Source: Pedobacter nyackensis (GTDB lineage Bacteria; Bacteroidota; Bacteroidia; Sphingobacteriales; Sphingobacteriaceae). From it: DNA of 64,000 nt. A program made the position numbers and the translations under genes. Where the stretch lies: positions 124,001 to 188,000 of the forward strand of contig NZ_FWYB01000004.1 of assembly GCF_900176505.1 (NCBI RefSeq), written 5' to 3'. Position 1 is the stretch's first letter; each line of letters starts with the position of its first letter. This document shows, one piece after another, positions 1 through 64,000 of this stretch. The notes under the pieces were generated by a model. That model made no database searches. It saw only the letters and a program-made list of their open reading frames with translations, and was not told where the DNA came from.

Positions 1-637
1 TACTTTAGGTGGTTTTAAACAGGAGACCCGTTTCGAGAATGCAAATGGGAATTACAACTTTGGAAGTAATTATTCGCTGTCCTTGCCTTTTGCAGAACGT
101 AAGTACAACCTGTCGTTTGAAGGGAATTTAGGTTATTCAAATGCTGTAGTATACGCCGATAATGCGAAAAACTATAATCGGGGCATCAATTTTAGTCAAT
201 CGCTAAGAGCGTCCTTAAATACAAAAAAAGTATCGATGGGTACCAGCGTTAACTATAGTTTTAATGCGAATGATTATTCTTTGGCAACGGCAAATTCAAG
301 GGATATAGAAACCTGGTCTTTTAATTTGAATTCCAGGATTATAGCTTCAAAATATTTATCCGGTCAGGTGAATGCTTCGAAGAGGATTAACAATGGTTAC
401 TCGATCAATTCAACCAACCCTTTATTGATAGGAGCAACCATTGAAACCACATTTTTAAAAAACCGAATGGCTTCCTTATCTCTTCAGGCAAGCGACTTGC
501 TCAATCAGGGAAATACGGTAAATAGGATCATAACTAATAATTCAATTATCGACAGCCGTAGTAATCAGGTAACCCGCTATGTAGTGATGAATTTTTCTAT
601 GAGATTGCAGAATTTTGGTGGTAAGAAAAAGAGTTGA
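1..637 (+). CDS. Outer membrane beta-barrel protein, C-terminal part (5' end outside window)
   Basis: An open frame runs from base 2 to the TGA at 635-637, giving about 211 codons with no start visible, so the gene begins upstream of the window. The protein alternates polar and hydrophobic residues in strand-like blocks (NLSFEGNLGYS, MGTSVNYSFNAN, YLSGQVNASKRI) and ends with MRLQNFGGKKKS. That ending is typical of the TonB-dependent-receptor-like outer membrane beta-barrel family of Bacteroidota (OMP_b-brl type with an N-terminal carboxypeptidase-regulatory-like domain). The family sits in the outer membrane; the substrate is unknown. An intrinsic terminator follows at 727-756. Family assignment is good, function open. 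Confidence 0.8.
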   Translation, partial: TLGGFKQETRFENANGNYNFGSNYSLSLPFAERKYNLSFEGNLGYSNAVVYADNAKNYNRGINFSQSLRASLNTKKVSMGTSVNYSFNANDYSLATANSRDIETWSFNLNSRIIASKYLSGQVNASKRINNGYSINSTNPLLIGATIETTFLKNRMASLSLQASDLLNQGNTVNRIITNNSIIDSRSNQVTRYVVMNFSMRLQNFGGKKKS

Positions 638-726
638 AAAAAGTGTGTTCAAACTTTCATTTATTAAAAAAGATAATTACATTTGAGCTTACCCTTTCGA
701 GGGTATGTTTTTCATAGGTAGATGTA

Positions 727-756
727 GGGTCGAAAATTAATTTTCGGCCCTTTTTT
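727..756 (+). terminator. Intrinsic terminator after the beta-barrel gene
   Basis: GGGTCGAAAA (727-736) pairs with TTTTCGGCCC (741-750) with one G-T pair, around a TTAA loop. Six T follow. It lies between the beta-barrel gene and ubiX, which argues against any ubiX start inside or before it. Confidence 0.75.
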
Positions 757-788
757 GTTTGGCCTGCTTCCGTATCTTTATACCAGTT

Positions 789-1358
789 ATGAGGAAGAAG
801 AAGAAAGTCATTATTGCCATTACAGGAGCCAGCGGCTCTATTTACGCTAAGTTATTGCTGGATAATCTCTTAAGGTTATCTGATCAGGTAGATAAGGTAG
901 GTGTGGTGATGTCGGACAATGCCAAAGAAGTGTGGCGCTTTGAGTTGGGTAACGAAGAATATGATAATTACCCCTTCACTTTTTATCCAAAAATGGATTT
1001 CAACGCGCCCTTCGCATCGGGTTCTGCAAAATATGACACGATGATTATTATTCCATGTTCCATGGGAACCCTTGGTCGTATAGCTCATGGAATTTCAAAT
1101 GACCTGATTTCAAGAGCTGCGGATGTGATCCTCAAAGAACGCAGAAAACTGATCGCAGTGGTTCGGGATACTCCTTTTAGCCTCATTCACATCAATAATA
1201 TGAAGACGGTAACCGAAGCAGGAGGGATTATCTGCCCTGCAAGTCCTTCATTTTACAGTATTCCTAAAACGATCGAAGAGGTAGCGCAAACGGTAGTAAG
1301 CAGGGTTATCGACCTGGCAGGCTTTGAACAGGATAGTTATCGCTGGAATGAGGAATAA
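789..1358 (+). CDS. ubiX: UbiX family flavin prenyltransferase
   Basis: A 189-residue flavoprotein of the UbiX/Pad1 family, which transfers a dimethylallyl group to FMN to make the prenyl-FMN cofactor of UbiD decarboxylases. The N-terminal nucleotide-binding signature is IIAITGASGSIYAKLL, followed by the CSMGTLGRIAHG segment and the family-typical LIAVVRDTPFSLIHINNM and ICPASPSFY motifs near the C-terminus. The frame extends upstream to a TTG at 759, but that TTG sits in the T-tract of the preceding terminator. The ATG at 789 gives the usual length and is preferred. A weak promoter-like TATCTTTA lies at 773-780, so the mRNA may be nearly leaderless. A UbiD homologue lies at 24825-26660. Confidence 0.93.
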   Translation: MRKKKKVIIAITGASGSIYAKLLLDNLLRLSDQVDKVGVVMSDNAKEVWRFELGNEEYDNYPFTFYPKMDFNAPFASGSAKYDTMIIIPCSMGTLGRIAHGISNDLISRAADVILKERRKLIAVVRDTPFSLIHINNMKTVTEAGGIICPASPSFYSIPKTIEEVAQTVVSRVIDLAGFEQDSYRWNEE

Positions 1359-1373
1359 TATCATCTAAAACCT

Positions 1374-1381
1374 TACCTTTG
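1374..1381 (+). promoter_or_regulatory. Bacteroidota -7 element, probable mtaB promoter
   Basis: TACCTTTG fits the TAnnTTTG consensus of Bacteroidota housekeeping promoters and is 47 bases upstream of the chosen mtaB start. No clear TTTG element lies at the usual distance upstream, so this is only a half-site call. Confidence 0.4.
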
Positions 1382-1428
1382 CAAAATTCTCAAACAGCTA
1401 ATTCCGTTTGAGTAACAATAGATACAGA

Positions 1429-2748
1429 ATGAAGAAAGTTGCATTTTATACATTAGGCTGTAAGTTGAATTTCTCTGAAACATCAACAATTGGCAGGTTA
1501 TTTACCGACGCAGGGTATGCTGTTGTAGATTTTACAGATGCTGCGGATGTATATGTGATCAATACTTGTTCTGTTACAGAGCATGCAGATAAGAAGTGCC
1601 GTAAGGTAGTAAAAGAGGCCCTGAAATATGCCCCTAATGCATATATTACTATTGTTGGTTGTTATGCCCAGCTAAAGCCTGTCGAAATTGCTGAAATTGA
1701 AGGCGTGGACATGGTTTTGGGTGCGGCCGAGAAGTTTAGAATTGTTGAATTTATTTCCGACCTGACCAAGCAGCCTAAAGCTGTAATTCACCAGCAAAAC
1801 ATAGAAAAAGTAAATCATAATTTTATTGCCGCCTATTCTATCGGCGATCGTACCCGTACCTTTTTAAAAGTACAGGATGGTTGTGATTATCCTTGCACCT
1901 ATTGTACCATACCTCTGGCGCGTGGCGGAAGCAGGAGCGATACCATCGAAAATGTAGTGAACCGTGCTCAGCAAATCGCTGAAAGTGGGGTTAAAGAAAT
2001 CGTATTAACAGGGGTAAATCTTGGCGATTTTGGAATAAGAGATGGTAAGCGTGAAGATAAGTTTTTTGACCTCGTAAAAGCATTAGATGAGGTTGAAGGT
2101 ATTGAACGAATCAGGATTTCTTCAATCGAGCCTAACTTACTAAGCAATGAAATCATTGAATTTGTAGCCACCTCGAAAAGATTTGTTCCGCATTTTCATA
2201 TTCCGCTACAATCAGGTTCTAATAAAATATTGGGACTGATGAAGCGTCGCTACCAACGCGAATTGTATACCGAGCGCGTTGCTAAAATTAAAGCAGTGAT
2301 GCCGAATTGCTGCATTGGCGTTGACGTAATTGTGGGCTTCCCGGGTGAAACCCATGAAGACTTTTTAGATACCTACCAGTTTTTGAATGAATTGGATATC
2401 TCTTACCTACATGTGTTTACCTATTCTGAACGTGAGCAAACAGAAGCTGCGGAGATGAAAGGTAGCGTTGCGGGAAGTACCCGTGCAGACCGTAGCAAAA
2501 TGCTTCATATCTTGTCGGATAAAAAACGCAGAGCTTTTTACCAATCGCAATTGAATACTATTGGTGAAGTTCTTTTTGAAGACGATCAGAAAAATGGATT
2601 TATGCATGGTTTTACCAAAAACTATGTGAAAGTTAAAGCCAAGTATGACCCAGTTATGGTAAATGAAATCAAAACGGTTAAATTGGTCGAGTTAACGGCA
2701 GATGGTGAGGTAGAAGTTGCAGAAACACAAGAAGTATTAGCGCATTAA
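1429..2748 (+). CDS. mtaB: tRNA (t6A37) methylthiotransferase MtaB
   Basis: A 439-residue radical-SAM methylthiotransferase that converts t6A to ms2t6A at position 37 of ANN-decoding tRNAs. Three cysteines of the N-terminal UPF0004 domain are visible (C11, C47, C78) and would bind one Fe-S cluster. The radical-SAM cluster motif CxxxCxxC is C152, C156, C159 (DGCDYPCTYC). A TRAM-like region forms the C-terminus. The frame opens at a TTG (1408), but MKKVAFYTLGCKLN is the conserved family start, so the ATG at 1429 is chosen. Among paralogues, MtaB is favoured over MiaB and RimO by the CKLNFSE beginning and the length. It is followed 31 bases later by lgt. Confidence 0.93.
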   Translation: MKKVAFYTLGCKLNFSETSTIGRLFTDAGYAVVDFTDAADVYVINTCSVTEHADKKCRKVVKEALKYAPNAYITIVGCYAQLKPVEIAEIEGVDMVLGAAEKFRIVEFISDLTKQPKAVIHQQNIEKVNHNFIAAYSIGDRTRTFLKVQDGCDYPCTYCTIPLARGGSRSDTIENVVNRAQQIAESGVKEIVLTGVNLGDFGIRDGKREDKFFDLVKALDEVEGIERIRISSIEPNLLSNEIIEFVATSKRFVPHFHIPLQSGSNKILGLMKRRYQRELYTERVAKIKAVMPNCCIGVDVIVGFPGETHEDFLDTYQFLNELDISYLHVFTYSEREQTEAAEMKGSVAGSTRADRSKMLHILSDKKRRAFYQSQLNTIGEVLFEDDQKNGFMHGFTKNYVKVKAKYDPVMVNEIKTVKLVELTADGEVEVAETQEVLAH

Positions 2749-2779
2749 TCTTATATTCGCATAAAACTATTTTAGCTTT

Positions 2780-3934
2780 ATGTTTCCGACCGTATCTCAT
2801 TTTATAGAATACCTTTTAGGTATACAAGTTCCGCTTCCCTTTAATACATTTGGTGTTTTCGTAGCCCTGGCCTTTATTGGCGGTTATTGGGCTTTTACAA
2901 AAGAATTTAAGCGTAAAGAAGCCCTTGGGGTTATACATGCAATCAAAAAAACGATTACCATTGGTAAACCCGCAAGTACCATAGAGATCGCTTCTAACGC
3001 AATTTTTGGTTTCCTGATCGGTTACAAACTTGTTTATGCATTATTAAATTATAAGCTTTTTGTAAGTGACGCTCAAACGGTATTGTTGTCTACCAAAGGA
3101 AATATCTTAGGCGGCTTATTCTTTGCCGGCCTATTTGCATACTGGGATTATCAGGAAAAAAATAAAGTAAAACTAGACAAACCTAAAGTCGTAGAAGTAA
3201 CCCAGCATCCTCATGAATTAATGGGTAACCTGATTGTATGGGCTGCAGTTTGGGGCTTTTTAGGAGCCAAGATATTTGATAATCTAGAACACTGGGACAG
3301 TTTTGTAGCCGACCCAATTAATAGCCTGCTTTCTTTTAGTGGTTTAACTTTTTATGGCGGACTGATCTGTGGTGGTGCTGCAGTTCTATATATCGCCCGT
3401 AAAAATGGAATAAAGGTATTACATATGCTGGATATTGGCGGACCTGGGATGATGCTTGCCTATAGCATTGGCCGTATTGGTTGTCACATGTCGGGCGATG
3501 GTGATTGGGGGATTCCAAATCTAAATCCTAAGCCGGTTTCCTGGCTGCCTGATTGGCTTTGGGCATATTCTTATCCAAATAATGTTGCTAATGAAGGTGC
3601 ACCTATCCCTGGATGCGTTGGTAAATTCTGTAATGAATTGGTTCAACCTGCATATCCAACGCCACTTTATGAAGTAATTGTATGCTTTATACTGTTCCTT
3701 ATCTTATGGAAATTACGCGATCGTATTAAATTGCCGGGAATGATGTTTGGAATTTACCTGATGATGAATGGTGTGGAACGTTTCTTTATCGAACTGATCA
3801 GGGTAAATACTAAATACAATGTTGCAGGAATACAGTTTACGCAGGCGGAATTGATATCGTGTCTGATGTTTTTAGCTGGATTGCTGCTTGTCCTTTACTC
3901 GGTGAGAAATAAAGAAAAATTGGCTAATTACTAA
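2780..3934 (+). CDS. lgt: Prolipoprotein diacylglyceryl transferase
   Basis: An inner-membrane enzyme that moves diacylglycerol from phosphatidylglycerol to the lipobox cysteine of prolipoproteins. The Lgt signature is seen as SIGRIGCHMSGDGDWG (about residues 229-244) and the C-terminal GVERFFIELIRVN block, with several hydrophobic spans. At 384 residues it is clearly longer than the roughly 270-290 of the proteobacterial enzyme. The extra sequence lies mainly between the first span and the FYGGLICGG core, about residues 45-145, and includes a charged cytoplasmic-type stretch (YWDYQEKNKVKLDKPK). Several lipoproteins in this window (lipobox cysteines near residues 15-22) would be its substrates. 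Confidence 0.92.
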   Translation: MFPTVSHFIEYLLGIQVPLPFNTFGVFVALAFIGGYWAFTKEFKRKEALGVIHAIKKTITIGKPASTIEIASNAIFGFLIGYKLVYALLNYKLFVSDAQTVLLSTKGNILGGLFFAGLFAYWDYQEKNKVKLDKPKVVEVTQHPHELMGNLIVWAAVWGFLGAKIFDNLEHWDSFVADPINSLLSFSGLTFYGGLICGGAAVLYIARKNGIKVLHMLDIGGPGMMLAYSIGRIGCHMSGDGDWGIPNLNPKPVSWLPDWLWAYSYPNNVANEGAPIPGCVGKFCNELVQPAYPTPLYEVIVCFILFLILWKLRDRIKLPGMMFGIYLMMNGVERFFIELIRVNTKYNVAGIQFTQAELISCLMFLAGLLLVLYSVRNKEKLANY

Positions 3935-3944
3935 TCCTTATAGG

Positions 3945-4733
3945 TTGAATTACGAATTATTATGTTCTAAAGTGGTTGCCATCACCCGGCTGACCGGCAA
4001 TTTCATCAGAAAAGAATCTATGAATTTTGATCCGAACGCGATTGAATTCAAAGGCTTGAACGACCTGGTTTCGTATGTGGATAAACATGCCGAAATTCAG
4101 TTGGTTAGAAATTTAACCAAGCTTATTCCTGATGCCGGATTCACTACTGAAGAAGAAACTGAAGATGTTAAAGGAGCGGTTTACAATTGGATCATAGATC
4201 CTCTGGATGGAACAACCAATTTTATTCATGGCATACCCACTTATTCAATTAGTGTTGCTTTGTATGAAGAGGATAAGCCTGTAATAGGAGTGGTTTATGA
4301 AATCAACAGGGGCGAGATGTTTTACACCTATAAAGGTGGCGAGGCTTATCTAAATAATAAGCCTATAAGGGTTTCTTCAAGATCTGTGCTGTCGGATAGT
4401 CTCCTGGCTACCGGATTCCCTTATCACGAATTTGATAAACAAGCTCAGTACATGCAACTTTTTGCCGAAATGATGCGTAGATGTCATGGTTTAAGAAGGA
4501 TTGGCTCAGCAGCGGTAGATTTGGCTTATGTAGCCTGTGGCAGATTCGATGCCTTCTTCGAGTACAACCTGAACTCCTGGGATGTAGCAGCCGGTGCTTA
4601 TCTGGTACAACAGGCAGGGGGACATGTAATAAACTTTGGTGGTGGTGATGAATTTATGGATAAACGGGAAATTTTAGCGACTAATGGTAAAGTTACCGGG
4701 GAAATTTTAACAACGATCAAATCGTATTTTTAA
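3945..4733 (+). CDS. Inositol monophosphatase family protein
   Basis: A 262-residue Mg-dependent phosphatase of the IMPase superfamily, cytoplasmic. Metal-binding residues are visible: the EEE cluster at 69-71, DPLDGTTNF (D85, D88) and the late WDVAAGAYLVQQAGG motif. The start is taken at TTG 3945, because it aligns with the family N-terminus (MNxExLCxxV) and lies 10 bases after the lgt stop; no in-frame ATG exists before residue 26. The exact substrate (inositol phosphate, 3'-phosphoadenosine phosphate or another sugar phosphate) cannot be settled from these motifs. It is probably cotranscribed with lgt. Confidence 0.88.
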   Translation: MNYELLCSKVVAITRLTGNFIRKESMNFDPNAIEFKGLNDLVSYVDKHAEIQLVRNLTKLIPDAGFTTEEETEDVKGAVYNWIIDPLDGTTNFIHGIPTYSISVALYEEDKPVIGVVYEINRGEMFYTYKGGEAYLNNKPIRVSSRSVLSDSLLATGFPYHEFDKQAQYMQLFAEMMRRCHGLRRIGSAAVDLAYVACGRFDAFFEYNLNSWDVAAGAYLVQQAGGHVINFGGGDEFMDKREILATNGKVTGEILTTIKSYF

Positions 4734-4862
4734 AAAGCTACGAATAATGTTTTAGCTAATGAAGTCATTATAAGGAACTTTTGGAGTGCCAGAAAAAAAA
4801 TGTTGATTGAGGAACAAAAACCAGAAAATAAAATTAACAATCTAAAACTTTGAAAAACAAGC

Positions 4863-5645
4863 ATGAAATTGCGTCAATCCGCCTTTAAATTTGTCTTTAT
4901 GTTAATGATGAGCTTGGTGTCAATATCGCTCTATGCGCAATTGCCTGAAGAAATTCAATGGAAACACCTGGTAAAAACCTACTCCTCAGACAGCACAGAA
5001 ATGGTATTAAGCCTTAACGGAAAAGCATTGCAGGGAAAGTATAAAATTCCTTTTGATGAAGGCGGTTTCGCGTTGTATACCATTAAAAATGGATTGATAA
5101 ACGGAGAGGCTTTTTGGTATTCGAATGCCGGAAATATGGAATGTAAGCTCTATTACAAAAAAGGAGTACGTAACGGTTTAAAGGAAAACTATGATAGTGA
5201 AGGTCATATGTGGCTTCGTCAGGAATACAAGGATGGGAAGCAAGATGGTATAAGTGAAATGTATAGTAATGGCAAGCTAACTAATAAGGCGACCTATAAA
5301 GACGGTAAAAAGCACGGTGGGTCTTTTACCTATACCGGAGAACAGATAACTACAGAAAGTTATTATGAAAATGGTATGCAAAGTGGTCTTTATAAGACTT
5401 ATGCCAATAATGGAAAAGTTATGCTTGAGTCTAATTTCAAAGACAATAAGCGTCATGGTTTGCATACTATGTATTCAAATGGGGTAAAAAACATGGATTT
5501 TATGTACGATAATGGCGAAAAACATGGTGTTGCACACATGTACAGGCCGGACGGTACAGTAGTTTTCGAGCATTATTATCTATTGGGAGAAAAAGTGAGC
5601 AAAGCTGATTTTGAAAAAAATCAACAAAATTCGACTAAAAAGTAG
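4863..5645 (+). CDS. Secreted MORN-like repeat protein (YwqK family)
   Basis: A 260-residue protein with a cleavable signal peptide (hydrophobic residues 10-25, ending SLYAQ) followed by at least six repeats of about 22-24 residues of the pattern F/YxNGxKxGxxxxYxxNG (for example YKDGKQDGISEMYSNGKL, YKDGKKHGGSFTY, FKDNKRHGLHTMYSNG). These are MORN-variant repeats as in the group annotated as YwqK-type antitoxins. The signal peptide makes an antitoxin role against a cytoplasmic toxin unlikely, and a periplasmic or surface scaffold is more plausible. No partner gene lies next to it, and the bidirectional terminator at 5695-5727 closes the unit. Confidence 0.8.
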   Translation: MKLRQSAFKFVFMLMMSLVSISLYAQLPEEIQWKHLVKTYSSDSTEMVLSLNGKALQGKYKIPFDEGGFALYTIKNGLINGEAFWYSNAGNMECKLYYKKGVRNGLKENYDSEGHMWLRQEYKDGKQDGISEMYSNGKLTNKATYKDGKKHGGSFTYTGEQITTESYYENGMQSGLYKTYANNGKVMLESNFKDNKRHGLHTMYSNGVKNMDFMYDNGEKHGVAHMYRPDGTVVFEHYYLLGEKVSKADFEKNQQNSTKK

Positions 5646-5694
5646 TGCATTTATGCTGTTAAAAGCCAGGATCGTAAAAGTGATTATAAAAAAA

Positions 5695-5727
5695 ACAGGC
5701 TTGATTTTTATCAAGCCTGTTTTTTTT
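5695..5727. terminator. Bidirectional intrinsic terminator
   Basis: ACAGGCTTGA (5695-5704) and TCAAGCCTGT (5711-5720) form a perfect stem, with an A-run before and a T-run after. It lies between the convergent repeat-protein and nfuA-type genes. Confidence 0.9.
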
Positions 5728-5751
5728 ATAATCCAGAATGAACGGGCTTTT

Positions 5752-6303
5752 TTACAAAGCTTCCGATACTACTTCTTTTACTTCAGGAACCATACGTTGT
5801 AATAAGTTCTGAATTCCTGATTTAAGTGTAATTGTAGAAGATGGACAGCCGCTGCAAGAACCTCTAAGTTCTACAGTTACTACACCTTCATCAAATGATT
5901 TGTAGCTGATTGCTCCACCATCCTGTTCAACCGCAGGACGAACATAGTCATGCAGGATCTGCTGTATTTTAATCTCCAGTTCAGTTCCTTCGAATGCAGG
6001 AGCTTCTGCTGAAGCATCTTCTTTGATTTTGTATTCTGATTCAACTGCACCTTTAACAAACTCTTTCAGGATAGGCTCGATATCTGGCCATTCCGCATCC
6101 TCAGTTTTGGTTATTGTTACAAAATTACTTGCAAAGAATACACCATTTACAAAGTTGAATTTAAACAGTTCCTTTGCAAAAGGAGAGTGCTCTGCACTTT
6201 CTTTAGTCGCAAAATCTTCGCTGCCATTGATCAATAATTTATTGACCATGAACTTCATTGTAGCAGGGTTTGGTGTTTGTTCTGTATATACGTTGATCGT
6301 CAT
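5752..6303 (-). CDS. NifU family Fe-S cluster carrier (NfuA-type)
   Basis: A 183-residue protein with an Nfu N-terminal domain (residues 1-88, starting TINVYTEQTPNPATMKF) and a C-terminal NifU-like domain (about 110-180) carrying the cluster-binding CSGCPSS motif (C150, C153). Proteins of this type hold and transfer a [4Fe-4S] cluster at a dimer interface and serve as carriers to apo-enzymes. The N-terminal domain is the mitochondrial NFU1-like type, not the degenerate A-type domain of E. coli NfuA. Single-gene unit, transcribed toward the terminator at 5695-5727. Confidence 0.92.
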   Translation of the reverse strand: MTINVYTEQTPNPATMKFMVNKLLINGSEDFATKESAEHSPFAKELFKFNFVNGVFFASNFVTITKTEDAEWPDIEPILKEFVKGAVESEYKIKEDASAEAPAFEGTELEIKIQQILHDYVRPAVEQDGGAISYKSFDEGVVTVELRGSCSGCPSSTITLKSGIQNLLQRMVPEVKEVVSEAL

Positions 6304-6392
6304 TGTCTTAATTTTTATACAAAAATAAATAATTCATTGCTTCAATTCCCTTCGCAGGTGTCTGTTTTAGGTCATTAAATCTTAAAACAGTA

Positions 6393-7739
6393 TTAGAATA
6401 CTCCAGTGTAATTAAATGGAGTGATTTTTTTCAATTCCACCTTAATTTGCTCATTTACATTTAAACCATCAATAAAATCAGCCATAGTAGTAGCTGTGAT
6501 TTTCTGGTTGGTACGTGTAAGGTCTTTTAAAGCTTCGTATGGATTCGGGTAAGCTTCTCTTCTTAAAACGGTTTGGATGGCTTCCGCTACCACTGCCCAG
6601 TTGTTTTCCAGGTCAGCAGCAATCGCCTCATTGTTCAATAGGATCTTATTCAGACCTTTCAAAGTCGATGCCATAGCAATCACTGTATGCGCCATTGGTA
6701 CGCCTACGTTTCTTAATACTGTAGAGTCTGTTAAGTCTCTTTGTAAGCGTGAAATAGGCAATTTAGCAGCAAAGAATTCAAATAAAGCATTGGCAATACC
6801 TGCATTACCTTCTGCATTTTCAAAATCAATAGGATTAACCTTATGTGGCATAGCCGACGATCCTACTTCTCCTTCTTTTATTTTTTGTTTGAAGTAGTTT
6901 TTAGAGATGTAAGCCCAGATGTCTCTATCCAGATCGATAATGATGTTGTTGATGCGTTTTAATGCATCACATTGCGCTGCAAACTGATCGTAGTGTTCAA
7001 TTTGGGTAGTGTGTTGCGCACGGGTTAAGCCTAAAGCTTCGTTTACAAAGCGATTAGAGAAATTAACCCAATCAATGTTCGGATAAGCAATATGGTGCGC
7101 ATTGAAATTTCCTGTTGCTCCACCAAATTTTGCGCTATTCGGAATGTTTTTAAGGTTGTTCAATTGAATTTCCAAACGCTCAGCGAATACCAGGAACTCT
7201 TTACCTAGTTTAGTAGGAGAGGCAGGTTGACCATGCGTGTGCGCCAATAAAGGCACATCTTTCCATTCATTTGCTAACTCTTTTATTTTTCCAATTAGTT
7301 GTTGGATGTTTGGATAGTAAACTTCATTTAAGGCTAGCTTAAATGTAAAAGGAATAGCGGTATTGTTGATGTCCTGTGAAGTTAAGCCAAAATGGATAAA
7401 TTCTTTAAAGCTTTCCAGGCCCAGCAGGTCAAATTGCTTTTTTATAAAATACTCAACAGCTTTTACATCATGGTTGGTTACTTTTTCTGTGTCTTTAACC
7501 TCCTGTGCGTGTTCATCGTTGAATTGCTCATGAATCAAACGGAGTTTTGGATAGTTTGCTTTGTCAAACTGATCTAGTCCAGGTAATCCGGCCTCACATA
7601 ATGAAATGAAGTATTCAATTTCTACATAGACTCTGTATTTAATTAATGCAGACTCTGAAAAATATTTAGAAAGGTTTTGGGTTGTATTTCTATAACGCCC
7701 ATCAACCGGTGAAATAGCTTGAAGTGGAGATAAATTCAT
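6393..7739 (-). CDS. purB: Adenylosuccinate lyase
   Basis: A 448-residue member of the fumarase/aspartase superfamily, acting twice in purine synthesis (SAICAR to AICAR, and adenylosuccinate to AMP). The superfamily signature SSAMPHKVNPIDFENAEGN is at residues 294-312 and includes the mobile-loop catalytic serine. The substrate-contact motifs THGQPAS (168-174) and GLTSQDINNT (118-127) are present. The length and the ISPVDGRY start match the E. coli-type PurB. A promoter half-site (TACCTTTG, minus strand) lies at 7763-7770. Confidence 0.96.
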   Translation of the reverse strand: MNLSPLQAISPVDGRYRNTTQNLSKYFSESALIKYRVYVEIEYFISLCEAGLPGLDQFDKANYPKLRLIHEQFNDEHAQEVKDTEKVTNHDVKAVEYFIKKQFDLLGLESFKEFIHFGLTSQDINNTAIPFTFKLALNEVYYPNIQQLIGKIKELANEWKDVPLLAHTHGQPASPTKLGKEFLVFAERLEIQLNNLKNIPNSAKFGGATGNFNAHHIAYPNIDWVNFSNRFVNEALGLTRAQHTTQIEHYDQFAAQCDALKRINNIIIDLDRDIWAYISKNYFKQKIKEGEVGSSAMPHKVNPIDFENAEGNAGIANALFEFFAAKLPISRLQRDLTDSTVLRNVGVPMAHTVIAMASTLKGLNKILLNNEAIAADLENNWAVVAEAIQTVLRREAYPNPYEALKDLTRTNQKITATTMADFIDGLNVNEQIKVELKKITPFNYTGVF

Positions 7740-7762
7740 GAATGTAACTGTTTTTGCAAACG

Positions 7763-7770
7763 CAAAGGTA
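7763..7770 (-). promoter_or_regulatory. Bacteroidota -7 element, purB promoter
   Basis: Read on the minus strand, 7770 to 7763 is TACCTTTG, a full match to TAnnTTTG, about 24 bases before the purB ATG. The expected upstream TTTG is not clear. Confidence 0.45.
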
Positions 7771-7830
7771 ACATTATTAGCCGTTTTTATGAATTATGAC
7801 TGGCTGAAATTGAATTTTTGGGCAATAAAA

Positions 7831-7857
7831 AAAGGCTTTGGAATTACCAAAGCCTTT
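7831..7857 (-). terminator. Terminator of the small lipoprotein gene
   Basis: AAAGGCTTTGG (7831-7841) and CCAAAGCCTTT (7847-7857) form a perfect stem with an AATTA loop. On the minus strand it is followed by a run of T. It separates the lipoprotein gene from purB. Confidence 0.85.
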
Positions 7858-7876
7858 TTTATAAGATCAACTTAGC

Positions 7877-8089
7877 TTAGTGAGCTGGAGCTGTAGTCTC
7901 AGTAGTAGTTTTAACTGTAGTGTCTTTTACAGCTGAATCAGTAACTGTAGTATCAACAGTAGTTACAGTTGTAGTTGAATCAACAACTGTAGTATCTGTA
8001 GATTCGCCAGTTTTTTCAGATGATTGACAAGCTGCTACTGATAAAGAGATTGCTAAAGCTAAAAAGCCAAATTTAAATGCGTTTTTCAT
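7877..8089 (-). CDS. Small Thr-rich lipoprotein
   Basis: A 70-residue protein with a signal peptide and lipobox (SLSVAAC, Cys21), followed by a low-complexity tail in which threonine, valine, aspartate and serine make up nearly everything (repeats of TTVVDSTTTVTTVDTTVTD type). After processing about 50 residues would remain, tethered to a membrane. No domain is recognisable. It has its own terminator and a strong consensus promoter about 170 bases upstream, so expression is likely high and the 5' leader long. Function unknown; a stress- or envelope-associated role is only a guess. Confidence 0.75.
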   Translation of the reverse strand: MKNAFKFGFLALAISLSVAACQSSEKTGESTDTTVVDSTTTVTTVDTTVTDSAVKDTTVKTTTETTAPAH

Positions 8090-8460
8090 TGTAATTCTAT
8101 TTTAAATAATTAATTAATTTTATTGATTAATACCTGAAAGTTTAAAAGGTAACCCAGTGATTTCAAAAAAAAGTAAAATTATTTAAATAAAAATTCTTTT
8201 TAGTGTTATTTTACTGATTTACAATCGGATAAGTTTTTCAGGTCCTAATTCCGAGCCGCAAATATATCATCATTTATTTATTGTTTTCAAATTTATTTTC
8301 TTTTTATTTTAATAATGTTCGATAATGGGTTATAATGAGTCGGATAGATTCTTTTTCATTTTAGGTACGTTCCTTGTTAATACATGCGTTAAGAGATAAT
8401 AGCAGAAAAAATATTTTTTTTAGCTAACATTGGGTTACCATTCACGTATAAAGGTATTAA
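8090..8460. other. Intergenic region between divergent lipoprotein and sigma factor genes
   Basis: 371 AT-rich bases without a credible ORF. It contains the minus-strand promoter at 8259-8291 and the roughly 160-base leader of the small lipoprotein. No clear consensus promoter is visible for the sigma factor gene. Confidence 0.6.
8259..8291 (-). promoter_or_regulatory. Consensus Bacteroidota promoter for the small lipoprotein
   Basis: On the minus strand TTTG (8291-8288), a 21-base spacer and TATATTTG (8266-8259) match the TTTG / TAnnTTTG promoter. The transcript would start near 8252, leaving a leader of about 160 bases before the ATG at 8089. Confidence 0.6.
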
Positions 8461-8463
8461 TTG

Positions 8464-9030
8464 GTGAGTAATAAGTTAAGCAGTTCAGTTCCAGAAGATA
8501 GAGAGGTTGTTTTAGGCATCTTAAATAACTCAGAAAAAGCACTAAATAAATTGTACACGGGGTATTTTCCGATGATATTACAATTTATATTGAATAATAA
8601 CGGTGATGAGGATGATGCAAAAGATGTGTATCAGGAAGGAATCATTGTTTTATACAATAAAATTAAAAGTGGTAATTTTGAACTAAGCAGTAAACTAAAA
8701 ACGTATATATATTCAGTTTGCAGAAGAATTTGGTTAAAGAAGCTTGCACAGCAAAGCAAAAAATCAAATAACGTTTCGGACTTTGAAGATGTAATGGCGG
8801 TTGAAGTGGATGTTGAACAGCACGAAGAGAAAGATCAGCAATTTGAAAAAATGCAGTCAGCTCTGACTCATCTGGGGGAACCATGTAAGACTATTATTCA
8901 GGATTATTATATAAATAACCTTTCAATGCAGGATATCTGTGAAAAGTTTGGCTATACCAATGCGGACAATGCCAAAACACAGAAGTACAAGTGCCTTCAA
9001 AGGTTAAAAAAGTTATTTTTTCAATCTTAA
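8464..9030 (+). CDS. RNA polymerase sigma factor, ECF type
   Basis: A protein of about 188 residues with sigma region 2 (about residues 25-95, with the DDAKDVYQEGIIVLY acidic helix) and region 4 (about 125-185, with LGEPCKTIIQDYYINNLSMQDICEKFGYTNADNAKTQKYKCLQRLKKLF). The layout is that of extracytoplasmic-function sigma factors, which redirect RNA polymerase to a small regulon. The start is GTG 8464 or TTG 8461; both give the same family N-terminus and no ATG is available. The next gene begins six bases after the stop and encodes a membrane protein with an anti-sigma-like N-terminus, so the two probably form one regulatory unit. Confidence 0.88.
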   Translation: MSNKLSSSVPEDREVVLGILNNSEKALNKLYTGYFPMILQFILNNNGDEDDAKDVYQEGIIVLYNKIKSGNFELSSKLKTYIYSVCRRIWLKKLAQQSKKSNNVSDFEDVMAVEVDVEQHEEKDQQFEKMQSALTHLGEPCKTIIQDYYINNLSMQDICEKFGYTNADNAKTQKYKCLQRLKKLFFQS

Positions 9031-9036
9031 ATTGAT

Positions 9037-10125
9037 ATGAGGAACGAGATAGAATTAGAAGGTATTATTGAAGATTATCTGAATGGTAAACTTAGTGATG
9101 AAGAATTGAAGAAATTTGAACAATTGCGTTTAAATGACCCGGCTGTTGATCATAAGGTTGTTGCTCACAAATTTTTCCTGGAATCATTAAACGATTACGC
9201 TTTAAAGGCTGATCTGAAAAGTAAAATGGACCAGATGCATGGGCAGATTGATGTTGCTGCATTAAGTAAAGAGGTTGGCCCACACCCTTCGTTTATTGTG
9301 AATTTATGGCGTAAAAATAAAGCTGCAGTGGCTGTTGCCGCCTCATTTATTCTGCTAACAGTAGTAACCCTGTATTCTATACAACAAACTACCCAGCAAA
9401 GCGGAAGCGTTGAACTGGTGAGCAGAGAGCTTGCAAGAATTAAAAATTCGCAAAGCAGCCTGATTAGAAAAATAAACTCTGATAACGTAACGAAAAATTT
9501 AAAGCCTGCTAATTTTGGCGGTACAGGCTTTGCCTTAACCGCTAATGGCTATATCCTAACTAATTTACATGTAGTGGATGGCGCAGATTCTGTATATGTG
9601 CAGGACAGTAAAGGCAATTCATTTAAAGCAGTTGTAAAACGTAAAGACTCTCAATACGATTTGGCCATTCTGAAAATTGTAGATGAATCATTCTCACCTT
9701 TATCTAGTCTGCCATACAGATTAAAACAAAATCCAATTGGTATGAGCGAATCGGTATATACGCTTGGTTTTCCTAAGGACGATGCAGTATATGGTGAGGG
9801 GTATGTGAGCTCTAAGACAGGTTATAATGGTGATACTACACAATATCAGGTTTCTATTCCGGTTAATCCAGGAAACAGTGGGGGCCCTTTATTAGATGAA
9901 GACGGTAATATCATAGGCGTAATCAGTGCAAAACAGAACCAGGTTGATGGTGCTACATTCGCTGTTAAATCTAAATACATTCAGGAAGCGCTAAACTCTA
10001 TTCCTAATGATTCATTAGGTAAGAAAGTAGTCTTCAGCAAAAGAAATTCATTGCAAGGCTTAAGCAAGTCTAAACAGGTGAATAAAATAAAGGATTATGT
10101 ATTTATGATCAAGGTTTATAAATAG
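9037..10125 (+). CDS. Membrane-anchored trypsin-like (HtrA-type) protease with anti-sigma-like N-terminus
   Basis: A 362-residue protein in three parts. Residues 1-90 are cytoplasmic and resemble the N-terminus of zinc-less anti-sigma factors (IEDYLNGKLSDEELKKFEQL). Residues about 95-115 form one transmembrane helix. Residues about 155-325 are a periplasmic trypsin-fold protease with an intact triad: H178 (TNLHVV), D208 (YDLAILKI) and S281 (PVNPGNSGGPL). No PDZ domain follows; the last 40 residues are basic. The gene starts six bases after an ECF sigma factor gene. The inferred role is to hold the sigma factor at the membrane and couple release to periplasmic proteolysis, or to sense through a protease fold. 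The fold and triad are seen; the regulatory role is inferred. Confidence 0.85.
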   Translation: MRNEIELEGIIEDYLNGKLSDEELKKFEQLRLNDPAVDHKVVAHKFFLESLNDYALKADLKSKMDQMHGQIDVAALSKEVGPHPSFIVNLWRKNKAAVAVAASFILLTVVTLYSIQQTTQQSGSVELVSRELARIKNSQSSLIRKINSDNVTKNLKPANFGGTGFALTANGYILTNLHVVDGADSVYVQDSKGNSFKAVVKRKDSQYDLAILKIVDESFSPLSSLPYRLKQNPIGMSESVYTLGFPKDDAVYGEGYVSSKTGYNGDTTQYQVSIPVNPGNSGGPLLDEDGNIIGVISAKQNQVDGATFAVKSKYIQEALNSIPNDSLGKKVVFSKRNSLQGLSKSKQVNKIKDYVFMIKVYK

Positions 10126-10144
10126 TAGTTCCATAAATAGTATT

Positions 10145-10185
10145 GAAACCCCGAAACTAAATCACTAGTTTCGGGGTTTCTTTTT
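10145..10185 (+). terminator. Intrinsic terminator after the sigma/protease pair
   Basis: GAAACCCCGAAACT (10145-10158) and AGTTTCGGGGTTTC (10167-10180) form a perfect 14-bp stem, followed by five T. Confidence 0.9.
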
Positions 10186-10201
10186 ATATAAAACTTTCAA
10201 T

Positions 10202-11146
10202 ATGGATTTTGGAAAGGTACCAGCGAATGAACTTGCATCTGTTGATTTTACAATACCGGCAGATGGAAAACAGACTGCGCTAACGCTTGAAGGGCATAAA
10301 CCGGTTAAAGATCCTTCATTTTATATAGGTTGCGCCAAATGGGGACGGAAGGAATGGTTAAATATGATTTATCCACCAAAGACCAAAGAAGCTGATTTTC
10401 TGGATGAATACGTAAAGCACTTTAACTCCATAGAGCTGAATGCTGTTTTTTACAGTATCCCGAATGCTGAACTAATCCGTAAATGGAGGTTGAAGGCAGA
10501 GGAAAACGCCAATAGCAATTTTGTGTTTTGTCCTAAATTCTCCAGAACAATCAGTCACATTAAAAGGTTAAAAGATGCGGAGGTGCCTACAGATCTGTAT
10601 CTGGCAAGCATACATGAGTTTGGTAAGTTTTTAGGCCCTTGTTTTTTGCAGTTGGGCGATAATTTCGGACCAAAGAACATTGATGTCCTTGAAAACTACC
10701 TTAAACATCTGCCCGTAGATTTGGAGTTGTTTGTAGAAGTGAGACATGAAGACTGGTTTTCGGATGACACTGCGCGTACAAAGCTTTTCGAGATGTTAGC
10801 CAGACTAAAAAAAGGTGCCGTGATTACTGATGCGAGTGGCAGGAGAGATTGCCTGCATATGGAGTTAACCATCCCGGAAATCTTTATCCGCTTCGTGGGT
10901 AATGGCCAGGAACATCAGGCATCTGATTTTGCAAGGATAGATGACTGGGTAACAAGAATGAAATCATGGTTAGATCATGGGTTGAAAAGCGTTTATTTCT
11001 TTCTGCATCAGCATGATGAAAAAGATACACCGATTTTGGCTGATTATACCATTCAGCAATTCAATAAACATTTCAACGCCGGAATAGCTCCCATTAAATT
11101 TATAAATGATCCTAAAGAAATTACAAAACAGAGAGAATTATTTTAG
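10202..11146 (+). CDS. DUF72 (YecE family) protein
   Basis: A 314-residue protein with a TIM-barrel-like DUF72 domain from about residue 40. Family hallmarks are YIGCAKWGRKEWLNMIYPP near the start, FNSIELNAVFYSIPN, FVFCPKFSRTISH and the central FVEVRHEDWF. The family is widespread but has no established reaction; the fold and conserved Glu/His/Trp residues suggest an enzyme. The first 35 residues precede the usual family start, but the ATG at 10202 is the first after the terminator and the frame has no other good start. A peroxiredoxin gene follows 73 bases later. Confidence 0.88.
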   Translation: MDFGKVPANELASVDFTIPADGKQTALTLEGHKPVKDPSFYIGCAKWGRKEWLNMIYPPKTKEADFLDEYVKHFNSIELNAVFYSIPNAELIRKWRLKAEENANSNFVFCPKFSRTISHIKRLKDAEVPTDLYLASIHEFGKFLGPCFLQLGDNFGPKNIDVLENYLKHLPVDLELFVEVRHEDWFSDDTARTKLFEMLARLKKGAVITDASGRRDCLHMELTIPEIFIRFVGNGQEHQASDFARIDDWVTRMKSWLDHGLKSVYFFLHQHDEKDTPILADYTIQQFNKHFNAGIAPIKFINDPKEITKQRELF

Positions 11147-11219
11147 ATAGTATACTCAATTTGTAGACATTATTATTTACCTTGTAATTGTAATTATGTA
11201 CACCTAAATATATAAAATT

Positions 11220-11855
11220 ATGAGTTTAAGAATAGGGGACACCGCTCCCAATTTTAAGGCACAAACTTCTATCGGCGATATTGATTTCTATGAGTACTTA
11301 GGAGATAGTTGGGGTGTTTTATTTTCCCATCCCGCTGATTATACGCCGGTATGTACTACTGAGTTAGGACGTACCTCAGCATTAAAGTCTGAATTTGAAA
11401 AGAGAAATGTTAAAGTCTTAGCGCTAAGCGTTGATTCGGCTGAATCTCATAAAGGTTGGATTAAAGACATCAACGAAACCCAGAATACTGAAGTTGATTT
11501 TCCGATTATTGCAGATGAAGATAAAAAGATTGCTGATCTGTATGATATGATTCATCCAAATGCATCTGAGACCTTAACTGTACGTTCTTTGTTCATTATA
11601 TCACCTGATAAGAAAGTGAAACTGATGCTGACTTATCCAGCCTCTACAGGACGTAATTTTAATGAAGTGCTGAGGGTAATCGATTCGCTGCAGCTTACTG
11701 CTAATTACAGCGTGGCTACACCAGCTGACTGGGAAGATGGAGAAGACGTAGTTGTAATGAACAGCATTAAAACTGAAGATATCCCGGCTAAGTTTCCCAA
11801 AGGACATAAAGTCATTAAACCATATTTGAGAATGACTCCTCAGCCGAATAAGTAA
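11220..11855 (+). CDS. 1-Cys peroxiredoxin (Prx6 type)
   Basis: A 211-residue thiol peroxidase that reduces hydrogen peroxide and organic hydroperoxides. The peroxidatic cysteine is C45 in HPADYTPVC, with the catalytic Thr and Pro of the PxxxTxxC motif in place. The long C-terminal part (DWEDGEDVVVMNSI to PYLRMTPQP) is characteristic of the Prx6/AhpC-TSA 1-Cys subgroup, and no resolving cysteine is present. The gene ends at a strong terminator (11884-11914). Confidence 0.93.
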   Translation: MSLRIGDTAPNFKAQTSIGDIDFYEYLGDSWGVLFSHPADYTPVCTTELGRTSALKSEFEKRNVKVLALSVDSAESHKGWIKDINETQNTEVDFPIIADEDKKIADLYDMIHPNASETLTVRSLFIISPDKKVKLMLTYPASTGRNFNEVLRVIDSLQLTANYSVATPADWEDGEDVVVMNSIKTEDIPAKFPKGHKVIKPYLRMTPQPNK

Positions 11856-11883
11856 TATGTTCGTTGCGTAAGTTTAACAAAAG

Positions 11884-11914
11884 AAGGCTGTACAAAAAAG
11901 TACAGCCTTTCTTT
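11884..11914 (+). terminator. Intrinsic terminator after peroxiredoxin
   Basis: AAGGCTGTAC (11884-11893) pairs with GTACAGCCTT (11900-11909) around an A-rich loop, followed by a T-rich tract. Confidence 0.85.
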
Positions 11915-12010
11915 TTGGAGCAATGATTTAGTTAGAATGTCTTAGCGAGTGATTTGTAAAGATATTTACTTATTGTTTTTCGAAAAATACCCATTTGTAG
12001 GTATTTTTTG

Positions 12011-13195
12011 CTAATAATGTTGCTCAATAGTCGCATCAATTACGATGTACCCATCCTTTTTGCTTTCCGTAAAAATGAGAAACCGATGGTTGTCGGGTTT
12101 TATTTTATATTTTTTGACCAGGTTTTCTGCCTTATCTCTGTAATTGCGGACAATAACGTTACCAATAAGCTGCTTCTCCTTCTTTAATTCCCCGGAGCTG
12201 ATTACCCTGTTTATTCTAAAAATCCTTCCCGGAAATTTACTGTTTATAATTTCACTGGTGTAAAGTTGCGTATGCAGATGTAGCTTTTCTAAGCCATAGG
12301 TTAGGCCGATCAGATTAAAAGCGCCGCCTTTTAATAAGGCTGTGTCAGGCTCATAGAGATAGCCGGAAGGTGTTTCTGCCAGGATATGTGTTTCTCGGGT
12401 TTCCTCATCACCTTTATAAAAGCTAAAATGCTTTTCAGTTTCATTTAAGGTGACGGAGGTTATTTTAACATTTAGTCCTTCAACTTTATCTATAACCCAA
12501 AGTAACTCCTTACACTCGTTTTTAACACTCACAATATGGATCTCAGATACATACTTCAGCTCCTTTAAACCCGCAGTGAGGTCTAAAAGAGGAGCCGTTT
12601 TAATAATTATCCGTGAAGATTTTTCTAATAGCAAGTCCAGATGCTCCACCACATTTGGTGTACAGTCTTTCAACATAAATACCTTCCCGGAAGTACTTCT
12701 CCTGGCCGGGTCAATGTAAATCGTATCGAATTTAGCTGTGGTATTTTTTAAATATTCGATGCCATCTGTAGCTAAGAACTCAATGTTATTTTGCCCTAAA
12801 ATTCCGGCATTGTGAGCTGCTATTTCGGATAACTCGGGGTTTATCTCGCAATGAACTACCGAACTAACAACCTTCGCAAAATAGTGACTATCTACTCCGA
12901 ATCCCCCAGTTAGGTCAATTAAGCTGTTTCCTATTGGAAGCTTTGCTTTATAAGCAGCGGTAGTTTCAGAGGAGCATTGCTCAATAGACAGCAAAGGAGG
13001 GTAGTATATACAGGAATGATTGTACCATTCAGGGAGCTTTCTGGCAGATTTGTTTTTCGCTGCAATCTGATTGGCAAGCTCCCTGGACTCAACTTCTTTA
13101 AACGGACTTTTAGACATAGCAATTTTATGCACATCATCGTTTAAATGATGGCTGATGAATTCCTGTACGGATTGATCTAAAATATGCTTGTTCAA
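12011..13195 (-). CDS. SAM-dependent methyltransferase with THUMP-like domain
   Basis: A 394-residue protein. A class I Rossmann methyltransferase core is visible at about residues 90-210: SLIDLTGGFGVDSHYFA for SAM binding and FDTIYIDPARRSTSGKVF as the motif IV-like catalytic segment. The C-terminal region corresponds to the THUMP-like domain of Bacteroidota RNA methyltransferase-like proteins. A nucleic-acid (rRNA or tRNA) target is likely but the modification is not established. It lies 7 bases downstream of the aspartate kinase gene on the same strand, so they are probably cotranscribed. Confidence 0.85.
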   Translation of the reverse strand: MNKHILDQSVQEFISHHLNDDVHKIAMSKSPFKEVESRELANQIAAKNKSARKLPEWYNHSCIYYPPLLSIEQCSSETTAAYKAKLPIGNSLIDLTGGFGVDSHYFAKVVSSVVHCEINPELSEIAAHNAGILGQNNIEFLATDGIEYLKNTTAKFDTIYIDPARRSTSGKVFMLKDCTPNVVEHLDLLLEKSSRIIIKTAPLLDLTAGLKELKYVSEIHIVSVKNECKELLWVIDKVEGLNVKITSVTLNETEKHFSFYKGDEETRETHILAETPSGYLYEPDTALLKGGAFNLIGLTYGLEKLHLHTQLYTSEIINSKFPGRIFRINRVISSGELKKEKQLIGNVIVRNYRDKAENLVKKYKIKPDNHRFLIFTESKKDGYIVIDATIEQHY

Positions 13196-13202
13196 TGGCT
13201 TT

Positions 13203-14477
13203 TTATTCAGTTGGTTTTTTATCCCTCATTACAATCTGGCAAGTATTTCTACTTTTCACCTCCAGCAGGATGTTTTTATTCACCGTTACGCGGTCTATCG
13301 TTTCCTGGTTGTAATACCTTATGGTAACGAGTTCAACGTCGGTATTGTATTTTATTTTATAGTGTTTAGACAAGTCGGCTATTAGTTTTTGAAGCTTTTT
13401 TTCATTGTAGTCAAAGCTGATCGAAAAGCTGATGGCCGAGTTGAGCATCGTATTGATTTTAATCCGGTGCTCATGAAACAGGCTGAAAATATCGCTCAGG
13501 TTTTCCTCTATGATGAAAGAAAAATCTTTAGGAAATATCGACAGCAATACCTGATTTACCTTGAAAATAAAGGAAGGAATGGGCAGGTGATCTTTTAAAT
13601 CTGTGATGTCGGTACCTGGCGCGTTAGGATTAACGAAGGAGCGTACATATAAAGGAATATTCTTATTCTGTATAGGCTTAATGGTTTTAGGATGGATAAC
13701 CGTAGCACCATAATAAGCCAGTTCGATGGCATCGTGATAAGATAACTGAGGAATCCTTTCCGTTTCATCAAACCACTTCGGATCGGCATTTAAAACCCCT
13801 GGAACATCTTTCCATATGGTAACGGATTGTGCATTTAAGCAGGCCGAAAATATGGCTGCCGAGTAATCGGAACCTTCGCGACCAAGCGTAGTGGTGAAGT
13901 TTTCACTGGTGTTGCCAATAAAACCTTGAGTTACAGCAATATTTTTAGCTAAAAGCGGGGCCAGCGTTTTTTGTATATCGGCTTCTGTTTTTTCCCAGTT
14001 TACCAGTCCTTCACGATAGGTATTATCCGTGTGGATGAAATTACGTGCATCCAGCCATTTTACATTCTCGCGTAAAGTACCCAACCAAGCCGCAAGTATT
14101 TTCGACGAGACGAGTTCACCAATAGAAACAATCTGATCGTAAATGTAATCATGTGAATCGTTTGGCTCTTCCTCAATCAGCCAGTCGATTTCTACGAAAG
14201 TATTCGCTACATCGTTAAATATTGGGTGATTATGATCGGTAAAAAGCTCATTCAAAATATTAAAATGATATCCTTTTATTTCATCAAATATCTGATGTAC
14301 ATCATCCTGGCCATTTAAATAAGCTGTGGTAAGGTCTTCCAGTTTATTTGTAATTTTTCCCATCGCCGAAACAACAATGAGCAACTGATTACCTTTATGA
14401 CGGTTTATAATTGAAGATACGTTTCTTACTCCATCTGCATCCTTAACTGATGCCCCCCCAAACTTGTATATTTTCAT
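13203..14477 (-). CDS. Aspartate kinase (monofunctional)
   Basis: Catalyses ATP-dependent phosphorylation of aspartate, the first step toward lysine, threonine, methionine and diaminopimelate. The N-terminal kinase signature is MKIYKFGGASVKDADGV, with LGREGSDYSAAIFSACL and WKDVPGVLNADP as nucleotide and substrate segments. The C-terminal third (after about residue 290) is an ACT-type regulatory region. The frame extends upstream to 14522, but the conserved family start is the methionine at 14477 (425 residues). There is no homoserine dehydrogenase fusion. Confidence 0.9.
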   Translation of the reverse strand: MKIYKFGGASVKDADGVRNVSSIINRHKGNQLLIVVSAMGKITNKLEDLTTAYLNGQDDVHQIFDEIKGYHFNILNELFTDHNHPIFNDVANTFVEIDWLIEEEPNDSHDYIYDQIVSIGELVSSKILAAWLGTLRENVKWLDARNFIHTDNTYREGLVNWEKTEADIQKTLAPLLAKNIAVTQGFIGNTSENFTTTLGREGSDYSAAIFSACLNAQSVTIWKDVPGVLNADPKWFDETERIPQLSYHDAIELAYYGATVIHPKTIKPIQNKNIPLYVRSFVNPNAPGTDITDLKDHLPIPSFIFKVNQVLLSIFPKDFSFIIEENLSDIFSLFHEHRIKINTMLNSAISFSISFDYNEKKLQKLIADLSKHYKIKYNTDVELVTIRYYNQETIDRVTVNKNILLEVKSRNTCQIVMRDKKPTE

Positions 14478-14547
14478 TGGTGATAATTTGTTTAATTCAT
14501 TCATTTTGGTTTGTGCCCACACATCATGGTTTCATTAGTATATATTT

Positions 14548-15351
14548 TTAATTAACAGGATTTAGTAAGCCATTTGGTTTTGCAATGTCCTTTAGCGCTG
14601 TAAAAGGAATAAGTAATTCCGTTATGCCGTAGGCATAAGCCTTAATTTCATATGGATTATAAAGGAATTTGATCCCTTCTTTAGTGACGCTGAAATTCTG
14701 ATTTAAACTGAATTTGTCGTTTTCAAAGAAATAATTGTCTTTCAAACTTACTCCCGGAGCAAGCTTCTCATTTTTTCTGAAGATATTTTCAGCAACAGCC
14801 GTCAGCTTTGTCATGGAGCCCGGGTTAAGCAGCGAATCCAAAATGATCTCCTGATGGTTTACCGGATCATAGTTCAGATAAACAAAAGAACTGTTAGGGT
14901 GGGCGCCACCTTCATAATTCACAAAAGTGAATAATAAAGATAAGTAATGAGGTTGTTGAGCTACCACTTCAACTTTCCCGTTCATGAACCAGGTTTGTCC
15001 ATATCCCTTATTTTCTTTGCTGAAATCATCAAAGTTTTTAATAAACGAATTTGCGAAATCAAGGTATGAAGTGTAATTCTCACCTTCATTGCCTGCTTTT
15101 AATACTTTCTGCTGGATGAATTGGTTTATTTTTTCATCTGCAAACACCGGATAGGAGATTACAGCTTTCGAAGTATCGGAGACCTTTTCAACTACGATAG
15201 GGAATTTACTATACACCTTTACCGAGTCGTATTTAAAAGACAGTTCAGTGTCGACTGCCAAGCTGGTGCTATCCACAGTGTTCACAGATTTTTTTTCATT
15301 TTGACACGCTATAAAACTAATAGATATCAAAAATAGGGCGAGTTTCTTCAT
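14548..15351 (-). CDS. DUF3298/DUF4163 lipoprotein
   Basis: A 267-residue lipoprotein: the signal peptide is followed by lipobox ISFIAC (Cys16). The mature part has the two-domain DUF4163 plus DUF3298 layout (YPVFADEKINQFIQQKVL, then FTFVNYEGGAHPNSSFVYLNYD and the C-terminal PFTALKDIAKPNG). Homologous domains occur in RsiV-like and PdaC-like envelope proteins that bind lysozyme or peptidoglycan, but binding here is not demonstrated. Transcribed in the same direction as the GNAT and YggS genes upstream, with 28 bases between. Confidence 0.85.
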   Translation of the reverse strand: MKKLALFLISISFIACQNEKKSVNTVDSTSLAVDTELSFKYDSVKVYSKFPIVVEKVSDTSKAVISYPVFADEKINQFIQQKVLKAGNEGENYTSYLDFANSFIKNFDDFSKENKGYGQTWFMNGKVEVVAQQPHYLSLLFTFVNYEGGAHPNSSFVYLNYDPVNHQEIILDSLLNPGSMTKLTAVAENIFRKNEKLAPGVSLKDNYFFENDKFSLNQNFSVTKEGIKFLYNPYEIKAYAYGITELLIPFTALKDIAKPNGLLNPVN

Positions 15352-15379
15352 AGCGTTTTTTTTATGGTTTTAACTGCTT

Positions 15380-15844
15380 TTATTTGTTGATTTGCTCTTT
15401 TGAAAACGAAGCGTTTAACCAACCTGCTTCCAATTGCGCACTGTATTTATTATAAAAATTAATAGCCGGTTCATTCCAGTCCAGCACTTGCCAGTTCATT
15501 CCGTTAAAGCCTTTGTCTTTTGCTTCTTTAATGATGCTTTCAAAAAGTAGCTTGCCAATACCGCGGCCTCTGTATGCTTCCGTCACTATAAAATCTTCCA
15601 GATATAAACGACAGCCTTTCCAGGTAGAGTAGCGGGTATAATAAATCGCAAAGCCAGCAATAAATCCGTCCACTTCAACTACGAAGGCATTCCATACTTT
15701 ATGCTCACCAAAACCGGCATCAATAAATTCTTCCAGCGTAACGGTAACCTCTTCGGGTGCTTTTTCATAAACAGCCAGCTCGTTTACGAGCTCCAGTAAC
15801 CGCACACAATCTTCTTTTACAGCTGCCCTTATAATTATGCTCAT
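15380..15844 (-). CDS. GNAT family N-acetyltransferase (diamine acetyltransferase-like)
   Basis: A 154-residue single-domain acetyl-CoA-dependent transferase. The CoA pyrophosphate-binding loop is RGRGIGKLLFESI and the strand before it is LYLEDFIVTEAYRG. The pattern KGCRLYLEDFIV and the Asn-Tyr end (NEPAINFYNKYSA) resemble spermidine/spermine or thialysine acetyltransferases, so a small amine is a reasonable substrate, but this rests on similarity only. It lies six bases after the YggS stop and is likely in one transcript with it. Confidence 0.88.
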   Translation of the reverse strand: MSIIIRAAVKEDCVRLLELVNELAVYEKAPEEVTVTLEEFIDAGFGEHKVWNAFVVEVDGFIAGFAIYYTRYSTWKGCRLYLEDFIVTEAYRGRGIGKLLFESIIKEAKDKGFNGMNWQVLDWNEPAINFYNKYSAQLEAGWLNASFSKEQINK

Positions 15845-15850
15845 TCTAAT

Positions 15851-16543
15851 TTATAACTCCTCTTTGTAATGTTTAATCTTCCTTTTTCCAAAAATACTGC
15901 TACCAATGCGTACCATGGTGCTGCCTTCTTCAATAGCCAGTTTGTAATCGCCCGACATGCCCATCGATACTTCTTTAAAGTAATCTGCTTTTCTAAAGAA
16001 ACTTACTTTTATGCCGTCAAAAAGCACTTTTAACTCGTTAAACTCATCTTTGGTTTGTTTCTCCAAAGCGTTGTTACTCGCTATACCCATTACACCTACA
16101 ATGCGTACATTTTGCATAGCCGCAAATTCATCAGAACGAAGCAACTCTACAGCTTCATCAAAGCCCAGGCCAAACTTGGTGTCTTCATCTGCTATGTAAA
16201 TCTGCAGTAAGCAATCAATTATCCGCTTGTTTTTAGCAGCCTGTTTATTAATCTCTGCCAATAATTTTAAGCTGTCTACAGATTGGATCAGACTAATGAA
16301 AGGAGCAATGTATTTTACCTTATTGGTTTGTAAATGTCCAATCAGGTGCCATTCTATATCTTGAGGTAGTTTCGCTTGTTTATCAACCAGTTCCTGTACA
16401 ATGTTTTCGCCAAATACCCTTTGTCCGGCATTGTAAGCTTCTAAAACTGCATCTGCTTCCTGGTATTTAGATACCGCAATTAATTTAACGGATATCGGAT
16501 CTAATTCGCTTTTATATTTTAATAAGTTATCTGCTATACTCAT
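15851..16543 (-). CDS. YggS family pyridoxal phosphate homeostasis protein
   Basis: A 230-residue TIM-barrel PLP-binding protein of the alanine racemase N-domain family. The Schiff-base lysine is K26 in LIAVSKYQ. Family motifs GQRVFGENIVQE, WHLIGHLQTNK and SMGMSGDYKLAIEEGSTMVRIGSSIFG are all present. Members keep free PLP levels balanced and have no known enzymatic reaction. The gene diverges from the DUF4296 lipoprotein gene. Confidence 0.94.
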   Translation of the reverse strand: MSIADNLLKYKSELDPISVKLIAVSKYQEADAVLEAYNAGQRVFGENIVQELVDKQAKLPQDIEWHLIGHLQTNKVKYIAPFISLIQSVDSLKLLAEINKQAAKNKRIIDCLLQIYIADEDTKFGLGFDEAVELLRSDEFAAMQNVRIVGVMGIASNNALEKQTKDEFNELKVLFDGIKVSFFRKADYFKEVSMGMSGDYKLAIEEGSTMVRIGSSIFGKRKIKHYKEEL

Positions 16544-16615
16544 TTATCAGTATTTTTGGTAAAAATAACAACCTTAGCGAACTTTGTCTAAGAAATAATG
16601 ATGTTTTCAAGCATA

Positions 16616-17176
16616 ATGAAGAATTTTCTATATATCGTACTAATCTTTTTTTCTATTTCGGGATGTAAACCGGGGGTACCCAAAGATCTTATTCAGCCCG
16701 ATGAGATGGCTAAAGTATTACACGATATTCATGTTGCGGATAGCTACCTGGGAATGGCAGGGCATCCGGATTCTATTAAGACAATGGCAGCAAGTTATTA
16801 CAAGGGGATCTATAAAAAGTATGACATTGATTCGGCACTGTATGCCCGAAGCATGAAGTATTATCAGGAAGAGCCAAAAGTGTTGAACGATATTTATGTA
16901 AAAGTAACCGGCGAATTGACAAAAGAAAAAAACGCAATTACAAAGGCTGATTCTACTGTCAATGCAAAGGAAATCATGAAGATAAGGATGAAATTTGTCA
17001 GAGATTCAACCAGAACTGCTGATTCAACCTTTTGGGCTAACTTTCTGCTAAAAGATACCACGAAATTAAAAAAGGTCAATTTGAAAGATACTGCTCAGTT
17101 AAAAGATACAGTGAAAAAGAAAATTGACGTGATCAGATTAAAAATGGACTATAAAGGTCTGAAAGATTTAAAATAA
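16616..17176 (+). CDS. DUF4296 lipoprotein
   Basis: The signal peptide MKNFLYIVLIFFSISGC has a lipobox cysteine at residue 17. The next 90 residues match the DUF4296 pattern (LIQPDEMAKVLHDIHVADSYLG, then YYKGIYKKYDIDSALYARSMKYY). The tail is Lys/Asp/Thr-rich with several KDT repeats. The frame starts at 16598, but the ATG at 16616 gives a proper signal peptide and is preferred. Function unknown. mutS2 starts two bases after its stop, so the two are cotranscribed. Confidence 0.85.
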   Translation: MKNFLYIVLIFFSISGCKPGVPKDLIQPDEMAKVLHDIHVADSYLGMAGHPDSIKTMAASYYKGIYKKYDIDSALYARSMKYYQEEPKVLNDIYVKVTGELTKEKNAITKADSTVNAKEIMKIRMKFVRDSTRTADSTFWANFLLKDTTKLKKVNLKDTAQLKDTVKKKIDVIRLKMDYKGLKDLK

Positions 17177-17178
17177 GT

Positions 17179-19551
17179 ATGTTATATCCGGAGAATTGTT
17201 TGGAGCGTTTGGGGTTTAATGAGGTTAAGCAACTTATATATAAACACTGTCTGAGCCCTATGGGCGAGCAAATGGTTGGGAAGATGCAGGTGATGACCAA
17301 ATTCGACCAGATCAATAAGTTTTTAAGGCAAACCTATGAGTTTAAAAGTATCCTCGAAAACCAGGAGCCTTTACAAATCAGTACATTTTTTGACATTAAA
17401 ACCCTGGCCGAAAAGATCAGGGTAGAAGGTACTTATCTGGTAGAGGATGAACTACACCAGATGTACGCCTCATTGCAAACCGTATTTTCAGTACTTCGGT
17501 TTTTTGATGAGCGTAAGGAAGTATATCCCAATCTGGAGGCGCTGTTTGAGCACTTACCTGTTGAAAAGAACATCCTTAAAAAGATAGAAACAGTACTCGA
17601 TCCAAAGGGTAAAATCAAGCCTAATGCCTCACCTGAACTGCAAAATATTATTGGTGATATCGCCAAAACAGAGCAGGATGTGCGCAAGCGTATGGATTCG
17701 ATCTATAAGCAGGCAGTTGGTAACAACTGGGTAGCCGATGGAAGTTTAACCATACGTGATGGCCGGATGTGTATTCCGGTACTGGCCGAGAATAAAAGAA
17801 AACTAAGAGGGTTCATTCATGATGAATCGGCTAGTGGACAAACGGTATACATTGAGCCTGAAGAGGTATTCACGCTGAATAATAAGCTGCGCGATCTGGA
17901 GTTCGATAAAAGAAGAGAGATCATCAGAATATTGATCGCGCTTACTAACGACCTGAGGCCATATACGCCACTACTATTATCCTACCATGGTTTCCTTACC
18001 AAACTGGATTTTGTAAGAGCTAAAGCTTTATTTGCGATAGATGTAGAGGCTGATATGCCTATACTGATTAAAGAGGCTAAAACCAGGTTGGTTAATGCAA
18101 CGCATCCCTTGCTTTATCTTTCTTTTAAAGAAGATAAAAAGACTGTTGTACCATTAAATATTCACATCAATGATGACTTAAGGATTGTATTGGTTTCCGG
18201 TCCCAATGCCGGCGGTAAATCTGTCTGCATGAAAACCGTGGGGCTATTACAAATCATGGTACAATCAGGTTTGCTCATCCCTGTTCACGAATCAAGTGAA
18301 GTAGGGATATTCGACAATATCTTTGCTGATATCGGTGACGATCAGTCTATAGAGAGTGATTTAAGTACTTACAGTGCCCACTTAACTAAAATGAGGTATT
18401 TCGTAGCTCATGCTACGCCAAAATCTCTGGTGCTGATTGACGAGTTTGGTACAGGTACCGATCCGCAATTTGGTGGTCCTATGGCCGAAGCCGTACTGGA
18501 AGTGCTGAACAATAAAAAAGTAAGAGGGGTAATCACTACCCACTACTCTAATTTAAAGCTGTTTGCCGGTAATACACCTGGATTGGAAAATGCTTCAATG
18601 CTATTTGATAATGGTAAGATGAAGCCTATGTATGTGCTGGAAATTGGTAAACCCGGAAGTTCTTACGCCTTTGAAATTGCGCAGAACATTGGTTTGCAAA
18701 AGGAAGTACTGGAACTGGCAAGAGCAAAAACCGGAACCAATCAGAACAGGATAGATAGTTTGCTGGTAGATCTGGAACGTGAGAAAAAACAGATCTATGA
18801 TACCAAGCTTCATTTATCTAACCAGCAAAACAAGGTTAAAAATCTGGTTGCAGAGAATGAGAAGTTGCAGCTGTTCCTGGAAGAGAACAGAAAGCAGCTG
18901 ATCAAAGAAGCGAAGCTCGAAGCACAATCAATCATCAAGAATGCCAATAAGCTGGTAGAGAATACCATTGCCGAGATTAAAGAGAAACAAGCTGATAAGT
19001 TAGTTACTAAAGAATTGCGACAAAATCTGCAGAAGGTGCTGGTGCAAAATCAGGTAAAGGAAGAGAAGAAACCGGAAGTAGTACAACCTTTAAATACGCC
19101 AATTGTGGTGGGCGACTGGGTGCAGCTGAACAATAGTGAAACTATGGGCCAGGTTTTAGAAATTAACAGAGATAACCTGGTGTTGGCATTGGGCGATTTA
19201 CGCTCTGTTGTAAAGAAAAATAGGGTACAAAAGATTAGCAATAAGCAGGCTAAGAAAGTGGCTCAGAGTAGCTCTTACAGTGGCAGCATTTCCGAAGCGA
19301 TAAGCAGTTTTAATGCAGAACTCGATCTAAGAGGGATGCGTGCCGAAAATGCACTCCATGAAGTTGAGAAGTATTTAGACAAATCGATTATGCTTGGTTT
19401 TCCCGTTGTTAAACTTATTCATGGTAAAGGTGATGGTATATTGAGAAAACTAATCCGGCAATACCTTAAAAAATACAGTCAGGTAAACAGGGTGGAAGAT
19501 GAGCATGCCGACAGGGGAGGAGATGGCATTACCTATGTTTATTTTAATTAA
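17179..19551 (+). CDS. mutS2: Endonuclease MutS2
   Basis: A 790-residue MutS paralogue. It lacks the mismatch-binding N-terminal domains of MutS, has the core/clamp region (about 20-300), the ABC-type ATPase (Walker A GPNAGGKS at about 341-348, Walker B LVLIDEFGTGTDP), a long charged coiled-coil (about 520-620) and a C-terminal Smr domain (LDLRGMRAENAL to HGKGDGILRKLI, about 715-790). The family is linked to suppression of homologous recombination and, in some bacteria, to splitting collided ribosomes. The length is as expected and no defect is visible. Confidence 0.95.
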   Translation: MLYPENCLERLGFNEVKQLIYKHCLSPMGEQMVGKMQVMTKFDQINKFLRQTYEFKSILENQEPLQISTFFDIKTLAEKIRVEGTYLVEDELHQMYASLQTVFSVLRFFDERKEVYPNLEALFEHLPVEKNILKKIETVLDPKGKIKPNASPELQNIIGDIAKTEQDVRKRMDSIYKQAVGNNWVADGSLTIRDGRMCIPVLAENKRKLRGFIHDESASGQTVYIEPEEVFTLNNKLRDLEFDKRREIIRILIALTNDLRPYTPLLLSYHGFLTKLDFVRAKALFAIDVEADMPILIKEAKTRLVNATHPLLYLSFKEDKKTVVPLNIHINDDLRIVLVSGPNAGGKSVCMKTVGLLQIMVQSGLLIPVHESSEVGIFDNIFADIGDDQSIESDLSTYSAHLTKMRYFVAHATPKSLVLIDEFGTGTDPQFGGPMAEAVLEVLNNKKVRGVITTHYSNLKLFAGNTPGLENASMLFDNGKMKPMYVLEIGKPGSSYAFEIAQNIGLQKEVLELARAKTGTNQNRIDSLLVDLEREKKQIYDTKLHLSNQQNKVKNLVAENEKLQLFLEENRKQLIKEAKLEAQSIIKNANKLVENTIAEIKEKQADKLVTKELRQNLQKVLVQNQVKEEKKPEVVQPLNTPIVVGDWVQLNNSETMGQVLEINRDNLVLALGDLRSVVKKNRVQKISNKQAKKVAQSSSYSGSISEAISSFNAELDLRGMRAENALHEVEKYLDKSIMLGFPVVKLIHGKGDGILRKLIRQYLKKYSQVNRVEDEHADRGGDGITYVYFN

Positions 19552-19621
19552 GTAAACATATTTAGAATGAGGGTGTTATAATTATAGGCTAATCTGTTTT
19601 GGTCACTATATATACACAATC

Positions 19622-20725
19622 ATGAAAACGCTTGCTATAAGTTTTTTTGCATTGCTGTTCGCTTTTTATGCCTGTAAAAAGAATAGGCTTCCAGGCGATA
19701 AGCAGGAAGTGCAACTCCCCGATTTGGAGTTAAAAACACGGGTACTCCTTACGGGGCTTTCGCACGTATGGGAAATGGTTTACGGACCGGATCAGCAATT
19801 GTGGATTACCGAACGAGGTGGTAAAATCAGTCGTGTAAATCCGCAGACAGGCGCTATTACGCTGCTGCTTAATGTACCCGACGTGGTATCAAATGGGGAA
19901 GGTGGACTGCTGGGAATGGCCATCAATCCTCAATTTACCAACAATCCCTGGGTATACATCGTTTACAATTATACCGCTCCCTCCGGATATAAAGAGAAAG
20001 TAGTCAGGTATAATTATTCAGGAGGAACTTTAAACAGTCCTGTAACCATTATCGACCTGATCCCTGCCTCATCCATTCACAATGGATCAAGGTTGTTGAT
20101 AACAGCAGACCAGAAGCTGCTGATTACAACCGGAGATGCAAATGTTGCCGATAATGCGCAAAACACCGCCTCCTTATCAGGTAAAATATTGCGCGTAAAT
20201 ATGGATGGGACAGTTCCGGCAGACAACCCTTTACCCGGTAACAGAATATGGACATATGGACATCGTAATCCCCAAGGACTGGTGGCTGTAGGTGATAAGC
20301 TATATGCTTCCGAACATGGACCTAATAATGATGACGAAGTGAACCTTATTATAAAAGCCCGGAACTACGGCTGGCCTATTGTTGAAGGCTTTTGTGATAA
20401 GAGTGCTGAACAGGTCTTTTGTGCCGCAAATAATGTTGCAGAGCCACTAATGGCCTGGACACCCACTATCGCTACATGTGGACTTAGCTATTACAATTCC
20501 GATTTTATTCCGCAGTTTAAAAACTCATTGTTATTGCTTAGCTTAAAAGGATCGAGGCTTACCCAGTTGAAATTGAGTGAATCCGGGGATAGAATACTGG
20601 GTAGTAAAGATTTTTTTGTTAGTGAATTTGGGCGCCTAAGGTCCATCTGTCAGTCGCCCGATGGTAAAATATACATTGGTAGCAGTAATGGTAGTGTCGA
20701 TAAGATCATAGAAATTGCTAAATAA
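19622..20725 (+). CDS. PQQ-dependent sugar dehydrogenase family lipoprotein
   Basis: A 367-residue secreted beta-propeller: lipobox FAFYAC (Cys18) followed by the glucose/sorbosone dehydrogenase domain. Segments such as WEMVYGPDQQLWITERGGKISRVNP, NGEGGLLGMAINPQF, SIHNGSRLLITADQKLLITTGD, YGHRNPQGLV and LYASEHGPNNDDEVNLI are diagnostic for the family. It oxidises aldose sugars in the periplasm if PQQ is available; no PQQ synthesis genes are in this window. Single gene, with the CoA-transferase genes 50 bases downstream. Confidence 0.88.
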   Translation: MKTLAISFFALLFAFYACKKNRLPGDKQEVQLPDLELKTRVLLTGLSHVWEMVYGPDQQLWITERGGKISRVNPQTGAITLLLNVPDVVSNGEGGLLGMAINPQFTNNPWVYIVYNYTAPSGYKEKVVRYNYSGGTLNSPVTIIDLIPASSIHNGSRLLITADQKLLITTGDANVADNAQNTASLSGKILRVNMDGTVPADNPLPGNRIWTYGHRNPQGLVAVGDKLYASEHGPNNDDEVNLIIKARNYGWPIVEGFCDKSAEQVFCAANNVAEPLMAWTPTIATCGLSYYNSDFIPQFKNSLLLLSLKGSRLTQLKLSESGDRILGSKDFFVSEFGRLRSICQSPDGKIYIGSSNGSVDKIIEIAK

Positions 20726-20775
20726 GTTGGTTGGTACGCTAGATATAGTATAATTTAGCACCAAAATCAAATGAT

Positions 20776-21477
20776 ATGATCAATAAAGTTGTTTCAGGTG
20801 CAGAGGAAGCTATAAAAGATATTCAGGACGGCAGTGTTTTAATGCTTGGTGGATTCGGTTTATGTGGCATCCCCGAAAACTGTATCACTGCACTGGTAAA
20901 AAAGGGAGTTAAAGAATTAACCTGTATTTCTAACAATGCAGGGGTAGATGATTTTGGAATCGGACTGATGCTTCAACAGCGTCAGGTAAAAAAGATGATC
21001 TCTTCCTATGTTGGCGAAAATGCTGAATTTGAGCGTCAGCTGTTAAGCGGCGAACTTGAAGTTGAGCTGATCCCTCAGGGCACACTAGCTACAAGATGTA
21101 TGGCAGCTGGATATGGAATGCCGGCAATCTTTACACCAGCAGGTGTAGGTACCGAAGTAGCAGAAGGCAAAGAAGTAAGAAACTTTAACGGTAAAGACTA
21201 CCTGATGGAATATGCTTTTGATGCGGATTTTGCTATTGTAAAGGCCTGGAAAGGTGATACCGCAGGCAATTTAATTTATCGCTCTACCAGCCGTAATTTT
21301 AATCCCGTGATGGCTATGGCCGGTAAAATTACCATTGCTGAAGTAGAAGAACTGGTTGAAGCAGGAGCGCTTGATCCTGATCAGATCCACACCCCAGGCG
21401 TGTTTGTTCACCGTGTTTTTCAGGGAGCAGATTACGAGAAAAGAATTGAACAACGTACAGTCAGAACTAGAGGATAA
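20776..21477 (+). CDS. scoA: 3-oxoacid CoA-transferase subunit A
   Basis: A 233-residue alpha subunit of succinyl-CoA:3-ketoacid CoA-transferase, which moves CoA between succinyl-CoA and acetoacetate. The family signature [19 protein letters not shown] is at residues about 19-37, and the C-terminal [12 protein letters not shown] is also conserved. The beta subunit starts 17 bases downstream. Together with the thiolase at 39118 this supports ketone-body or acetoacetate metabolism. Confidence 0.93.
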
Positions 21478-21494
21478 TCCTATAAAATATTTAT

Positions 21495-22151
21495 ATGCTG
21501 GATAAAAATGGAATTGCGCAGCGCATCGCAAGAGAAATACGTGACGGATATTATGTGAACTTAGGGATTGGTATTCCAACATTGGTAGCCAATTATATCC
21601 CTGAAGGAATAAATGTAGTGCTACAGTCTGAAAATGGACTGCTGGGCATGGGCCCATTCCCTTTCGAAGGAGAAGAGGATGCCGACTTAATTAACGCCGG
21701 AAAACAAACCATTACTACTTTACCGGGATCGTCAATCTTCGATTCTGCATTGAGCTTTGGGATGATCAGAAGTCAGAAAATAGACCTGACCATTCTTGGA
21801 GCAATGGAAGTATCAGAAAATGGCGACATAGCCAACTGGAAGATACCTGGTAAAATGGTTAAAGGCATGGGCGGAGCAATGGATTTGGTTGCCTCGGCAA
21901 AAAATATCATTGTAGCCATGCAACACGTAAACAAAGCTGGCGAAAGTAAGTTGTTGCCTAAATGCACCTTACCGCTAACAGGGGTAAATTGCATCAAGAA
22001 AATTGTAACTGAACTTGCTGTACTGGATGTGTTGCCTGAAGGAGGCTTTAAATTAATTGAGCGCGCACCAGGTGTAAGCGTTGATTTCATCAGACAAGCC
22101 ACCCTAGGGAAGCTGTTTGCAGAGGATAATGTACCGGAAATGATATTTTAA
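21495..22151 (+). CDS. scoB: 3-oxoacid CoA-transferase subunit B
   Basis: A 218-residue beta subunit. The catalytic glutamate that forms the enzyme-CoA thioester is E46 in LQSENGLLGMGP. LGIGIPTLVANYIP, GSSIFDSALSFGMIR and the NWKIPGKMVKGMGGAMDL segment are all family markers. Closed by a bidirectional terminator at 22162-22189. Confidence 0.95.
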   Translation: MLDKNGIAQRIAREIRDGYYVNLGIGIPTLVANYIPEGINVVLQSENGLLGMGPFPFEGEEDADLINAGKQTITTLPGSSIFDSALSFGMIRSQKIDLTILGAMEVSENGDIANWKIPGKMVKGMGGAMDLVASAKNIIVAMQHVNKAGESKLLPKCTLPLTGVNCIKKIVTELAVLDVLPEGGFKLIERAPGVSVDFIRQATLGKLFAEDNVPEMIF

Positions 22152-22161
22152 GTCAAACAAA

Positions 22162-22189
22162 AAAGGAGCCGATTAAAGGCTCCTTTTTT
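22162..22189. terminator. Bidirectional terminator between scoB and uridine kinase
   Basis: AAAGGAGCC (22162-22170) pairs with GGCTCCTTT (22178-22186), with an A-run before and a T-run after. It serves the two convergent transcription units. Confidence 0.85.
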
Positions 22190-22193
22190 GTTT

Positions 22194-22841
22194 TTATAAC
22201 TGCTTGTTCCTGCAATATTTTTCTTTTAAATCTACAGAGATCTCTTCTGTAATCCTGATAATGTCTTCAGGCGTATCGTTATTATTGATAACGATCGTGT
22301 CACATGATTCCTTGTAAGGAAGTAAAAATTCTTTGTAAGCCGGTACCACATGATTGTGCCATTTGTACAACACATCATCCTCAGGATAGCCACGTTCCAT
22401 GCCATCACGTTTTATACGACGTTTTAAGGCGACAGTTTCTTCTGCTTCTACAAAGATCCTGTGATCCAGCAGTGATGCAATCTCATTGAAGTGAATGATA
22501 AAAAGCCCCTCAACAATGACGATGGGAGCAGGGTTGATTTCAAGGATTTTTGTTACCGCAAGTGGATTGTTAAAATTGTATTCCTTTTTATAGATAACCT
22601 CACCGCTAATCAGCTTTTTGATGTCAAACAGAAACTGTTGATCATCAATAGTAGAGGGTAGGTCGAAATTGTATAATTTATTCTCTTCCTGTGTCATCTC
22701 TCCCGCAGGGAAATAATAATCATCCTGCGAAACCAGTGTCACCTCATCATTTTTAAAATGATGTAAAAAAGAGTTTAAAAAAAAAGTCTTGCCAGAGCCG
22801 CTGCCTCCGGCAATACCTATAATGAAAGGCTTATTGTTCAT
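22194..22841 (-). CDS. udk: Uridine kinase family protein
   Basis: A 215-residue P-loop kinase. Walker A is GGSGSGKT (12-19), followed by SQDDYYFP, FDLPSTID and VIVEGLFIIH, which match uridine kinase and related phosphoribulokinase-like enzymes that phosphorylate uridine and cytidine. The lid RRIKRDGMERGY is intact. The start codon lies inside the end of the LysM gene (11-base overlap), so the two are translationally coupled or at least cotranscribed. Confidence 0.88.
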   Translation of the reverse strand: MNNKPFIIGIAGGSGSGKTFFLNSFLHHFKNDEVTLVSQDDYYFPAGEMTQEENKLYNFDLPSTIDDQQFLFDIKKLISGEVIYKKEYNFNNPLAVTKILEINPAPIVIVEGLFIIHFNEIASLLDHRIFVEAEETVALKRRIKRDGMERGYPEDDVLYKWHNHVVPAYKEFLLPYKESCDTIVINNNDTPEDIIRITEEISVDLKEKYCRNKQL

Positions 22842-24006
22842 TGTCTTGTCCGCCGTATGTTAAATTGCAATAAAATCTTTTATCTAAAGCACCAAGTGCA
22901 TCAGCAACAGCTTTTGTCATTACAATGATAACATCTTTTGTCGACTCATTCTCTGTGAATTTGCCAACGACCTTGGCAAAGGTCGACCTATTGGTCATAG
23001 GATTAGTAATTTTCATTACTGTTCCTATTGGGGCCGAACGGTGTAACACCAACATTTTTGAAGGATCAAGATCCGCATCAGCAATCCATATGCCGGTACC
23101 TTTTTCATCCATTTGGTTCAAGCCATATCTGCTTGCAGGTAACCTTAACGAAGGATCTTTGATAGAATTTAAAGTGTCTGTATTTGTTTCAGAGGTAGTG
23201 GCCGCATTTTTTGCCGGGTACTGCCCCCTGATTAATAATTTCTGGCCTACACGTAAACTATTGTCTGTAAGGTTATTTTTTGCCTTCAACTGATCCATGG
23301 TCATTTTATAGGTTGTTGCTATAGAATACATGGTCTCATTAGAAGCTACCTTGTGCTCAAGAAATTCTTCGGGTTTAGCGTCAACCGCGTCTTTTTTCTT
23401 AGCGGGCTTTTCTGATTTTTTATACCTGTTTTCAGGAGGAATCTGTGTTTTTACAACAGTTTCTTCCGCTTTTGGCTGTACAGCTGGCACCTGAGCCTGT
23501 TGCTGATTCTGAGCCGGTTGTTCAGCAGGTTTTCCCGGCATTTTCAACACCTGTCCAATGCTAAGATTAACAGAATTCATGTTGTTTACCCTTTTGATCT
23601 CATTCACCGTTGTGCCATACCTTTCAGCAAGCATATTCAGATTTTCTTTTTTCTGTACAATGTGCTCAGCCAACTCGCCATCTGTAGTAGCCGGAGCAGC
23701 AACAGCTGGCTGGTTCTTGCGATTAGCCGTAGTTGTAGCTGCAGGAGCTATAAATGGTAGGTTCGTAGGTACTTTAAGGATGACACCAATCTGCAGGAAC
23801 TTGTTGTCATTAAAGCTCATAATGTCTTTTGGGACAACATTGTAACGTCTGCCGATAGAGTAATAGGTGTCTTTAGCAACAACCTGATGGATAATAAGTT
23901 TCTTTCCTTTGTAGTTCTCAACTCCTATTGAATCCCTGGTAATAGCGCTTGCGGCAGACAGGTTAAGAAGCAGAGCAAATACGGATACTATATAATGTTT
24001 ATGCAT
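22831..24006 (-). CDS. LysM and RlpA-like (double-psi barrel) cell wall protein
   Basis: A 391-residue secreted protein: signal peptide 1-21, three LysM domains (about 38-80, 114-157, 217-260) separated by Ala/Pro/Gln- and Lys-rich linkers, then an RlpA-like double-psi beta-barrel (about 300-385, with MLVLHRSAPIGTVMKITNPMTNRS and AKVVGKF). LysM domains bind N-acetylglucosamine in peptidoglycan; RlpA-type barrels can be lytic transglycosylases, but the catalytic residues of this group are not certain from sequence alone. The pairing with uridine kinase is odd functionally and may only reflect a shared transcript. Confidence 0.88.
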   Translation of the reverse strand: MHKHYIVSVFALLLNLSAASAITRDSIGVENYKGKKLIIHQVVAKDTYYSIGRRYNVVPKDIMSFNDNKFLQIGVILKVPTNLPFIAPAATTTANRKNQPAVAAPATTDGELAEHIVQKKENLNMLAERYGTTVNEIKRVNNMNSVNLSIGQVLKMPGKPAEQPAQNQQQAQVPAVQPKAEETVVKTQIPPENRYKKSEKPAKKKDAVDAKPEEFLEHKVASNETMYSIATTYKMTMDQLKAKNNLTDNSLRVGQKLLIRGQYPAKNAATTSETNTDTLNSIKDPSLRLPASRYGLNQMDEKGTGIWIADADLDPSKMLVLHRSAPIGTVMKITNPMTNRSTFAKVVGKFTENESTKDVIIVMTKAVADALGALDKRFYCNLTYGGQDNEQ

Positions 24007-24085
24007 TAAAATCTTTGTAAAATTTAAAGGGCAATTATACGAATAATATAAATAACGTGCCGAATTCGAATATTAAACGTTCATT

Positions 24086-24118
24086 TTTGTACTGTATTGC
24101 CCCCTTTCCTAATATTTG
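24086..24118 (+). promoter_or_regulatory. Possible dps promoter
   Basis: TTTG (24086-24089), a 21-base spacer and AATATTTG (24111-24118) match the Bacteroidota promoter with one mismatch in the -7 element. The transcript would begin near 24125, about 127 bases before the dps ATG. Confidence 0.35.
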
Positions 24119-24251
24119 AGCAAACCATTCTTTTAGTCATCTGTTATAGTTTCAACAATCCTGCTATTGGGAATGAAACCATCATCTCTAGGAAGGCTTC
24201 ATCACCGATAAAAGGCAAATCATATATTAATGAAAAACTAATTTAAATATA

Positions 24252-24731
24252 ATGGATGCAAAAGAAATCAGTTTAAAAGAAAAAAGCGTAAAACCGGTAG
24301 TTGATATGTTAAATGATTACCTGGCAAATTATCATATCCACTATCAGAAATTAAGGGGTTGTCACTGGAATATTAAAGGTCAGAATTTCTTTACACTACA
24401 CCTCAAGTTTGAAGAATTATATACCAATGCACAACTTACTATAGATGAGATTGCAGAACGCGTGTTAACATTGGGTAAACCACCCCATAGCCGTTTTGCT
24501 GATTATATTAAAGAATCGACTATTCAGGAAGTCAATACTATAGGTATGAAAGACCTGGATATGGTAGAAGCTATTCTGAGCGATATGGCTAAGCTGATTG
24601 AATTAGAACGCGAACTGCTCAACGCTACTGTTGAAGCAAATGATGATGGTACCAATGATATGGTCAACAACTTTATGCAGTTCAAAGAGAAAAACACCTG
24701 GATGCTACGCTCATTTTGTGGCAAGAAATAG
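24252..24731 (+). CDS. dps: Dps family ferritin-like DNA/iron protein
   Basis: A 159-residue four-helix protein. The first helix carries ANYHIHYQKLRGCHWNIKGQNFFTLHLKFEELY, which contains the Dps-type ferroxidase ligands and the conserved WNIKG signature. IDEIAERVLTLGKPPHSRFADY is the second family block. Dps proteins form dodecamers that store iron and shield DNA from peroxide. The short N-terminus (KEISLKEKS) has a few basic residues. Followed by a strong terminator. Confidence 0.92.
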   Translation: MDAKEISLKEKSVKPVVDMLNDYLANYHIHYQKLRGCHWNIKGQNFFTLHLKFEELYTNAQLTIDEIAERVLTLGKPPHSRFADYIKESTIQEVNTIGMKDLDMVEAILSDMAKLIELERELLNATVEANDDGTNDMVNNFMQFKEKNTWMLRSFCGKK

Positions 24732-24749
24732 TAAGGTATGGTAAGAATG

Positions 24750-24783
24750 AAAAGGGGATGTTCAAAAGACATCCCCTTTTTTA
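24750..24783 (+). terminator. Intrinsic terminator after dps
   Basis: AAAAGGGGATGT (24750-24761) and ACATCCCCTTTT (24769-24780) form a 12-bp perfect stem, ending in a T-run. The ubiD promoter begins right behind it. Confidence 0.9.
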
Positions 24784-24784
24784 A

Positions 24785-24819
24785 TTTGTCGTCTTTTATA
24801 CCTTTCTTTAATATCTTTG
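24785..24819 (+). promoter_or_regulatory. Bacteroidota promoter for the ubiD-family gene
   Basis: TTTG (24785-24788), a 23-base spacer and TATCTTTG (24812-24819). The predicted start point falls at or within a base or two of the ATG at 24825, which suggests a leaderless mRNA. Confidence 0.5.
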
Positions 24820-24824
24820 AACCG

Positions 24825-26660
24825 ATGGGATATAAAAGTTTAGCAGATTGCGTTGCCGATTTAGAAAAACACGGCCATTTGATTCGGATAAAAGAAGAAG
24901 TTGATCCATACCTTGAAATGGCTGCCATTCATTTGCGTGTTTATGAGCAAAATGGCCCGGCACTCTATTTCGAGAAAGTAAAGGGAAGTAAGTTCCCGGC
25001 AGTATCTAACCTCTTTGGAACATTGGAACGTTCTAAGTTCATGTTCAGAGATAGCCTACCTAAAGTAGAACAACTGGTAAACCTGCGTTCTGATCCTGTT
25101 AAAGCATTAAAAAATCCATTAAAAATACCGGGCATAGGTTTCACAGCACTTACTGCACTGCCTTTAAAACAAAGCTTTTTTAAGTCGGTATTTAGTAAAA
25201 CTACCATAAGTGAACTGCCGCAGATTGTAAACTGGCCAATGGATGGGGGACCATTCATTACCATGCCGCAGGTATATACCGAAGATATCGACAAACCTGG
25301 AGTATTAAATGCTAACCTGGGTATGTATCGCATCCAGCTTGCAGGTAATGATTACGAACTAAACAAAGAAATCGGGCTCCATTATCAGATTCACAGAGGG
25401 ATAGGGGTACACCAGTCTAAAGCCAATGCTAAGGGACAACCTTTAAAAGTGAGCATATTTGTAGGCGGACCTCCTTCACATCCGCTTGCTGCGGTTATGC
25501 CGCTACCCGAAGGCTTATCAGAAATGACATTCGCTGGTGCCCTGGGTAACCGACGGTTTCGCTATTTTTATGATGAAGAAGGGTTCTGTATCTCTGCAGA
25601 TGCAGATTTTATCATCACAGGTACCGTTTACCCGCAAGAAAACAAACCGGAAGGTCCTTTTGGCGATCACCTGGGTTATTATAGCCTTACCCATCCTTTT
25701 CCTTTAATGAAGGTGCATAATGTTTACCACCGCAAAGATGCAATATGGTCATTTACCGTGGTGGGCCGACCGCCACAGGAAGATACCAGCTTTGGAGCAT
25801 TGATCCATGAAATTGCAGGGTCAGCCTTGCCTAAAGAAATTCATGGCTTAAAAGAAGTAAATGCTGTTGATGCTGCCGGTGTACATCCTTTGCTGTTTGC
25901 TATTGGAAGTGAACGGTATACGCCTTATTTAAATGAGCGCAAGCCACAAGAAATATTAACCATTGCTAACCATATACTAGGGAAAAATCAGCTTAGTCTG
26001 GCTAAGTACCTGTTTATCGCAGCAAGAGAGGATGATGAACATCTGGATACGCATGATCTATCGGGCTTTATGCAGCATGTGCTTTCAAGAATGGATTTCC
26101 GTACCGACTTACATTTCCATACACATACGACCATAGATACACTGGATTATAGTGGCGACGGGTTAAACAGCGGCTCGAAGGTTGTTTTTGCTGCTGCCGG
26201 GATTCAGAAACGAATATTATCAGGCGAATTGCCTAAAGGATTCCAGTTGCCGGAGCCATTTGGTCATTATCAGATGGCAATTCCTGGTGTATTGGCCTTA
26301 AAAGGTAATCGTTATCTTGATGCAGCTCATGCAGAGCAGGAGATGGTTTTATTAAACCAACATTTAAAAGATCAGCAACTGGATGGTTTAGCATTAATCG
26401 TATTATGTGATGATCATGAGTTTACCGCTGCCAATATCAATAACCTGGTTTGGATTACCTTTACAAGAAGTAATCCGGCTTCAGATATACATGGTATAGG
26501 AAGCTTTATCAGTAATAAACATTGGGGCTGTACAGGTCCCGTTATTATTGATGCCCGTAAAAAGCCGCATCATGCTCCGGAACTGATTAAAGACGAAAAC
26601 GTAGAAAGAGCTATTGAAAGGTTTGGCGGGAAAGGTGCCTCTTTACACGGTATTATTTAG
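24825..26660 (+). CDS. UbiD family decarboxylase
   Basis: About 611 residues, as expected for UbiD-type prenyl-FMN-dependent (de)carboxylases. The family start MGYKSLADCVADLEKHGHLIRI follows the upstream promoter, so the ATG at 24825 is used instead of the GTG or ATG in the preceding terminator. Conserved blocks include MYRIQLAGNDYELNKEIGLHYQIHRGIGVHQ, SIFVGGPPSHPLAAVMPLPEG, GPFGDHLGYYSLTHPFP and FSFTVVGRPPQED-like sequence (here IWSFTVVGRPPQED). The cofactor is made by UbiX (gene at 789). The substrate is not certain; a role in quinone or aromatic acid metabolism is most likely. Confidence 0.9.
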   Translation: MGYKSLADCVADLEKHGHLIRIKEEVDPYLEMAAIHLRVYEQNGPALYFEKVKGSKFPAVSNLFGTLERSKFMFRDSLPKVEQLVNLRSDPVKALKNPLKIPGIGFTALTALPLKQSFFKSVFSKTTISELPQIVNWPMDGGPFITMPQVYTEDIDKPGVLNANLGMYRIQLAGNDYELNKEIGLHYQIHRGIGVHQSKANAKGQPLKVSIFVGGPPSHPLAAVMPLPEGLSEMTFAGALGNRRFRYFYDEEGFCISADADFIITGTVYPQENKPEGPFGDHLGYYSLTHPFPLMKVHNVYHRKDAIWSFTVVGRPPQEDTSFGALIHEIAGSALPKEIHGLKEVNAVDAAGVHPLLFAIGSERYTPYLNERKPQEILTIANHILGKNQLSLAKYLFIAAREDDEHLDTHDLSGFMQHVLSRMDFRTDLHFHTHTTIDTLDYSGDGLNSGSKVVFAAAGIQKRILSGELPKGFQLPEPFGHYQMAIPGVLALKGNRYLDAAHAEQEMVLLNQHLKDQQLDGLALIVLCDDHEFTAANINNLVWITFTRSNPASDIHGIGSFISNKHWGCTGPVIIDARKKPHHAPELIKDENVERAIERFGGKGASLHGII

Positions 26661-26683
26661 CGTATTCGTCATACTGAGTGCAT

Positions 26684-26723
26684 AAAAAAAGGCGCCTGAT
26701 CATATCTATGACCAGACGCCTTT
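26684..26723. terminator. Probable bidirectional terminator
   Basis: AAAGGCG near 26688 pairs with CGCCTTT near 26717, with the stem continued by CTG/CAG and TC/GA around two mismatches. A-run on one side and T on the other. It lies between the convergent ubiD-family and FadL-like genes. Confidence 0.65.
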
Positions 26724-26741
26724 GTATACAGGGATGTTTGT

Positions 26742-28274
26742 TTAAAATCTAACGCCAAAAGTTAGGAATACATTGTTGTTTCCATTCTTTATCGATGCAA
26801 CAGGTTGCGTTCCATCATTCAATGCATACGGGCTATTTCTATTTTCCGATTGAACACGTTGATAAGCCAGGTCAATATAATACTCACTCAAGCGGAATCC
26901 TAAACCTGCACTATAATATTGAGTGCCGTAGGTATTATTATCATCGTCCTTGAAAGGACTGCCGTTTAATCCATAACCGGCTCTTAAACTCACATTATTA
27001 AGTTTGTACTCTCCACCAACTCTATAATTTACTGCAGAAGAATAAAATTCTTTGATCTCTGCATTATCATTGATAAGGTTTTGATCAGCCATACCGCCTC
27101 CGTCCTGAGATAAACGCGCAGTTGAATAATCTACAAAATCAACATCAGCAGAAATGATCGCTGTTCCACCTAATACATAACTGGCACCTAAAGACCCTTT
27201 TGCAGGAGTTTTTAGTCTGTAAGTATAGTTATAATTCAAAGGGCCAATTCCATTTGGTTGTTTTTCACCAGACAGGGTAGTAGTCAGGTTTTCAGCAAAT
27301 GCATCTTCCATATACAACCAGGTTGGACTTTGGTAAGTTGCTCCAATTCTGAAAGTTGAAACGGGTCTGAATATTACACCTAATTTTAGGTTGATACCTG
27401 AACCATGGGTTTCCTGACTTGTTAAATAAGAGAAATTGTAATCCTCCTGCGGGCCTAAACCAACCGGGCCATTGTTGGGATCTCCATTGTAAGTCTGTAA
27501 AGTGCCTTTTTCATTATATTCCGAATCATTGATGTAGCGAACATTAACCATACCTACGCTTGCACCAATGTACAATTGGTTGGAGATGTTCATGGCGCCT
27601 GAGAAATTTACTTCGGAAGTAGATCCTGAAGATTTTTGATTTTTACTTTGCAGATTGCTGCCAATAAAAGGTTCTGCTGAATGCCCCGGAAATCCAGGTG
27701 CATTATAGTTCATCAGGTAATTCTGGTAAGCCAATCGCTCTAAAGAGTTTTCCGGAAGCACTCCATTGTCGTCCATCGTACTGTTGGCTACTTCCGAGAA
27801 GTAATCACGCATAGAGTTTGCTTCATTCGTTCCGTTATAGCTGAAGCTTTCTGTATAATCATTGTTTCTGCTGTAACCAATACCAAATACAAAACTCAAA
27901 ACACCTTTGTTTTTGTCTCTGCCCTGCATTTTATAAGTAGGGTTATACCAAACTACACCTGCCTGATTGATATTCAGTTTGTTTTCCGAAGCGTTGGTCC
28001 GCTGACCAAGGTAATCAGATTTGGAAGTAGCATTGTTAAATTCAGGAGTTAAACTAAATTCAGATCTGGTAAAAAGACCTAAACCCGCAGGGTTACCATT
28101 TAAGGAACTCATATCTCCACCAACGCCAATCTGTGCATTTCCCATCCCTTTAAAACGTGCAGAACTACCATAGTTACTGTTAGAGAAACGGATAGCATCT
28201 CCGGCATATTGTGCATATGTTGTACCTGTGGTGGCTACTATAACCACCATAAGCATCTGTGTAAATTTCTTCAT
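26742..28274 (-). CDS. Outer membrane transport protein, OmpP1/FadL-like
   Basis: A 510-residue protein with a signal peptide ending TTYAQ. The N-terminal mature region (DAIRFSNSNYGSSARFKGMGNAQIGVGGDMSSLNGNPAGLGLF) is the typical hatch start of OmpP1/FadL-type barrels, which carry hydrophobic compounds across the outer membrane. Many amphipathic strands follow, and the chain ends with an aromatic residue (VFLTFGVRF), as barrels need for assembly. Ligand unknown. Confidence 0.85.
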   Translation of the reverse strand: MKKFTQMLMVVIVATTGTTYAQYAGDAIRFSNSNYGSSARFKGMGNAQIGVGGDMSSLNGNPAGLGLFTRSEFSLTPEFNNATSKSDYLGQRTNASENKLNINQAGVVWYNPTYKMQGRDKNKGVLSFVFGIGYSRNNDYTESFSYNGTNEANSMRDYFSEVANSTMDDNGVLPENSLERLAYQNYLMNYNAPGFPGHSAEPFIGSNLQSKNQKSSGSTSEVNFSGAMNISNQLYIGASVGMVNVRYINDSEYNEKGTLQTYNGDPNNGPVGLGPQEDYNFSYLTSQETHGSGINLKLGVIFRPVSTFRIGATYQSPTWLYMEDAFAENLTTTLSGEKQPNGIGPLNYNYTYRLKTPAKGSLGASYVLGGTAIISADVDFVDYSTARLSQDGGGMADQNLINDNAEIKEFYSSAVNYRVGGEYKLNNVSLRAGYGLNGSPFKDDDNNTYGTQYYSAGLGFRLSEYYIDLAYQRVQSENRNSPYALNDGTQPVASIKNGNNNVFLTFGVRF

Positions 28275-28292
28275 CTTCGTATTTCGCTTAAA

Positions 28293-29276
28293 TTATCTGC
28301 CGCCTCTGGTTGGTCTGCTTGTTCCGCCGCCGCCACCGCCGCCTGAACTACCACCACCGCCTGAACCGCTTTCACTTCTCGATGGAGGATTGTATGAAGG
28401 AGGTGGGGTATATGATTCTCTCGCAGGAGGTCTTGATTCCGTTCTGCTAGGTCTTGAGCTCTCAGAGGATGGTCTGGTAGCAGGTCTCGATTCTGTTCTA
28501 CTCGGTCTTGAACTCTCAGACGATGGTCTGGTCGTAGGTCTTGTACCTTCCGTTCTGCTTGGTCTGGTACCCTGAGTATTTGGTCTTGTTGCAGGATTAT
28601 AATCGCCTCTCGACGGTCTGCCTGAACTTATAGTGGAACCCGCACTCTGACCTCTCGACGATCTCGGTTGCATATAACTGGTAGTACCTCTATTACCTAT
28701 GTAACTATTGTTTCCTCTGTTTGGTCTTGGACGATAATCCTGTACGTTCGTAGTTCTACCAGTGTAAAATCCGCCACCCCAGTAGCCACCACCCCATAAA
28801 CCACCACCATAGTAACCACCGCCATAGTAACCATTGCCGTAGTAATTGTTATATCCGTAGAAGGGTGAATAATAGTTGCCCCAACCACCATAGTATGGAG
28901 AATTCCATATAGAACCGTAAAAAGGACTATAACCAAATCCCATACCGAAGCCTAACGACATGCCATAATTGCCATACCATCCACCATCAAAATATGGGTC
29001 GTAATAGCCCATAAATGAAGGGTTGGCATAGGAAAATCTATTTATACGTGAAGAATAGTCCATGTCATAGAAAGGATCACTTGTTCCGTAATCGTCTTCC
29101 TGATCATCATATTCTGATTCTCTTACAGGAACTTGCTGTCTATACTCCTTGGCCTGCGCTACAGAGTTATAAACATCATCGTTGGAATTCTGCTGCGCTA
29201 ACCTGGGCGCAGAGCATGACGAGACAACCAGTGTTGTCAGGGCCAGCATTCCGGTGAATAAATAAATTGGTTTCAT
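28293..29276 (-). CDS. Gly/Tyr/Ser-rich low-complexity lipoprotein
   Basis: About 327 residues after choosing MKPIYLFTGMLALTTLVVSSC as start (position 29276), which gives a proper lipobox (Cys21); the frame extends upstream to 29360 but no signal peptide would result. The middle region is rich in Gly, Tyr and Trp (NYYGNGYYGGGYYGGGLWGG type). The C-terminal third is composed of Arg/Pro/Ser repeats, including two copies of a RPSSESSRPSRTESRP unit, and ends in a poly-Gly/Ser tail. No domain is recognised. Such proteins are often surface-exposed and structurally disordered. Function unknown. Confidence 0.75.
   Translation of the reverse strand: MKPIYLFTGMLALTTLVVSSCSAPRLAQQNSNDDVYNSVAQAKEYRQQVPVRESEYDDQEDDYGTSDPFYDMDYSSRINRFSYANPSFMGYYDPYFDGGWYGNYGMSLGFGMGFGYSPFYGSIWNSPYYGGWGNYYSPFYGYNNYYGNGYYGGGYYGGGLWGGGYWGGGFYTGRTTNVQDYRPRPNRGNNSYIGNRGTTSYMQPRSSRGQSAGSTISSGRPSRGDYNPATRPNTQGTRPSRTEGTRPTTRPSSESSRPSRTESRPATRPSSESSRPSRTESRPPARESYTPPPSYNPPSRSESGSGGGGSSGGGGGGGTSRPTRGGR
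28440..28570. repeat. Tandem coding repeat in the low-complexity lipoprotein
   Basis: Two units of about 60 bases, differing at a few positions, plus a partial third copy encode the RPSSESSRPSRTESRP repeat. Each unit holds GGTCTTGA(G/A)CTCTCAGA followed by GATGGTCTGGT. The unit number may vary between strains. Confidence 0.7.
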
Positions 29277-29380
29277 AACTATATCCCTTCTTTGTGTGTT
29301 GTGTGTTTTTGTAGGTATAAATTTATAGATTTGTAACCTACTATACAAGGTACTTAACACAAAAAACGTTCCAAACAGTT

Positions 29381-30853
29381 ATGAGCAAAGGTATTACAAG
29401 CAAAAACGAAGATTATTCCCAGTGGTATAACGACATTGTTATAAAGGCGGACCTGGCAGAGCATTCATCTGTCAAAGGATGCATGGTTATTAAGCCCTAT
29501 GGATACTCCATTTGGGAGAAGATGCAGGCGGTTTTAGACCAAAAATTTAAAGATACAGGTCATAGCAACGCTTATTTTCCTTTATTCATCCCCAAGTCAT
29601 TTTTTTCTAAGGAAGCATCGCACGTTGAAGGTTTTGCGACAGAATGTGCAGTCGTGACACATTACAGATTGAAAAATGATGGGAATGGCAATATCATTGT
29701 CGATGAAACCGCAAAATTAGAAGAAGAATTGATCGTAAGACCAACTTCTGAAACCATCATCTGGAACACCTATAAAGGTTGGATCCAGTCATACCGCGAT
29801 TTGCCTATTCTTGTTAACCAATGGGCTAACGTAGTAAGATGGGAAATGCGTACCCGTTTGTTTTTGCGTACTACAGAGTTTTTATGGCAGGAAGGACATA
29901 CTGCACACGCTACTTCTGACGAGGCAATTGCTGAAACCAGACAGATGTTGGATGTATACGCTGATTTTGCAGAAAACTGGATGGGCTTACCGGTAGTTAA
30001 AGGTGTTAAAACGCCTAACGAACGTTTTGCCGGTGCACTTGATACCTACTGTATCGAGGCGTTAATGCAGGATGGAAAAGCTTTACAGGCAGGTACTTCT
30101 CACTTCCTGGGACAAAACTTTGCTAAAGCTTTTGACGTGAAGTTCACCAGTAAAGAAGGTAAACAAGAACACGTATGGGCTAGCTCATGGGGTGTTTCTA
30201 CCCGTTTAATCGGAGCCCTGATTATGGCACACAGTGATGATGCCGGATTAGTATTGCCACCTAAACTTGCCCCAATACAAGTAGTGATTGTGCCAATCTA
30301 TAAAACTGATGAAGAATTGCAAAAGATCAGCGCATTTGCTACTGAGTTAAGTTCAAAACTAAAAAGTATGGGTATCTCAGTTAAGTACGATGACCGTGAT
30401 ACGCAACGTCCAGGATTTAAGTTTGCTGAATATGAACTTAAAGGTGTTCCAATTCGTTTAGCTATTGGCGGTAGAGATATGGAAAATGGTACTGTTGAAC
30501 TTGCACGTAGAGATACAAGAGAAAAACAAACTGTAGGACAGGATGGTTTAGAGATCTTTATCGTTCAATTGCTGGATGAAATTCAGAGAAGCATTTACAA
30601 TAAGGCTTTTAACTATAGAGAAGAGCATATCACAGAAGCTAATTCATATGATGAGCTGAAAGAATTGTTAGATACTAAAGCCGGATTTATTGCTGCGCAT
30701 TGGGATGGAACTCCAGAAACCGAGCAAAAAATCAAGGAAGAAACAAAAGCAACCATCAGATGTGTGCCTTTAGATAATAAACTGGAAGATGGAGTTTGTA
30801 TCTATTCAGGTAAGCCATCTAAACAACGTGTGTTGTTTGCAAGAGCGTATTAG
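29381..30853 (+). CDS. proS: Proline--tRNA ligase
   Basis: A 490-residue class II aminoacyl-tRNA synthetase of the short, archaeal/eukaryotic-like ProRS type: no editing insertion, a start [31 protein letters not shown], motif 2 [26 protein letters not shown] and motif 3 [22 protein letters not shown], then an anticodon-binding domain and a C-terminal domain. Charges tRNA-Pro, two copies of which lie at 43005 and 43133. Likely expressed from its own promoter in the divergent spacer (TAGATTTG at 29326-29333). Confidence 0.95.
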
Positions 30854-30904
30854 TATTTATTATTTACGATTTACACGTTTTGATTAACGATTAATAACAG
30901 GATT

Positions 30905-32044
30905 ATGAAATTTGCAACAAAAGCTATCCATGCGGGTCAGGAACCGGATCCAACTACCGGGGCGGTAATGACGCCTATATATCAAACCTCTACCTACTGG
31001 CAGAAATCGCCGGGAGATCATAAGGGCTTTGAATATTCAAGAGGTACCAACCCAACACGTGTAGCACTGGAAGCTTGTTTGGCAGCTTTGGAAAACGCTA
31101 AACACGGATTGGCATTTTCAAGCGGTATGGGTGCAACCGATGCTGTAATGAAATTATTGCAGCCGGGTGATGAGGTGATTACAGGGAACGACCTATACGG
31201 TGGTTCTTACCGCATCTTTACCAAAGTTTATGCGAAATACGGCATCAAATTTCATTTCCTGGATCTTTCAAAACCAGAAAATATATTGCCATATATCAAC
31301 GATAAAACAAAGCTGGTTTGGATAGAAACACCAACTAACCCAACCATGCAGATTGTTGACATTGAGGGGATGGCAAAGATTACCAAAGAGCGTAACCTGT
31401 TGCTGGCGGTAGACAATACATTCGCTTCACCTTACCTGCAAAACCCAATGGATATGGGGGCCGACATTGTGATGCACTCCGTTACCAAATACATCGGCGG
31501 TCACTCTGATGTAGTTATGGGCGCTTTGCTGGTTAACGATGACGAACTGTATAAAAGCCTTTGGTTTATTTACAATGCTTGTGGTGCTACTCCTGGTCCG
31601 CAAGACGCGTTTTTAGTGCTTAGGGGGATTAAAACGCTTCACTTACGCATGAAAGCACATTGTGAAAATGGCGCTAAGGTGGCTCAGTTCCTTAAAAAAC
31701 ACCCTAAGGTAGATAAAATCTACTGGCCGGGTTTTGAGGATCATCCTAACCATGATATTGCTAAAAAACAAATGCGTGATTTCGGTGGCATGGTGTCCAT
31801 CACTTTAAAGGGTGCCGACTTAAAGGAAACTTTTAGAGTGGCGAGTTCATTTAAAGTTTTTACACTTGCAGAATCTTTAGGCGGGGTAGAGTCACTGATC
31901 AATCACCCAACCAGCATGACGCATGGTTCTATCCCTAAGGAAGAACGTGAAAAGGTAGGGGTTACCGATAACCTATTGCGTTTAAGCGTAGGCGTAGAGG
32001 ATATCGACGATCTGATTGCTGATCTGGAACAAGCACTTAAATAG
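30905..32044 (+). CDS. Trans-sulfuration PLP enzyme (cystathionine gamma-synthase/lyase type)
   Basis: A 379-residue PLP enzyme of the Cys/Met metabolism family. The PLP lysine is K195 (HSVTKYIGGHSD). AIHAGQEPDPTTGAVMTPIYQTSTY and EYSRGTNPTRVALE are family hallmarks. It could act as cystathionine gamma-synthase or as gamma-lyase; the close relationship of these enzymes prevents a firm choice from sequence alone. The next gene starts seven bases later. Confidence 0.9.
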   Translation: MKFATKAIHAGQEPDPTTGAVMTPIYQTSTYWQKSPGDHKGFEYSRGTNPTRVALEACLAALENAKHGLAFSSGMGATDAVMKLLQPGDEVITGNDLYGGSYRIFTKVYAKYGIKFHFLDLSKPENILPYINDKTKLVWIETPTNPTMQIVDIEGMAKITKERNLLLAVDNTFASPYLQNPMDMGADIVMHSVTKYIGGHSDVVMGALLVNDDELYKSLWFIYNACGATPGPQDAFLVLRGIKTLHLRMKAHCENGAKVAQFLKKHPKVDKIYWPGFEDHPNHDIAKKQMRDFGGMVSITLKGADLKETFRVASSFKVFTLAESLGGVESLINHPTSMTHGSIPKEEREKVGVTDNLLRLSVGVEDIDDLIADLEQALK

Positions 32045-32050
32045 AAAGAT

Positions 32051-32911
32051 TTGGAATTTTTAGAACTTAAGGATTTCCTGGATATGAAGGTTGAGCAGTA
32101 TAACAGGCCAAACTTCATCCAAAATGATCCGATCTGCATACCACATCAGTTCTCAAAAAAACAAGATATCGAAATTGCCGCATTTTTTGCGGCAATTTTA
32201 GCTTGGGGACAACGCAAAACCATTATCAATAAGTGTAATGAGTTGTTTGCGCGTATGGATAATGATCCGTATAACTTCATGTTACACCATAATGATAGTG
32301 ACTTGAAAAGACTTTTAGGCTTTAAGCACAGGACCTTTAATGACACGGATTTGCTGTATTTTGTATCGTTTTTCCATCAGCATTATCAGCAGTTTGATAG
32401 TCTGGAGGCCGCCTTCCTGGCGCCGGGGGATACATTTCAGACGGATTTCTTATCGGATCAGGTGATAGGTAACTATGCAGGATATGCATCTTCCAGTTGC
32501 ATGCTTCCTGAACTTGGTCAGCAAAGCCCTAAAATTGAAAGATCGCTCAATTATTTCAGGTCGTATTTTTTCTCTTTACCTGATTACCCGAGACGAACGA
32601 TTAAGCATGTTTCTTCACCGATGCAGAAGTCGACCTGTAAACGTTTAAATATGTTTTTAAGGTGGATGGTGCGTAAAGACAATAAAGGTGTTGATTTTGG
32701 AGTGTGGAATACGCTTAAACCTGCTGATCTGATTTGTCCCTGTGATGTGCATGTGGATAGGGTCGCGCGTAAATTGGGACTGATTGAACGCAAGCAAACG
32801 GATTGGCGCACTGCTGTAGAATTGACGGTTAAGCTGCAGGAGTTTGATCCGGTAGATCCGGTTAAGTATGATTTTGCTTTGTTTGGTCTTGGTGTAGAAG
32901 AGAAGTTTTAA
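32051..32911 (+). CDS. TIGR02757 family protein
   Basis: A 286-residue protein found mostly in Bacteroidota. Typical features are the start KDFLDMKVEQYNRPNFIQNDPICIPHQFS, DIEIAAFFAAILAWGQRKTIINKC and the C-terminal PCDVHVDRVARKLGLIERKQTDWRTAVELTVKLQEFDPVDPVKYDFALFGLG, which looks like a HhH-GPD (DNA glycosylase) type fold. No reaction is known. The start is TTG at 32051, six bases after the previous stop; no earlier ATG fits. Confidence 0.85.
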   Translation: MEFLELKDFLDMKVEQYNRPNFIQNDPICIPHQFSKKQDIEIAAFFAAILAWGQRKTIINKCNELFARMDNDPYNFMLHHNDSDLKRLLGFKHRTFNDTDLLYFVSFFHQHYQQFDSLEAAFLAPGDTFQTDFLSDQVIGNYAGYASSSCMLPELGQQSPKIERSLNYFRSYFFSLPDYPRRTIKHVSSPMQKSTCKRLNMFLRWMVRKDNKGVDFGVWNTLKPADLICPCDVHVDRVARKLGLIERKQTDWRTAVELTVKLQEFDPVDPVKYDFALFGLGVEEKF

Positions 32912-33219
32912 TAATTCTACATTTTGAACTTGCTGCATTGTAAAAAATGATTGTTATGCTCGGACTGGAACCTTTTGCCCGCTTCGCTTAGAAGGCAAAA
33001 ATTCCTAGGTCCTCACATTAACAATCATTTTTTTGGGATGCAGAAAAACTACAGAAGAAAACCCATAGTAGAAAAACCATAGTGTAAATTTTAGTTGCTA
33101 CTCAAATGCAGATCTATTTCTGGAAGCAGACAACAATAGCATAGCTAGCCGAAAGTCATAGGGGTAAAATTATAGCAGAAAAATCATAGCTTTAACCTTA
33201 GCTAGTATTCAAATTCAAG
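32912..33219. other. Intergenic region with a long hairpin and an imperfect direct repeat
   Basis: 308 bases without an ORF. The first half forms an interrupted hairpin (32942-33033). The second half contains two related 43-44-base segments (33071-33113 and 33178-33221) and several shorter gaaaaaNcatag-like motifs. Confidence 0.65.
32942..33033. repeat. Long interrupted inverted repeat
   Basis: AAAAAATGATTGTTA (32942-32956) is perfectly complementary to TAACAATCATTTTTT (33019-33033). Inside, GGAC (32962-32965) can pair with GTCC (33009-33012), GGAA (32967-32970) with TTCC (33002-33005) and TTTTGCC (32973-32979) with GGCAAAA (32994-33000). The whole 92 bases can fold into one stem with small bulges. 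It may be a terminator, a structured RNA or a miniature element. Confidence 0.65.
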
Positions 33220-33729
33220 ATGATCACTTTCAAAGCAGAAATAGAGCGTTTTGCCGAAATGGGCGAAAAATCAGGTTGGACTTATGTTTTTATTCCTCAA
33301 GCCATTGCCAATCAGATTAAAGCAGATTGCAGGAAGAGCTTTAGGGTTAAAGGCTTGTTAGATCAGGTTGAAATTGAAGGGGTATCATTAGTGCCGATGG
33401 GAGAGGGTAACTTCATTATGGCCTTAAACGGCAGTATGCGTAAAAAGCTAAAGAAAGATTTGGGGGCAGTGTTGGCATTGCAATTGGAAGAAGATACGAC
33501 CTTTAAAATACTGATGCCGGAGGATCTGGAACTATGTCTATCCGATGAGCCGCACCTGCTTAAAAACTTCTTAAAACAGCCCAAATCACATCAAAACTGG
33601 TACATCAACTGGCTCAACAGTGCTAAGACAGAGCCCACGCGTACCAAACGTATTGTAAAGATTGTATCAGCAATGGATAAGGACTGGGATTTTGGAACTA
33701 TGATGCGCGACGGTAGGCCGCGGGAATAG
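33220..33729 (+). CDS. DUF1905/YdeI family protein
   Basis: A 169-residue protein with an N-terminal DUF1905 domain (ITFKAEIERFAEMGEKSGWTYVFIPQAIANQI, about 1-90) and a C-terminal YdeI/OmpD-associated helical segment (LLKNFLKQPKSHQNWYINWLNSAKTEPTRTKRI). Function unknown. It ends directly at the stop codon of the converging glycosyltransferase gene, with no base between them. Confidence 0.85.
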   Translation: MITFKAEIERFAEMGEKSGWTYVFIPQAIANQIKADCRKSFRVKGLLDQVEIEGVSLVPMGEGNFIMALNGSMRKKLKKDLGAVLALQLEEDTTFKILMPEDLELCLSDEPHLLKNFLKQPKSHQNWYINWLNSAKTEPTRTKRIVKIVSAMDKDWDFGTMMRDGRPRE

Positions 33730-34470
33730 TTACTGCCCGATAGTTCTATCATATTTTCTGAACCAGCTCGAAAATTTCATCTGTATTACACCTAGAAATG
33801 CTTCCCTGAATATACGGGTACTCATTTTTGAGGTACCTTCTGTGCGGTCGGTGAAGATAATAGGTACTTCAACCACATTAAATCCGTACTTAATAGCTGT
33901 GAATTTCATTTCTATCTGGAAGGCATAGCCCACAAACTTAATCTTGTCCAATGGGATGGTAGCTAAAACCTTGCGACGGTAGCATTTAAACCCTGCTGTT
34001 GCATCTTGAATATTAATACGTGTAATCAATCTTACATACATAGAAGCGAAATACGACATGAGCACTCTGCTCATTGGCCAGTTTACCACATTCACTCCAT
34101 TTACATAGCGTGAGCCGATGGCTAGGTCGGCACCATTTACACAAGCTGATCTCAAACGTACCAGGTCATCAGGGTTATGCGAAAAATCGGCATCCATCTC
34201 AAAGATGTACTCATATTCCGGTCGCTCCAATGCCCATTTAAAGCCATGGATATAAGCGGTACCTAAACCTAGCTTACCTCTGCGTTCTTCTAAATGAAGG
34301 GCGGGAAATTCAGCCTGTAAGCGCTTGACAATATCAGCCGTGCCATCAGGAGAGCCATCATCGATAATTAAAATCTCAAAAAAATAATTTAATGAAAAAA
34401 CTTTTCTTATGATTTTCTCAATGTTTTCTTTCTCGTTATAGGTTGGAATTATTATAAGGCTATCTGACAC
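33730..34470 (-). CDS. Polyprenol monophosphomannose synthase-like glycosyltransferase
   Basis: A 246-residue GT2 family enzyme of the DPM1 type. SLIIIPTYNEKENIEKII and LIIDDGSPDGTADIV bind the nucleotide sugar; DAD at 93-95 (EMDADFSHNP) is the metal-binding DXD motif. The C-terminal IIFTDRTEGTSKMS is the conserved DPM-like motif. It would transfer mannose or another hexose to a polyprenyl phosphate at the cytoplasmic face of the inner membrane. No membrane spans are seen, so it acts as a peripheral enzyme. Its stop codon abuts that of the DUF1905 gene. Confidence 0.9.
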   Translation of the reverse strand: MSDSLIIIPTYNEKENIEKIIRKVFSLNYFFEILIIDDGSPDGTADIVKRLQAEFPALHLEERRGKLGLGTAYIHGFKWALERPEYEYIFEMDADFSHNPDDLVRLRSACVNGADLAIGSRYVNGVNVVNWPMSRVLMSYFASMYVRLITRINIQDATAGFKCYRRKVLATIPLDKIKFVGYAFQIEMKFTAIKYGFNVVEVPIIFTDRTEGTSKMSTRIFREAFLGVIQMKFSSWFRKYDRTIGQ

Positions 34471-34509
34471 GTAAAATAAATTGAATTGCGAAATTATGGA
34501 ATCTAAATG

Positions 34510-34541
34510 AAAAACCCTCAGTATATAAAAACACTGAGGGT
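34510..34541 (-). terminator. Terminator of the downstream POT transporter gene
   Basis: ACCCTCAGT (34514-34522) pairs with ACTGAGGGT (34533-34541). On the minus strand a T-run follows. Confidence 0.8.
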
Positions 34542-34562
34542 CTAAAATTAGTTAAATTACAG

Positions 34563-36059
34563 TTATTTTACTTCCTGCATAAGTTTCTTTACAATAGGCG
34601 AGATTATAAGTAATACTACACCCGCAATTAAAGCATATATGGCCAGCTGTTTGTATCCATCCGTATAGGTCATTAGTTTTTGAGTTAAAGAGTCACCCGT
34701 ATGACCTTTAGATAAACCAGCCCCTAAAATCCCGGCAACGTATTGTCCGTATGCACTGGCTAGAAACCACATGCCCATCATCACGCCCTGAAGCTTGGTA
34801 GGTGATAATTTAGTCATGATCGAAAGTCCAATAGGAGATAAACACAACTCACCGAAAGTCAGCACCAGGTAAGCCACAGTGAAAACATCAAGTGAAGCTA
34901 TGCCCTGTACAGTTGCGAAAAAACGCGTGGCGTAGAAAACATAAAAGGCACCGGCCAGAAATAAGAAGGCCAAACCAAATTTTACTACCGTATTGGGCTC
35001 TATCTTCCTTTTAGCTAAACCAAGCCATATCAAGCCAATTATTGGCGCAAATATGATTACGAAAAGCGAGTTAGCGGCATTGTTAACGCCATTCGGATCC
35101 AGCTTAATGCCTAAAACGGTATTGTCTAGATTCTTTGCTGCAAACAGACTTAAAGAGCCACCGCTCTGTTCAAAGAAAGCCCAGAATAAAATAGAGAAGA
35201 AAATAAACACCAGGGCGGCCATTAGCTTCTTACGCTCTGCCCAGCCATATTTAGTCATCTCATAAATTAAATAGATGAGGGTTGCAGGACCAATAGTGTA
35301 CATAAACCAGTCGGTATACTGTGTTTTGGCGACCATGATCATAATCACCGGAATAACGGCTAATGAACCCGCATAAACCGCGTAATCGTACCACTTTCTA
35401 TTGATGATTTTACCGTCTTTGGTTTCATCATTCTTAAATGGTGATAATCCGATTGGACCTAAGCTTTTTTGGGTAAATAAAAAGGTGAGCAAACTGATGG
35501 CCATTACGATGCCAGCCAGACCAAAAGCCAGGTGCCATGAGTATTGTTTTCCTATTGCAATACAAGCGTAACCACCTAATAAAGCACCAATGTTGATACC
35601 AGAATAAAACAAAGAGAAACCAGCATCACGACGGGTATCGTTACCTTTGTACAAGGTACCTACCATTGTAGAAATATTCGGCTTGAAAAAACCTGTACCT
35701 ACAACTGTAAAACTAATACCGAGGAAAAAGAACTGATGCGGATCGTAGGCCAGAATAGCACTACCCAAAATCATTAAAATACCGCCCCAGAACAATGATT
35801 TCCGGAAGCCTAGTATTTTATCGGCAAACAAACCGCCAATGAAAGTAAATGCATAAACAAAGGCCTGTGTAGCGCCATATTGTAAATTTGCATCTTCATC
35901 TTTCATGAATAATTGTGTAACCATAAAATAGGTGAGCATACCACGCATTCCGTAAAAGCAGAAGCGTTCCCACATTTCTGAAAAGAAAAGTGACCAGAGT
36001 TGTTTAGGGTACTTGCCTTTAAAATTCTGAATTTCTTCAAGTGATGGTTGATGAGCCAT
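34563..36059 (-). CDS. POT family proton-dependent oligopeptide transporter
   Basis: A 498-residue integral membrane protein with 12-14 hydrophobic helices. The POT signature is visible: FFSEMWERFCFYGMRGMLTYFM near the start, then FIGGLFADKILGFRK, GTGFFKPNISTMVGTLY and FSLFYSGINIGALLGGY. It takes up di- and tripeptides with protons. The next gene upstream is a longer paralogue, so the pair probably arose by duplication. The two units are separated by the terminator at 36095-36124. Confidence 0.9.
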   Translation of the reverse strand: MAHQPSLEEIQNFKGKYPKQLWSLFFSEMWERFCFYGMRGMLTYFMVTQLFMKDEDANLQYGATQAFVYAFTFIGGLFADKILGFRKSLFWGGILMILGSAILAYDPHQFFFLGISFTVVGTGFFKPNISTMVGTLYKGNDTRRDAGFSLFYSGINIGALLGGYACIAIGKQYSWHLAFGLAGIVMAISLLTFLFTQKSLGPIGLSPFKNDETKDGKIINRKWYDYAVYAGSLAVIPVIMIMVAKTQYTDWFMYTIGPATLIYLIYEMTKYGWAERKKLMAALVFIFFSILFWAFFEQSGGSLSLFAAKNLDNTVLGIKLDPNGVNNAANSLFVIIFAPIIGLIWLGLAKRKIEPNTVVKFGLAFLFLAGAFYVFYATRFFATVQGIASLDVFTVAYLVLTFGELCLSPIGLSIMTKLSPTKLQGVMMGMWFLASAYGQYVAGILGAGLSKGHTGDSLTQKLMTYTDGYKQLAIYALIAGVVLLIISPIVKKLMQEVK

Positions 36060-36094
36060 ACAATCTATGTTTTTAAAATATAAATGTAAAAATA

Positions 36095-36124
36095 AAAGTC
36101 TTTAGAACTGCTTCTAAAGACTTT
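36095..36124 (-). terminator. Terminator between the two POT genes
   Basis: AAAGTCTTTAGAA (36095-36107) pairs perfectly with TTCTAAAGACTTT (36112-36124), loop CTGC; T-rich on the minus-strand side. Confidence 0.8.
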
Positions 36125-36143
36125 ATATTTAATGTTTTAAATG

Positions 36144-37916
36144 TTATCTAACACCACCCATTAGCTTTTTGAGTACCGGGTGCAGTAGTATTACCAGGGT
36201 ACCTGCTACTATCGGTACAACGGTAAATATGAGGAAGAATGTAGATAGTGAGTATTCTTTGGTAATGTTCTCGATCTGACCACCAATGATGGCTGCTAAC
36301 TTGTTACCAATAGCGATAGCCAGGTACCACATACCAAACATGAATGCAATCATACGTGCCGGAACCAGTTTAGATACATATGATAATCCAACCGGTGATA
36401 AGCACAACTCTCCCAATGTATGGAAAAGGTAGGCTAGCACTAACCAGACCATTGATACTTTTACGCCTGCTGCAACACCATGAGAACCGAATGCCAATAA
36501 GCCGAAACCTATTGCCATAATGATTAATCCCATACCATACTTTATAGCTGCTGGTGGATTGAATTTACTGTCCCAAACTTTAGAAACCATAGATGCACAA
36601 GCAATGATAAAGAATGAGTTTAGAATAGAGAACCAGGATACAGTGATTTCTGAACTTGTAGCAGTGAATTCACGGTAAAGCATCCAGATAACGATACCCC
36701 AAACGAAGGTAAAGCATACAAACTGTGCAATGTTAGAACCCGGAGCCTTTTTGAAAGTCTGCTGAGATAGTTTAATTACTACATAAGTGATCAATATAAG
36801 TGGAACTACTGTAAGTAAAGTATTCACTATGTTGAACATGATTAAAGAGTTTCCGGCTAAAGTACGGTCAACACTATCACGGGCAAAAATAACCAGTGAA
36901 GATGCACCTTGCTCAAATGACATCCAGAAGAAAATGGTGAAAAAAGCAAACACGATTACAGCAATCATACGGTCGCGGATAATCGGAGTGTAACGGATCA
37001 ATCTCCAGATAATCAGGATAAAGAATAGGATCAGACCAACAATAACAACTACTGATTGACCTTGAAGACCAGCTACTTCAAAAGGGAACAGGTTGATTTT
37101 AGCAATTTTTGCCAATGGATCTCCGAAAGCATACAATAAACCAATAATCGTAGTTGTAGCGATAAGGATTTTGTCTACTAATGTGAATGGGTTTAATTTA
37201 TCTTCTGCATTGGTTGATGCGTTATTTGCATTGTCAGCAGCCAATCTTGAAGCTTTGGTTGGCTTGTCGCCAATCGTACCAAAAATAGGTTTAGCTAACC
37301 AGAACTGAAGTGTACCTAAAAGCATGAATACGCCCGCTAAACCAAATCCCCAGTGCCAGCCTACTTTTTCAGCTAAATAACCGCAAAGCATCATTCCGAA
37401 AAATGCACCTGCATTTACACCCATATAGAAAATGGTATAAGCACCATCCTTTTTCTCAGGGAAGTCCTTATACATTTGCGATAGGATAGAAGTCATGTTT
37501 GGTTTAAAGAAACCAGTACCGATTACTAAACAAGCTAATCCTAAATATAAGAATAAGGATGATTCAATAGCCATGAACGCGTGTCCAACGGTCATAATTG
37601 CTGCCCCAATAACTACGGCCCAGCGGTAACCTAAAAATTTATCGGCAAGAATACCACCAAAAATAGGCGTGATATACAAAAGCATGGCGTAAGTTCCGTA
37701 AAGTGCACCAGCATTTTCTGCTCCCCAACCCCAACCAGAGAATGGACTTCCTGATATTACTGCCGTAGTAAGGAAGTTGATTAATAATACCCTCATCCCA
37801 TAGAAAGAGAAACGCTCCCACATTTCCGTGAAGAAAAGTACAAACAATCCCGAAGGATGTCCCATCACCTTACTCTCGAAAAAGTTATTTGGTGTGTCCA
37901 AACTTTGTGTATTCAT
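36144..37916 (-). CDS. POT family transporter, longer paralogue
   Basis: 590 residues with the same POT motifs (FFTEMWERFSFYGMRVLLINFL, FGGILADKFLGYR, GTGFFKPNMTSILSQMY, YTIFYMGVNAGAFFGMM). Compared with the neighbouring paralogue it has extra sequence in the middle (about residues 215-250 are a soluble Ala/Asn/Lys-rich linker) and additional hydrophobic spans. Proton-coupled peptide uptake is the family function. The 274-base upstream spacer is AT-rich and holds no gene. Confidence 0.9.
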   Translation of the reverse strand: MNTQSLDTPNNFFESKVMGHPSGLFVLFFTEMWERFSFYGMRVLLINFLTTAVISGSPFSGWGWGAENAGALYGTYAMLLYITPIFGGILADKFLGYRWAVVIGAAIMTVGHAFMAIESSLFLYLGLACLVIGTGFFKPNMTSILSQMYKDFPEKKDGAYTIFYMGVNAGAFFGMMLCGYLAEKVGWHWGFGLAGVFMLLGTLQFWLAKPIFGTIGDKPTKASRLAADNANNASTNAEDKLNPFTLVDKILIATTTIIGLLYAFGDPLAKIAKINLFPFEVAGLQGQSVVVIVGLILFFILIIWRLIRYTPIIRDRMIAVIVFAFFTIFFWMSFEQGASSLVIFARDSVDRTLAGNSLIMFNIVNTLLTVVPLILITYVVIKLSQQTFKKAPGSNIAQFVCFTFVWGIVIWMLYREFTATSSEITVSWFSILNSFFIIACASMVSKVWDSKFNPPAAIKYGMGLIIMAIGFGLLAFGSHGVAAGVKVSMVWLVLAYLFHTLGELCLSPVGLSYVSKLVPARMIAFMFGMWYLAIAIGNKLAAIIGGQIENITKEYSLSTFFLIFTVVPIVAGTLVILLHPVLKKLMGGVR

Positions 37917-38190
37917 ATTAGTTTTTTTGTGTATTGAAGTTTAGTTAGTTATTATATTTTGTTTTTTTATTTTAATGTTCAATCAGCTTTTGGCAATTCT
38001 ATTCAAGCTGCTTTTGCAGTTTTCAGTTTTTAAATGCTTGTTATTCTGCTTTTTATTCTCGGTGTTATTTTGGCTTAACTTAGCTTGTCAGCGCTTTAAC
38101 GGCATATAGGCCCTATAAACGATCGCGCAAGATAGGTACATGGCGGCAAACTCACAAATTTTAATCGGGATTGAATCGGCATGGTCATCA

Positions 38191-39117
38191 TTAAAGCTTT
38201 GGTGGGACTTTATTTTTCTTATCTGCCGGATCACCGTAGAACTCATCATTCGCGTTAGGGTCATTCTTCATCTCAACATTTTCAACCAGTTTTAACCTGC
38301 CTCCAACAATTCTGTAGGCATCAAAACTCAGGTCGGATGCGTAATATTCGAAATTCCCTTCCATTTCAGGGGTAAAGGGGGCAAGGTGATCAAATACAAT
38401 CATGTTTACCGACTTGTCGAGGGTCAGGGTCATTGAATTCAGCTTATTGTATTCAAATACAATCCTGCTTTGAGGTTTGCTACCTTTCGGTCCATCAAAT
38501 ATGGCTTTTCCAAATACGGGCTGGTCGGCTTTATCGAATGAGAGGATATCGATTACTTTCTTAGACGTTTTTGCATTATTTCCTTTCCAGCCAATTAGTA
38601 CATAATAAGGTTGACGGCCATTCGTGATCACCGGGATAACCTGATAATAACGTGCACCATACCAGTTTTTGTTTCCGGTAATCTGGTTTACGTCTTTAAT
38701 ATTGTTCGTATCATCAATTAAGGGATACATTTTTAGCTTTCCATCTTTTGTGGCCATTTGTATGGTGCCAAAAAAGCGGTAGCTACCGTCATCATTTTTA
38801 ATGTACCAGGTGAAAATCCTTAGCGCGTTGTCGGCCGATTTCGTGATGGTGATTCTTTTTAAGGAATCGAAGTCAAAGCTAAATGAAGAAGGAGTTTTTA
38901 AAGCGGTTACCAGTGTTTTGATGAATTGCGAGTTTGCGGTAAGACGTTCCGAATCATTTGTTGCATTGAAAGTTGCATCGCTTAGGCGCTGTAATGTGTC
39001 CTGATTATTTTTCAGGCGCGTAGCATTCGTCAGATTAAAACTATGCTGAGCCGAAACGTATGTTCCGGCACAGCATAATATAAAAAGTATCATTAAAGGT
39101 TTTAAAGCCTTAATCAT
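38191..39117 (-). CDS. Secreted hypothetical protein
   Basis: A 308-residue protein with a signal peptide (hydrophobic residues 7-22, cleavage likely after VSAQ). The mature chain has an alternating aromatic and polar pattern (YRFFGTIQMATKDGKLKMYPLIDD, YYQVIPVITNGRQPYYVLIGWKGNN), consistent with a mostly beta-structured periplasmic protein. No family is recognised with certainty. Its ATG directly follows the stop of the thiolase gene, so both are in one transcript. The C-terminus is charged (GDPADKKNKVPPKL). Confidence 0.75.
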   Translation of the reverse strand: MIKALKPLMILFILCCAGTYVSAQHSFNLTNATRLKNNQDTLQRLSDATFNATNDSERLTANSQFIKTLVTALKTPSSFSFDFDSLKRITITKSADNALRIFTWYIKNDDGSYRFFGTIQMATKDGKLKMYPLIDDTNNIKDVNQITGNKNWYGARYYQVIPVITNGRQPYYVLIGWKGNNAKTSKKVIDILSFDKADQPVFGKAIFDGPKGSKPQSRIVFEYNKLNSMTLTLDKSVNMIVFDHLAPFTPEMEGNFEYYASDLSFDAYRIVGGRLKLVENVEMKNDPNANDEFYGDPADKKNKVPPKL

Positions 39118-40296
39118 CTAGCTAAGGTTTTCAATGACCATTGCACTGGCTCCACCGCCACCGTTACAAATTCCTGCTACACCAATTTTACCATTGTTTT
39201 GTGATAAAACAGAAAGTAGTGTGACTACGATCCTGGCTCCTGAAGCACCTAGTGGATGTCCTAAAGACACGGCACCACCATTGATGTTTACTTTGTCAGC
39301 ATTTAATCCCAACTCTTTATTGTTGGCAAGGGAAACTACTGAAAACGCTTCATTGATTTCGAAGAAATCAACATCTGCAATTTCTTTTCCAGCTCTTTTC
39401 AATGCAAGAGGAATAGCTTTAGCTGGGGCTGTGGTAAACCATTCAGGGGCTTGTTGTGCATCAGCATAAGCTAAAATTCTTGCCAATGGTTTTAGGCCCA
39501 GTTCTTTTGCTTTATCTGCACTCATTAAAATAAGTGCTGCGGCGCCATCATTTAAAGTCGATGCATTTGCTGCGGTTACTGTACCACCTTTCTGAAACAC
39601 AGGTTTCAGTCCGGGAATTTTATCGAATTTTACTGCAAAAGGCTCTTCATCTTTATTAATAAGGGTGATGTCGCCTTTACGGTCTTTAACTTCTACTGCA
39701 ATAATTTCGGTATCAAATTTACCTTCAGTTTGTGCAGCCTGTGATTTTTTGTAAGAACTGATGGCAAAAGCATCCTGATCTTCACGGCTAATTCCGCATT
39801 CTGTTGCGCATAGTTCGGCAGCAGAACCCATGTGATAATCGTTATATACATCCCACAGGCCGTCTTTAACCAGTCCGTCGGTGATTTGACCATGACCTAA
39901 ACGGTAACCATTTCTGGCTTTGTCAAGGTAATAAGGTACATTACTCATGCTTTCCATACCGCCGGCTACAACGATTTCGTTCTGACCTAAAGCAATACTT
40001 TGTGCAGCAAGCATAATAGCTTTGGTTCCCGATGCACAAACTTTATTGATAGTGGTTGATGGAACATCCGGTAATCCGGCAAATTTAGCCGCCTGTGTTG
40101 CAGGAGCCTGGCCAACATTAGCAGATAAAACATTGCCCATATAAACCTCTTGAACGTCAGCTGGTTTTATTCCGGCTTTTTCAACAGCGGCTTTAATGGC
40201 AAACCCTCCGAGTTGAGTGGCGGAAAATCCTGATAATGAACCACCAAAACTCCCTATTGGGGTTCTTACTGCAGATACAATTACTACTTCTTTCAT
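39118..40296 (-). CDS. Acetyl-CoA C-acyltransferase (thiolase)
   Basis: A 392-residue type II thiolase. The nucleophilic cysteine is C87 ([16 protein letters not shown]), followed by [13 protein letters not shown]. The C-terminal signature [22 protein letters not shown] and [13 protein letters not shown] contain the catalytic His and second Cys. It condenses or cleaves acetoacetyl-CoA or longer 3-ketoacyl-CoA. With scoA/scoB elsewhere in this window it may serve acetoacetate metabolism. A promoter half-site (TAACTTTG) lies at 40321-40328 on the minus strand. Confidence 0.94.
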
Positions 40297-40674
40297 TAAT
40301 GTTTTTTAGTTAGTTATAAGCAAAGTTAAGTAATTGGGATGTATAGGTGGTTAAAATGCAGGTAATTTAACTTTTACAATTGAGAATTGTGTTTATTTCT
40401 GATCTGGCAGGTGTCTGTTGATATCAAGTCTAGGTGCCCTTCGACTAGCCTCCCAGTACGAAAGGAGGAAAAAAGGTAGATCAAAGGAGGATCGTAGGAG
40501 ATTCAAAGGATTGGCGGTCCTTTGAATGGCGTATTTAGCTCCTTTGATGGACCTAAATTTAAAACGGTGTAGTTGGAGGAAAGTAGAGGGGGTTACCGAG
40601 ATAAGGGATACCATTTAAATACGATATACTGATGAAATTGTATTATTTTTGAATATAAATCAATTCACATCGCT
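40297..40674. other. Intergenic region with a nested hairpin
   Basis: 378 bases between divergent genes. The thiolase promoter half-site is at 40321-40328 (minus). The middle carries a nested inverted repeat (40474-40554). No believable ORF. Confidence 0.6.
40474..40554. repeat. Nested inverted repeat
   Basis: The outer arms ATCAAAGGAG (40480-40489) and CTCCTTTGAT (40539-40548) enclose the inner arms ATTCAAAGGA (40501-40510) and TCCTTTGAAT (40518-40527), loop TTGGCGG. AGGT (40474-40477) and ACCT (40551-40554) extend the outer stem. Both stems share the CAAAGGA core, as if one hairpin had been copied into another. It may be a structured RNA or a REP-like element. Confidence 0.65.
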
Positions 40675-42756
40675 TTGGCAAAGATCAGAAAGAATTCTCA
40701 TAAGGTACTGTACAGGAAGTATTCGTCCAACATCAAATACATCATGATGGTGCTTTCGGTATTAATAATTACCACTTTTTTACCTAAACAACCCCGATTC
40801 AGGTATGAATTCGAAAAGGGGACGATATGGAGAAATAAAGATCTGGTATCGCCATTTAGTTTTGCTATTTTAAAAACTAATCCTCAGGTTGATACGGATA
40901 AAAAGGATGCGATGGATAATGTTTTGCCTATTTACAAGCTAAACAAAGATCTGTTTAATGTGGTGGAGGACGCTTTTTCAAACGAGTTTGATGTTAAATG
41001 GCGATCTAATGCTTTTCCGGAAACTGAAAGTCATGTTTATAAGCAGGCTGCCTTGAAATTGCTTAAGTCTATTTACGACAAAGGGATTGTTGCTATAAAT
41101 AATAAGCATGTAAAGGGGAGTTCAGGTCATTACGATTTCTCTTTGTTGAGGAATAATATTTCAAAAACGGTAAGTACTCACGACGTTTTTACGGTACAAT
41201 CTGCATTAGAATATTTTAAGGAGAACTTCACTTCGGTAAATCTGAAAATGAAGGAGGCTGTTGTAAATCTGGCGGAGGATCATTTGCAACCCAATATTAT
41301 TTTTGATGAGAAGATGACTAGTGTAGTACAAGCCAGTATGGTTAGCAGTCTTTCAACCACACGTGGGATGGTACAGAAAGGAGAATTGATTATTGCAAAA
41401 GATAACGTGGTTGATGATGAAATTTATCAGAAGTTGTTGTCGTTTAAAGAGGCTTACGAAGCGCAGACTAAAACGATAGGCGACCGCAGGGTCGTTTATT
41501 ACGGGCAGATTTTGTTGGTTGGCTTTATTGTGAGCTTGCTGATGGTATTCCTCAAATTGTTTAGGAAAGATATTTTTGCTGATAACAGGCAGCTATCGTT
41601 GATTCTGTTGGTGATCACCATCATGCTGCTGGCTTTAACATGGGCCATTAAGCTCGATTTGCCGAGTTTATATTATATACCTTATTGTATTGTTCCCATT
41701 ATCATTCGGATTTTATTTGATACCAGGCTTGCGCTTTACCTCCATCTATTGGTAGTACTGATTTCGGGTTTCTTTGTTCCAAACAGTTTTGAATTTGTGT
41801 TCTATCAGGTTACTGCGGGTATGGTAGCTATTTATAGCATCCGGAATTTGATTAAGCGGGAGCAACTGCTTTTATCGGCCTTATTTATTCTTTCTGCTTA
41901 TTTCATCTCATTTGTGGGGATATCCTTACTAAGGGAAGGTTCTTTTTCACAGATAGAATGGATTAATTTTGTGCCTTTTATTGTTAGTGTGATGCTATCG
42001 CTATTGGCCTATCCACTTATTTATGCATTCGAGAAGATGTTTGGTATTACTTCGGATGTGGCTTTAATTGAGTTAACGAATACGAACAACAAACTTTTGA
42101 GGGAGCTGGCATTTAAAGCTCCGGGAACCTTTCAGCATTCTTTGCAGGTGGCTAACCTTGCTGAGGCTGCTATATTTAAAATAGGGGGGAACTCTTTGCT
42201 GGTAAGGGCAGGGGCGTTGTACCATGATATTGGTAAGATAGAGAACCCGCAATATTTCATAGAGAACCAAAATACGGCGCAGAGCCCGCATGATAAGCTG
42301 CCTTATGAGCAGAGTGCCCAGATCATTATTAAGCATGTTCATAAGGGCATAGAAATTACACGTAGATATCAACTACCGGAAAGTGTGATCGATTTTATCA
42401 GAACGCACCATGGAAATACACGGGTTGATTATTTTTATCAGTCATTTTTAAAGAATTCTCCGGAGAAATTTGTGGATGAAAACATTTTCAGGTATCCCGG
42501 ACCGATCCCTTTTTCGAAAGAAACTGGTGTATTAATGCTGGCAGATTCGGTGGAAGCTGCGTCGAGAAGTCTAAAAAATCCGGATGCTCAGAGCATAAAT
42601 GACCTGGTTGAACGGATCATTAACTACAAATTGGAACAAAATCAATTAGATAATTGCGATATTACATTTAAAGACATTGAGACTATAAAGTTGATATTCA
42701 AGACGATGCTGATGAGCATTTATCATGTCCGAATAGATTATCAACAAACTGTGTAA
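40675..42756 (+). CDS. 7TM-HD family phosphohydrolase (PgpH-like)
   Basis: A 693-residue membrane protein. After an N-terminal transmembrane helix (about 24-40) there is an extracytoplasmic 7TMR-HDED type domain, then a bundle of seven helices (about 275-470) and a cytoplasmic HD domain (LYHDIGKI with H517/D518, and FIRTHHGNTRVDYFY). This is the layout of PgpH, which hydrolyses cyclic di-AMP. Nucleotide specificity is inferred from the architecture. The start is taken at TTG 40675, since the next in-frame ATG would remove the basic leader. The tRNA promoter begins eight bases after its stop. Confidence 0.87.
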   Translation: MAKIRKNSHKVLYRKYSSNIKYIMMVLSVLIITTFLPKQPRFRYEFEKGTIWRNKDLVSPFSFAILKTNPQVDTDKKDAMDNVLPIYKLNKDLFNVVEDAFSNEFDVKWRSNAFPETESHVYKQAALKLLKSIYDKGIVAINNKHVKGSSGHYDFSLLRNNISKTVSTHDVFTVQSALEYFKENFTSVNLKMKEAVVNLAEDHLQPNIIFDEKMTSVVQASMVSSLSTTRGMVQKGELIIAKDNVVDDEIYQKLLSFKEAYEAQTKTIGDRRVVYYGQILLVGFIVSLLMVFLKLFRKDIFADNRQLSLILLVITIMLLALTWAIKLDLPSLYYIPYCIVPIIIRILFDTRLALYLHLLVVLISGFFVPNSFEFVFYQVTAGMVAIYSIRNLIKREQLLLSALFILSAYFISFVGISLLREGSFSQIEWINFVPFIVSVMLSLLAYPLIYAFEKMFGITSDVALIELTNTNNKLLRELAFKAPGTFQHSLQVANLAEAAIFKIGGNSLLVRAGALYHDIGKIENPQYFIENQNTAQSPHDKLPYEQSAQIIIKHVHKGIEITRRYQLPESVIDFIRTHHGNTRVDYFYQSFLKNSPEKFVDENIFRYPGPIPFSKETGVLMLADSVEAASRSLKNPDAQSINDLVERIINYKLEQNQLDNCDITFKDIETIKLIFKTMLMSIYHVRIDYQQTV

Positions 42757-42763
42757 TTTTTTT

Positions 42764-42793
42764 TTTGGAAACATAAATGAATTACTATATTTG
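42764..42793 (+). promoter_or_regulatory. Promoter of the tRNA cluster
   Basis: TTTG (42764-42767), an 18-base spacer and TATATTTG (42786-42793). The start point would be near 42800, 27 bases before tRNA-Ser. Confidence 0.6.
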
Positions 42794-42826
42794 CACTCCC
42801 TCAGCACGGATATGCAGAGGTTAATC

Positions 42827-42913
42827 GGAGGGATGCCTGAGTGGCCGAAAGGAACAGTTTGCTAAACTGTCGTACTGGCAACGGTACCGAGGGTTCGAAT
42901 CCCTCTTCCTCCG
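42827..42913 (+). tRNA. tRNA-Ser (GCT)
   Basis: An 87-nucleotide tRNA. The acceptor GGAGGGA pairs with TTCCTCC, the discriminator is G, the anticodon loop TTGCTAA (anticodon GCT at 42861-42863) is closed by ACAGT/ACTGT, and the variable arm is long as in serine tRNAs. The T arm is GAGGGTTCGAATCCCTC. CCA is not encoded. Confidence 0.97.
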
Positions 42914-43004
42914 CTGAAATAAAAAAGTAAAGAAAATTGGATTTGTAATATTAAAATCGTTTCTTTGCAATCCCTTCGAAAAAGGGAAAAACAGATACCA
43001 AGTT

Positions 43005-43078
43005 CGGGGTGTAGCGTAGCCCGGTATCGCGCCTGCTTTGGGAGCAGGAGGTCGTAGGTTCGAATCCTGCCACCCCGA
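43005..43078 (+). tRNA. tRNA-Pro (TGG), copy 1
   Basis: A 74-nucleotide tRNA. Acceptor CGGGGTG/CACCCCG, discriminator A, anticodon stem CCTGC/GCAGG with loop TTTGGGA (anticodon TGG at 43039-43041), T loop TTCGAAT. No encoded CCA. Confidence 0.97.
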
Positions 43079-43132
43079 CCAAACTACTTGGAAGAGTAGT
43101 TTAATTTTGACCAGTAAAAACAGATACCAGTT

Positions 43133-43206
43133 CGGGGTGTAGCGTAGCCCGGTATCGCGCCTGCTTTGGGAGCAGGAGGTCGTAGGTTCGAATCCTGCCA
43201 CCCCGA
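43133..43206 (+). tRNA. tRNA-Pro (TGG), copy 2
   Basis: Identical over all 74 nucleotides to copy 1. The repeated part also includes the bases just upstream (AAAAACAGATACCA), so this is a recent tandem duplication with a period of 128 bases. Confidence 0.97.
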
Positions 43207-43216
43207 CACAACAAAA

Positions 43217-43252
43217 AATACCTTTAGATCTTACGATCTAAAGGTATTTTTG
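43217..43252 (+). terminator. Terminator of the tRNA cluster
   Basis: AATACCTTTAGATC (43217-43230) pairs with GATCTAAAGGTATT (43235-43248), loop TTAC, followed by a T-rich tract. Confidence 0.9.
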
Positions 43253-43330
43253 TTTTCAGCCTTTTAAATATCAGTCATATTTCATTTTTTTATATCTAAT
43301 TACATATAGAAGTTATTTGGGTTTATTTTT

Positions 43331-43387
43331 TATATGCATTTGAGTATAATTTATTATATTTGTTTATGATCGTTGCAAATACATATA
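43331..43387 (+). promoter_or_regulatory. Candidate hip operator pair around a -7 element
   Basis: TATATGCATTTG (43331-43342) and CAAATACATATA (43376-43387) are inverted copies with one mismatch in 12. Between them lies TATATTTG (43355-43362), a match to the Bacteroidota -7 element. The second arm ends at the base before the hipB ATG. A further ACATATA is found near 43302. The position suits binding of the HipB-like repressor to control its own operon. Confidence 0.45.
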
Positions 43388-43591
43388 ATGAAGACGTTAG
43401 CTAACTTGGTGAAAGAAAAAAGAAAGGAAGTAAATCTTACACAGGAGGAATTTGCGGAGCGGGCAGGTGTAGCACTTACAGTTATCCGCAAGATTGAACA
43501 GGGTAAAGAGAATTTACAGCTCGAAAAAGTAAATCAGGTATTAAAAATGTTTGGTCATGTATTGGCTCCTGTGAGTGATAAAGATTTATAA
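43388..43591 (+). CDS. hipB: HipB-like helix-turn-helix antitoxin
   Basis: A 67-residue Cro/C1-type HTH protein (MKTLANLVKEKRKEVNLTQEEFAERAGVALTVIRKIEQGKENLQLEKVNQVLKMFG, cut here into the five helices of the family). The ATG at 43388 is preferred over the TTG at 43373. HipB-type proteins repress their own operon and take part in toxin neutralisation. The next two genes encode the split HipA parts. Confidence 0.88.
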   Translation: MKTLANLVKEKRKEVNLTQEEFAERAGVALTVIRKIEQGKENLQLEKVNQVLKMFGHVLAPVSDKDL

Positions 43592-43605
43592 ATAACGAAG
43601 AAGTC

Positions 43606-43938
43606 ATGAGATGTGCCGAAATACATTATAGAGATATAGTAGCTGGTATGCTTACCGAAACCGATGACGGTGATTATATTTTTCAATATGACTTATCCTA
43701 TGTGAAAGAATTCCCTAAGCAGTTTATCACTTTTACAATGCCAGTTAATGCACTTCCATATGTTAGTAATCGCCTGTTCCCATTTTTTGAAGGATTAATT
43801 CCGGAGGGGTGGCTACTTGATATTGCTGCTAAGAATTGGAAAATTAATCAAAACGATCGAATGGGATTGTTATTAGCCTGTTGTCAGAACTGCATCGGAG
43901 CGGTTAGTGTTCACTTAATTCCTGGAACTGATGGATAG
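43606..43938 (+). CDS. hipS: HipA N-terminal subdomain protein (HipS-like)
   Basis: A 110-residue protein corresponding to the N-terminal subdomain 1 of HipA (YRDIVAGMLTETDDGDYIFQYDLSYV, then PFFEGLIPEGWLLDIAAKNWKINQNDRMGLLLACCQNCIGAVSVHL). In tripartite HipBST systems of Enterobacteria this separate subunit acts as the antitoxin toward the kinase. The start is ATG 43606, 14 bases after hipB, and it overlaps the kinase gene by eight bases (ATGGATAG), which suggests translational coupling. Confidence 0.83.
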   Translation: MRCAEIHYRDIVAGMLTETDDGDYIFQYDLSYVKEFPKQFITFTMPVNALPYVSNRLFPFFEGLIPEGWLLDIAAKNWKINQNDRMGLLLACCQNCIGAVSVHLIPGTDG

Positions 43939-44884
43939 AAATTGTTTGTATTGTTATGAACCATTAGATATAGGCGAAGATGTTGATTTTCATGAAAAAT
44001 GTAGTTTTGAATTTTTCGGAATGAGGAAAGCACCGCTTCTTACTTATTCTCTTGATCAGATGTCGGACTTGGCCAGAGATGTAGTTGAGAGAAGTATCGC
44101 TGTTCCTGGAGTACAGCCAAAATTATCTTTGTCACTTGTTAACGCTGCAGTAGGCGACGGTCGTAAAGGGCGATTAACAGTTGTTGGTGCCCTTGGAGGG
44201 AATTATATTTTTAAACCACCACCAGATATTTTTCCTGAAATGCCCGCTAATGAGCATTTGACGATGAGGATGGCTGAGGCTTTTGGCATTTCTACGGTAA
44301 AATCAAGTTTGATCAGACTAGCTTCTGGTGAGCTTTCCTATATCACAAAAAGAATTGATCGGACAAATGCTGGAGAGAAGATTCATATGCTGGATATGTT
44401 TCAGATTTTAGAGGCCTTTGATAAATATAAGAGTTCAATGGAAAAAGTGGGAAGGGCCATCGGTGAATACTCTAAGAATACATTGCTTGATAAGTTGCAT
44501 TTTTATGAACTTAGTATATTTAGCTTTCTGACCGGGAATAATGATATGCACCTGAAGAATTTCTCACTTATAAATCTGGGTGATAATTGGTCCTTGGCTC
44601 CAGCTTATGACTTACTTAATGTGGCTATTGCAAATCCAGATGACAATGAGGAACTGGCATTAACACTTGAAGGGAAAAAGAAAAAACTGAAACGGGAACA
44701 TTTTGAAAGATTTGGCAAATTGCTTGGATTAAATGATAAGCAAATAAAAGGAGTGTTTAATCGGTTCAATAAAAATAAATTGGAGGCTTTGAAGTGGATT
44801 AACCAATCATTTTTGACAAGTGATTTTAAGGAAAAATATATTCTTGTTTTAGAAGAGCGATATGCAATACTTTTTGCAGATTAA
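43931..44884 (+). CDS. hipT: HipT-like kinase (HipA C-terminal domains)
   Basis: A 317-residue serine kinase of the HipA/CtkA fold, lacking the N-terminal subdomain. C5, C8, H21 and C24 form a small zinc-binding-like knuckle at the start. Gly-rich loop AVPGVQPKLSLS begins at residue 57; NNDMHLKN (203-210) holds the catalytic aspartate D205 and PAYDLLN (224-230) the metal-binding D227, so the kinase core looks intact. In the studied HipT the Gly-rich loop carries two autophosphorylated serines (SIS, positions 57 and 59, from memory); here these positions are Ala and Pro. HipT is known to target tryptophanyl-tRNA synthetase and HipA glutamyl-tRNA synthetase; the target here is unknown. Confidence 0.85.
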   Translation: MDRNCLYCYEPLDIGEDVDFHEKCSFEFFGMRKAPLLTYSLDQMSDLARDVVERSIAVPGVQPKLSLSLVNAAVGDGRKGRLTVVGALGGNYIFKPPPDIFPEMPANEHLTMRMAEAFGISTVKSSLIRLASGELSYITKRIDRTNAGEKIHMLDMFQILEAFDKYKSSMEKVGRAIGEYSKNTLLDKLHFYELSIFSFLTGNNDMHLKNFSLINLGDNWSLAPAYDLLNVAIANPDDNEELALTLEGKKKKLKREHFERFGKLLGLNDKQIKGVFNRFNKNKLEALKWINQSFLTSDFKEKYILVLEERYAILFAD

Positions 44885-44899
44885 TAATTTTTTATACTA

Positions 44900-44941
44900 T
44901 TTCTGGAAGCACCAAAGCCGCTAATAACCTCAAATCGGGAA
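44900..44941 (+). repeat. Degenerate 42-bp repeat, copy A
   Basis: 81% identical (34 of 42) to 47254-47295; seven of the eight differences are transitions. In one frame both encode related peptides (FLEAPKPLITSNRE and FLEVPKPSIALNRE), so it may be the end of a vanished gene. Copy A starts 15 bases after the hipT stop. Confidence 0.65.
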
Positions 44942-44997
44942 GAAAAAGGTTCGAAATAAGTACAGGGAAGACGACACACGTAGAATCAAATTCTATC

Positions 44998-45040
44998 AAA
45001 ACCCTCTAAATTGTGATAATTTAGAGGGTTTTTGTTTTTT
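44998..45040. terminator. Bidirectional terminator between hipT and TPR lipoprotein
   Basis: AAAACCCTCTAAATT (44998-45012) pairs with AATTTAGAGGGTTTT (45019-45033), with a T-run behind. Serves the hip operon and the converging TPR gene. Confidence 0.85.
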
Positions 45041-45074
45041 TCATATCAAAGAAAAACAAAGAATATCAAGGTCT

Positions 45075-46805
45075 TTATTCCATTGTTTTAGATGATGAAG
45101 TAAGCGTAAAATCTGCATGTTGCCAGGAGTCATCCAGAGCCAGTTTTATTTTTGCTGCTTCGTTATTTTTGTTTTGCTTTAGCAAAGATTGGTGTAGTCC
45201 GGTAAGTGCCCATCCATTCTTTTTCCAGATTTGTAAATCCTGCAGATATATTTGCTCCGCTTCACTGTATTTTTCTGCATGAAGCAGTACCGCGCCCAAG
45301 TGGTGTCTAACGGAGAAAAACCAGTCGGGTGGTTCGTTGTAATTCAGGTTGTCTTCTAAAGCGACGGCTTCCCTGAGCGACTGGATTGCCCGGTTTGTTT
45401 CAGCTTGTTTTACTGCGATGCCCGCATGCAATACTTTTGAGGCAATCTGTACCAGATCGGCCATGGTATTAATATCCCATACCGTTAAGTGTTTCAGAAT
45501 GGTGTCGGCAGCCAGGACGGAGAGTTTATTCATTTCCTTTTTTGCATTAGGGATGTCTTTATTGCCCAAATAGGCCATGCCTCTTGCATAATGCCAGATG
45601 GCCTGAGGATACACCATATCATCGGGTGGGAGGGGGAGCGAAAGTATGCTCTCCCACATCCCCAGTTTTACTGCTACATAATATGGGATGGTATAGTAAT
45701 GTTGTAGCGTAGCCCAGGCCGGCTGCCGCATAATACCTATGGCGGTATGTTTTTGAACCTGCAATGCAGCTTGCCATGCCAGCGCTGAATTGCCTTCAAG
45801 TGTTGCCGTGGCAGCCAGAAAGTGAAAGTTGTGTGGATAATAGGCCAGCGGATATACGCCTTGTGCATGGCAGGCACTACTGTAAATGCTGTCTGCTTTT
45901 ACGGCATTAATATTTGACAAAGAACCCAGATGATAATGGCCGGTATTGATGTAAATATGGGAGGGCATATGTAAAAGATGTCCGGCACCGGTTACCAGGG
46001 TACCCAAAAGCCGGGCGCTTGCCAATGCCTTTTCGGGGCTAGCCGAAGCTTCCATTGCGTGGATGTAAAAGTGGTGGGCTCCGGGGTGGGGTGGATTGAT
46101 CTTGATGAGATGCTCCAGTACCGCTACAAGTTCCGGTGTCCAGGGCTGCGGTTTCTTTGTCTTCTTTTGATACAAATCCCAGGGATGCAAATCCATCAAC
46201 GATTCAGCATAAAGCACTCCGATATCCAGATCAGAAGGGTATAAGCGGTAAACCTTTTTCATGGCCGCTGCATAGGCTATGTCAAGTGGTTTACGGTCTA
46301 CAGGTGGTTGCGCCACGTAGCGGGCAGACAGTGCGCTAATCAATGCCTTTTCTTTAGGGGTACAGGTGTTGGCCAGTTGCTCAGCTTTGAGTAATGCTTC
46401 ATAAGCCCGTTGAAAGTTGTCTTCTTCCATACCACCGTTGTAATTTGGCCCCAACACATAGGCAAATCCCCAATGTGCCATAGCACATACCGAATCCAGT
46501 CTAATGGCTTCATAGAAAGACCTTGCAGCTTCTGCATGATTAAAGCCGTAAGCGAGCATCATCCCCTGATTAAAATAATCCTGTACCTCTTTGTTTGTAG
46601 TCGAGATTTTAAAATTAATTCCACCAAGATTCTTCAGCATAGGCGCTTTCCGACCAGAACTATACCAATCTTTGTCGTTAACAGCTGGGCTGTAACAGAC
46701 TGCTACCTGCCTTTTGTTTGCCACCAATTCCTTTTGTTTTGATGAATTGTTGTTGTGGCAGGACAGGAGAAAAGCGAAAGCAGGAAGAAGATAGATATGT
46801 TTCAT
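45075..46805 (-). CDS. TPR-like lipoprotein
   Basis: About 576 residues when started at MKHIYLLPAFAFLLSC (46805), which places the lipobox cysteine at residue 16; the frame extends upstream to 46853. Several tetratricopeptide-like helical pairs are visible (YFNQGMMLAYGFNHAEAARSFYEAIRLDSVCAMAHWGFA, AYEALLKAEQLANTCTPKEKALISALSARY, EKYSEAEQIYLQDLQIWKKNGWALTGLHQSL). TPR units usually mediate protein contacts. No enzyme domain is apparent. It sits alone between gene remnants and the hip module. Confidence 0.82.
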   Translation of the reverse strand: MKHIYLLPAFAFLLSCHNNNSSKQKELVANKRQVAVCYSPAVNDKDWYSSGRKAPMLKNLGGINFKISTTNKEVQDYFNQGMMLAYGFNHAEAARSFYEAIRLDSVCAMAHWGFAYVLGPNYNGGMEEDNFQRAYEALLKAEQLANTCTPKEKALISALSARYVAQPPVDRKPLDIAYAAAMKKVYRLYPSDLDIGVLYAESLMDLHPWDLYQKKTKKPQPWTPELVAVLEHLIKINPPHPGAHHFYIHAMEASASPEKALASARLLGTLVTGAGHLLHMPSHIYINTGHYHLGSLSNINAVKADSIYSSACHAQGVYPLAYYPHNFHFLAATATLEGNSALAWQAALQVQKHTAIGIMRQPAWATLQHYYTIPYYVAVKLGMWESILSLPLPPDDMVYPQAIWHYARGMAYLGNKDIPNAKKEMNKLSVLAADTILKHLTVWDINTMADLVQIASKVLHAGIAVKQAETNRAIQSLREAVALEDNLNYNEPPDWFFSVRHHLGAVLLHAEKYSEAEQIYLQDLQIWKKNGWALTGLHQSLLKQNKNNEAAKIKLALDDSWQHADFTLTSSSKTME

Positions 46806-47102
46806 ATAAAGAGTAGGTTTTATGGAACAGAAACAATTATTAAAAATAAGCAAAAAATTATGATATAATTATCAGCAAATATTAATTTATTTTTACTTGA
46901 TGAAAGCTTTGATTTACTTCCTTAGGAATTTGTTTTAGTTGATAGTCTGCAGGTTACAGTTAGTAAGGTTTAAAGGGTTTTATCATTTACTAGTATTTTA
47001 ATGGCTATTTTATGTCGAATATTCTTTCAAATACATATCACTGAAAACCCGGATGAATGCGGGAAAATATTTCTTATTTTATATTAAATAAATATTATAA
47101 AA

Positions 47103-47207
47103 ATGATGAAACAAGTATTAATCGGTGAATTCATGCATGAAGCAGAAAACACAAGAAAGTTATTATCATTGATTCCGGACAGTCGTAGTAATGAAAACAC
47201 TGAGTGA
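47103..47207 (+). pseudogene. DinB family remnant (N-terminal fragment)
   Basis: Thirty-four codons from ATG 47103 to TGA. MMKQVLIGEFMHEAENTRKLLSLIPDS resembles the first helix of DinB-family proteins (EFxHEAxNTRKxLxxIP), but the chain ends after a few further residues and the metal-binding histidine helices are missing. No continuation in other frames is recognisable as DinB. Confidence 0.5.
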
Positions 47208-47253
47208 TGGTGGCTATCTTCAGTTTATCAAAGCATTACTTTCTATTATTACT

Positions 47254-47295
47254 TTTCTGGAAGTGCCAAAGCCGTCAATAGCTTTAAATCGTGAA
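47254..47295 (+). repeat. Degenerate 42-bp repeat, copy B
   Basis: Partner of 44900-44941. It lies within a 35-codon frame starting at ATG 47191 and ending at TAA 47296-47298 (MKTLSDGGYLQFIKALL then FLEVPKPSIALNRE). Confidence 0.65.
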
Positions 47296-47550
47296 TAAGC
47301 TATTATTGTCCTTCGATAAAAAGTAAAAATGACTTCTTAAAATTACAAATTGAATAACACCTTATTAAACTAAAACCATTTGCGGCATTTTGTGTTTAAC
47401 TATAAACGATAATGTTTAAACGGGAGACAGTCGAGAGACAGCCTCCTTTTTTGCCTAAGATTTAAGTGTCAATTCTGATGTATATAAAGGCTTAAAATAT
47501 GTGCAACATTTTGTACATAAGTTGTAAATCACATGGACACTTCTTAAAGT

Positions 47551-47558
47551 TAAATTTG
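47551..47558 (+). promoter_or_regulatory. -7 promoter element for the orphan small gene
   Basis: TAAATTTG matches TAnnTTTG and lies 17 bases before the ATG at 47576, followed by an A-run typical of Bacteroidota translation starts. Confidence 0.4.
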
Positions 47559-47575
47559 AAAAAAAAAAACAACTT

Positions 47576-47869
47576 ATGAATAAAATCTCTACACATGCCG
47601 AAGGAAATGGGCCTATTAAAGTGCCAATTTCAAAAAATGAGGAGGAATTTATTGTGATTAATATGATTTCTGGAATTATTCCTCCTTCTTCATATAGTAT
47701 TGTCCCTGCTATATTTGAAATAGACCCAAAATTATATGAAAAGAGTTATGGGCCTGATATTTATGTTGCCTGTAGACAATTCTTAAAAGAAAACTCAGCT
47801 GATAAACCCCCTTATATATATGAATTTAGAGGTGTTGGTGTTATTCGTGCTCCACGGGGATTACTTTAG
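47576..47869 (+). CDS. Orphan hypothetical protein
   Basis: A 97-residue soluble protein with no signal peptide and no recognised family. Composition is balanced, with a hydrophobic middle (EEFIVINMISGIIPPSSYSIVPAIFEI) and a Pro/Tyr-rich C-terminal half (KPPYIYEFRGVGVIRAPRGLL). A promoter element and an A-rich leader precede it, which supports a real gene. The neighbours are pseudogenes, so it may belong to transferred DNA. Confidence 0.55.
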   Translation: MNKISTHAEGNGPIKVPISKNEEEFIVINMISGIIPPSSYSIVPAIFEIDPKLYEKSYGPDIYVACRQFLKENSADKPPYIYEFRGVGVIRAPRGLL

Positions 47870-47960
47870 GTAGGTAAACAGACCAAACCTTCAACGGGAT
47901 TCTATTGTTATAGATGCACGAGAGCGTTAATTTGGGGTTCATCGAAAGATGGCCCCTTAT

Positions 47961-48254
47961 TTAGTTTAGGTCCTTTTCTATTGTGCTGATATCCTGTCGT
48001 AAAATTAAGTTGAGTTCGTTCGGATGCTCCAGCATAGGGAAATGACAGGTTCCGTTCATGATATTTAACTGGTAATCCTTCCCCTTAAGTTGTTTTAGAG
48101 CAGCTTCATTGGTGGGGATATAGTTCACGTTGATCAGGTAGAGTTTGATGTTCAATACTGGTAGTAATTCTTTTTCCATTTTATCGATTTCGAAAAATTC
48201 AGCGGTGGTTTGAATACCCATGGGCGGATAGGCGTTATGGTAATCCTTAACACT
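47961..48254 (-). pseudogene. Alpha/beta hydrolase, C-terminal fragment
   Basis: The frame is open from a TGA at 48255-48257 and ends at TAA 47961. The protein DYHNAYPPMGIQTTAEFFEI continues to GTCHFPMLEHPNELNLIL, which is the catalytic-His end of alpha/beta hydrolases (GxxHFPMxExP). The nucleophile elbow and all earlier parts are missing upstream. A start at 48221 would leave 86 residues without a catalytic site, so it is treated as a remnant. Confidence 0.65.
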
Positions 48255-48336
48255 TCAGCATCTACCTGCTAAAAAGCTAGAGAAAATGAAGGTAAAGGAA
48301 GTTGGTTCGATGGCACTTCAAGGATCGAATTTCGAT

Positions 48337-49158
48337 TTAAAAAAGGAAGGTGAAGCCCTTACCTTTTTTAGGATGCTGCATTTCTTCGAATTTGCTGATC
48401 TCCGCACTGAGAAGCATTTTGTATTCGTTATCCATAAACGCCCTGAAAATATTGATATCCTCTTGTTTACGTGTATCGATAAGTGCTTGATAATAATCTG
48501 TTTTTGTCTCGTTATGTACGATTGCAAGTGGAAGTCTAAAAACCGCTTGAATATAGTTCATCAATAATCTTGAAGTTCTTCCATTACCATCGTAGAAGGG
48601 ATGAATGCTGACCAAATTTAAGTGTGCATCATAGGATAAATTCAGCTGCTCTCGCATGCTTAAATCCTGTTGCATTCGTCCAGCAAGATCGAAAGCTAAA
48701 TTTTTTGTTAGTGCTTCAACTTTATTGAAGTTAGGGAAGTATGTTTCACCAGCAACTACATTTCCTTTACGAAAGGCTCCCGTAGCGGCATCGATAGTTC
48801 CAAACACGGTATTGTAAGTGCTTGCTGTATTTTTGACAATGAAGGAATTTAATTTTTGAATAAATTCTGGAGTAATTACATGCTTGGTTTTGGCTTGTTC
48901 CAATGCGTACTGAAGTGCAGCATAATGATCAGTTACCATTAGACTTTCATGCAAAGGCTTACCTTTTGGCGTCAATCCTTCAGTAAGTAAAACCTGAGTT
49001 TCAACTTCAGTAAGGGTTGAGCCTTCAATCCTGGTAGAATGGTGAACTATAGAAATGAGGTTGAATTTTTCATGATCTATCACCTGATCTATGCCAAGAT
49101 GCTGATATTGCTTTATGAGTTCTATAATATCCATCGTATTCATTGCAAATGTAATCAA
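48337..49158 (-). CDS. Fic family protein with N-terminal inhibitory motif (class II)
   Basis: A 273-residue Fic protein, probably transferring AMP from ATP to a target hydroxyl. The catalytic motif HPFYDGNGRTSR is at 186-197 and fully conserved. An N-terminal helix has S41-T-R-I-E45-G46, which fits the inhibitory (S/T)xxxE(G/N) motif; E45 would block ATP in the active orientation. This makes it a self-inhibited class II Fic and removes the need for a separate antitoxin. The start could be the ATG at 49143 or 49134. The flap (FGTIDAATGAFRKGNVVAGETYFPN) is intact. Confidence 0.9.
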   Translation of the reverse strand: MITFAMNTMDIIELIKQYQHLGIDQVIDHEKFNLISIVHHSTRIEGSTLTEVETQVLLTEGLTPKGKPLHESLMVTDHYAALQYALEQAKTKHVITPEFIQKLNSFIVKNTASTYNTVFGTIDAATGAFRKGNVVAGETYFPNFNKVEALTKNLAFDLAGRMQQDLSMREQLNLSYDAHLNLVSIHPFYDGNGRTSRLLMNYIQAVFRLPLAIVHNETKTDYYQALIDTRKQEDINIFRAFMDNEYKMLLSAEISKFEEMQHPKKGKGFTFLF

Positions 49159-49303
49159 TTTGAGGTTTTAATTCATCAGGTCTTTATTGCTTGTATATAT
49201 CAGGAGTACTTAATGACATCAATTATATGAGAAATACAAAACGCTGTAACTTTTTTTATCCTGTTATCTCTAATCTTAAATCATATAAAAAAAAATATAC
49301 GAA

Positions 49304-49684
49304 ATGGGATTATTTTCAGCTTTAATGGGCAATGCAGGCGCGGTAAGTCAAGATGATTTAAGAAAAAATTATGGAACACTACTTATCGATAATGAAGAGA
49401 TTGAATTGGGTTTTAAATTGATTAGGGATACTTTCATTTTTACCAACAAGCGGCTGATCATTGTTGATATTCAGGGATTGACAGGGAGCAAGACTGAGTA
49501 TGTTTCTGTTGCTTATAAGTCGGTTTCCAGGTTTAGTATAGAAACAGCAGGCACTTTTGACTTAGATGCGGAATTAAAGATCTGGATCTCCAGTGAAACT
49601 ATTCCAAGTATCCGGAAAAAGTTCAATAAATCGGTAAATGTGTTTGAGGTACAGAAAGTACTTGCACACCATGTGCTTGGATAG
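49304..49684 (+). CDS. PH domain-containing protein
   Basis: A 126-residue protein of the bacterial PH-domain (bPH_1) group: EEIELGFKLIRDTFIFTNKRLIIVDIQGLTGSKTEYVSVAYKSVSRFSIETAG, a beta-sandwich with a C-terminal helix (NVFEVQKVLAHHVLG). Members are cytosolic and of unknown function. Preceded by an A-rich leader. The next ORF follows 46 bases later. Confidence 0.88.
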   Translation: MGLFSALMGNAGAVSQDDLRKNYGTLLIDNEEIELGFKLIRDTFIFTNKRLIIVDIQGLTGSKTEYVSVAYKSVSRFSIETAGTFDLDAELKIWISSETIPSIRKKFNKSVNVFEVQKVLAHHVLG

Positions 49685-49730
49685 GATATATTCCCTTATC
49701 TATAAATTAAAATATAGTTATATTGCAAAT

Positions 49731-50447
49731 ATGAGCTTTTTAACAGCTGAATGGAGAAAGTTAGCCATAGCAAATTATGCAATAGATAGCGCGGTTTTAA
49801 CGCCCTATATTCCCCTTGGAACAGAGCTTGACCTATGGGATAATACTTGCTATGTTAGCTTGATAGGTTTTTTATTTAAGAACACCAAATTAATGGGGGT
49901 TAGTGTGCCATTTCATTCTAATTTCGAAGAAGTTAATCTGCGATTTTATGTTAAGTATCTAGATCAGGGAGTTTGGAAAAGAGGAGTTGTTTTTATTAAA
50001 GAAATAGTGCCCAAGGTTGCACTTTCTCTAGTCGCTAATACAGTTTATAATGAAAACTATGTGGCCATGCCAATGAAACACAATTGGACAGAAACTGAAA
50101 ATGAAAGAGAAGTTGAATATAAATGGAGGTGTAAAAAGCAATGGCAATCTTTTCATGTAACTGCTGAAAAGGAATTGTCTGCTATCGAGCCAGGAAGTAA
50201 AACCGAATTCATTACGGAACATTATTGGGGATATGCAAGGTATAATGAGTTTAAAACTAACGAATACGAAGTAAAGCATCCGAAATGGAACCATTACCAC
50301 GTAAAGAAATATAATATTGATGTAGATTTTGAACTTACCTACGGAGATAAATTTAAGTTCTTAAACCATCTGCAACCGGCATCTGTAATGTTGGCGGAAG
50401 GATCAGAAATTTCAGTAGAGAGAAAGAAAATAATCCACGCTCAGTAA
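49731..50447 (+). CDS. DUF2071 (YqjF-like) protein
   Basis: A 238-residue protein whose start FLTAEWRKLAIANYAIDSAVLTPYIPLGTELDLWDNTCYVSLIGFLF is characteristic of DUF2071 (acetoacetate decarboxylase-like fold in the wider superfamily). The frame runs upstream to 49638 inside the PH gene, but the ATG at 49731 is the conserved start and follows an AT-rich promoter-like segment. No catalytic residue can be assigned. Closed by the terminator at 50452-50488. Confidence 0.85.
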   Translation: MSFLTAEWRKLAIANYAIDSAVLTPYIPLGTELDLWDNTCYVSLIGFLFKNTKLMGVSVPFHSNFEEVNLRFYVKYLDQGVWKRGVVFIKEIVPKVALSLVANTVYNENYVAMPMKHNWTETENEREVEYKWRCKKQWQSFHVTAEKELSAIEPGSKTEFITEHYWGYARYNEFKTNEYEVKHPKWNHYHVKKYNIDVDFELTYGDKFKFLNHLQPASVMLAEGSEISVERKKIIHAQ

Positions 50448-50451
50448 CATG

Positions 50452-50488
50452 ATAAGCCTTTAGATTGCAAGATTTAAAGGCTTATTTT
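50452..50488 (+). terminator. Intrinsic terminator after DUF2071 gene
   Basis: ATAAGCCTTTA (50452-50462) pairs with TAAAGGCTTAT (50475-50485), followed by T-rich sequence. Confidence 0.75.
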
Positions 50489-50631
50489 ACACTTGTCGGT
50501 TTTATCAAAAGAGATTTTATCTTCGCTTTTATATTTGAATATTATATTTATATTTAACGAAGAGCTAAGCCCAACGCTGTCCTGTTCATTTGTAAATAAC
50601 ATGAAGGATCTCAATTAACTTCAAAAACTAC

Positions 50632-52299
50632 ATGAAACCCTTTTTTAAAAGTATTTTCCGAACCTCATTGTGTTTATTTTTGTGCTATTACAGCGCTACC
50701 TATGCAAAAACAGCTATTTATGATACAAAATATGAAAAGCCAAAAGACTCATTATATCGATTAATAGGGCATGAATATAGTACCACTCGGTTATCAGAAT
50801 TTGTAAATGTTTTTAGCGGCGCAAAAAATAGCGTTGCTAGAATCAGTAAAGAACTGGAAGGGCTAAAGGTAATAAAACTGCCATTATCAGATGGTATAGT
50901 AAAAGCAGGATCGATTAAATTCAACGTAAAAAACAGCTGCTATTTATTAATCGGGATTTTCAGGGATTCTGCAGCAAAAACAAATACGTCTTCATTGGAA
51001 CGCATTGATTATGGTAAGGGTAGGTTAACAAAAGAACCGCTCATCAAAAATGCAATGAGTATAACTGGTTTACCTGATATTGATATTTACGCAATAGCAT
51101 ATAAGTCAGGAACGCATAGTTTGAAATGGACCGACAACCTTTTTATGATACTGGGGGCAGTACAGTCATTGAAAGATATTAAACATCGGGACGGTGGCTG
51201 CCCGGATGGCAGATTATGGGACCCTTTTATTATTGAAGGTTTTACCGCAAAAAAAGCATTGTTTGAAGTTGTTGAAGGGCCTGAACAACCGGTTCTGGAT
51301 GTGGGAATGGAGGGTGCGCAAGATATTCAGGGTGGATTTGAAGGCGGGGTATGTGTTAAAATTAACGGTGTGTACCATATGTTCCCTACAGAACGTGCCG
51401 GAGAAAAAGGGATGGACTACACTTATGATCGTGTTAAAACCAGGATAGGACATTGGACTAGTAAAGATGCTGTAAAATGGAAACGGAAGTCGACTGTTTT
51501 TCAGGCAAGTGGAACTTATGCAATTACCCATGATGATAATCCATTAAATGATCGCAGAGGAGCAATTTGGTCCTATATGCCGGTATTTAATGATAAAACG
51601 GATACCTGGTACGGCTACTATTTAACTTATACTGTTGATAAGGATATAGCGCCTAATCATTCTTTTGGCCGGATATGGCGGACGGAATCTCAAACGAAAG
51701 GTATTGAGGGAATAGGAGGCCCCTACAATGAAGGTGTTGTAATTATGGAACCTGGCCTTGATACGCAATTGTGGGAAGGTCGGCAGGGAGTGGATTCCTT
51801 TTTCCCTTTTCAAATCAATAATAAGGAGTGGCTGGCATTTTATGGTGGTGCTTATCCATACCAGTCTTTTAAAGATTACCCGGATAAGCCGGGTAAAGGG
51901 TGGTTTATTGGTTTAGCGAAATCTAAATCACCTGAAGGGCCATGGACAAGAATGGATACAACTATAAACCCAATCAAAACAATCCACCCATGGTTTATCG
52001 AAAATCCGATTGTTTACAAGCTTTCTGCAGACTGCTACATCACAATTTTTGATGGAGGTCCATTATCCCGGGATGGATACAATTGGACAGAAGCTACTTA
52101 TATACCGATCGAAACAAAGGTGAACAAATGGTGGGATATCATGCGAACACCAATGTGTTTGATAGATGAAGGGAATGACATGTTTACAATTGTATATGCT
52201 GCCATAAACCACAATAAACGCTTCCATCCGATTGGGAAAGTGAAAGTGAAGCTGAACAGGGAGGTTTTGAAAAACCGAACCGACTTAATTAAGCACTAA
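50632..52299 (+). CDS. Secreted beta-propeller protein, glycoside hydrolase-like
   Basis: A 555-residue protein with a signal peptide (about 1-25). Residues about 210-550 look like a five-bladed beta-propeller of the GH43/GH32 type, with short repeats of Trp/Tyr-rich strands (GGFEGGVCVKINGVYHMFPTE, GHWTSKDAVKWKRKST, IWSYMPVFNDKTDTWYGYYLTYT, GWFIGLAKSKSPEGPWTRMD, WFIENPIVYKLSADCYITIFDGG). The N-terminal 200 residues are unique-looking. The exact family and catalytic acids cannot be fixed by eye. The gene converges on the sugar operon and overlaps the kinase ORF by 11 bases, so it may supply the sugar for the pathway, but regulation in common is not proven. Confidence 0.65.
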   Translation: MKPFFKSIFRTSLCLFLCYYSATYAKTAIYDTKYEKPKDSLYRLIGHEYSTTRLSEFVNVFSGAKNSVARISKELEGLKVIKLPLSDGIVKAGSIKFNVKNSCYLLIGIFRDSAAKTNTSSLERIDYGKGRLTKEPLIKNAMSITGLPDIDIYAIAYKSGTHSLKWTDNLFMILGAVQSLKDIKHRDGGCPDGRLWDPFIIEGFTAKKALFEVVEGPEQPVLDVGMEGAQDIQGGFEGGVCVKINGVYHMFPTERAGEKGMDYTYDRVKTRIGHWTSKDAVKWKRKSTVFQASGTYAITHDDNPLNDRRGAIWSYMPVFNDKTDTWYGYYLTYTVDKDIAPNHSFGRIWRTESQTKGIEGIGGPYNEGVVIMEPGLDTQLWEGRQGVDSFFPFQINNKEWLAFYGGAYPYQSFKDYPDKPGKGWFIGLAKSKSPEGPWTRMDTTINPIKTIHPWFIENPIVYKLSADCYITIFDGGPLSRDGYNWTEATYIPIETKVNKWWDIMRTPMCLIDEGNDMFTIVYAAINHNKRFHPIGKVKVKLNREVLKNRTDLIKH

Positions 52300-53770
52300 T
52301 CATCTTTTTCCAATTTTCGTAATTCTTGTGAACCTGGTCTGTATTGCTGCCGGGCTGGTGAATGGATTGCTCTGAGTTCAAAGTTTTTAAATGGGCAATA
52401 TCTCTAAAGATGCCTGTTTTTAATCCAGCCAAATAAGCTGCCCCTAAGGCAGATACATCCGGCATTCCCATGTTTACCACATTTTTTTCTAGCAAATCGG
52501 CAGTAAGCTGTAGTACGAAACTATTGCTGGCTATACCTCCGTTAACCGTTAGCTCCTCCAATTCTATACTTGTATCGTTGTACATCGCAGTGATCACATC
52601 CTTGATCTGATAGGGGATAGACTCTAATGCCGCCCTTACAATATGATTTTTATTTGCACCAAAAGTTAACCCATTGATCTCAGCTTTTCTATTCATGTCC
52701 CAATGAGGAGCCCCTAATCCGCTAAACGCAGGAATCAGATAAACACCATTGTTGTCGGATACAGATCTGGCCATACTTTCAGTTTCCCTACTATCCGCAA
52801 ATAATCCCAATTCATTTTTAAGCCATTCTATAGTTGATCCGCAGGAAACAATTACTCCTTCAAGGGCATAGGCCACCTCCTCATCCGTACTCCAGCAAAT
52901 TGTGCTGATCATGCCACTGCCCGACGATTTAAGCTCAGTACCAATATTCATCAGGATAGAACATCCGGTACCTAATGTAGCCTTTGCAGTTCCTGGAGCA
53001 AAACACCCCTCGCCAAATGCTGCCGCATGCGAATCGCCAATCATCGCAGTAATGGATATTCCAGCCGGAATCAAATCGTTAAAACTAGTTGTTCCGAAAA
53101 AGTGTGATGAGGGTTTAATCGATGGAAGATTCAATTTAGAGAGCTTGAAAATATCCAGCAACACTTTATCCCAGGTTAATTCTGTAAGGTTAAAAAATAG
53201 TGTTCTGGATGCGTTGGTATAATCCGTTAAATAAGATTGTCCCTGTGTGAATTTATACAGCAACCAGGTATCTATAGTTCCGAAATAAGCTTTTCCTGCG
53301 TCAATTTCTTTTTTAATGTTCTCATCATTTTGATACAACCAAATCAGTTTTGTGCCTGAAAAATAGGGGTCGATAATCAGGCCGGTTTTCGACTTTATGA
53401 CTTCTCCTAATCCATCGGCAGATAGTTGATTACAAATGCCGACAGAGCGCTTACACTGCCACACAATAGCGTTGTGCAAAGGCTTCCCTTTCTCGTCCCA
53501 AATCACAAATGTTTCCCTTTGGTTAGAGATGCCACAAGTTTTGATATCGGCTAAGCTTCCGCCTTTTAATTTAAAATCTGCTAAACATTGTGCTAAAGAA
53601 CTCAATACGTTCTGGTAAATCTCTTCAGGATCCTGCTCCACAAATCCATCTCCGTAAAAGATGCTTTTTAGCGGCATTGATCCCTTGGCAACAACCTTAC
53701 CGTATTCATCAAATAGTAGTGTTTTAGTGCTGCTCGTACCTTGGTCTATTGATAATATATACTTGCTCAT
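52289..53770 (-). CDS. FGGY family carbohydrate kinase (glycerol kinase-like)
   Basis: A 493-residue sugar or polyol kinase. YILSIDQGTSSTKTLLFDE is the phosphate-1 motif, GISNQRETFVIWD resembles glycerol kinase, ATLGTGCSILMNIG binds ATP, and the C-terminal FGGY signature region (ELTVNGGIASNSFVLQLTADLL) is intact. In this operon, after an isomerase and beside a transketolase, the likely substrate is a ketose or branched ketose, not glycerol. The start codon shares one base with the permease stop (TAATG), so the two are coupled. Confidence 0.85.
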   Translation of the reverse strand: MSKYILSIDQGTSSTKTLLFDEYGKVVAKGSMPLKSIFYGDGFVEQDPEEIYQNVLSSLAQCLADFKLKGGSLADIKTCGISNQRETFVIWDEKGKPLHNAIVWQCKRSVGICNQLSADGLGEVIKSKTGLIIDPYFSGTKLIWLYQNDENIKKEIDAGKAYFGTIDTWLLYKFTQGQSYLTDYTNASRTLFFNLTELTWDKVLLDIFKLSKLNLPSIKPSSHFFGTTSFNDLIPAGISITAMIGDSHAAAFGEGCFAPGTAKATLGTGCSILMNIGTELKSSGSGMISTICWSTDEEVAYALEGVIVSCGSTIEWLKNELGLFADSRETESMARSVSDNNGVYLIPAFSGLGAPHWDMNRKAEINGLTFGANKNHIVRAALESIPYQIKDVITAMYNDTSIELEELTVNGGIASNSFVLQLTADLLEKNVVNMGMPDVSALGAAYLAGLKTGIFRDIAHLKTLNSEQSIHQPGSNTDQVHKNYENWKKMISA

Positions 53771-54744
53771 TAGTCGTTTTTAGAATTTGATTTATCGATG
53801 ATTACTGCCAATAAAATCACGGCTCCTTTTACCACCTGTTGCCAAAATGGAGATACATTTAACAGGACCAGTCCATTGTTTAAAACACCGATAATGATGG
53901 CACCGAGTACCGTTCCTAAAATAGTACCCTTTCCACCTGATAAAGAAGTACCACCTATAACTACTGCCGCTATAGAATCCAGTTCATAACTACTACCGGC
54001 ATTGGGTTGTGCAGAGTCCAGTCGGGAAGTAACTATTAAGCCCCCAATGGCTGCTAATGCACCGGATATTGCATATACAATTATTTTAACGCGGCTGATA
54101 TTTATTCCCGATAGGCGGGAAGCGCTTTCATTGCCGCCAATGGCATAAATATATCTTCCTAATCTGGTTTTGGTGGTTAGGATTACCGCAAGTAATACCA
54201 CAATACCCGAAATCCATACTGGAACTGGAATGCTTAGAAACCAGCCTGTTCCCAAATAGGCAAAATCATCACCCAAACCCGAAATTGGAAAGCCCTGAGT
54301 ATACAATAGGGTTAACCCACGTGCAATGGTTAACATAGCAAGTGTGGCAATAAAGGCAGGGACTTTAAACTTAGTGATAGCCCAGCCGTTAAATGCACCA
54401 AGGAAGGTACCTGCCAGTACACCAACGAGCATTGCGCCTAAAATTGTAAACCCTATAAAAAGATCAGCTTGAGGAAATGCTAAACCATTTTTAAGTAATC
54501 CTGCAGTGAGGGCGCCGCAAAGTGCTAAGACCGAGCCCACAGATAAATCTATACCAGCCGTTAAAACAACGAGCGTCATTCCGACAGAAATGCAGATATT
54601 CACCGAAATTTGCCGCATGACATTCCAGCCGTTAGAAACGGTAAGGAACTTATCGGAGATGAGACTGATCAATAGGCAAAGAATAAACAGCGCTATTAAA
54701 GATTGAAATTTTATGAAAAAGGGTTTGTATAACTTTAAGTCCAT
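53770..54744 (-). CDS. Sugar ABC transporter permease (RbsC/MglC-like)
   Basis: A 324-residue inner-membrane permease with about 8-10 helices. AGIDLSVGSVLALCGALTAGLL, GAFNGWAITKFKVPAFIATLAMLTIARGLTLLYTQGFPI and GRYIYAIGGNESASRLSGINISRVK (broken here into blocks) are hallmarks of the BPD_transp_2 family, which forms a homodimer in ribose- and galactose-type importers. It lies one base downstream of the ATPase gene and overlaps the kinase gene. Confidence 0.92.
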   Translation of the reverse strand: MDLKLYKPFFIKFQSLIALFILCLLISLISDKFLTVSNGWNVMRQISVNICISVGMTLVVLTAGIDLSVGSVLALCGALTAGLLKNGLAFPQADLFIGFTILGAMLVGVLAGTFLGAFNGWAITKFKVPAFIATLAMLTIARGLTLLYTQGFPISGLGDDFAYLGTGWFLSIPVPVWISGIVVLLAVILTTKTRLGRYIYAIGGNESASRLSGINISRVKIIVYAISGALAAIGGLIVTSRLDSAQPNAGSSYELDSIAAVVIGGTSLSGGKGTILGTVLGAIIIGVLNNGLVLLNVSPFWQQVVKGAVILLAVIIDKSNSKND

Positions 54745-54745
54745 T

Positions 54746-56251
54746 TTAGATTGATTTAGGAATTGCTGCTTTGAGGATACATGCTTCGTTGGCTTCGTTT
54801 ATAGGGATTTGTGCAGTAATGATACCTTCCGACATCACCATTACCCGGTCTGATATCGCTAAGATTTCAGGCAATTCTGAGGAAACCATAATAATGCCCA
54901 TTCCCTTATCGGCAAGGCTCAGAATTAACTTATAGATCTCGTTTTTCGCATTTACATCGATACCACGTGTAGGTTCGTCCAACAGCAAAATTTTAGGATG
55001 TGTAGCCAGCCATTTTGCAATAACAATCTTTTGCTGATTGCCTCCGCTAAGATCGCCGGCAGTTTGCTTCCCCGAGGATGTTTTGATTTTAAGCTCTGAC
55101 CGGTATTTATCACATAATTGGGTTTCTTTCTGTATTTCGAGCATACCTAAGTGCTCCATATCTTTTAATGTCGTAATTCCGATATTCTTTTGAACATCAA
55201 GATCAAGCAGCAAACCGTCTTTCTTCCTGTCTTCCGGTACTAAAGCCAAGCCCGCTTTAATGGCATCCGCTGCGCAATTGATGGAAGTTGCTGATCCGCT
55301 GATCCGAACTTCACCGCTTCTGTATTTTGGATGAAGACCAAAAATAGCTTCCAGTAATTCAGTTCTTCCGGCACCCATCAAACCAAAAACCCCTAAAATT
55401 TCTCCTTTAGCAAGGTTAAATGATATGTTTTTAAGCAGATATTCCTGCTTTTGATTTGGGTTTCTAAGGCAAAGGTTTTTCACGGAAAACAACTCCCCGG
55501 TAGTGACCTTTAAGCTTTGCTTTCTGATCATCTGAACTTCCCGGCCAACCATTTTATGAATAACGTCGTCGGCGTTCATTTCCTGGATATTTCCACTTTC
55601 TATTACACAGCCATCTCTTAAAATGATATAGCGGTCTGCAATTTTAAATAACTCATCCAGCTTATGGGAAATGTAAACAATTGCTTTATTTTCTTTTCTC
55701 AGATCATTAATGATCTCAAATAAAACCTTAACCTCGTTGTCACTGATAGCCGAGGTAGGTTCATCCATAATAATAACCTCAGATTCTGTTAGCAAAGCCT
55801 TTGCAATTTCTACAACCTGCTGTTGTCCCACTTTTATATCAATGATCAAAGTATCGGGGTTGACGTTTAGCTTTAAACGATCGAGCAAGGACTGTGTTTT
55901 TAAGCGCATGGCTTTTTTATCCAACTCGCCCCAGGAGGTGGTAATTTCACGACCTAAGAATATGTTTTCGGTGACCGATAAATAGGGGATGAGGTTGAGC
56001 TCCTGATGAATAATGGAAATGCCACATTCCTGCGCTTGTTTCGGGTTATCAAAATTAACGGTCTTGCCATTAAAAATCACTTTACCCTCATAGTCTGGAT
56101 ATACGCCGGAGAGGATTTTCATTAAGGTGGATTTCCCTGCACCATTTTCTCCAATAATCGCAGTTACTTCGCCTGCCCGAATTTCGAGATTGATCTGATC
56201 AAGTGCCTTAATGCCCCCAAAATGTTTACTTATATTTTCTACAACCAGCAT
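54746..56251 (-). CDS. Sugar ABC transporter ATP-binding protein (RbsA/MglA-like)
   Basis: A 501-residue protein with two fused ABC domains. The first has Walker A GENGAGKS (34-41) and VGQQQVVEIAKALL as signature; the second has GLMGAGRTE in the Walker A place and LSGGNQQKIVIAKWL. The degenerate second Walker A is normal for this family. It powers import of a monosaccharide or polyol. Placed six bases after the DUF2291 gene. Confidence 0.93.
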   Translation of the reverse strand: MLVVENISKHFGGIKALDQINLEIRAGEVTAIIGENGAGKSTLMKILSGVYPDYEGKVIFNGKTVNFDNPKQAQECGISIIHQELNLIPYLSVTENIFLGREITTSWGELDKKAMRLKTQSLLDRLKLNVNPDTLIIDIKVGQQQVVEIAKALLTESEVIIMDEPTSAISDNEVKVLFEIINDLRKENKAIVYISHKLDELFKIADRYIILRDGCVIESGNIQEMNADDVIHKMVGREVQMIRKQSLKVTTGELFSVKNLCLRNPNQKQEYLLKNISFNLAKGEILGVFGLMGAGRTELLEAIFGLHPKYRSGEVRISGSATSINCAADAIKAGLALVPEDRKKDGLLLDLDVQKNIGITTLKDMEHLGMLEIQKETQLCDKYRSELKIKTSSGKQTAGDLSGGNQQKIVIAKWLATHPKILLLDEPTRGIDVNAKNEIYKLILSLADKGMGIIMVSSELPEILAISDRVMVMSEGIITAQIPINEANEACILKAAIPKSI

Positions 56252-56257
56252 CTTTTA

Positions 56258-56890
56258 TTATTTAAGTATTTTTAATTGAACAGGCGTAATCTCGATATCA
56301 CTGAGGTTTAAAAATTTCTTATTTAGTTCAATGGCCCCAACAAATTCAATGCGGTCGCCACTAGCTATTCGCTTCTTAAAATCGGGTAAAACTTCATCTC
56401 TGATGATCTGGTTTATGCCTGCAGATATCTCATTAAAATCTGAGGTGTTGTCAAAATCATTCGTATTTATTAATCCCGAAGCATCCCTTACTGCATTTCC
56501 ATAAACGTATTCTGTTGCAATATTGACAACCAGATTTTCCGTTGTTGCTGTACTGAGTAGCGCTACTTCATTTTCGTTGACCTTCATTACTTTTCCTACA
56601 CCTTTAACCATGAAATATTTCAAATCACCTATTCCGAGTGCCTTGCCGTAAGTTGAAAAAGCTTTTTCAGGATCAGTTTTAAGCAAGGCTATCAATTCAT
56701 TTAATGACAGGGCTTTATTTAACGATGGCAGTAGTTTTTTATTCCAGAATGTCCTGGTGTATTGACTAATGTTGATTTTTTCGGTGGAGGTGCGGGCGCT
56801 AACTTCCGTTAATTTTTTGAAGTAGACGGAGTGGTAACCAATAAACAGGAAGGCAATCAATGCAAGCAGGTATTTTAAAAACTTCTTCAT
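56258..56890 (-). CDS. DUF2291 family protein
   Basis: A 210-residue protein with one N-terminal membrane helix (about 3-22) and a periplasmic part (FWNKKLLPSLNKALSLNELIALLKTDPEKAFSTYGKALGIGD, NEVALLSTATTENLVVNIATEYVYGNAVRDASGLIN). DUF2291 proteins are regularly encoded inside ribose-type ABC importer operons, as in polyol loci of Rhizobiales, but their exact part is not known; an accessory to the binding protein or permease is likely. One base separates it from the binding protein gene. Confidence 0.85.
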   Translation of the reverse strand: MKKFLKYLLALIAFLFIGYHSVYFKKLTEVSARTSTEKINISQYTRTFWNKKLLPSLNKALSLNELIALLKTDPEKAFSTYGKALGIGDLKYFMVKGVGKVMKVNENEVALLSTATTENLVVNIATEYVYGNAVRDASGLINTNDFDNTSDFNEISAGINQIIRDEVLPDFKKRIASGDRIEFVGAIELNKKFLNLSDIEITPVQLKILK

Positions 56891-56891
56891 A

Positions 56892-57824
56892 TTAATTAGC
56901 GCTATAATTTTTAATATTTTCAGGAGTTACCAGTTCAACTGCCACAGGAACCTTTTGAGGAAAGTTGCGCTTTCCATTAAAATATTCCTGTGCATATAAC
57001 GCAGCAGTTTCTGCCATAACTTTTGGATACTGCATGCCTGTGGCTTTTATTTTACCCTCTTTTATAGAATTGAGTACATCATCAGCACCATCAAAGCCGA
57101 ATACCTGTACATGATTAGCTTTACCCGCTGCATACAGTGCCTGGTATGCACCCATTGCCATGGCATCATTTCCGCAGAAAACGGCGTCGATATCTGGGTT
57201 TGCCTGTAATATCGACTCCAAAACTTCCATGGCTTTGTTCCGGTCAAAATCTGCACTCTGCTGGGCTACCATTTTTAGCCCGGGATAATGATCAACAACA
57301 CTATGAAAACCTTTAGAACGTGCCCAGGTATTATTGTCGCCCACTAAACCTAAAATTTCTACGTACTTACCTTTCTTATTTAGCTTTTTAACAAAATATT
57401 TGCCTAATGCAATACAGCCTGAATAGCTGTCGGATAAAATCTGTGACGTTGCAGATTTGTTAGAGTTGACCTCCCTGTCCATACAAAATACAGGAACATC
57501 GGCTGCTTTAGCTTTCGACACATTTGCAATAGAGCCGTCGGCATCCGTAGGATTAAACAAGATGGCATTAAAGCCTGAACTGATGGCGTTCTCAAAGTGA
57601 TCTGCTTCTAAAGCAGTATTGTTTTGAGAATCAAAGATTTTGGCTTCATAACCCAATGCTCGTGCCTTAGCAGCTGCGGTTTCTGCTAGTACCACAAACC
57701 AGGGGTTGTTTAATGTAGAAACAATTACTGCAATTTTTTTCGGTTCTTCTGCAGTGGGTTTATTTCTGCAAGCGCCTATTGTCAGCAACGACAACACTAA
57801 AAAGAATGCATAAATTCTCTTCAT
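56892..57824 (-). CDS. Sugar-binding lipoprotein (RbsB-like)
   Basis: A 310-residue periplasmic binding protein anchored by a lipobox (SLLTIGAC, Cys19). The two-lobed Peripla_BP_4 fold is recognisable: [80 protein letters not shown] and [25 protein letters not shown]. The residues that contact the sugar (N18-equivalent NNPW, D and N of FNPTDAD, CMDRE) fit monosaccharide ligands of the ribose group. It captures the substrate for the permease and ATPase. Confidence 0.92.
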
Positions 57825-57863
57825 AAGTTTACAGGATTATATTTGGTTAGGGGTGTTGTTGTA

Positions 57864-58826
57864 TTAGCTTACGAGTTTCCGCGCAGCTGCCAGAATTCCG
57901 CTTTCGGATATTCCATAGTGGTTAAAAATATCATTTTGAGAACCAGTCACGGTATATTCGTCGGGGATGCCCATAATTTTAAAAGGATTTCTATAATTAT
58001 TTTCCATTAAAAATGAAGCGCAGGCTTCGCCTAATCCACCAAAGATGCTGTGTTCTTCCACAGTAAGAATGGGCTTTCCACTTTCCGCAAGTCTGGCAAT
58101 CAGTTCATAATCCAGGGGCTTAATGGTATGCATGCTTACTATAGTGGCATTGATGCCATACTCAGCCTGTAACCGCTCTGCCGCCTGTAAAGCAGGATGA
58201 ACCGTTTCTCCTGTTCCAATAATCGTCAGGTCAGCTCCGTTTCTAATTATTCGCCCTTTACCAAATTGAAAGTCATTGCTTTCCGGCAAAAGATGTGGCA
58301 TGTTCTTTTTTCCGAACCGCAGATAAATCGGTTGATTTAGTGCTGCGGCCTGTGTAATGGCCTGTTCAGTTTCATAGTTATCTGCCGGGGCTACAATGAT
58401 CATATTGTTCACTGCTCGTAGCGCCGCGAAATCGTGTAAGCTATGGTGGGTTGAGCCTAATGCGCCATAACTCACGCCTGCGCTGATCCCAATTAAATTA
58501 ACAGGGTTATCGGAATAAGCCACATCATTCTTAATTTGTTCAAACGATCTGGCGGTAAGAAAACATGCAGGTGATACCGCAAATACCTTTTTACCTGTGG
58601 AGGCAATTCCAGCAGCAACACCTACCAGGTTTTGTTCCGCAATTCCGATTTCAACAATCTGCTTAGGAAACTTTTCTGCAAAAGGGACCAATTTTCCTGA
58701 ACCCCTTGAGTCGCTGGTTACCACAATAATGTCTTTGTCAAACTGTGCAAGCTTTTGAAGTGTTTCCGAAAAAACTTCCAGGTTTGCCTGCCCTGTTCCG
58801 GGTCTTTTATTTACGATTGTTTCCAC
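57864..58826 (-). CDS. Transketolase, C-terminal subunit
   Basis: A 320-residue protein with the pyrimidine-binding and C-terminal domains of transketolase. The catalytic glutamate E64 lies in VEIGIAEQNLVGVAAGIA, followed by SYGALGSTHHSLHDFAALRAV and VEEHSIFGGLGEACASFL. It needs the N-terminal subunit, encoded 10 bases upstream in the same operon. Split transketolases occur in Archaea, in sulfoquinovose (sulfo-TK) pathways and as the apulose-4-phosphate transketolase (AptAB). They move a two-carbon ketol unit. Confidence 0.92.
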   Translation of the reverse strand: METIVNKRPGTGQANLEVFSETLQKLAQFDKDIIVVTSDSRGSGKLVPFAEKFPKQIVEIGIAEQNLVGVAAGIASTGKKVFAVSPACFLTARSFEQIKNDVAYSDNPVNLIGISAGVSYGALGSTHHSLHDFAALRAVNNMIIVAPADNYETEQAITQAAALNQPIYLRFGKKNMPHLLPESNDFQFGKGRIIRNGADLTIIGTGETVHPALQAAERLQAEYGINATIVSMHTIKPLDYELIARLAESGKPILTVEEHSIFGGLGEACASFLMENNYRNPFKIMGIPDEYTVTGSQNDIFNHYGISESGILAAARKLVS

Positions 58827-58836
58827 TTTATTTAAA

Positions 58837-59664
58837 TTATAATGACGCCAATGTATGATCTAATTCCTGTAGTGCGGAGGTGTATTCTTCTTCAGAAGGC
58901 ACCCCATGATGCCATTTTATCTGATCTTCCATGTAGCTAACCCCTTTTCCTTTAATGGTGTGTGCAATGATCAGACTTGGTTTGTTTTCCTCAAAAGGCA
59001 TACTGGCCAGAATCGCTTTTAGTTGCAGGTGATCATGGCCGTCGACGTGTTTAACCGACCAGCCGAAACTCTCAAATTTTTGATCGATAGGATCGGTATT
59101 ACATACGTCGGACGTTTTACCGGTAATCTGAAGTTTATTATGGTCAATGATCGCACAAAGGTTATCCAGTTTATAGTGGGATGCTGTCAACGCGGCCTCC
59201 CAGTTAGAGCCTTCTGGCAATTCGCCATCTCCCAATAGGGTAAAAACTTTATAATCCTTACCATCAAGTTTTGCCGAAATGGCCATTCCTACACTTAGCG
59301 GTAAGCCATGTCCTAATGCACCTGTGTTTTGTTCAACACCGTTAACTTTCTTTGTCGGGTGTCCGATATAATGTGACTTATATTTACATAAGGTTTCAAG
59401 ATCTGTCTCAGGAAAGAAACCTTTATCTGCCAACACCACAAAAAGCGCTTCCACACAGTGACCTTTACTTTGAACATAACGGTCTCTGTCTGCTGATTTT
59501 ATATTTTCAGGCCCGACATTCATCGTCGTGTTGTAAAGCACATTTAAAATATCTACGCAGGATAAGCTGCCTCCGGTATGACCTGCTTTAGCACCGTAAA
59601 TGTATTTCAGAATCTTTTTCCGGTATTCTATGGATTTTGTTTGAAGTTCTTTTTCCGTCATCAT
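58837..59664 (-). CDS. Transketolase, N-terminal subunit
   Basis: A 275-residue subunit with the thiamine diphosphate-binding domain. GHTGGSLSCVDILNVLY and GHGLPLSVGMAISAKL are family blocks. The TPP/Mg motif is GDGELPEGSNWEAA (145-158) with IIDHNKLQITG closing it (D174, N176). The C-terminal end (KGKGVSYMEDQIKWHHGVPSEEEY) corresponds to the junction where a normal transketolase continues. Clearly paired with the gene 10 bases downstream. Confidence 0.93.
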   Translation of the reverse strand: MMTEKELQTKSIEYRKKILKYIYGAKAGHTGGSLSCVDILNVLYNTTMNVGPENIKSADRDRYVQSKGHCVEALFVVLADKGFFPETDLETLCKYKSHYIGHPTKKVNGVEQNTGALGHGLPLSVGMAISAKLDGKDYKVFTLLGDGELPEGSNWEAALTASHYKLDNLCAIIDHNKLQITGKTSDVCNTDPIDQKFESFGWSVKHVDGHDHLQLKAILASMPFEENKPSLIIAHTIKGKGVSYMEDQIKWHHGVPSEEEYTSALQELDHTLASL

Positions 59665-59681
59665 TATAAAATTAAATCAGG

Positions 59682-61088
59682 TTAATGCTGATAAATTTCC
59701 CATCCCATGTAGTTTTCGAAGGCTTCTTTTAATACACCTGCGGTTTTTGAAGCATTCATAACCACATGGTGCTCAAAACCATTTTTGCAAACATATTGCA
59801 TCAATCCCTGTAGGTTGTTTATTTTGGCCACTGCTCTGTTCCCAAATGTGTTAAGTGGATCGTCAGTAAGTTCTCCTTCACCGAAATAGGCTTTAATCAC
59901 ACCTCTGGTGTCATCTGTACTGATTCTTCCATAAGTTAGCGGCATTGCAGGTGTGCGACCGTCTAGCGCGCCGTATGTGTTTTCTACGCCTACGGTAGTT
60001 CCTAAGATAGGGGCGTTGCTGATTTGTATATCCGGTAAAAATGATTTTGCCCAATTTCCACAATGGAAGAGCACACATTTTTCCTCATCAGCCGCGTAAT
60101 TGTTATTCCAGTCTACCAATGCACTTGGCGAACCAGAGGCAAGCTGCATGGCATACATGGTCAACGTACCCGTAACATCAACTTCACAAGCGCTTGGTAG
60201 CATATTTTCGCTCATCATACTCATAGTGGTACATACATTACACCCAAAGTTTTGTTGTAATGAAGTCCAGCATTGAATGGCATTGGCATCCAGTGAATTG
60301 TCTCTCATAAAATCATTCAGCACCACATCCAGCTTTGCAATCTGTATCATGGCTTCGGAAGGGGTATTGCCAGAGGGCGCATAATTGTTGATCTTTTCAA
60401 GATGTTCTTTCACCACCTTGTCGTCTTTACTGAGCTTATTTGCATGGCCCAGGATTTCTGAAAGATCAGCAGTAACCACCGAAATACCATGGCGCTGTAA
60501 TATTTTTTCACTGTAACGTACGGTGTTAAAACCTCCTGGTCTGGCGCCTATAGCACCGATACGCACATTTCTTAATCCTTTTACTACACGACATACTGCA
60601 GCAAAGTTTTTCAGGTCTTCGATAAAAGAAGGGTCTGAGGGATGAACGACATGTTTGGTTGTTAAGGTGTATTTAATGCCGAATTGGTATAAGTTATTAC
60701 AGACAGAAATCTTACCGCACCAGGAATCTCTTCTTCGTGCTACATCTAGTTTATCCAGATCGTCAGGATAGGCCTGAACCAGAACCGGAACATTCAACTG
60801 AGCAAGTTTTAATGTTTCTGCAACACCTCTTTCATCTCCGAAATTAGGTAGAACCACTAAAATGCCCATGATCTCATCTCTGTGCCTTTTAAATAGTTCA
60901 GCACATTTCTGGGCATCATGGAAGGTCTCTACGCCACCAAGTTTCGACTGTGACTCTTCTAAAAGAATCGCTTTGATATTCGATTTACGCAATACTTCTA
61001 AAATTTCCTTTCTTGCGTCTGCTACCAAACGATCCGGGAAAAAGTCTCTGTTACCTATTATTACACCTAATGTCATTTGTTTTTCCAT
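59682..61088 (-). CDS. L-fucose/L-arabinose isomerase family protein
   Basis: A 468-residue protein. Two metal ligands of the FucI type are recognisable: E302 (SACEVDVTG) and D326 (SALVDWNNNY), 24 residues apart as in L-fucose isomerase; H342 (LFHCGNW) is a further candidate ligand. The N-terminal part (VILVVLPNFGDERGV-like ILVVLPNFGDERGV) and RRRDSWCGK match the family fold. It most likely interconverts an aldose and ketose using Mn. The frame begins with a TTG at 61091; the ATG at 61088 is used. Its gene directly follows deoR. The substrate is unknown; known members act on fucose, arabinose and sulfoquinovose. Confidence 0.85.
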   Translation of the reverse strand: MEKQMTLGVIIGNRDFFPDRLVADARKEILEVLRKSNIKAILLEESQSKLGGVETFHDAQKCAELFKRHRDEIMGILVVLPNFGDERGVAETLKLAQLNVPVLVQAYPDDLDKLDVARRRDSWCGKISVCNNLYQFGIKYTLTTKHVVHPSDPSFIEDLKNFAAVCRVVKGLRNVRIGAIGARPGGFNTVRYSEKILQRHGISVVTADLSEILGHANKLSKDDKVVKEHLEKINNYAPSGNTPSEAMIQIAKLDVVLNDFMRDNSLDANAIQCWTSLQQNFGCNVCTTMSMMSENMLPSACEVDVTGTLTMYAMQLASGSPSALVDWNNNYAADEEKCVLFHCGNWAKSFLPDIQISNAPILGTTVGVENTYGALDGRTPAMPLTYGRISTDDTRGVIKAYFGEGELTDDPLNTFGNRAVAKINNLQGLMQYVCKNGFEHHVVMNASKTAGVLKEAFENYMGWEIYQH

Positions 61089-61091
61089 CAA

Positions 61092-61856
61092 TTAATCCGC
61101 TATAATCAGTTCTATTTCATTTTCGTTTAATAAATTTTTGTATTTTTCTTCTATTCCGGCATCGGTTATGATATAGTCGATCATTGATAATGCGCCGAGA
61201 CTGGCAAGAGAACTCTTGCCGATTTTGGTCGAATCAGCCACCAGATAAGTGGTCTCTGCTGCGTTAATCATTGCCCGCTTTACCACCAGGTCGCTGATAC
61301 TTGGATAGGTTAAGCCAGCTTTAAGAGACAAGCCTGCAGTAGCTAGAAAAAGCTTATGAACATTTAATCCAGTGAAAAAATCAGCTGCTTTTTGTCCGGT
61401 TAGCGATAAGGTAGGCGGTTTAAATTCACCACCTGTCATGATCACTTCTATTCCGGGTTCTATGCCGAGCATCAAAGCGATGTTTAAAGCATTCGTAATA
61501 ACCGTTAAATTTTTAATGCCTTTTAATTTCTTCGCAATCTCCGTGGTAGTGGATCCGGAATCTAATATAATGGTGTCGCCTGGGAATATAAACTCCAGGC
61601 ATTTGTTTGCAATGAGTTCTTTTTTATCAAGATTATCCTGATGGCTTAAGGAAAATGTGCGGACCTGGTTTTCCATGTTTTTTAAAAAGGCACCCCCGTG
61701 TTCTCTAAGTATTAATCCTTCCTTTTCTAGTTTTTCTAAATCCTGTCGGACGGTAACCTCTGTGACTTTAAAAAGCTTTGCAAGGACAACAACTTTTGCT
61801 GACCCATCTTCTTTTAAAAGTTCTAGTATCTTGTCTTTTCGCTGGTTAGCAAGCAT
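61092..61856 (-). CDS. DeoR/GlpR family transcriptional regulator
   Basis: A 254-residue repressor-type protein: a winged helix N-terminus (MLANQRKDKILELLKEDG, VTEVTVRQDLEKLEKEGLILREHGGA, residues 1-57) and a C-terminal sugar phosphate-binding DeoRC domain (DTIILDSGSTTTEIAKKL, LTVITNALNIALML, VMTGGEFKPPTLSLTGQKAADFF). It heads the sugar operon, and its stop codon is followed at once by the isomerase gene. A ketose phosphate made by the kinase would be a sensible inducer. Confidence 0.92.
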   Translation of the reverse strand: MLANQRKDKILELLKEDGSAKVVVLAKLFKVTEVTVRQDLEKLEKEGLILREHGGAFLKNMENQVRTFSLSHQDNLDKKELIANKCLEFIFPGDTIILDSGSTTTEIAKKLKGIKNLTVITNALNIALMLGIEPGIEVIMTGGEFKPPTLSLTGQKAADFFTGLNVHKLFLATAGLSLKAGLTYPSISDLVVKRAMINAAETTYLVADSTKIGKSSLASLGALSMIDYIITDAGIEEKYKNLLNENEIELIIAD

Positions 61857-62391
61857 GATGTCTTCTCCCTTTTATTTTGTTTTTGTATTTGGTTATACTC
61901 AAAGTAAAACAATAAATAGTTAATAATCGAAGGAAAAAGAAAATAAACAAAGATTTAAGTTTGTGATTTGATAATATTCTACAATATTTAGGGAAGATTC
62001 TATAGCAAACAGCAAGGGTTGCGTTGCAGATTTGTAATAGCTGCCGAACTAATCAAATATTATTAACCTGAAATGCCGATAAGTATGATAAGGATTTGAA
62101 AAAGGTAAGACTTCCTTTGAAACCTTATATGGCGTTAAGAATAATAGTGATTCAAAGAAAATAGAAGAAAAAAGAAAATAAAAGAAAATCTTCTGTATAT
62201 TAGATAATAAATATGGTCATGTGTCGCTTACTGCTTATCATAGCCTTATAACCAAGTATAAATATCTATGCGTGTTATTTATGAATATGTTATTCATAAT
62301 AAAAAGTCTGATTGTTTTTATCTTTTGGTTGATAGGTATTGAATTTTGCGATTTATGAATCAAAACGTTTAACCAAATATTGATAAAAATT
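61857..62391. other. Divergent regulatory region between deoR and the SusC gene
   Basis: 535 AT-rich bases with no believable ORF. It must hold promoters in both directions. A near-consensus -7 element for deoR is TTTTACTTTG-like sequence near 61897-61906 (minus). No clear palindromic operator could be fixed by eye. Confidence 0.55.
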
Positions 62392-64000
62392 ATGCAAAAA
62401 ACATTACTCAGCAAATGCCATTGGAGGGCGCTATCAGGTACTAAGTTGCTACTGGCCATTGCAATTTTACCATGCTCCTCTATCGCAGCAGAAGAAATTA
62501 CGGCTACTAATTACAGCAACGCTGTTTTTTTTGTGCAACAACGAATAACCGTCAAAGGGACGGTTGTTGATGATAAGGGACTTCCGCTGGTTGGCGTAAG
62601 TATCAAGGCTAAAAATGCGACTGGCGCAGCTTCAACCAATAGTAACGGTGAATTTAGCATCAATCTGGAAAATCAGAATAGCGTACTCGTCTTCAGTATG
62701 ATTGGTTTTAAAACCGTAGAAGTTGTGGCATCGAATAACATGCGGGTAGTACTGGTGGATGATGTTGCCGAACTGGATGATGTGGTGGTGATTGGATACG
62801 GTACTGTCAAAAAACGTGACCTTACCGGATCTGTAGTGTCGGTAAAATCAGAGGAAATCACCGCCAGGCCGGGTCCGAATCCTATGGAATCGTTACAGGG
62901 AAGGGTGGCTGGTTTGGATATTACGCGCTCATCCGGACAAGCCGGAGAGGGTGTTAACCTGCAGTTACGTGGAACCAGATCAATTTCCGCCAGTGGCTTG
63001 CCTTTATTTATCATCAATGGCTTACCTGGTGATTATGCTACTTTAAACCCTAACGATATCGAAACTATCGATGTTTTAAAAGATGCGGCTTCAACTGCTG
63101 TATACGGTGCATCGGGAGCAAATGGTGTAATCATCATCACCACAAAAAGTGGAAAGGCAGGGAAATTAAACATCGATTTCAACGCTTATTATGGCAATAA
63201 TGGCATGTCAGTTGTTCCTGATGCACTGACTAAAGATCAGTATCTGGATGCCAAAAGAGAGGCCTATAAATATAACTTCGATGGTGCAACCAGAAAGTGG
63301 GTGACCACTGCAGTTGCTGCAGCAAATGGATTTCCTGCAGCTGGTCCACCTCAATGGCGATCACCGGCAGATGATAAAGCAATTTTTGGCGATGCCAGAT
63401 ATGCGTTGTTCAACGATGGCAATTTTGTGAATTGGGCAGATATTTTCATGAGAGATAACGCTGCTTTGCAAAACTACAGCTTAGCTGCTTCCGGCGGTAC
63501 CGATGCTACAAAAGCTTACGTTTCATTTAACCTAAATAATGAGAAAGGCCAGTATATTGGAGATGATTACAAGCTCTATTCTACAAGCATGCGTCTGGAT
63601 CACAAGATTAGAAACTGGCTTTCTATAGGCGCCAATCTTCAGGCTTCTTATGTGGATAGAAATAAAGCGCAGGACAAACTGGAAAACGCTATTGTTACTG
63701 ATCCCCTGGTACAACCTTATAAAGCTGATGGATCTGTAAACCCGGATCTGGGAAGTAATGTATACAATCTTTTACTCGATTATCAGCCAGGAGTTTATGG
63801 AAACGTAGACAACAACACAAAAGTGTTTTTTAATCCATATATAGAAATCAGACCAATAAAGGGACTAACTATTTTAAGCCGGGGTGGCGTACGTATGGAT
63901 TATTTAAATACTTATCGTTTTGATGGGGTGGGTTCTGTGAGTTATACTTATGTAAATGCGAATATTGCCAGAGCCCGGATTAACCAAAACCGTTATCAGC
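62392..64000 (+). CDS. SusC/RagA family TonB-linked outer membrane receptor (3' end outside window)
   Basis: 536 codons are visible from ATG 62392 to the window end, all open. A long signal peptide (about 1-36, ending IAAEE) is followed by a carboxypeptidase-regulatory-like domain (ITVKGTVVDDKGLPLVGVSI, about 53-135), the SusC TonB-box-like segment DDVVVIGYGTVKKRDLTGSV, a plug domain with LQGRVAGLDITRSSGQAGEG and VLKDAASTAVYGASGANGVIIITT, and the first barrel strands. SusC proteins import glycans or other ligands across the outer membrane with a SusD lipoprotein, which would lie downstream, outside the window. Divergence from the sugar operon suggests both serve the same substrate. Confidence 0.93.
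   Translation, partial: MQKTLLSKCHWRALSGTKLLLAIAILPCSSIAAEEITATNYSNAVFFVQQRITVKGTVVDDKGLPLVGVSIKAKNATGAASTNSNGEFSINLENQNSVLVFSMIGFKTVEVVASNNMRVVLVDDVAELDDVVVIGYGTVKKRDLTGSVVSVKSEEITARPGPNPMESLQGRVAGLDITRSSGQAGEGVNLQLRGTRSISASGLPLFIINGLPGDYATLNPNDIETIDVLKDAASTAVYGASGANGVIIITTKSGKAGKLNIDFNAYYGNNGMSVVPDALTKDQYLDAKREAYKYNFDGATRKWVTTAVAAANGFPAAGPPQWRSPADDKAIFGDARYALFNDGNFVNWADIFMRDNAALQNYSLAASGGTDATKAYVSFNLNNEKGQYIGDDYKLYSTSMRLDHKIRNWLSIGANLQASYVDRNKAQDKLENAIVTDPLVQPYKADGSVNPDLGSNVYNLLLDYQPGVYGNVDNNTKVFFNPYIEIRPIKGLTILSRGGVRMDYLNTYRFDGVGSVSYTYVNANIARARINQNRYQ

Follow-up and report, generated by a model that had tools for sequence, protein, structure and literature searches.

An ECF sigma factor gene of Pedobacter nyackensis is directly followed by a gene whose product combines, in a single chain, an N-terminal domain of the anti-sigma type, one membrane helix and a trypsin-like protease of the HtrA type. 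This architecture, the invariance of the catalytic triad, the homology of the N-terminal part to anti-sigma-type domains, the conserved pairing with the sigma gene, and a conserved promoter-like site together with a divergent lipoprotein gene emerge directly from the comparisons described below. In functional terms, there is a moderate likelihood that the fusion protein is a class I anti-sigma factor in which a DegS-like serine protease replaces the periplasmic part and cleaves its own chain as the site-1 step, with a very narrow output in the form of a lipoprotein.

In the window, the whole stretch of 64,000 nucleotides that was analyzed, the sigma gene occupies positions 8464..9030 of the forward strand (188 aa, GTG start, stop included), with a TTG at 8461 as a possible alternative start. 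Its product was identified by profile matches, to Sigma70_r2 in the Pfam scan (E 7e-8) and to sigma70-ECF in the NCBIfam scan (E 3e-24). The fusion gene begins after a spacing of 6 nt and extends over 9037..10125 of the same strand (362 aa, ATG start, stop included). An intrinsic-terminator-like site at 10145..10180 (forward strand), rated strong, closes the two-gene operon, among whose ORFs there is no second protease gene. An earlier note on this DNA had placed a sigma gene and a gene for a one-helix trypsin-type protein at 8464-10125, and the ORFs and the matches to Sigma70_r2, sigma70-ECF and Trypsin_2 bear this out. The source genome, of 6.08 Mb, contains 118 Sigma70_r2 matches; at full length the fusion protein is single-copy, its six other matches in the genome being partial.

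The Pfam scan assigned residues 162-295 of the fusion protein to Trypsin_2 (E 2.5e-24). The HtrA/DegS-like trypsin domain (residues 158-322; 9508..10002, forward strand) contains the HtrA-type His-Asp-Ser triad in H178, D208 and S281, which had been recognized in the earlier note and did not vary in any of the 94 distinct family members compared (101 relatives and the window protein, with identical sequences merged). In an AF2 model, the structure nearest to the head, among the matches listed, is DegS-deltaPDZ (Z 20.4, 2.1 Å, 164 aligned residues), with which HtrA1 ties (Z 20.4). A PDZ domain, which is found at the C-terminal end of HtrA/DegS and whose absence had also been claimed before, received no match in the Pfam scan of the fusion protein. 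About 40 residues are left C-terminal of the protease domain; they form a conserved tail (10003..10122, forward strand), modeled by AF2 as helix and strand, which ends in ..DYVFMIKVYK and occupies the position of PDZ. By eye, a tail resembling ..DYVFMVKVY also terminates secreted trypsin proteins of Bacteroidota. Five secreted-looking Bacteroidota proteins of 386-609 aa (L046, L047, L048, L049 and L052) carry a similar trypsin-plus-tail module with an end like ..YVxxIKV, preceded in some by N-terminal repeat-like parts. The module seems to be mobile between architectures.

The single membrane helix, at about residues 95-115 (9319..9381, forward strand), agrees with the earlier note: the fusion protein has one hydrophobic segment, whose best 19-residue window begins at residue 97, and exactly one such segment is present in 93 of the 94 family members. 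Because positive charges (LWRKNK) lie on the N side of the helix, the sequence suggests an N-in/C-out topology. The helix is followed by a heptad-patterned juxtamembrane stalk (residues 125-149; 9409..9483, forward strand), whose heptad a/d contrast was matched by 41 of 10000 shuffles; this pattern is the one feature noted that bears on the trimeric assembly of HtrA/DegS proteases. AF2 modeled residues 125-147 as a helix at a pLDDT of about 50; for the whole fusion protein the mean pLDDT was 76.4, and that of the membrane and stalk part was about 50, which is low confidence. Within the protein, conservation is lowest in the stalk region (mean entropy 2.53 vs 1.38 for the protease), and no conserved cleavage motif could be identified in it in the alignment of the 94 distinct members.

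Residues 1-75 (9037..9261, forward strand) constitute the class I anti-sigma-type domain, assigned by profile matches and placement. The start of the protein had been called FecR- or anti-sigma-like; its anti-sigma character stood, on the evidence of profile and placement, and membership in the FecR family was not supported, since the Pfam scan of the fusion protein, taken up to E 1, contained no match to FecR. Nor did Pfam return an anti-sigma match, and the NCBIfam match to 'putative anti-sigmaE' over residues 7-121 was very weak (E 0.15) and far under the cut-off. A profile of residues 1-75 found ten places in its own genome at E<=1, namely itself and nine others. For eight of these nine, a Sigma70_r2 match is located 288-424 nt upstream in the same orientation, a placement with an expectation of about 1.5% per place. 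Singly, the matches are mostly weak (one at 1e-5, the rest at 0.04-0.9), so that it is their placement behind sigma genes, rather than their E-values, that is telling. The ninth place is an ORF of subtilase-like appearance with no sigma match upstream, and some of the weak relatives may be FecR proteins. Two other matches to the sigma profile at E<=1e-25 were obtained in the genome (C10:244896 and C13:143326; 11 of 46 candidates scored), and the ORF behind each of them matches the residue 1-75 domain (E 1e-5 and 0.10, respectively). The ORF behind the sister sigma gene C13:143326-143811 (L202, G000:C13:143846-144040) encodes 90 aa, little beyond the anti-sigma-type domain. Neither a membrane helix nor a periplasmic part is obvious in its product, which makes it a minimal soluble relative.

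The sister sigma factors of other genomes provided a broader comparison. In a phylum sample the sigma profile matched at E<=1e-25 in 56 of 296 genomes; among the best 30 loci, the 21 at E<=2.6e-75 all have a trypsin-fused partner, and the nine at 6e-50 to 8e-42 do not, so that profile A2 sets the window clade (E<=2.6e-75) apart from the sister sigmas. Eight of the nine sister sigmas are adjoined by a one-helix protein without a trypsin domain (that of L112 is cut by the contig end), and no one-helix protein is located behind the sigma of L113. The residue 1-75 profile matches six of the eight partners at E 2e-11 to 1e-5 in this small ORF set; the L112 partner reached just 0.73 and that of L114 was not among the matches. 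Two of the eight pass zf-HC2 of Pfam, and a Cys-x2-Cys motif is present in five but absent from L109-L111, the three that are most similar to the domain of the window protein. Compared profile against profile, the window-family domain and the eight sister partners, which had been picked as sigma neighbors, matched at 97.5% (E 5.8e-12, 57 columns), and it is through this match that the N-terminal domain is homologous to known ASDI. By this comparison, the same domain, in the same position, belongs to a recognized anti-sigma type in the sister systems, and the periplasmic part has been exchanged. Class I anti-sigma domains have a four-helix fold in contact with the sigma domains; an AF2 model of the sigma factor joined to residues 1-92 folded well and contained confident helices (pLDDT 81, pTM 0.73), with the two chains artificially joined, and speaks neither for nor against binding. 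The Foldseek and VIA matches listed are sigma factors or proteases and hence uninformative regarding the anti-sigma fold; the VIA matches fall largely on residues 2-193 in the joined model and on residues 150-325 in the protease model.

The proposal of the earlier note that a single protein joins an anti-sigma-type start to a periplasmic protease of the HtrA type is supported by this architecture beside the protein's own sigma factor, and the suggestion that the same gene pair be sought in other genomes was answered in the affirmative: the sigma gene lies directly upstream of the fusion gene in all 102 loci read that encode the fusion protein, a number that includes repeats of one genome or species (e.g. 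L001/L088 and L022/L118) and hence does not stand for 102 species. The pair is thus conserved, contrary to one of the two outcomes that the earlier note had named as refuting its proposal. In the first set of loci, both genes are adjacent on one strand in 69 of 87, separated by -17 to 81 nt, and in each of these 69 pairs the fusion protein is encoded directly beside an ECF sigma factor; the other 18 (L002-L007, L046-L053, L084-L087) are not pairs. In the second set the genes are adjacent in 33 of 42 loci, with the profile match of the L097 partner beginning only at position 40, and nine loci (L109-L117) have no full trypsin-fused partner. The non-pair loci contain other trypsins or other sigmas; for L046-L053, trypsins that align over the protease part only, there is no sigma match in the stretch analyzed.

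The fusion protein is matched at E<=1e-40 in 298 of 300 genomes, an even sample of the order, and in 16 of 17 genera; the adjacency of the pair was read in the fetched loci, a subset of the 298 genomes. The two exceptions, G014 and G356, are also those that lack the sigma factor, which is present at E<=1e-20 in 26 of the 28 genomes searched. Since the genes are adjacent, the joint absence of sigma factor, protease and promoter-like site from these two genomes may reflect one deletion or loss, or an assembly gap. Some trypsin match at E<=1e-10 was obtained in 186 of 198 relatives; within the genus, G014 alone lacks one, and a few genomes (e.g. G015 and G035) show a match that is partial or split. 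Holders named among the matches listed are Pedobacter, Mucilaginibacter, Sphingobacterium, a Sphingobacteriales MAG, Chitinophagaceae/Chitinophagales and Hymenobacter. A contig scan with one catalytic peptide pattern yielded at least 80 loci, 12 of the 80 being family members. The host family consists of bacteria mostly of soil.

New here is a bipartite promoter-like site, GGGTTACC-N14-GTATTAA, common to the sigma gene and the divergent lipoprotein gene. In an alignment of 34 same-genus loci it appeared as a near-invariant block upstream of the sigma gene, with its reverse complement farther upstream. One copy precedes the sigma gene (8432..8460, forward strand) and ends 3 nt before its start, and a second precedes the lipoprotein gene (8127..8155, reverse strand). 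With up to two mismatches, two sites were found within the window, against 0.12 expected. The pattern GGTTACC-N13..15-GTATTA matches twice in the 6.08-Mb genome, both times at this locus, and the control pattern once. A wider regulon in the genome was rejected: up to two mismatches gave 14 sites vs 22 for the control pattern, and the other 12 sites are best read as chance, although weaker promoters could be missed in this way. The -10-like GTATTAA of the forward site ends 3 nt short of the conserved GTG start of the sigma gene, a spacing at which transcription from this site would yield an mRNA with little or no leader; the ATG of the lipoprotein gene is 37 nt past its site.

The strict site occurs in 258 of 300 family genomes, at most five times per genome, and the control pattern in two of the 300 (G011 and G298). 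The strict site is missing from G014 and G356, which have no sigma factor, and from 40 genomes with the fusion protein; 41 of these 42 genomes belong to other genera (22 of the 41 to g68), and one-mismatch versions are present in several loci from genomes without the strict site. When the 27 genomes with both site and pair among the matches listed are considered, 42 of their 46 sites are no more than 5 kb away from the pair and four are elsewhere. A forward site with at most one mismatch is located no more than 60 nt from the start of the sigma gene in 72 of 81 pairs and not in nine. A divergent site accompanies 62 of the 81, and in each of the 62 at least one such site is followed by a small ORF whose product has a lipobox-like cysteine. 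The sigma factor thus seems to control little beyond its own operon and the neighboring lipoprotein gene. In same-family genomes, tandem sites about 350 nt apart were seen, four of them in a row at G395:C22:18690-19759, suggesting local duplication of the lipoprotein gene.

The divergent gene (7877..8089, reverse strand) encodes a PG1828-like lipoprotein of 70 aa (MKNAFKFGFLALAISLSVAAC..) with five D(S/T)(A/I/L/V/M/T) sequons. It matches the NCBIfam model of the PG1828 family lipoprotein, NF050142, with E 2.1e-11 and 44.4 bits, under the cut-off of 50 bits, which is passed by the lipoprotein genes adjoining the pair in G223, G062 and G226. The model is unspecific at E<=0.01, where it matches in 101 of 101 family genomes, six of 14 control genomes and 12 places in the source genome, and the PG1828 assignment therefore leans on the cut-off, passed in seven of the 101 family genomes, and on gene position. 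PG1827, numbered next to PG1828, is presumably SigH, a sigma factor of P. gingivalis; the portions of the literature at hand do not name PG1827. In 65 distinct lipoproteins collected from the loci, 374 of the 389 Asp residues of the mature parts precede Ser or Thr. The sequon occurs 4.7 times per lipoprotein, compared with 1.04 after shuffling (the largest of 2000 shuffles gave 1.4), and one protein has none; a shuffled low-complexity tail is a weak null, but nearly every D is nonetheless paired with S or T. The same motif has been reported as an O-glycosylation motif in Tannerella forsythia, in the part of that work available (PMC8550257), and by its sequence the lipoprotein is probably sugar-coated.

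According to the favored model, the functions of RseA and DegS would be combined in one chain. Residues 1-75 would bind and inhibit the sigma factor and retain it in the cytoplasm, one helix would span the membrane, and the coiled-coil stalk would bear the protease head in the periplasm. The signal would be received at the head, most likely as an unfolded or mislocalized polypeptide in the active site, where it is placed because a PDZ domain is absent. As proposed in the earlier note, the protease domain might read envelope stress directly. Upon signaling, the head would cut the juxtamembrane stalk of its own or of a neighboring subunit, which would be the site-1 step. An M50 protease of the RseP type, for which the one M50 match in the genome is the candidate, would then cut within the membrane and free the sigma factor. 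The free sigma factor would read the bipartite site and raise the synthesis of its own operon and of the divergent, O-glycosylation-sequon-rich lipoprotein. A precedent for the site-1 step is the membrane-anchored HtrAw of Brevibacillus sp. WF146, whose anchor is autoprocessed under induction by substrate: given substrate, the protease sheds its own N-terminal anchor intermolecularly (PMC5359297, in the part available). With the self-removal of an HtrA anchor on record, self-cleavage of the fusion protein is plausible; HtrAw differs from the latter in possessing both a PDZ domain and a motif for Ca binding, and an anti-sigma function is not mentioned in that part of the report. Several points count against the model. 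The stalk is poorly conserved and shows no recognizable cleavage site, and if it is a coiled coil it would need to be opened before it is cut. HtrA enzymes are able to act without signaling. The membrane and stalk part is modeled with low confidence, the N-terminal matches across the genome are mostly weak when taken singly, and the joint absence from G014 and G356 may go back to a single event.

The invariant triad and the heptad stalk would fit equally well with a protease that constitutes the output of the system. The anti-sigma domain would then be real, the head would degrade damaged periplasmic proteins, and a change in its occupancy or oligomeric state would be relayed mechanically via the stalk without self-cleavage, which would also suit a stalk devoid of a conserved cleavage motif. 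We regard this as possible but unlikely: DegS, whose dedicated role is the site-1 cut, is the structure closest to the head among the matches listed, albeit in a tie with HtrA1, and the known membrane anti-sigma factors are mostly freed by proteolysis, as in the RseA route. Other trypsin-like proteins are encoded in the genome, and the head might bind a peptide signal while another protease performs the site-1 cut and the catalysis of the head serves something else; this is improbable, since mere binding would not require an invariant triad and the operon contains no further protease.

The activity of sigma factors depends in some cases on a FecR protein, a situation in which the N-terminal domain would be a pro-sigma or FecR-like positive regulator needed for sigma activity. 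This is very improbable, as the fusion protein has no FecR match and the homologs of its N-terminal domain next to sister sigmas include anti-sigma domains of the zf-HC2 type. Strongly disfavored is an ordinary membrane-anchored HtrA that simply lies beside the sigma gene. It would accord with a sequence search of solved structures, in which the best 60 of 102 matches fall on the protease part of the fusion protein only, but not with the pairing in all loci read, the N-terminal anti-sigma-type homology, the exchange of partners beside the sister sigmas and the shared promoter-like site.

A more specific variant of the self-cleavage model is doubtful. In it, the module would form a closed loop that keeps watch over a mucin-like lipoprotein, whose Thr/Val/Asp-rich tail is tested by the fused protease. 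Tails that are glycosylated or properly exported would be protected, and naked or retained tails would enter the active site and alter the rate at which the stalk is self-cut. The activity of the sigma factor would report on protein O-glycosylation or lipoprotein export, and the nearly private regulon would restore the lipoprotein. If this were true, a single molecule would unite the functions of envelope sensor, site-1 protease and anti-sigma factor, and a single gene would serve as both reporter and output.

The system resembles Sigma-E / RseA / DegS / RseP of Escherichia coli in that it comprises an ECF sigma factor, a one-helix anti-sigma-type protein, a DegS-type protease and a genomic M50 protease. 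It differs in the union of anti-sigma-type domain and protease in one chain, the absence of PDZ, the adjoining O-glycosylation-type lipoprotein and a promoter-like site that, in its own genome, is confined to this locus. With the zf-HC2 (PF13490) class I anti-sigma factors of the phylum it shares the position behind a sister sigma, the homologous N-terminal domain and one membrane helix, but these have no trypsin domain, and the Cys-x2-Cys of five of the eight sister partners is absent from the window protein. Among Bacteroidetes ECF sigma factors just 6% adjoin a recognized class I anti-sigma domain, according to the part of the paper available (PMC7406223); the pair described here may be one of those missed in this figure, because its anti-sigma-type domain is not recognized by Pfam. 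No description of the sigma/fusion pair was recognized among the papers listed in literature searches, although an earlier listing in the main ECF re-classification is possible. The portions of the literature at hand name no trypsin fusion, and the available part of a survey of prokaryotic serine proteases lists trypsin architectures, none of them anti-sigma (PMC2605481). An anti-sigma factor that is probably released by proteolysis is of a known kind; what is new is that the two parts are fused, that the promoter-like sites are so few and that the lipoprotein is of the O-glycosylation type. If the favored model holds, site-1 protease and anti-sigma factor are inseparable in a compact system whose promoter code is testable and comprises very few sites in each genome, and whose output is a lipoprotein predicted to accept glycosylation; envelope sensing in Bacteroidota would then have a clean model.

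Upstream of the locus, positions 4863-5645 of the window encode a protein of secreted appearance that contains short GKxxGxxxxY-like repeats, MORN-like by eye.
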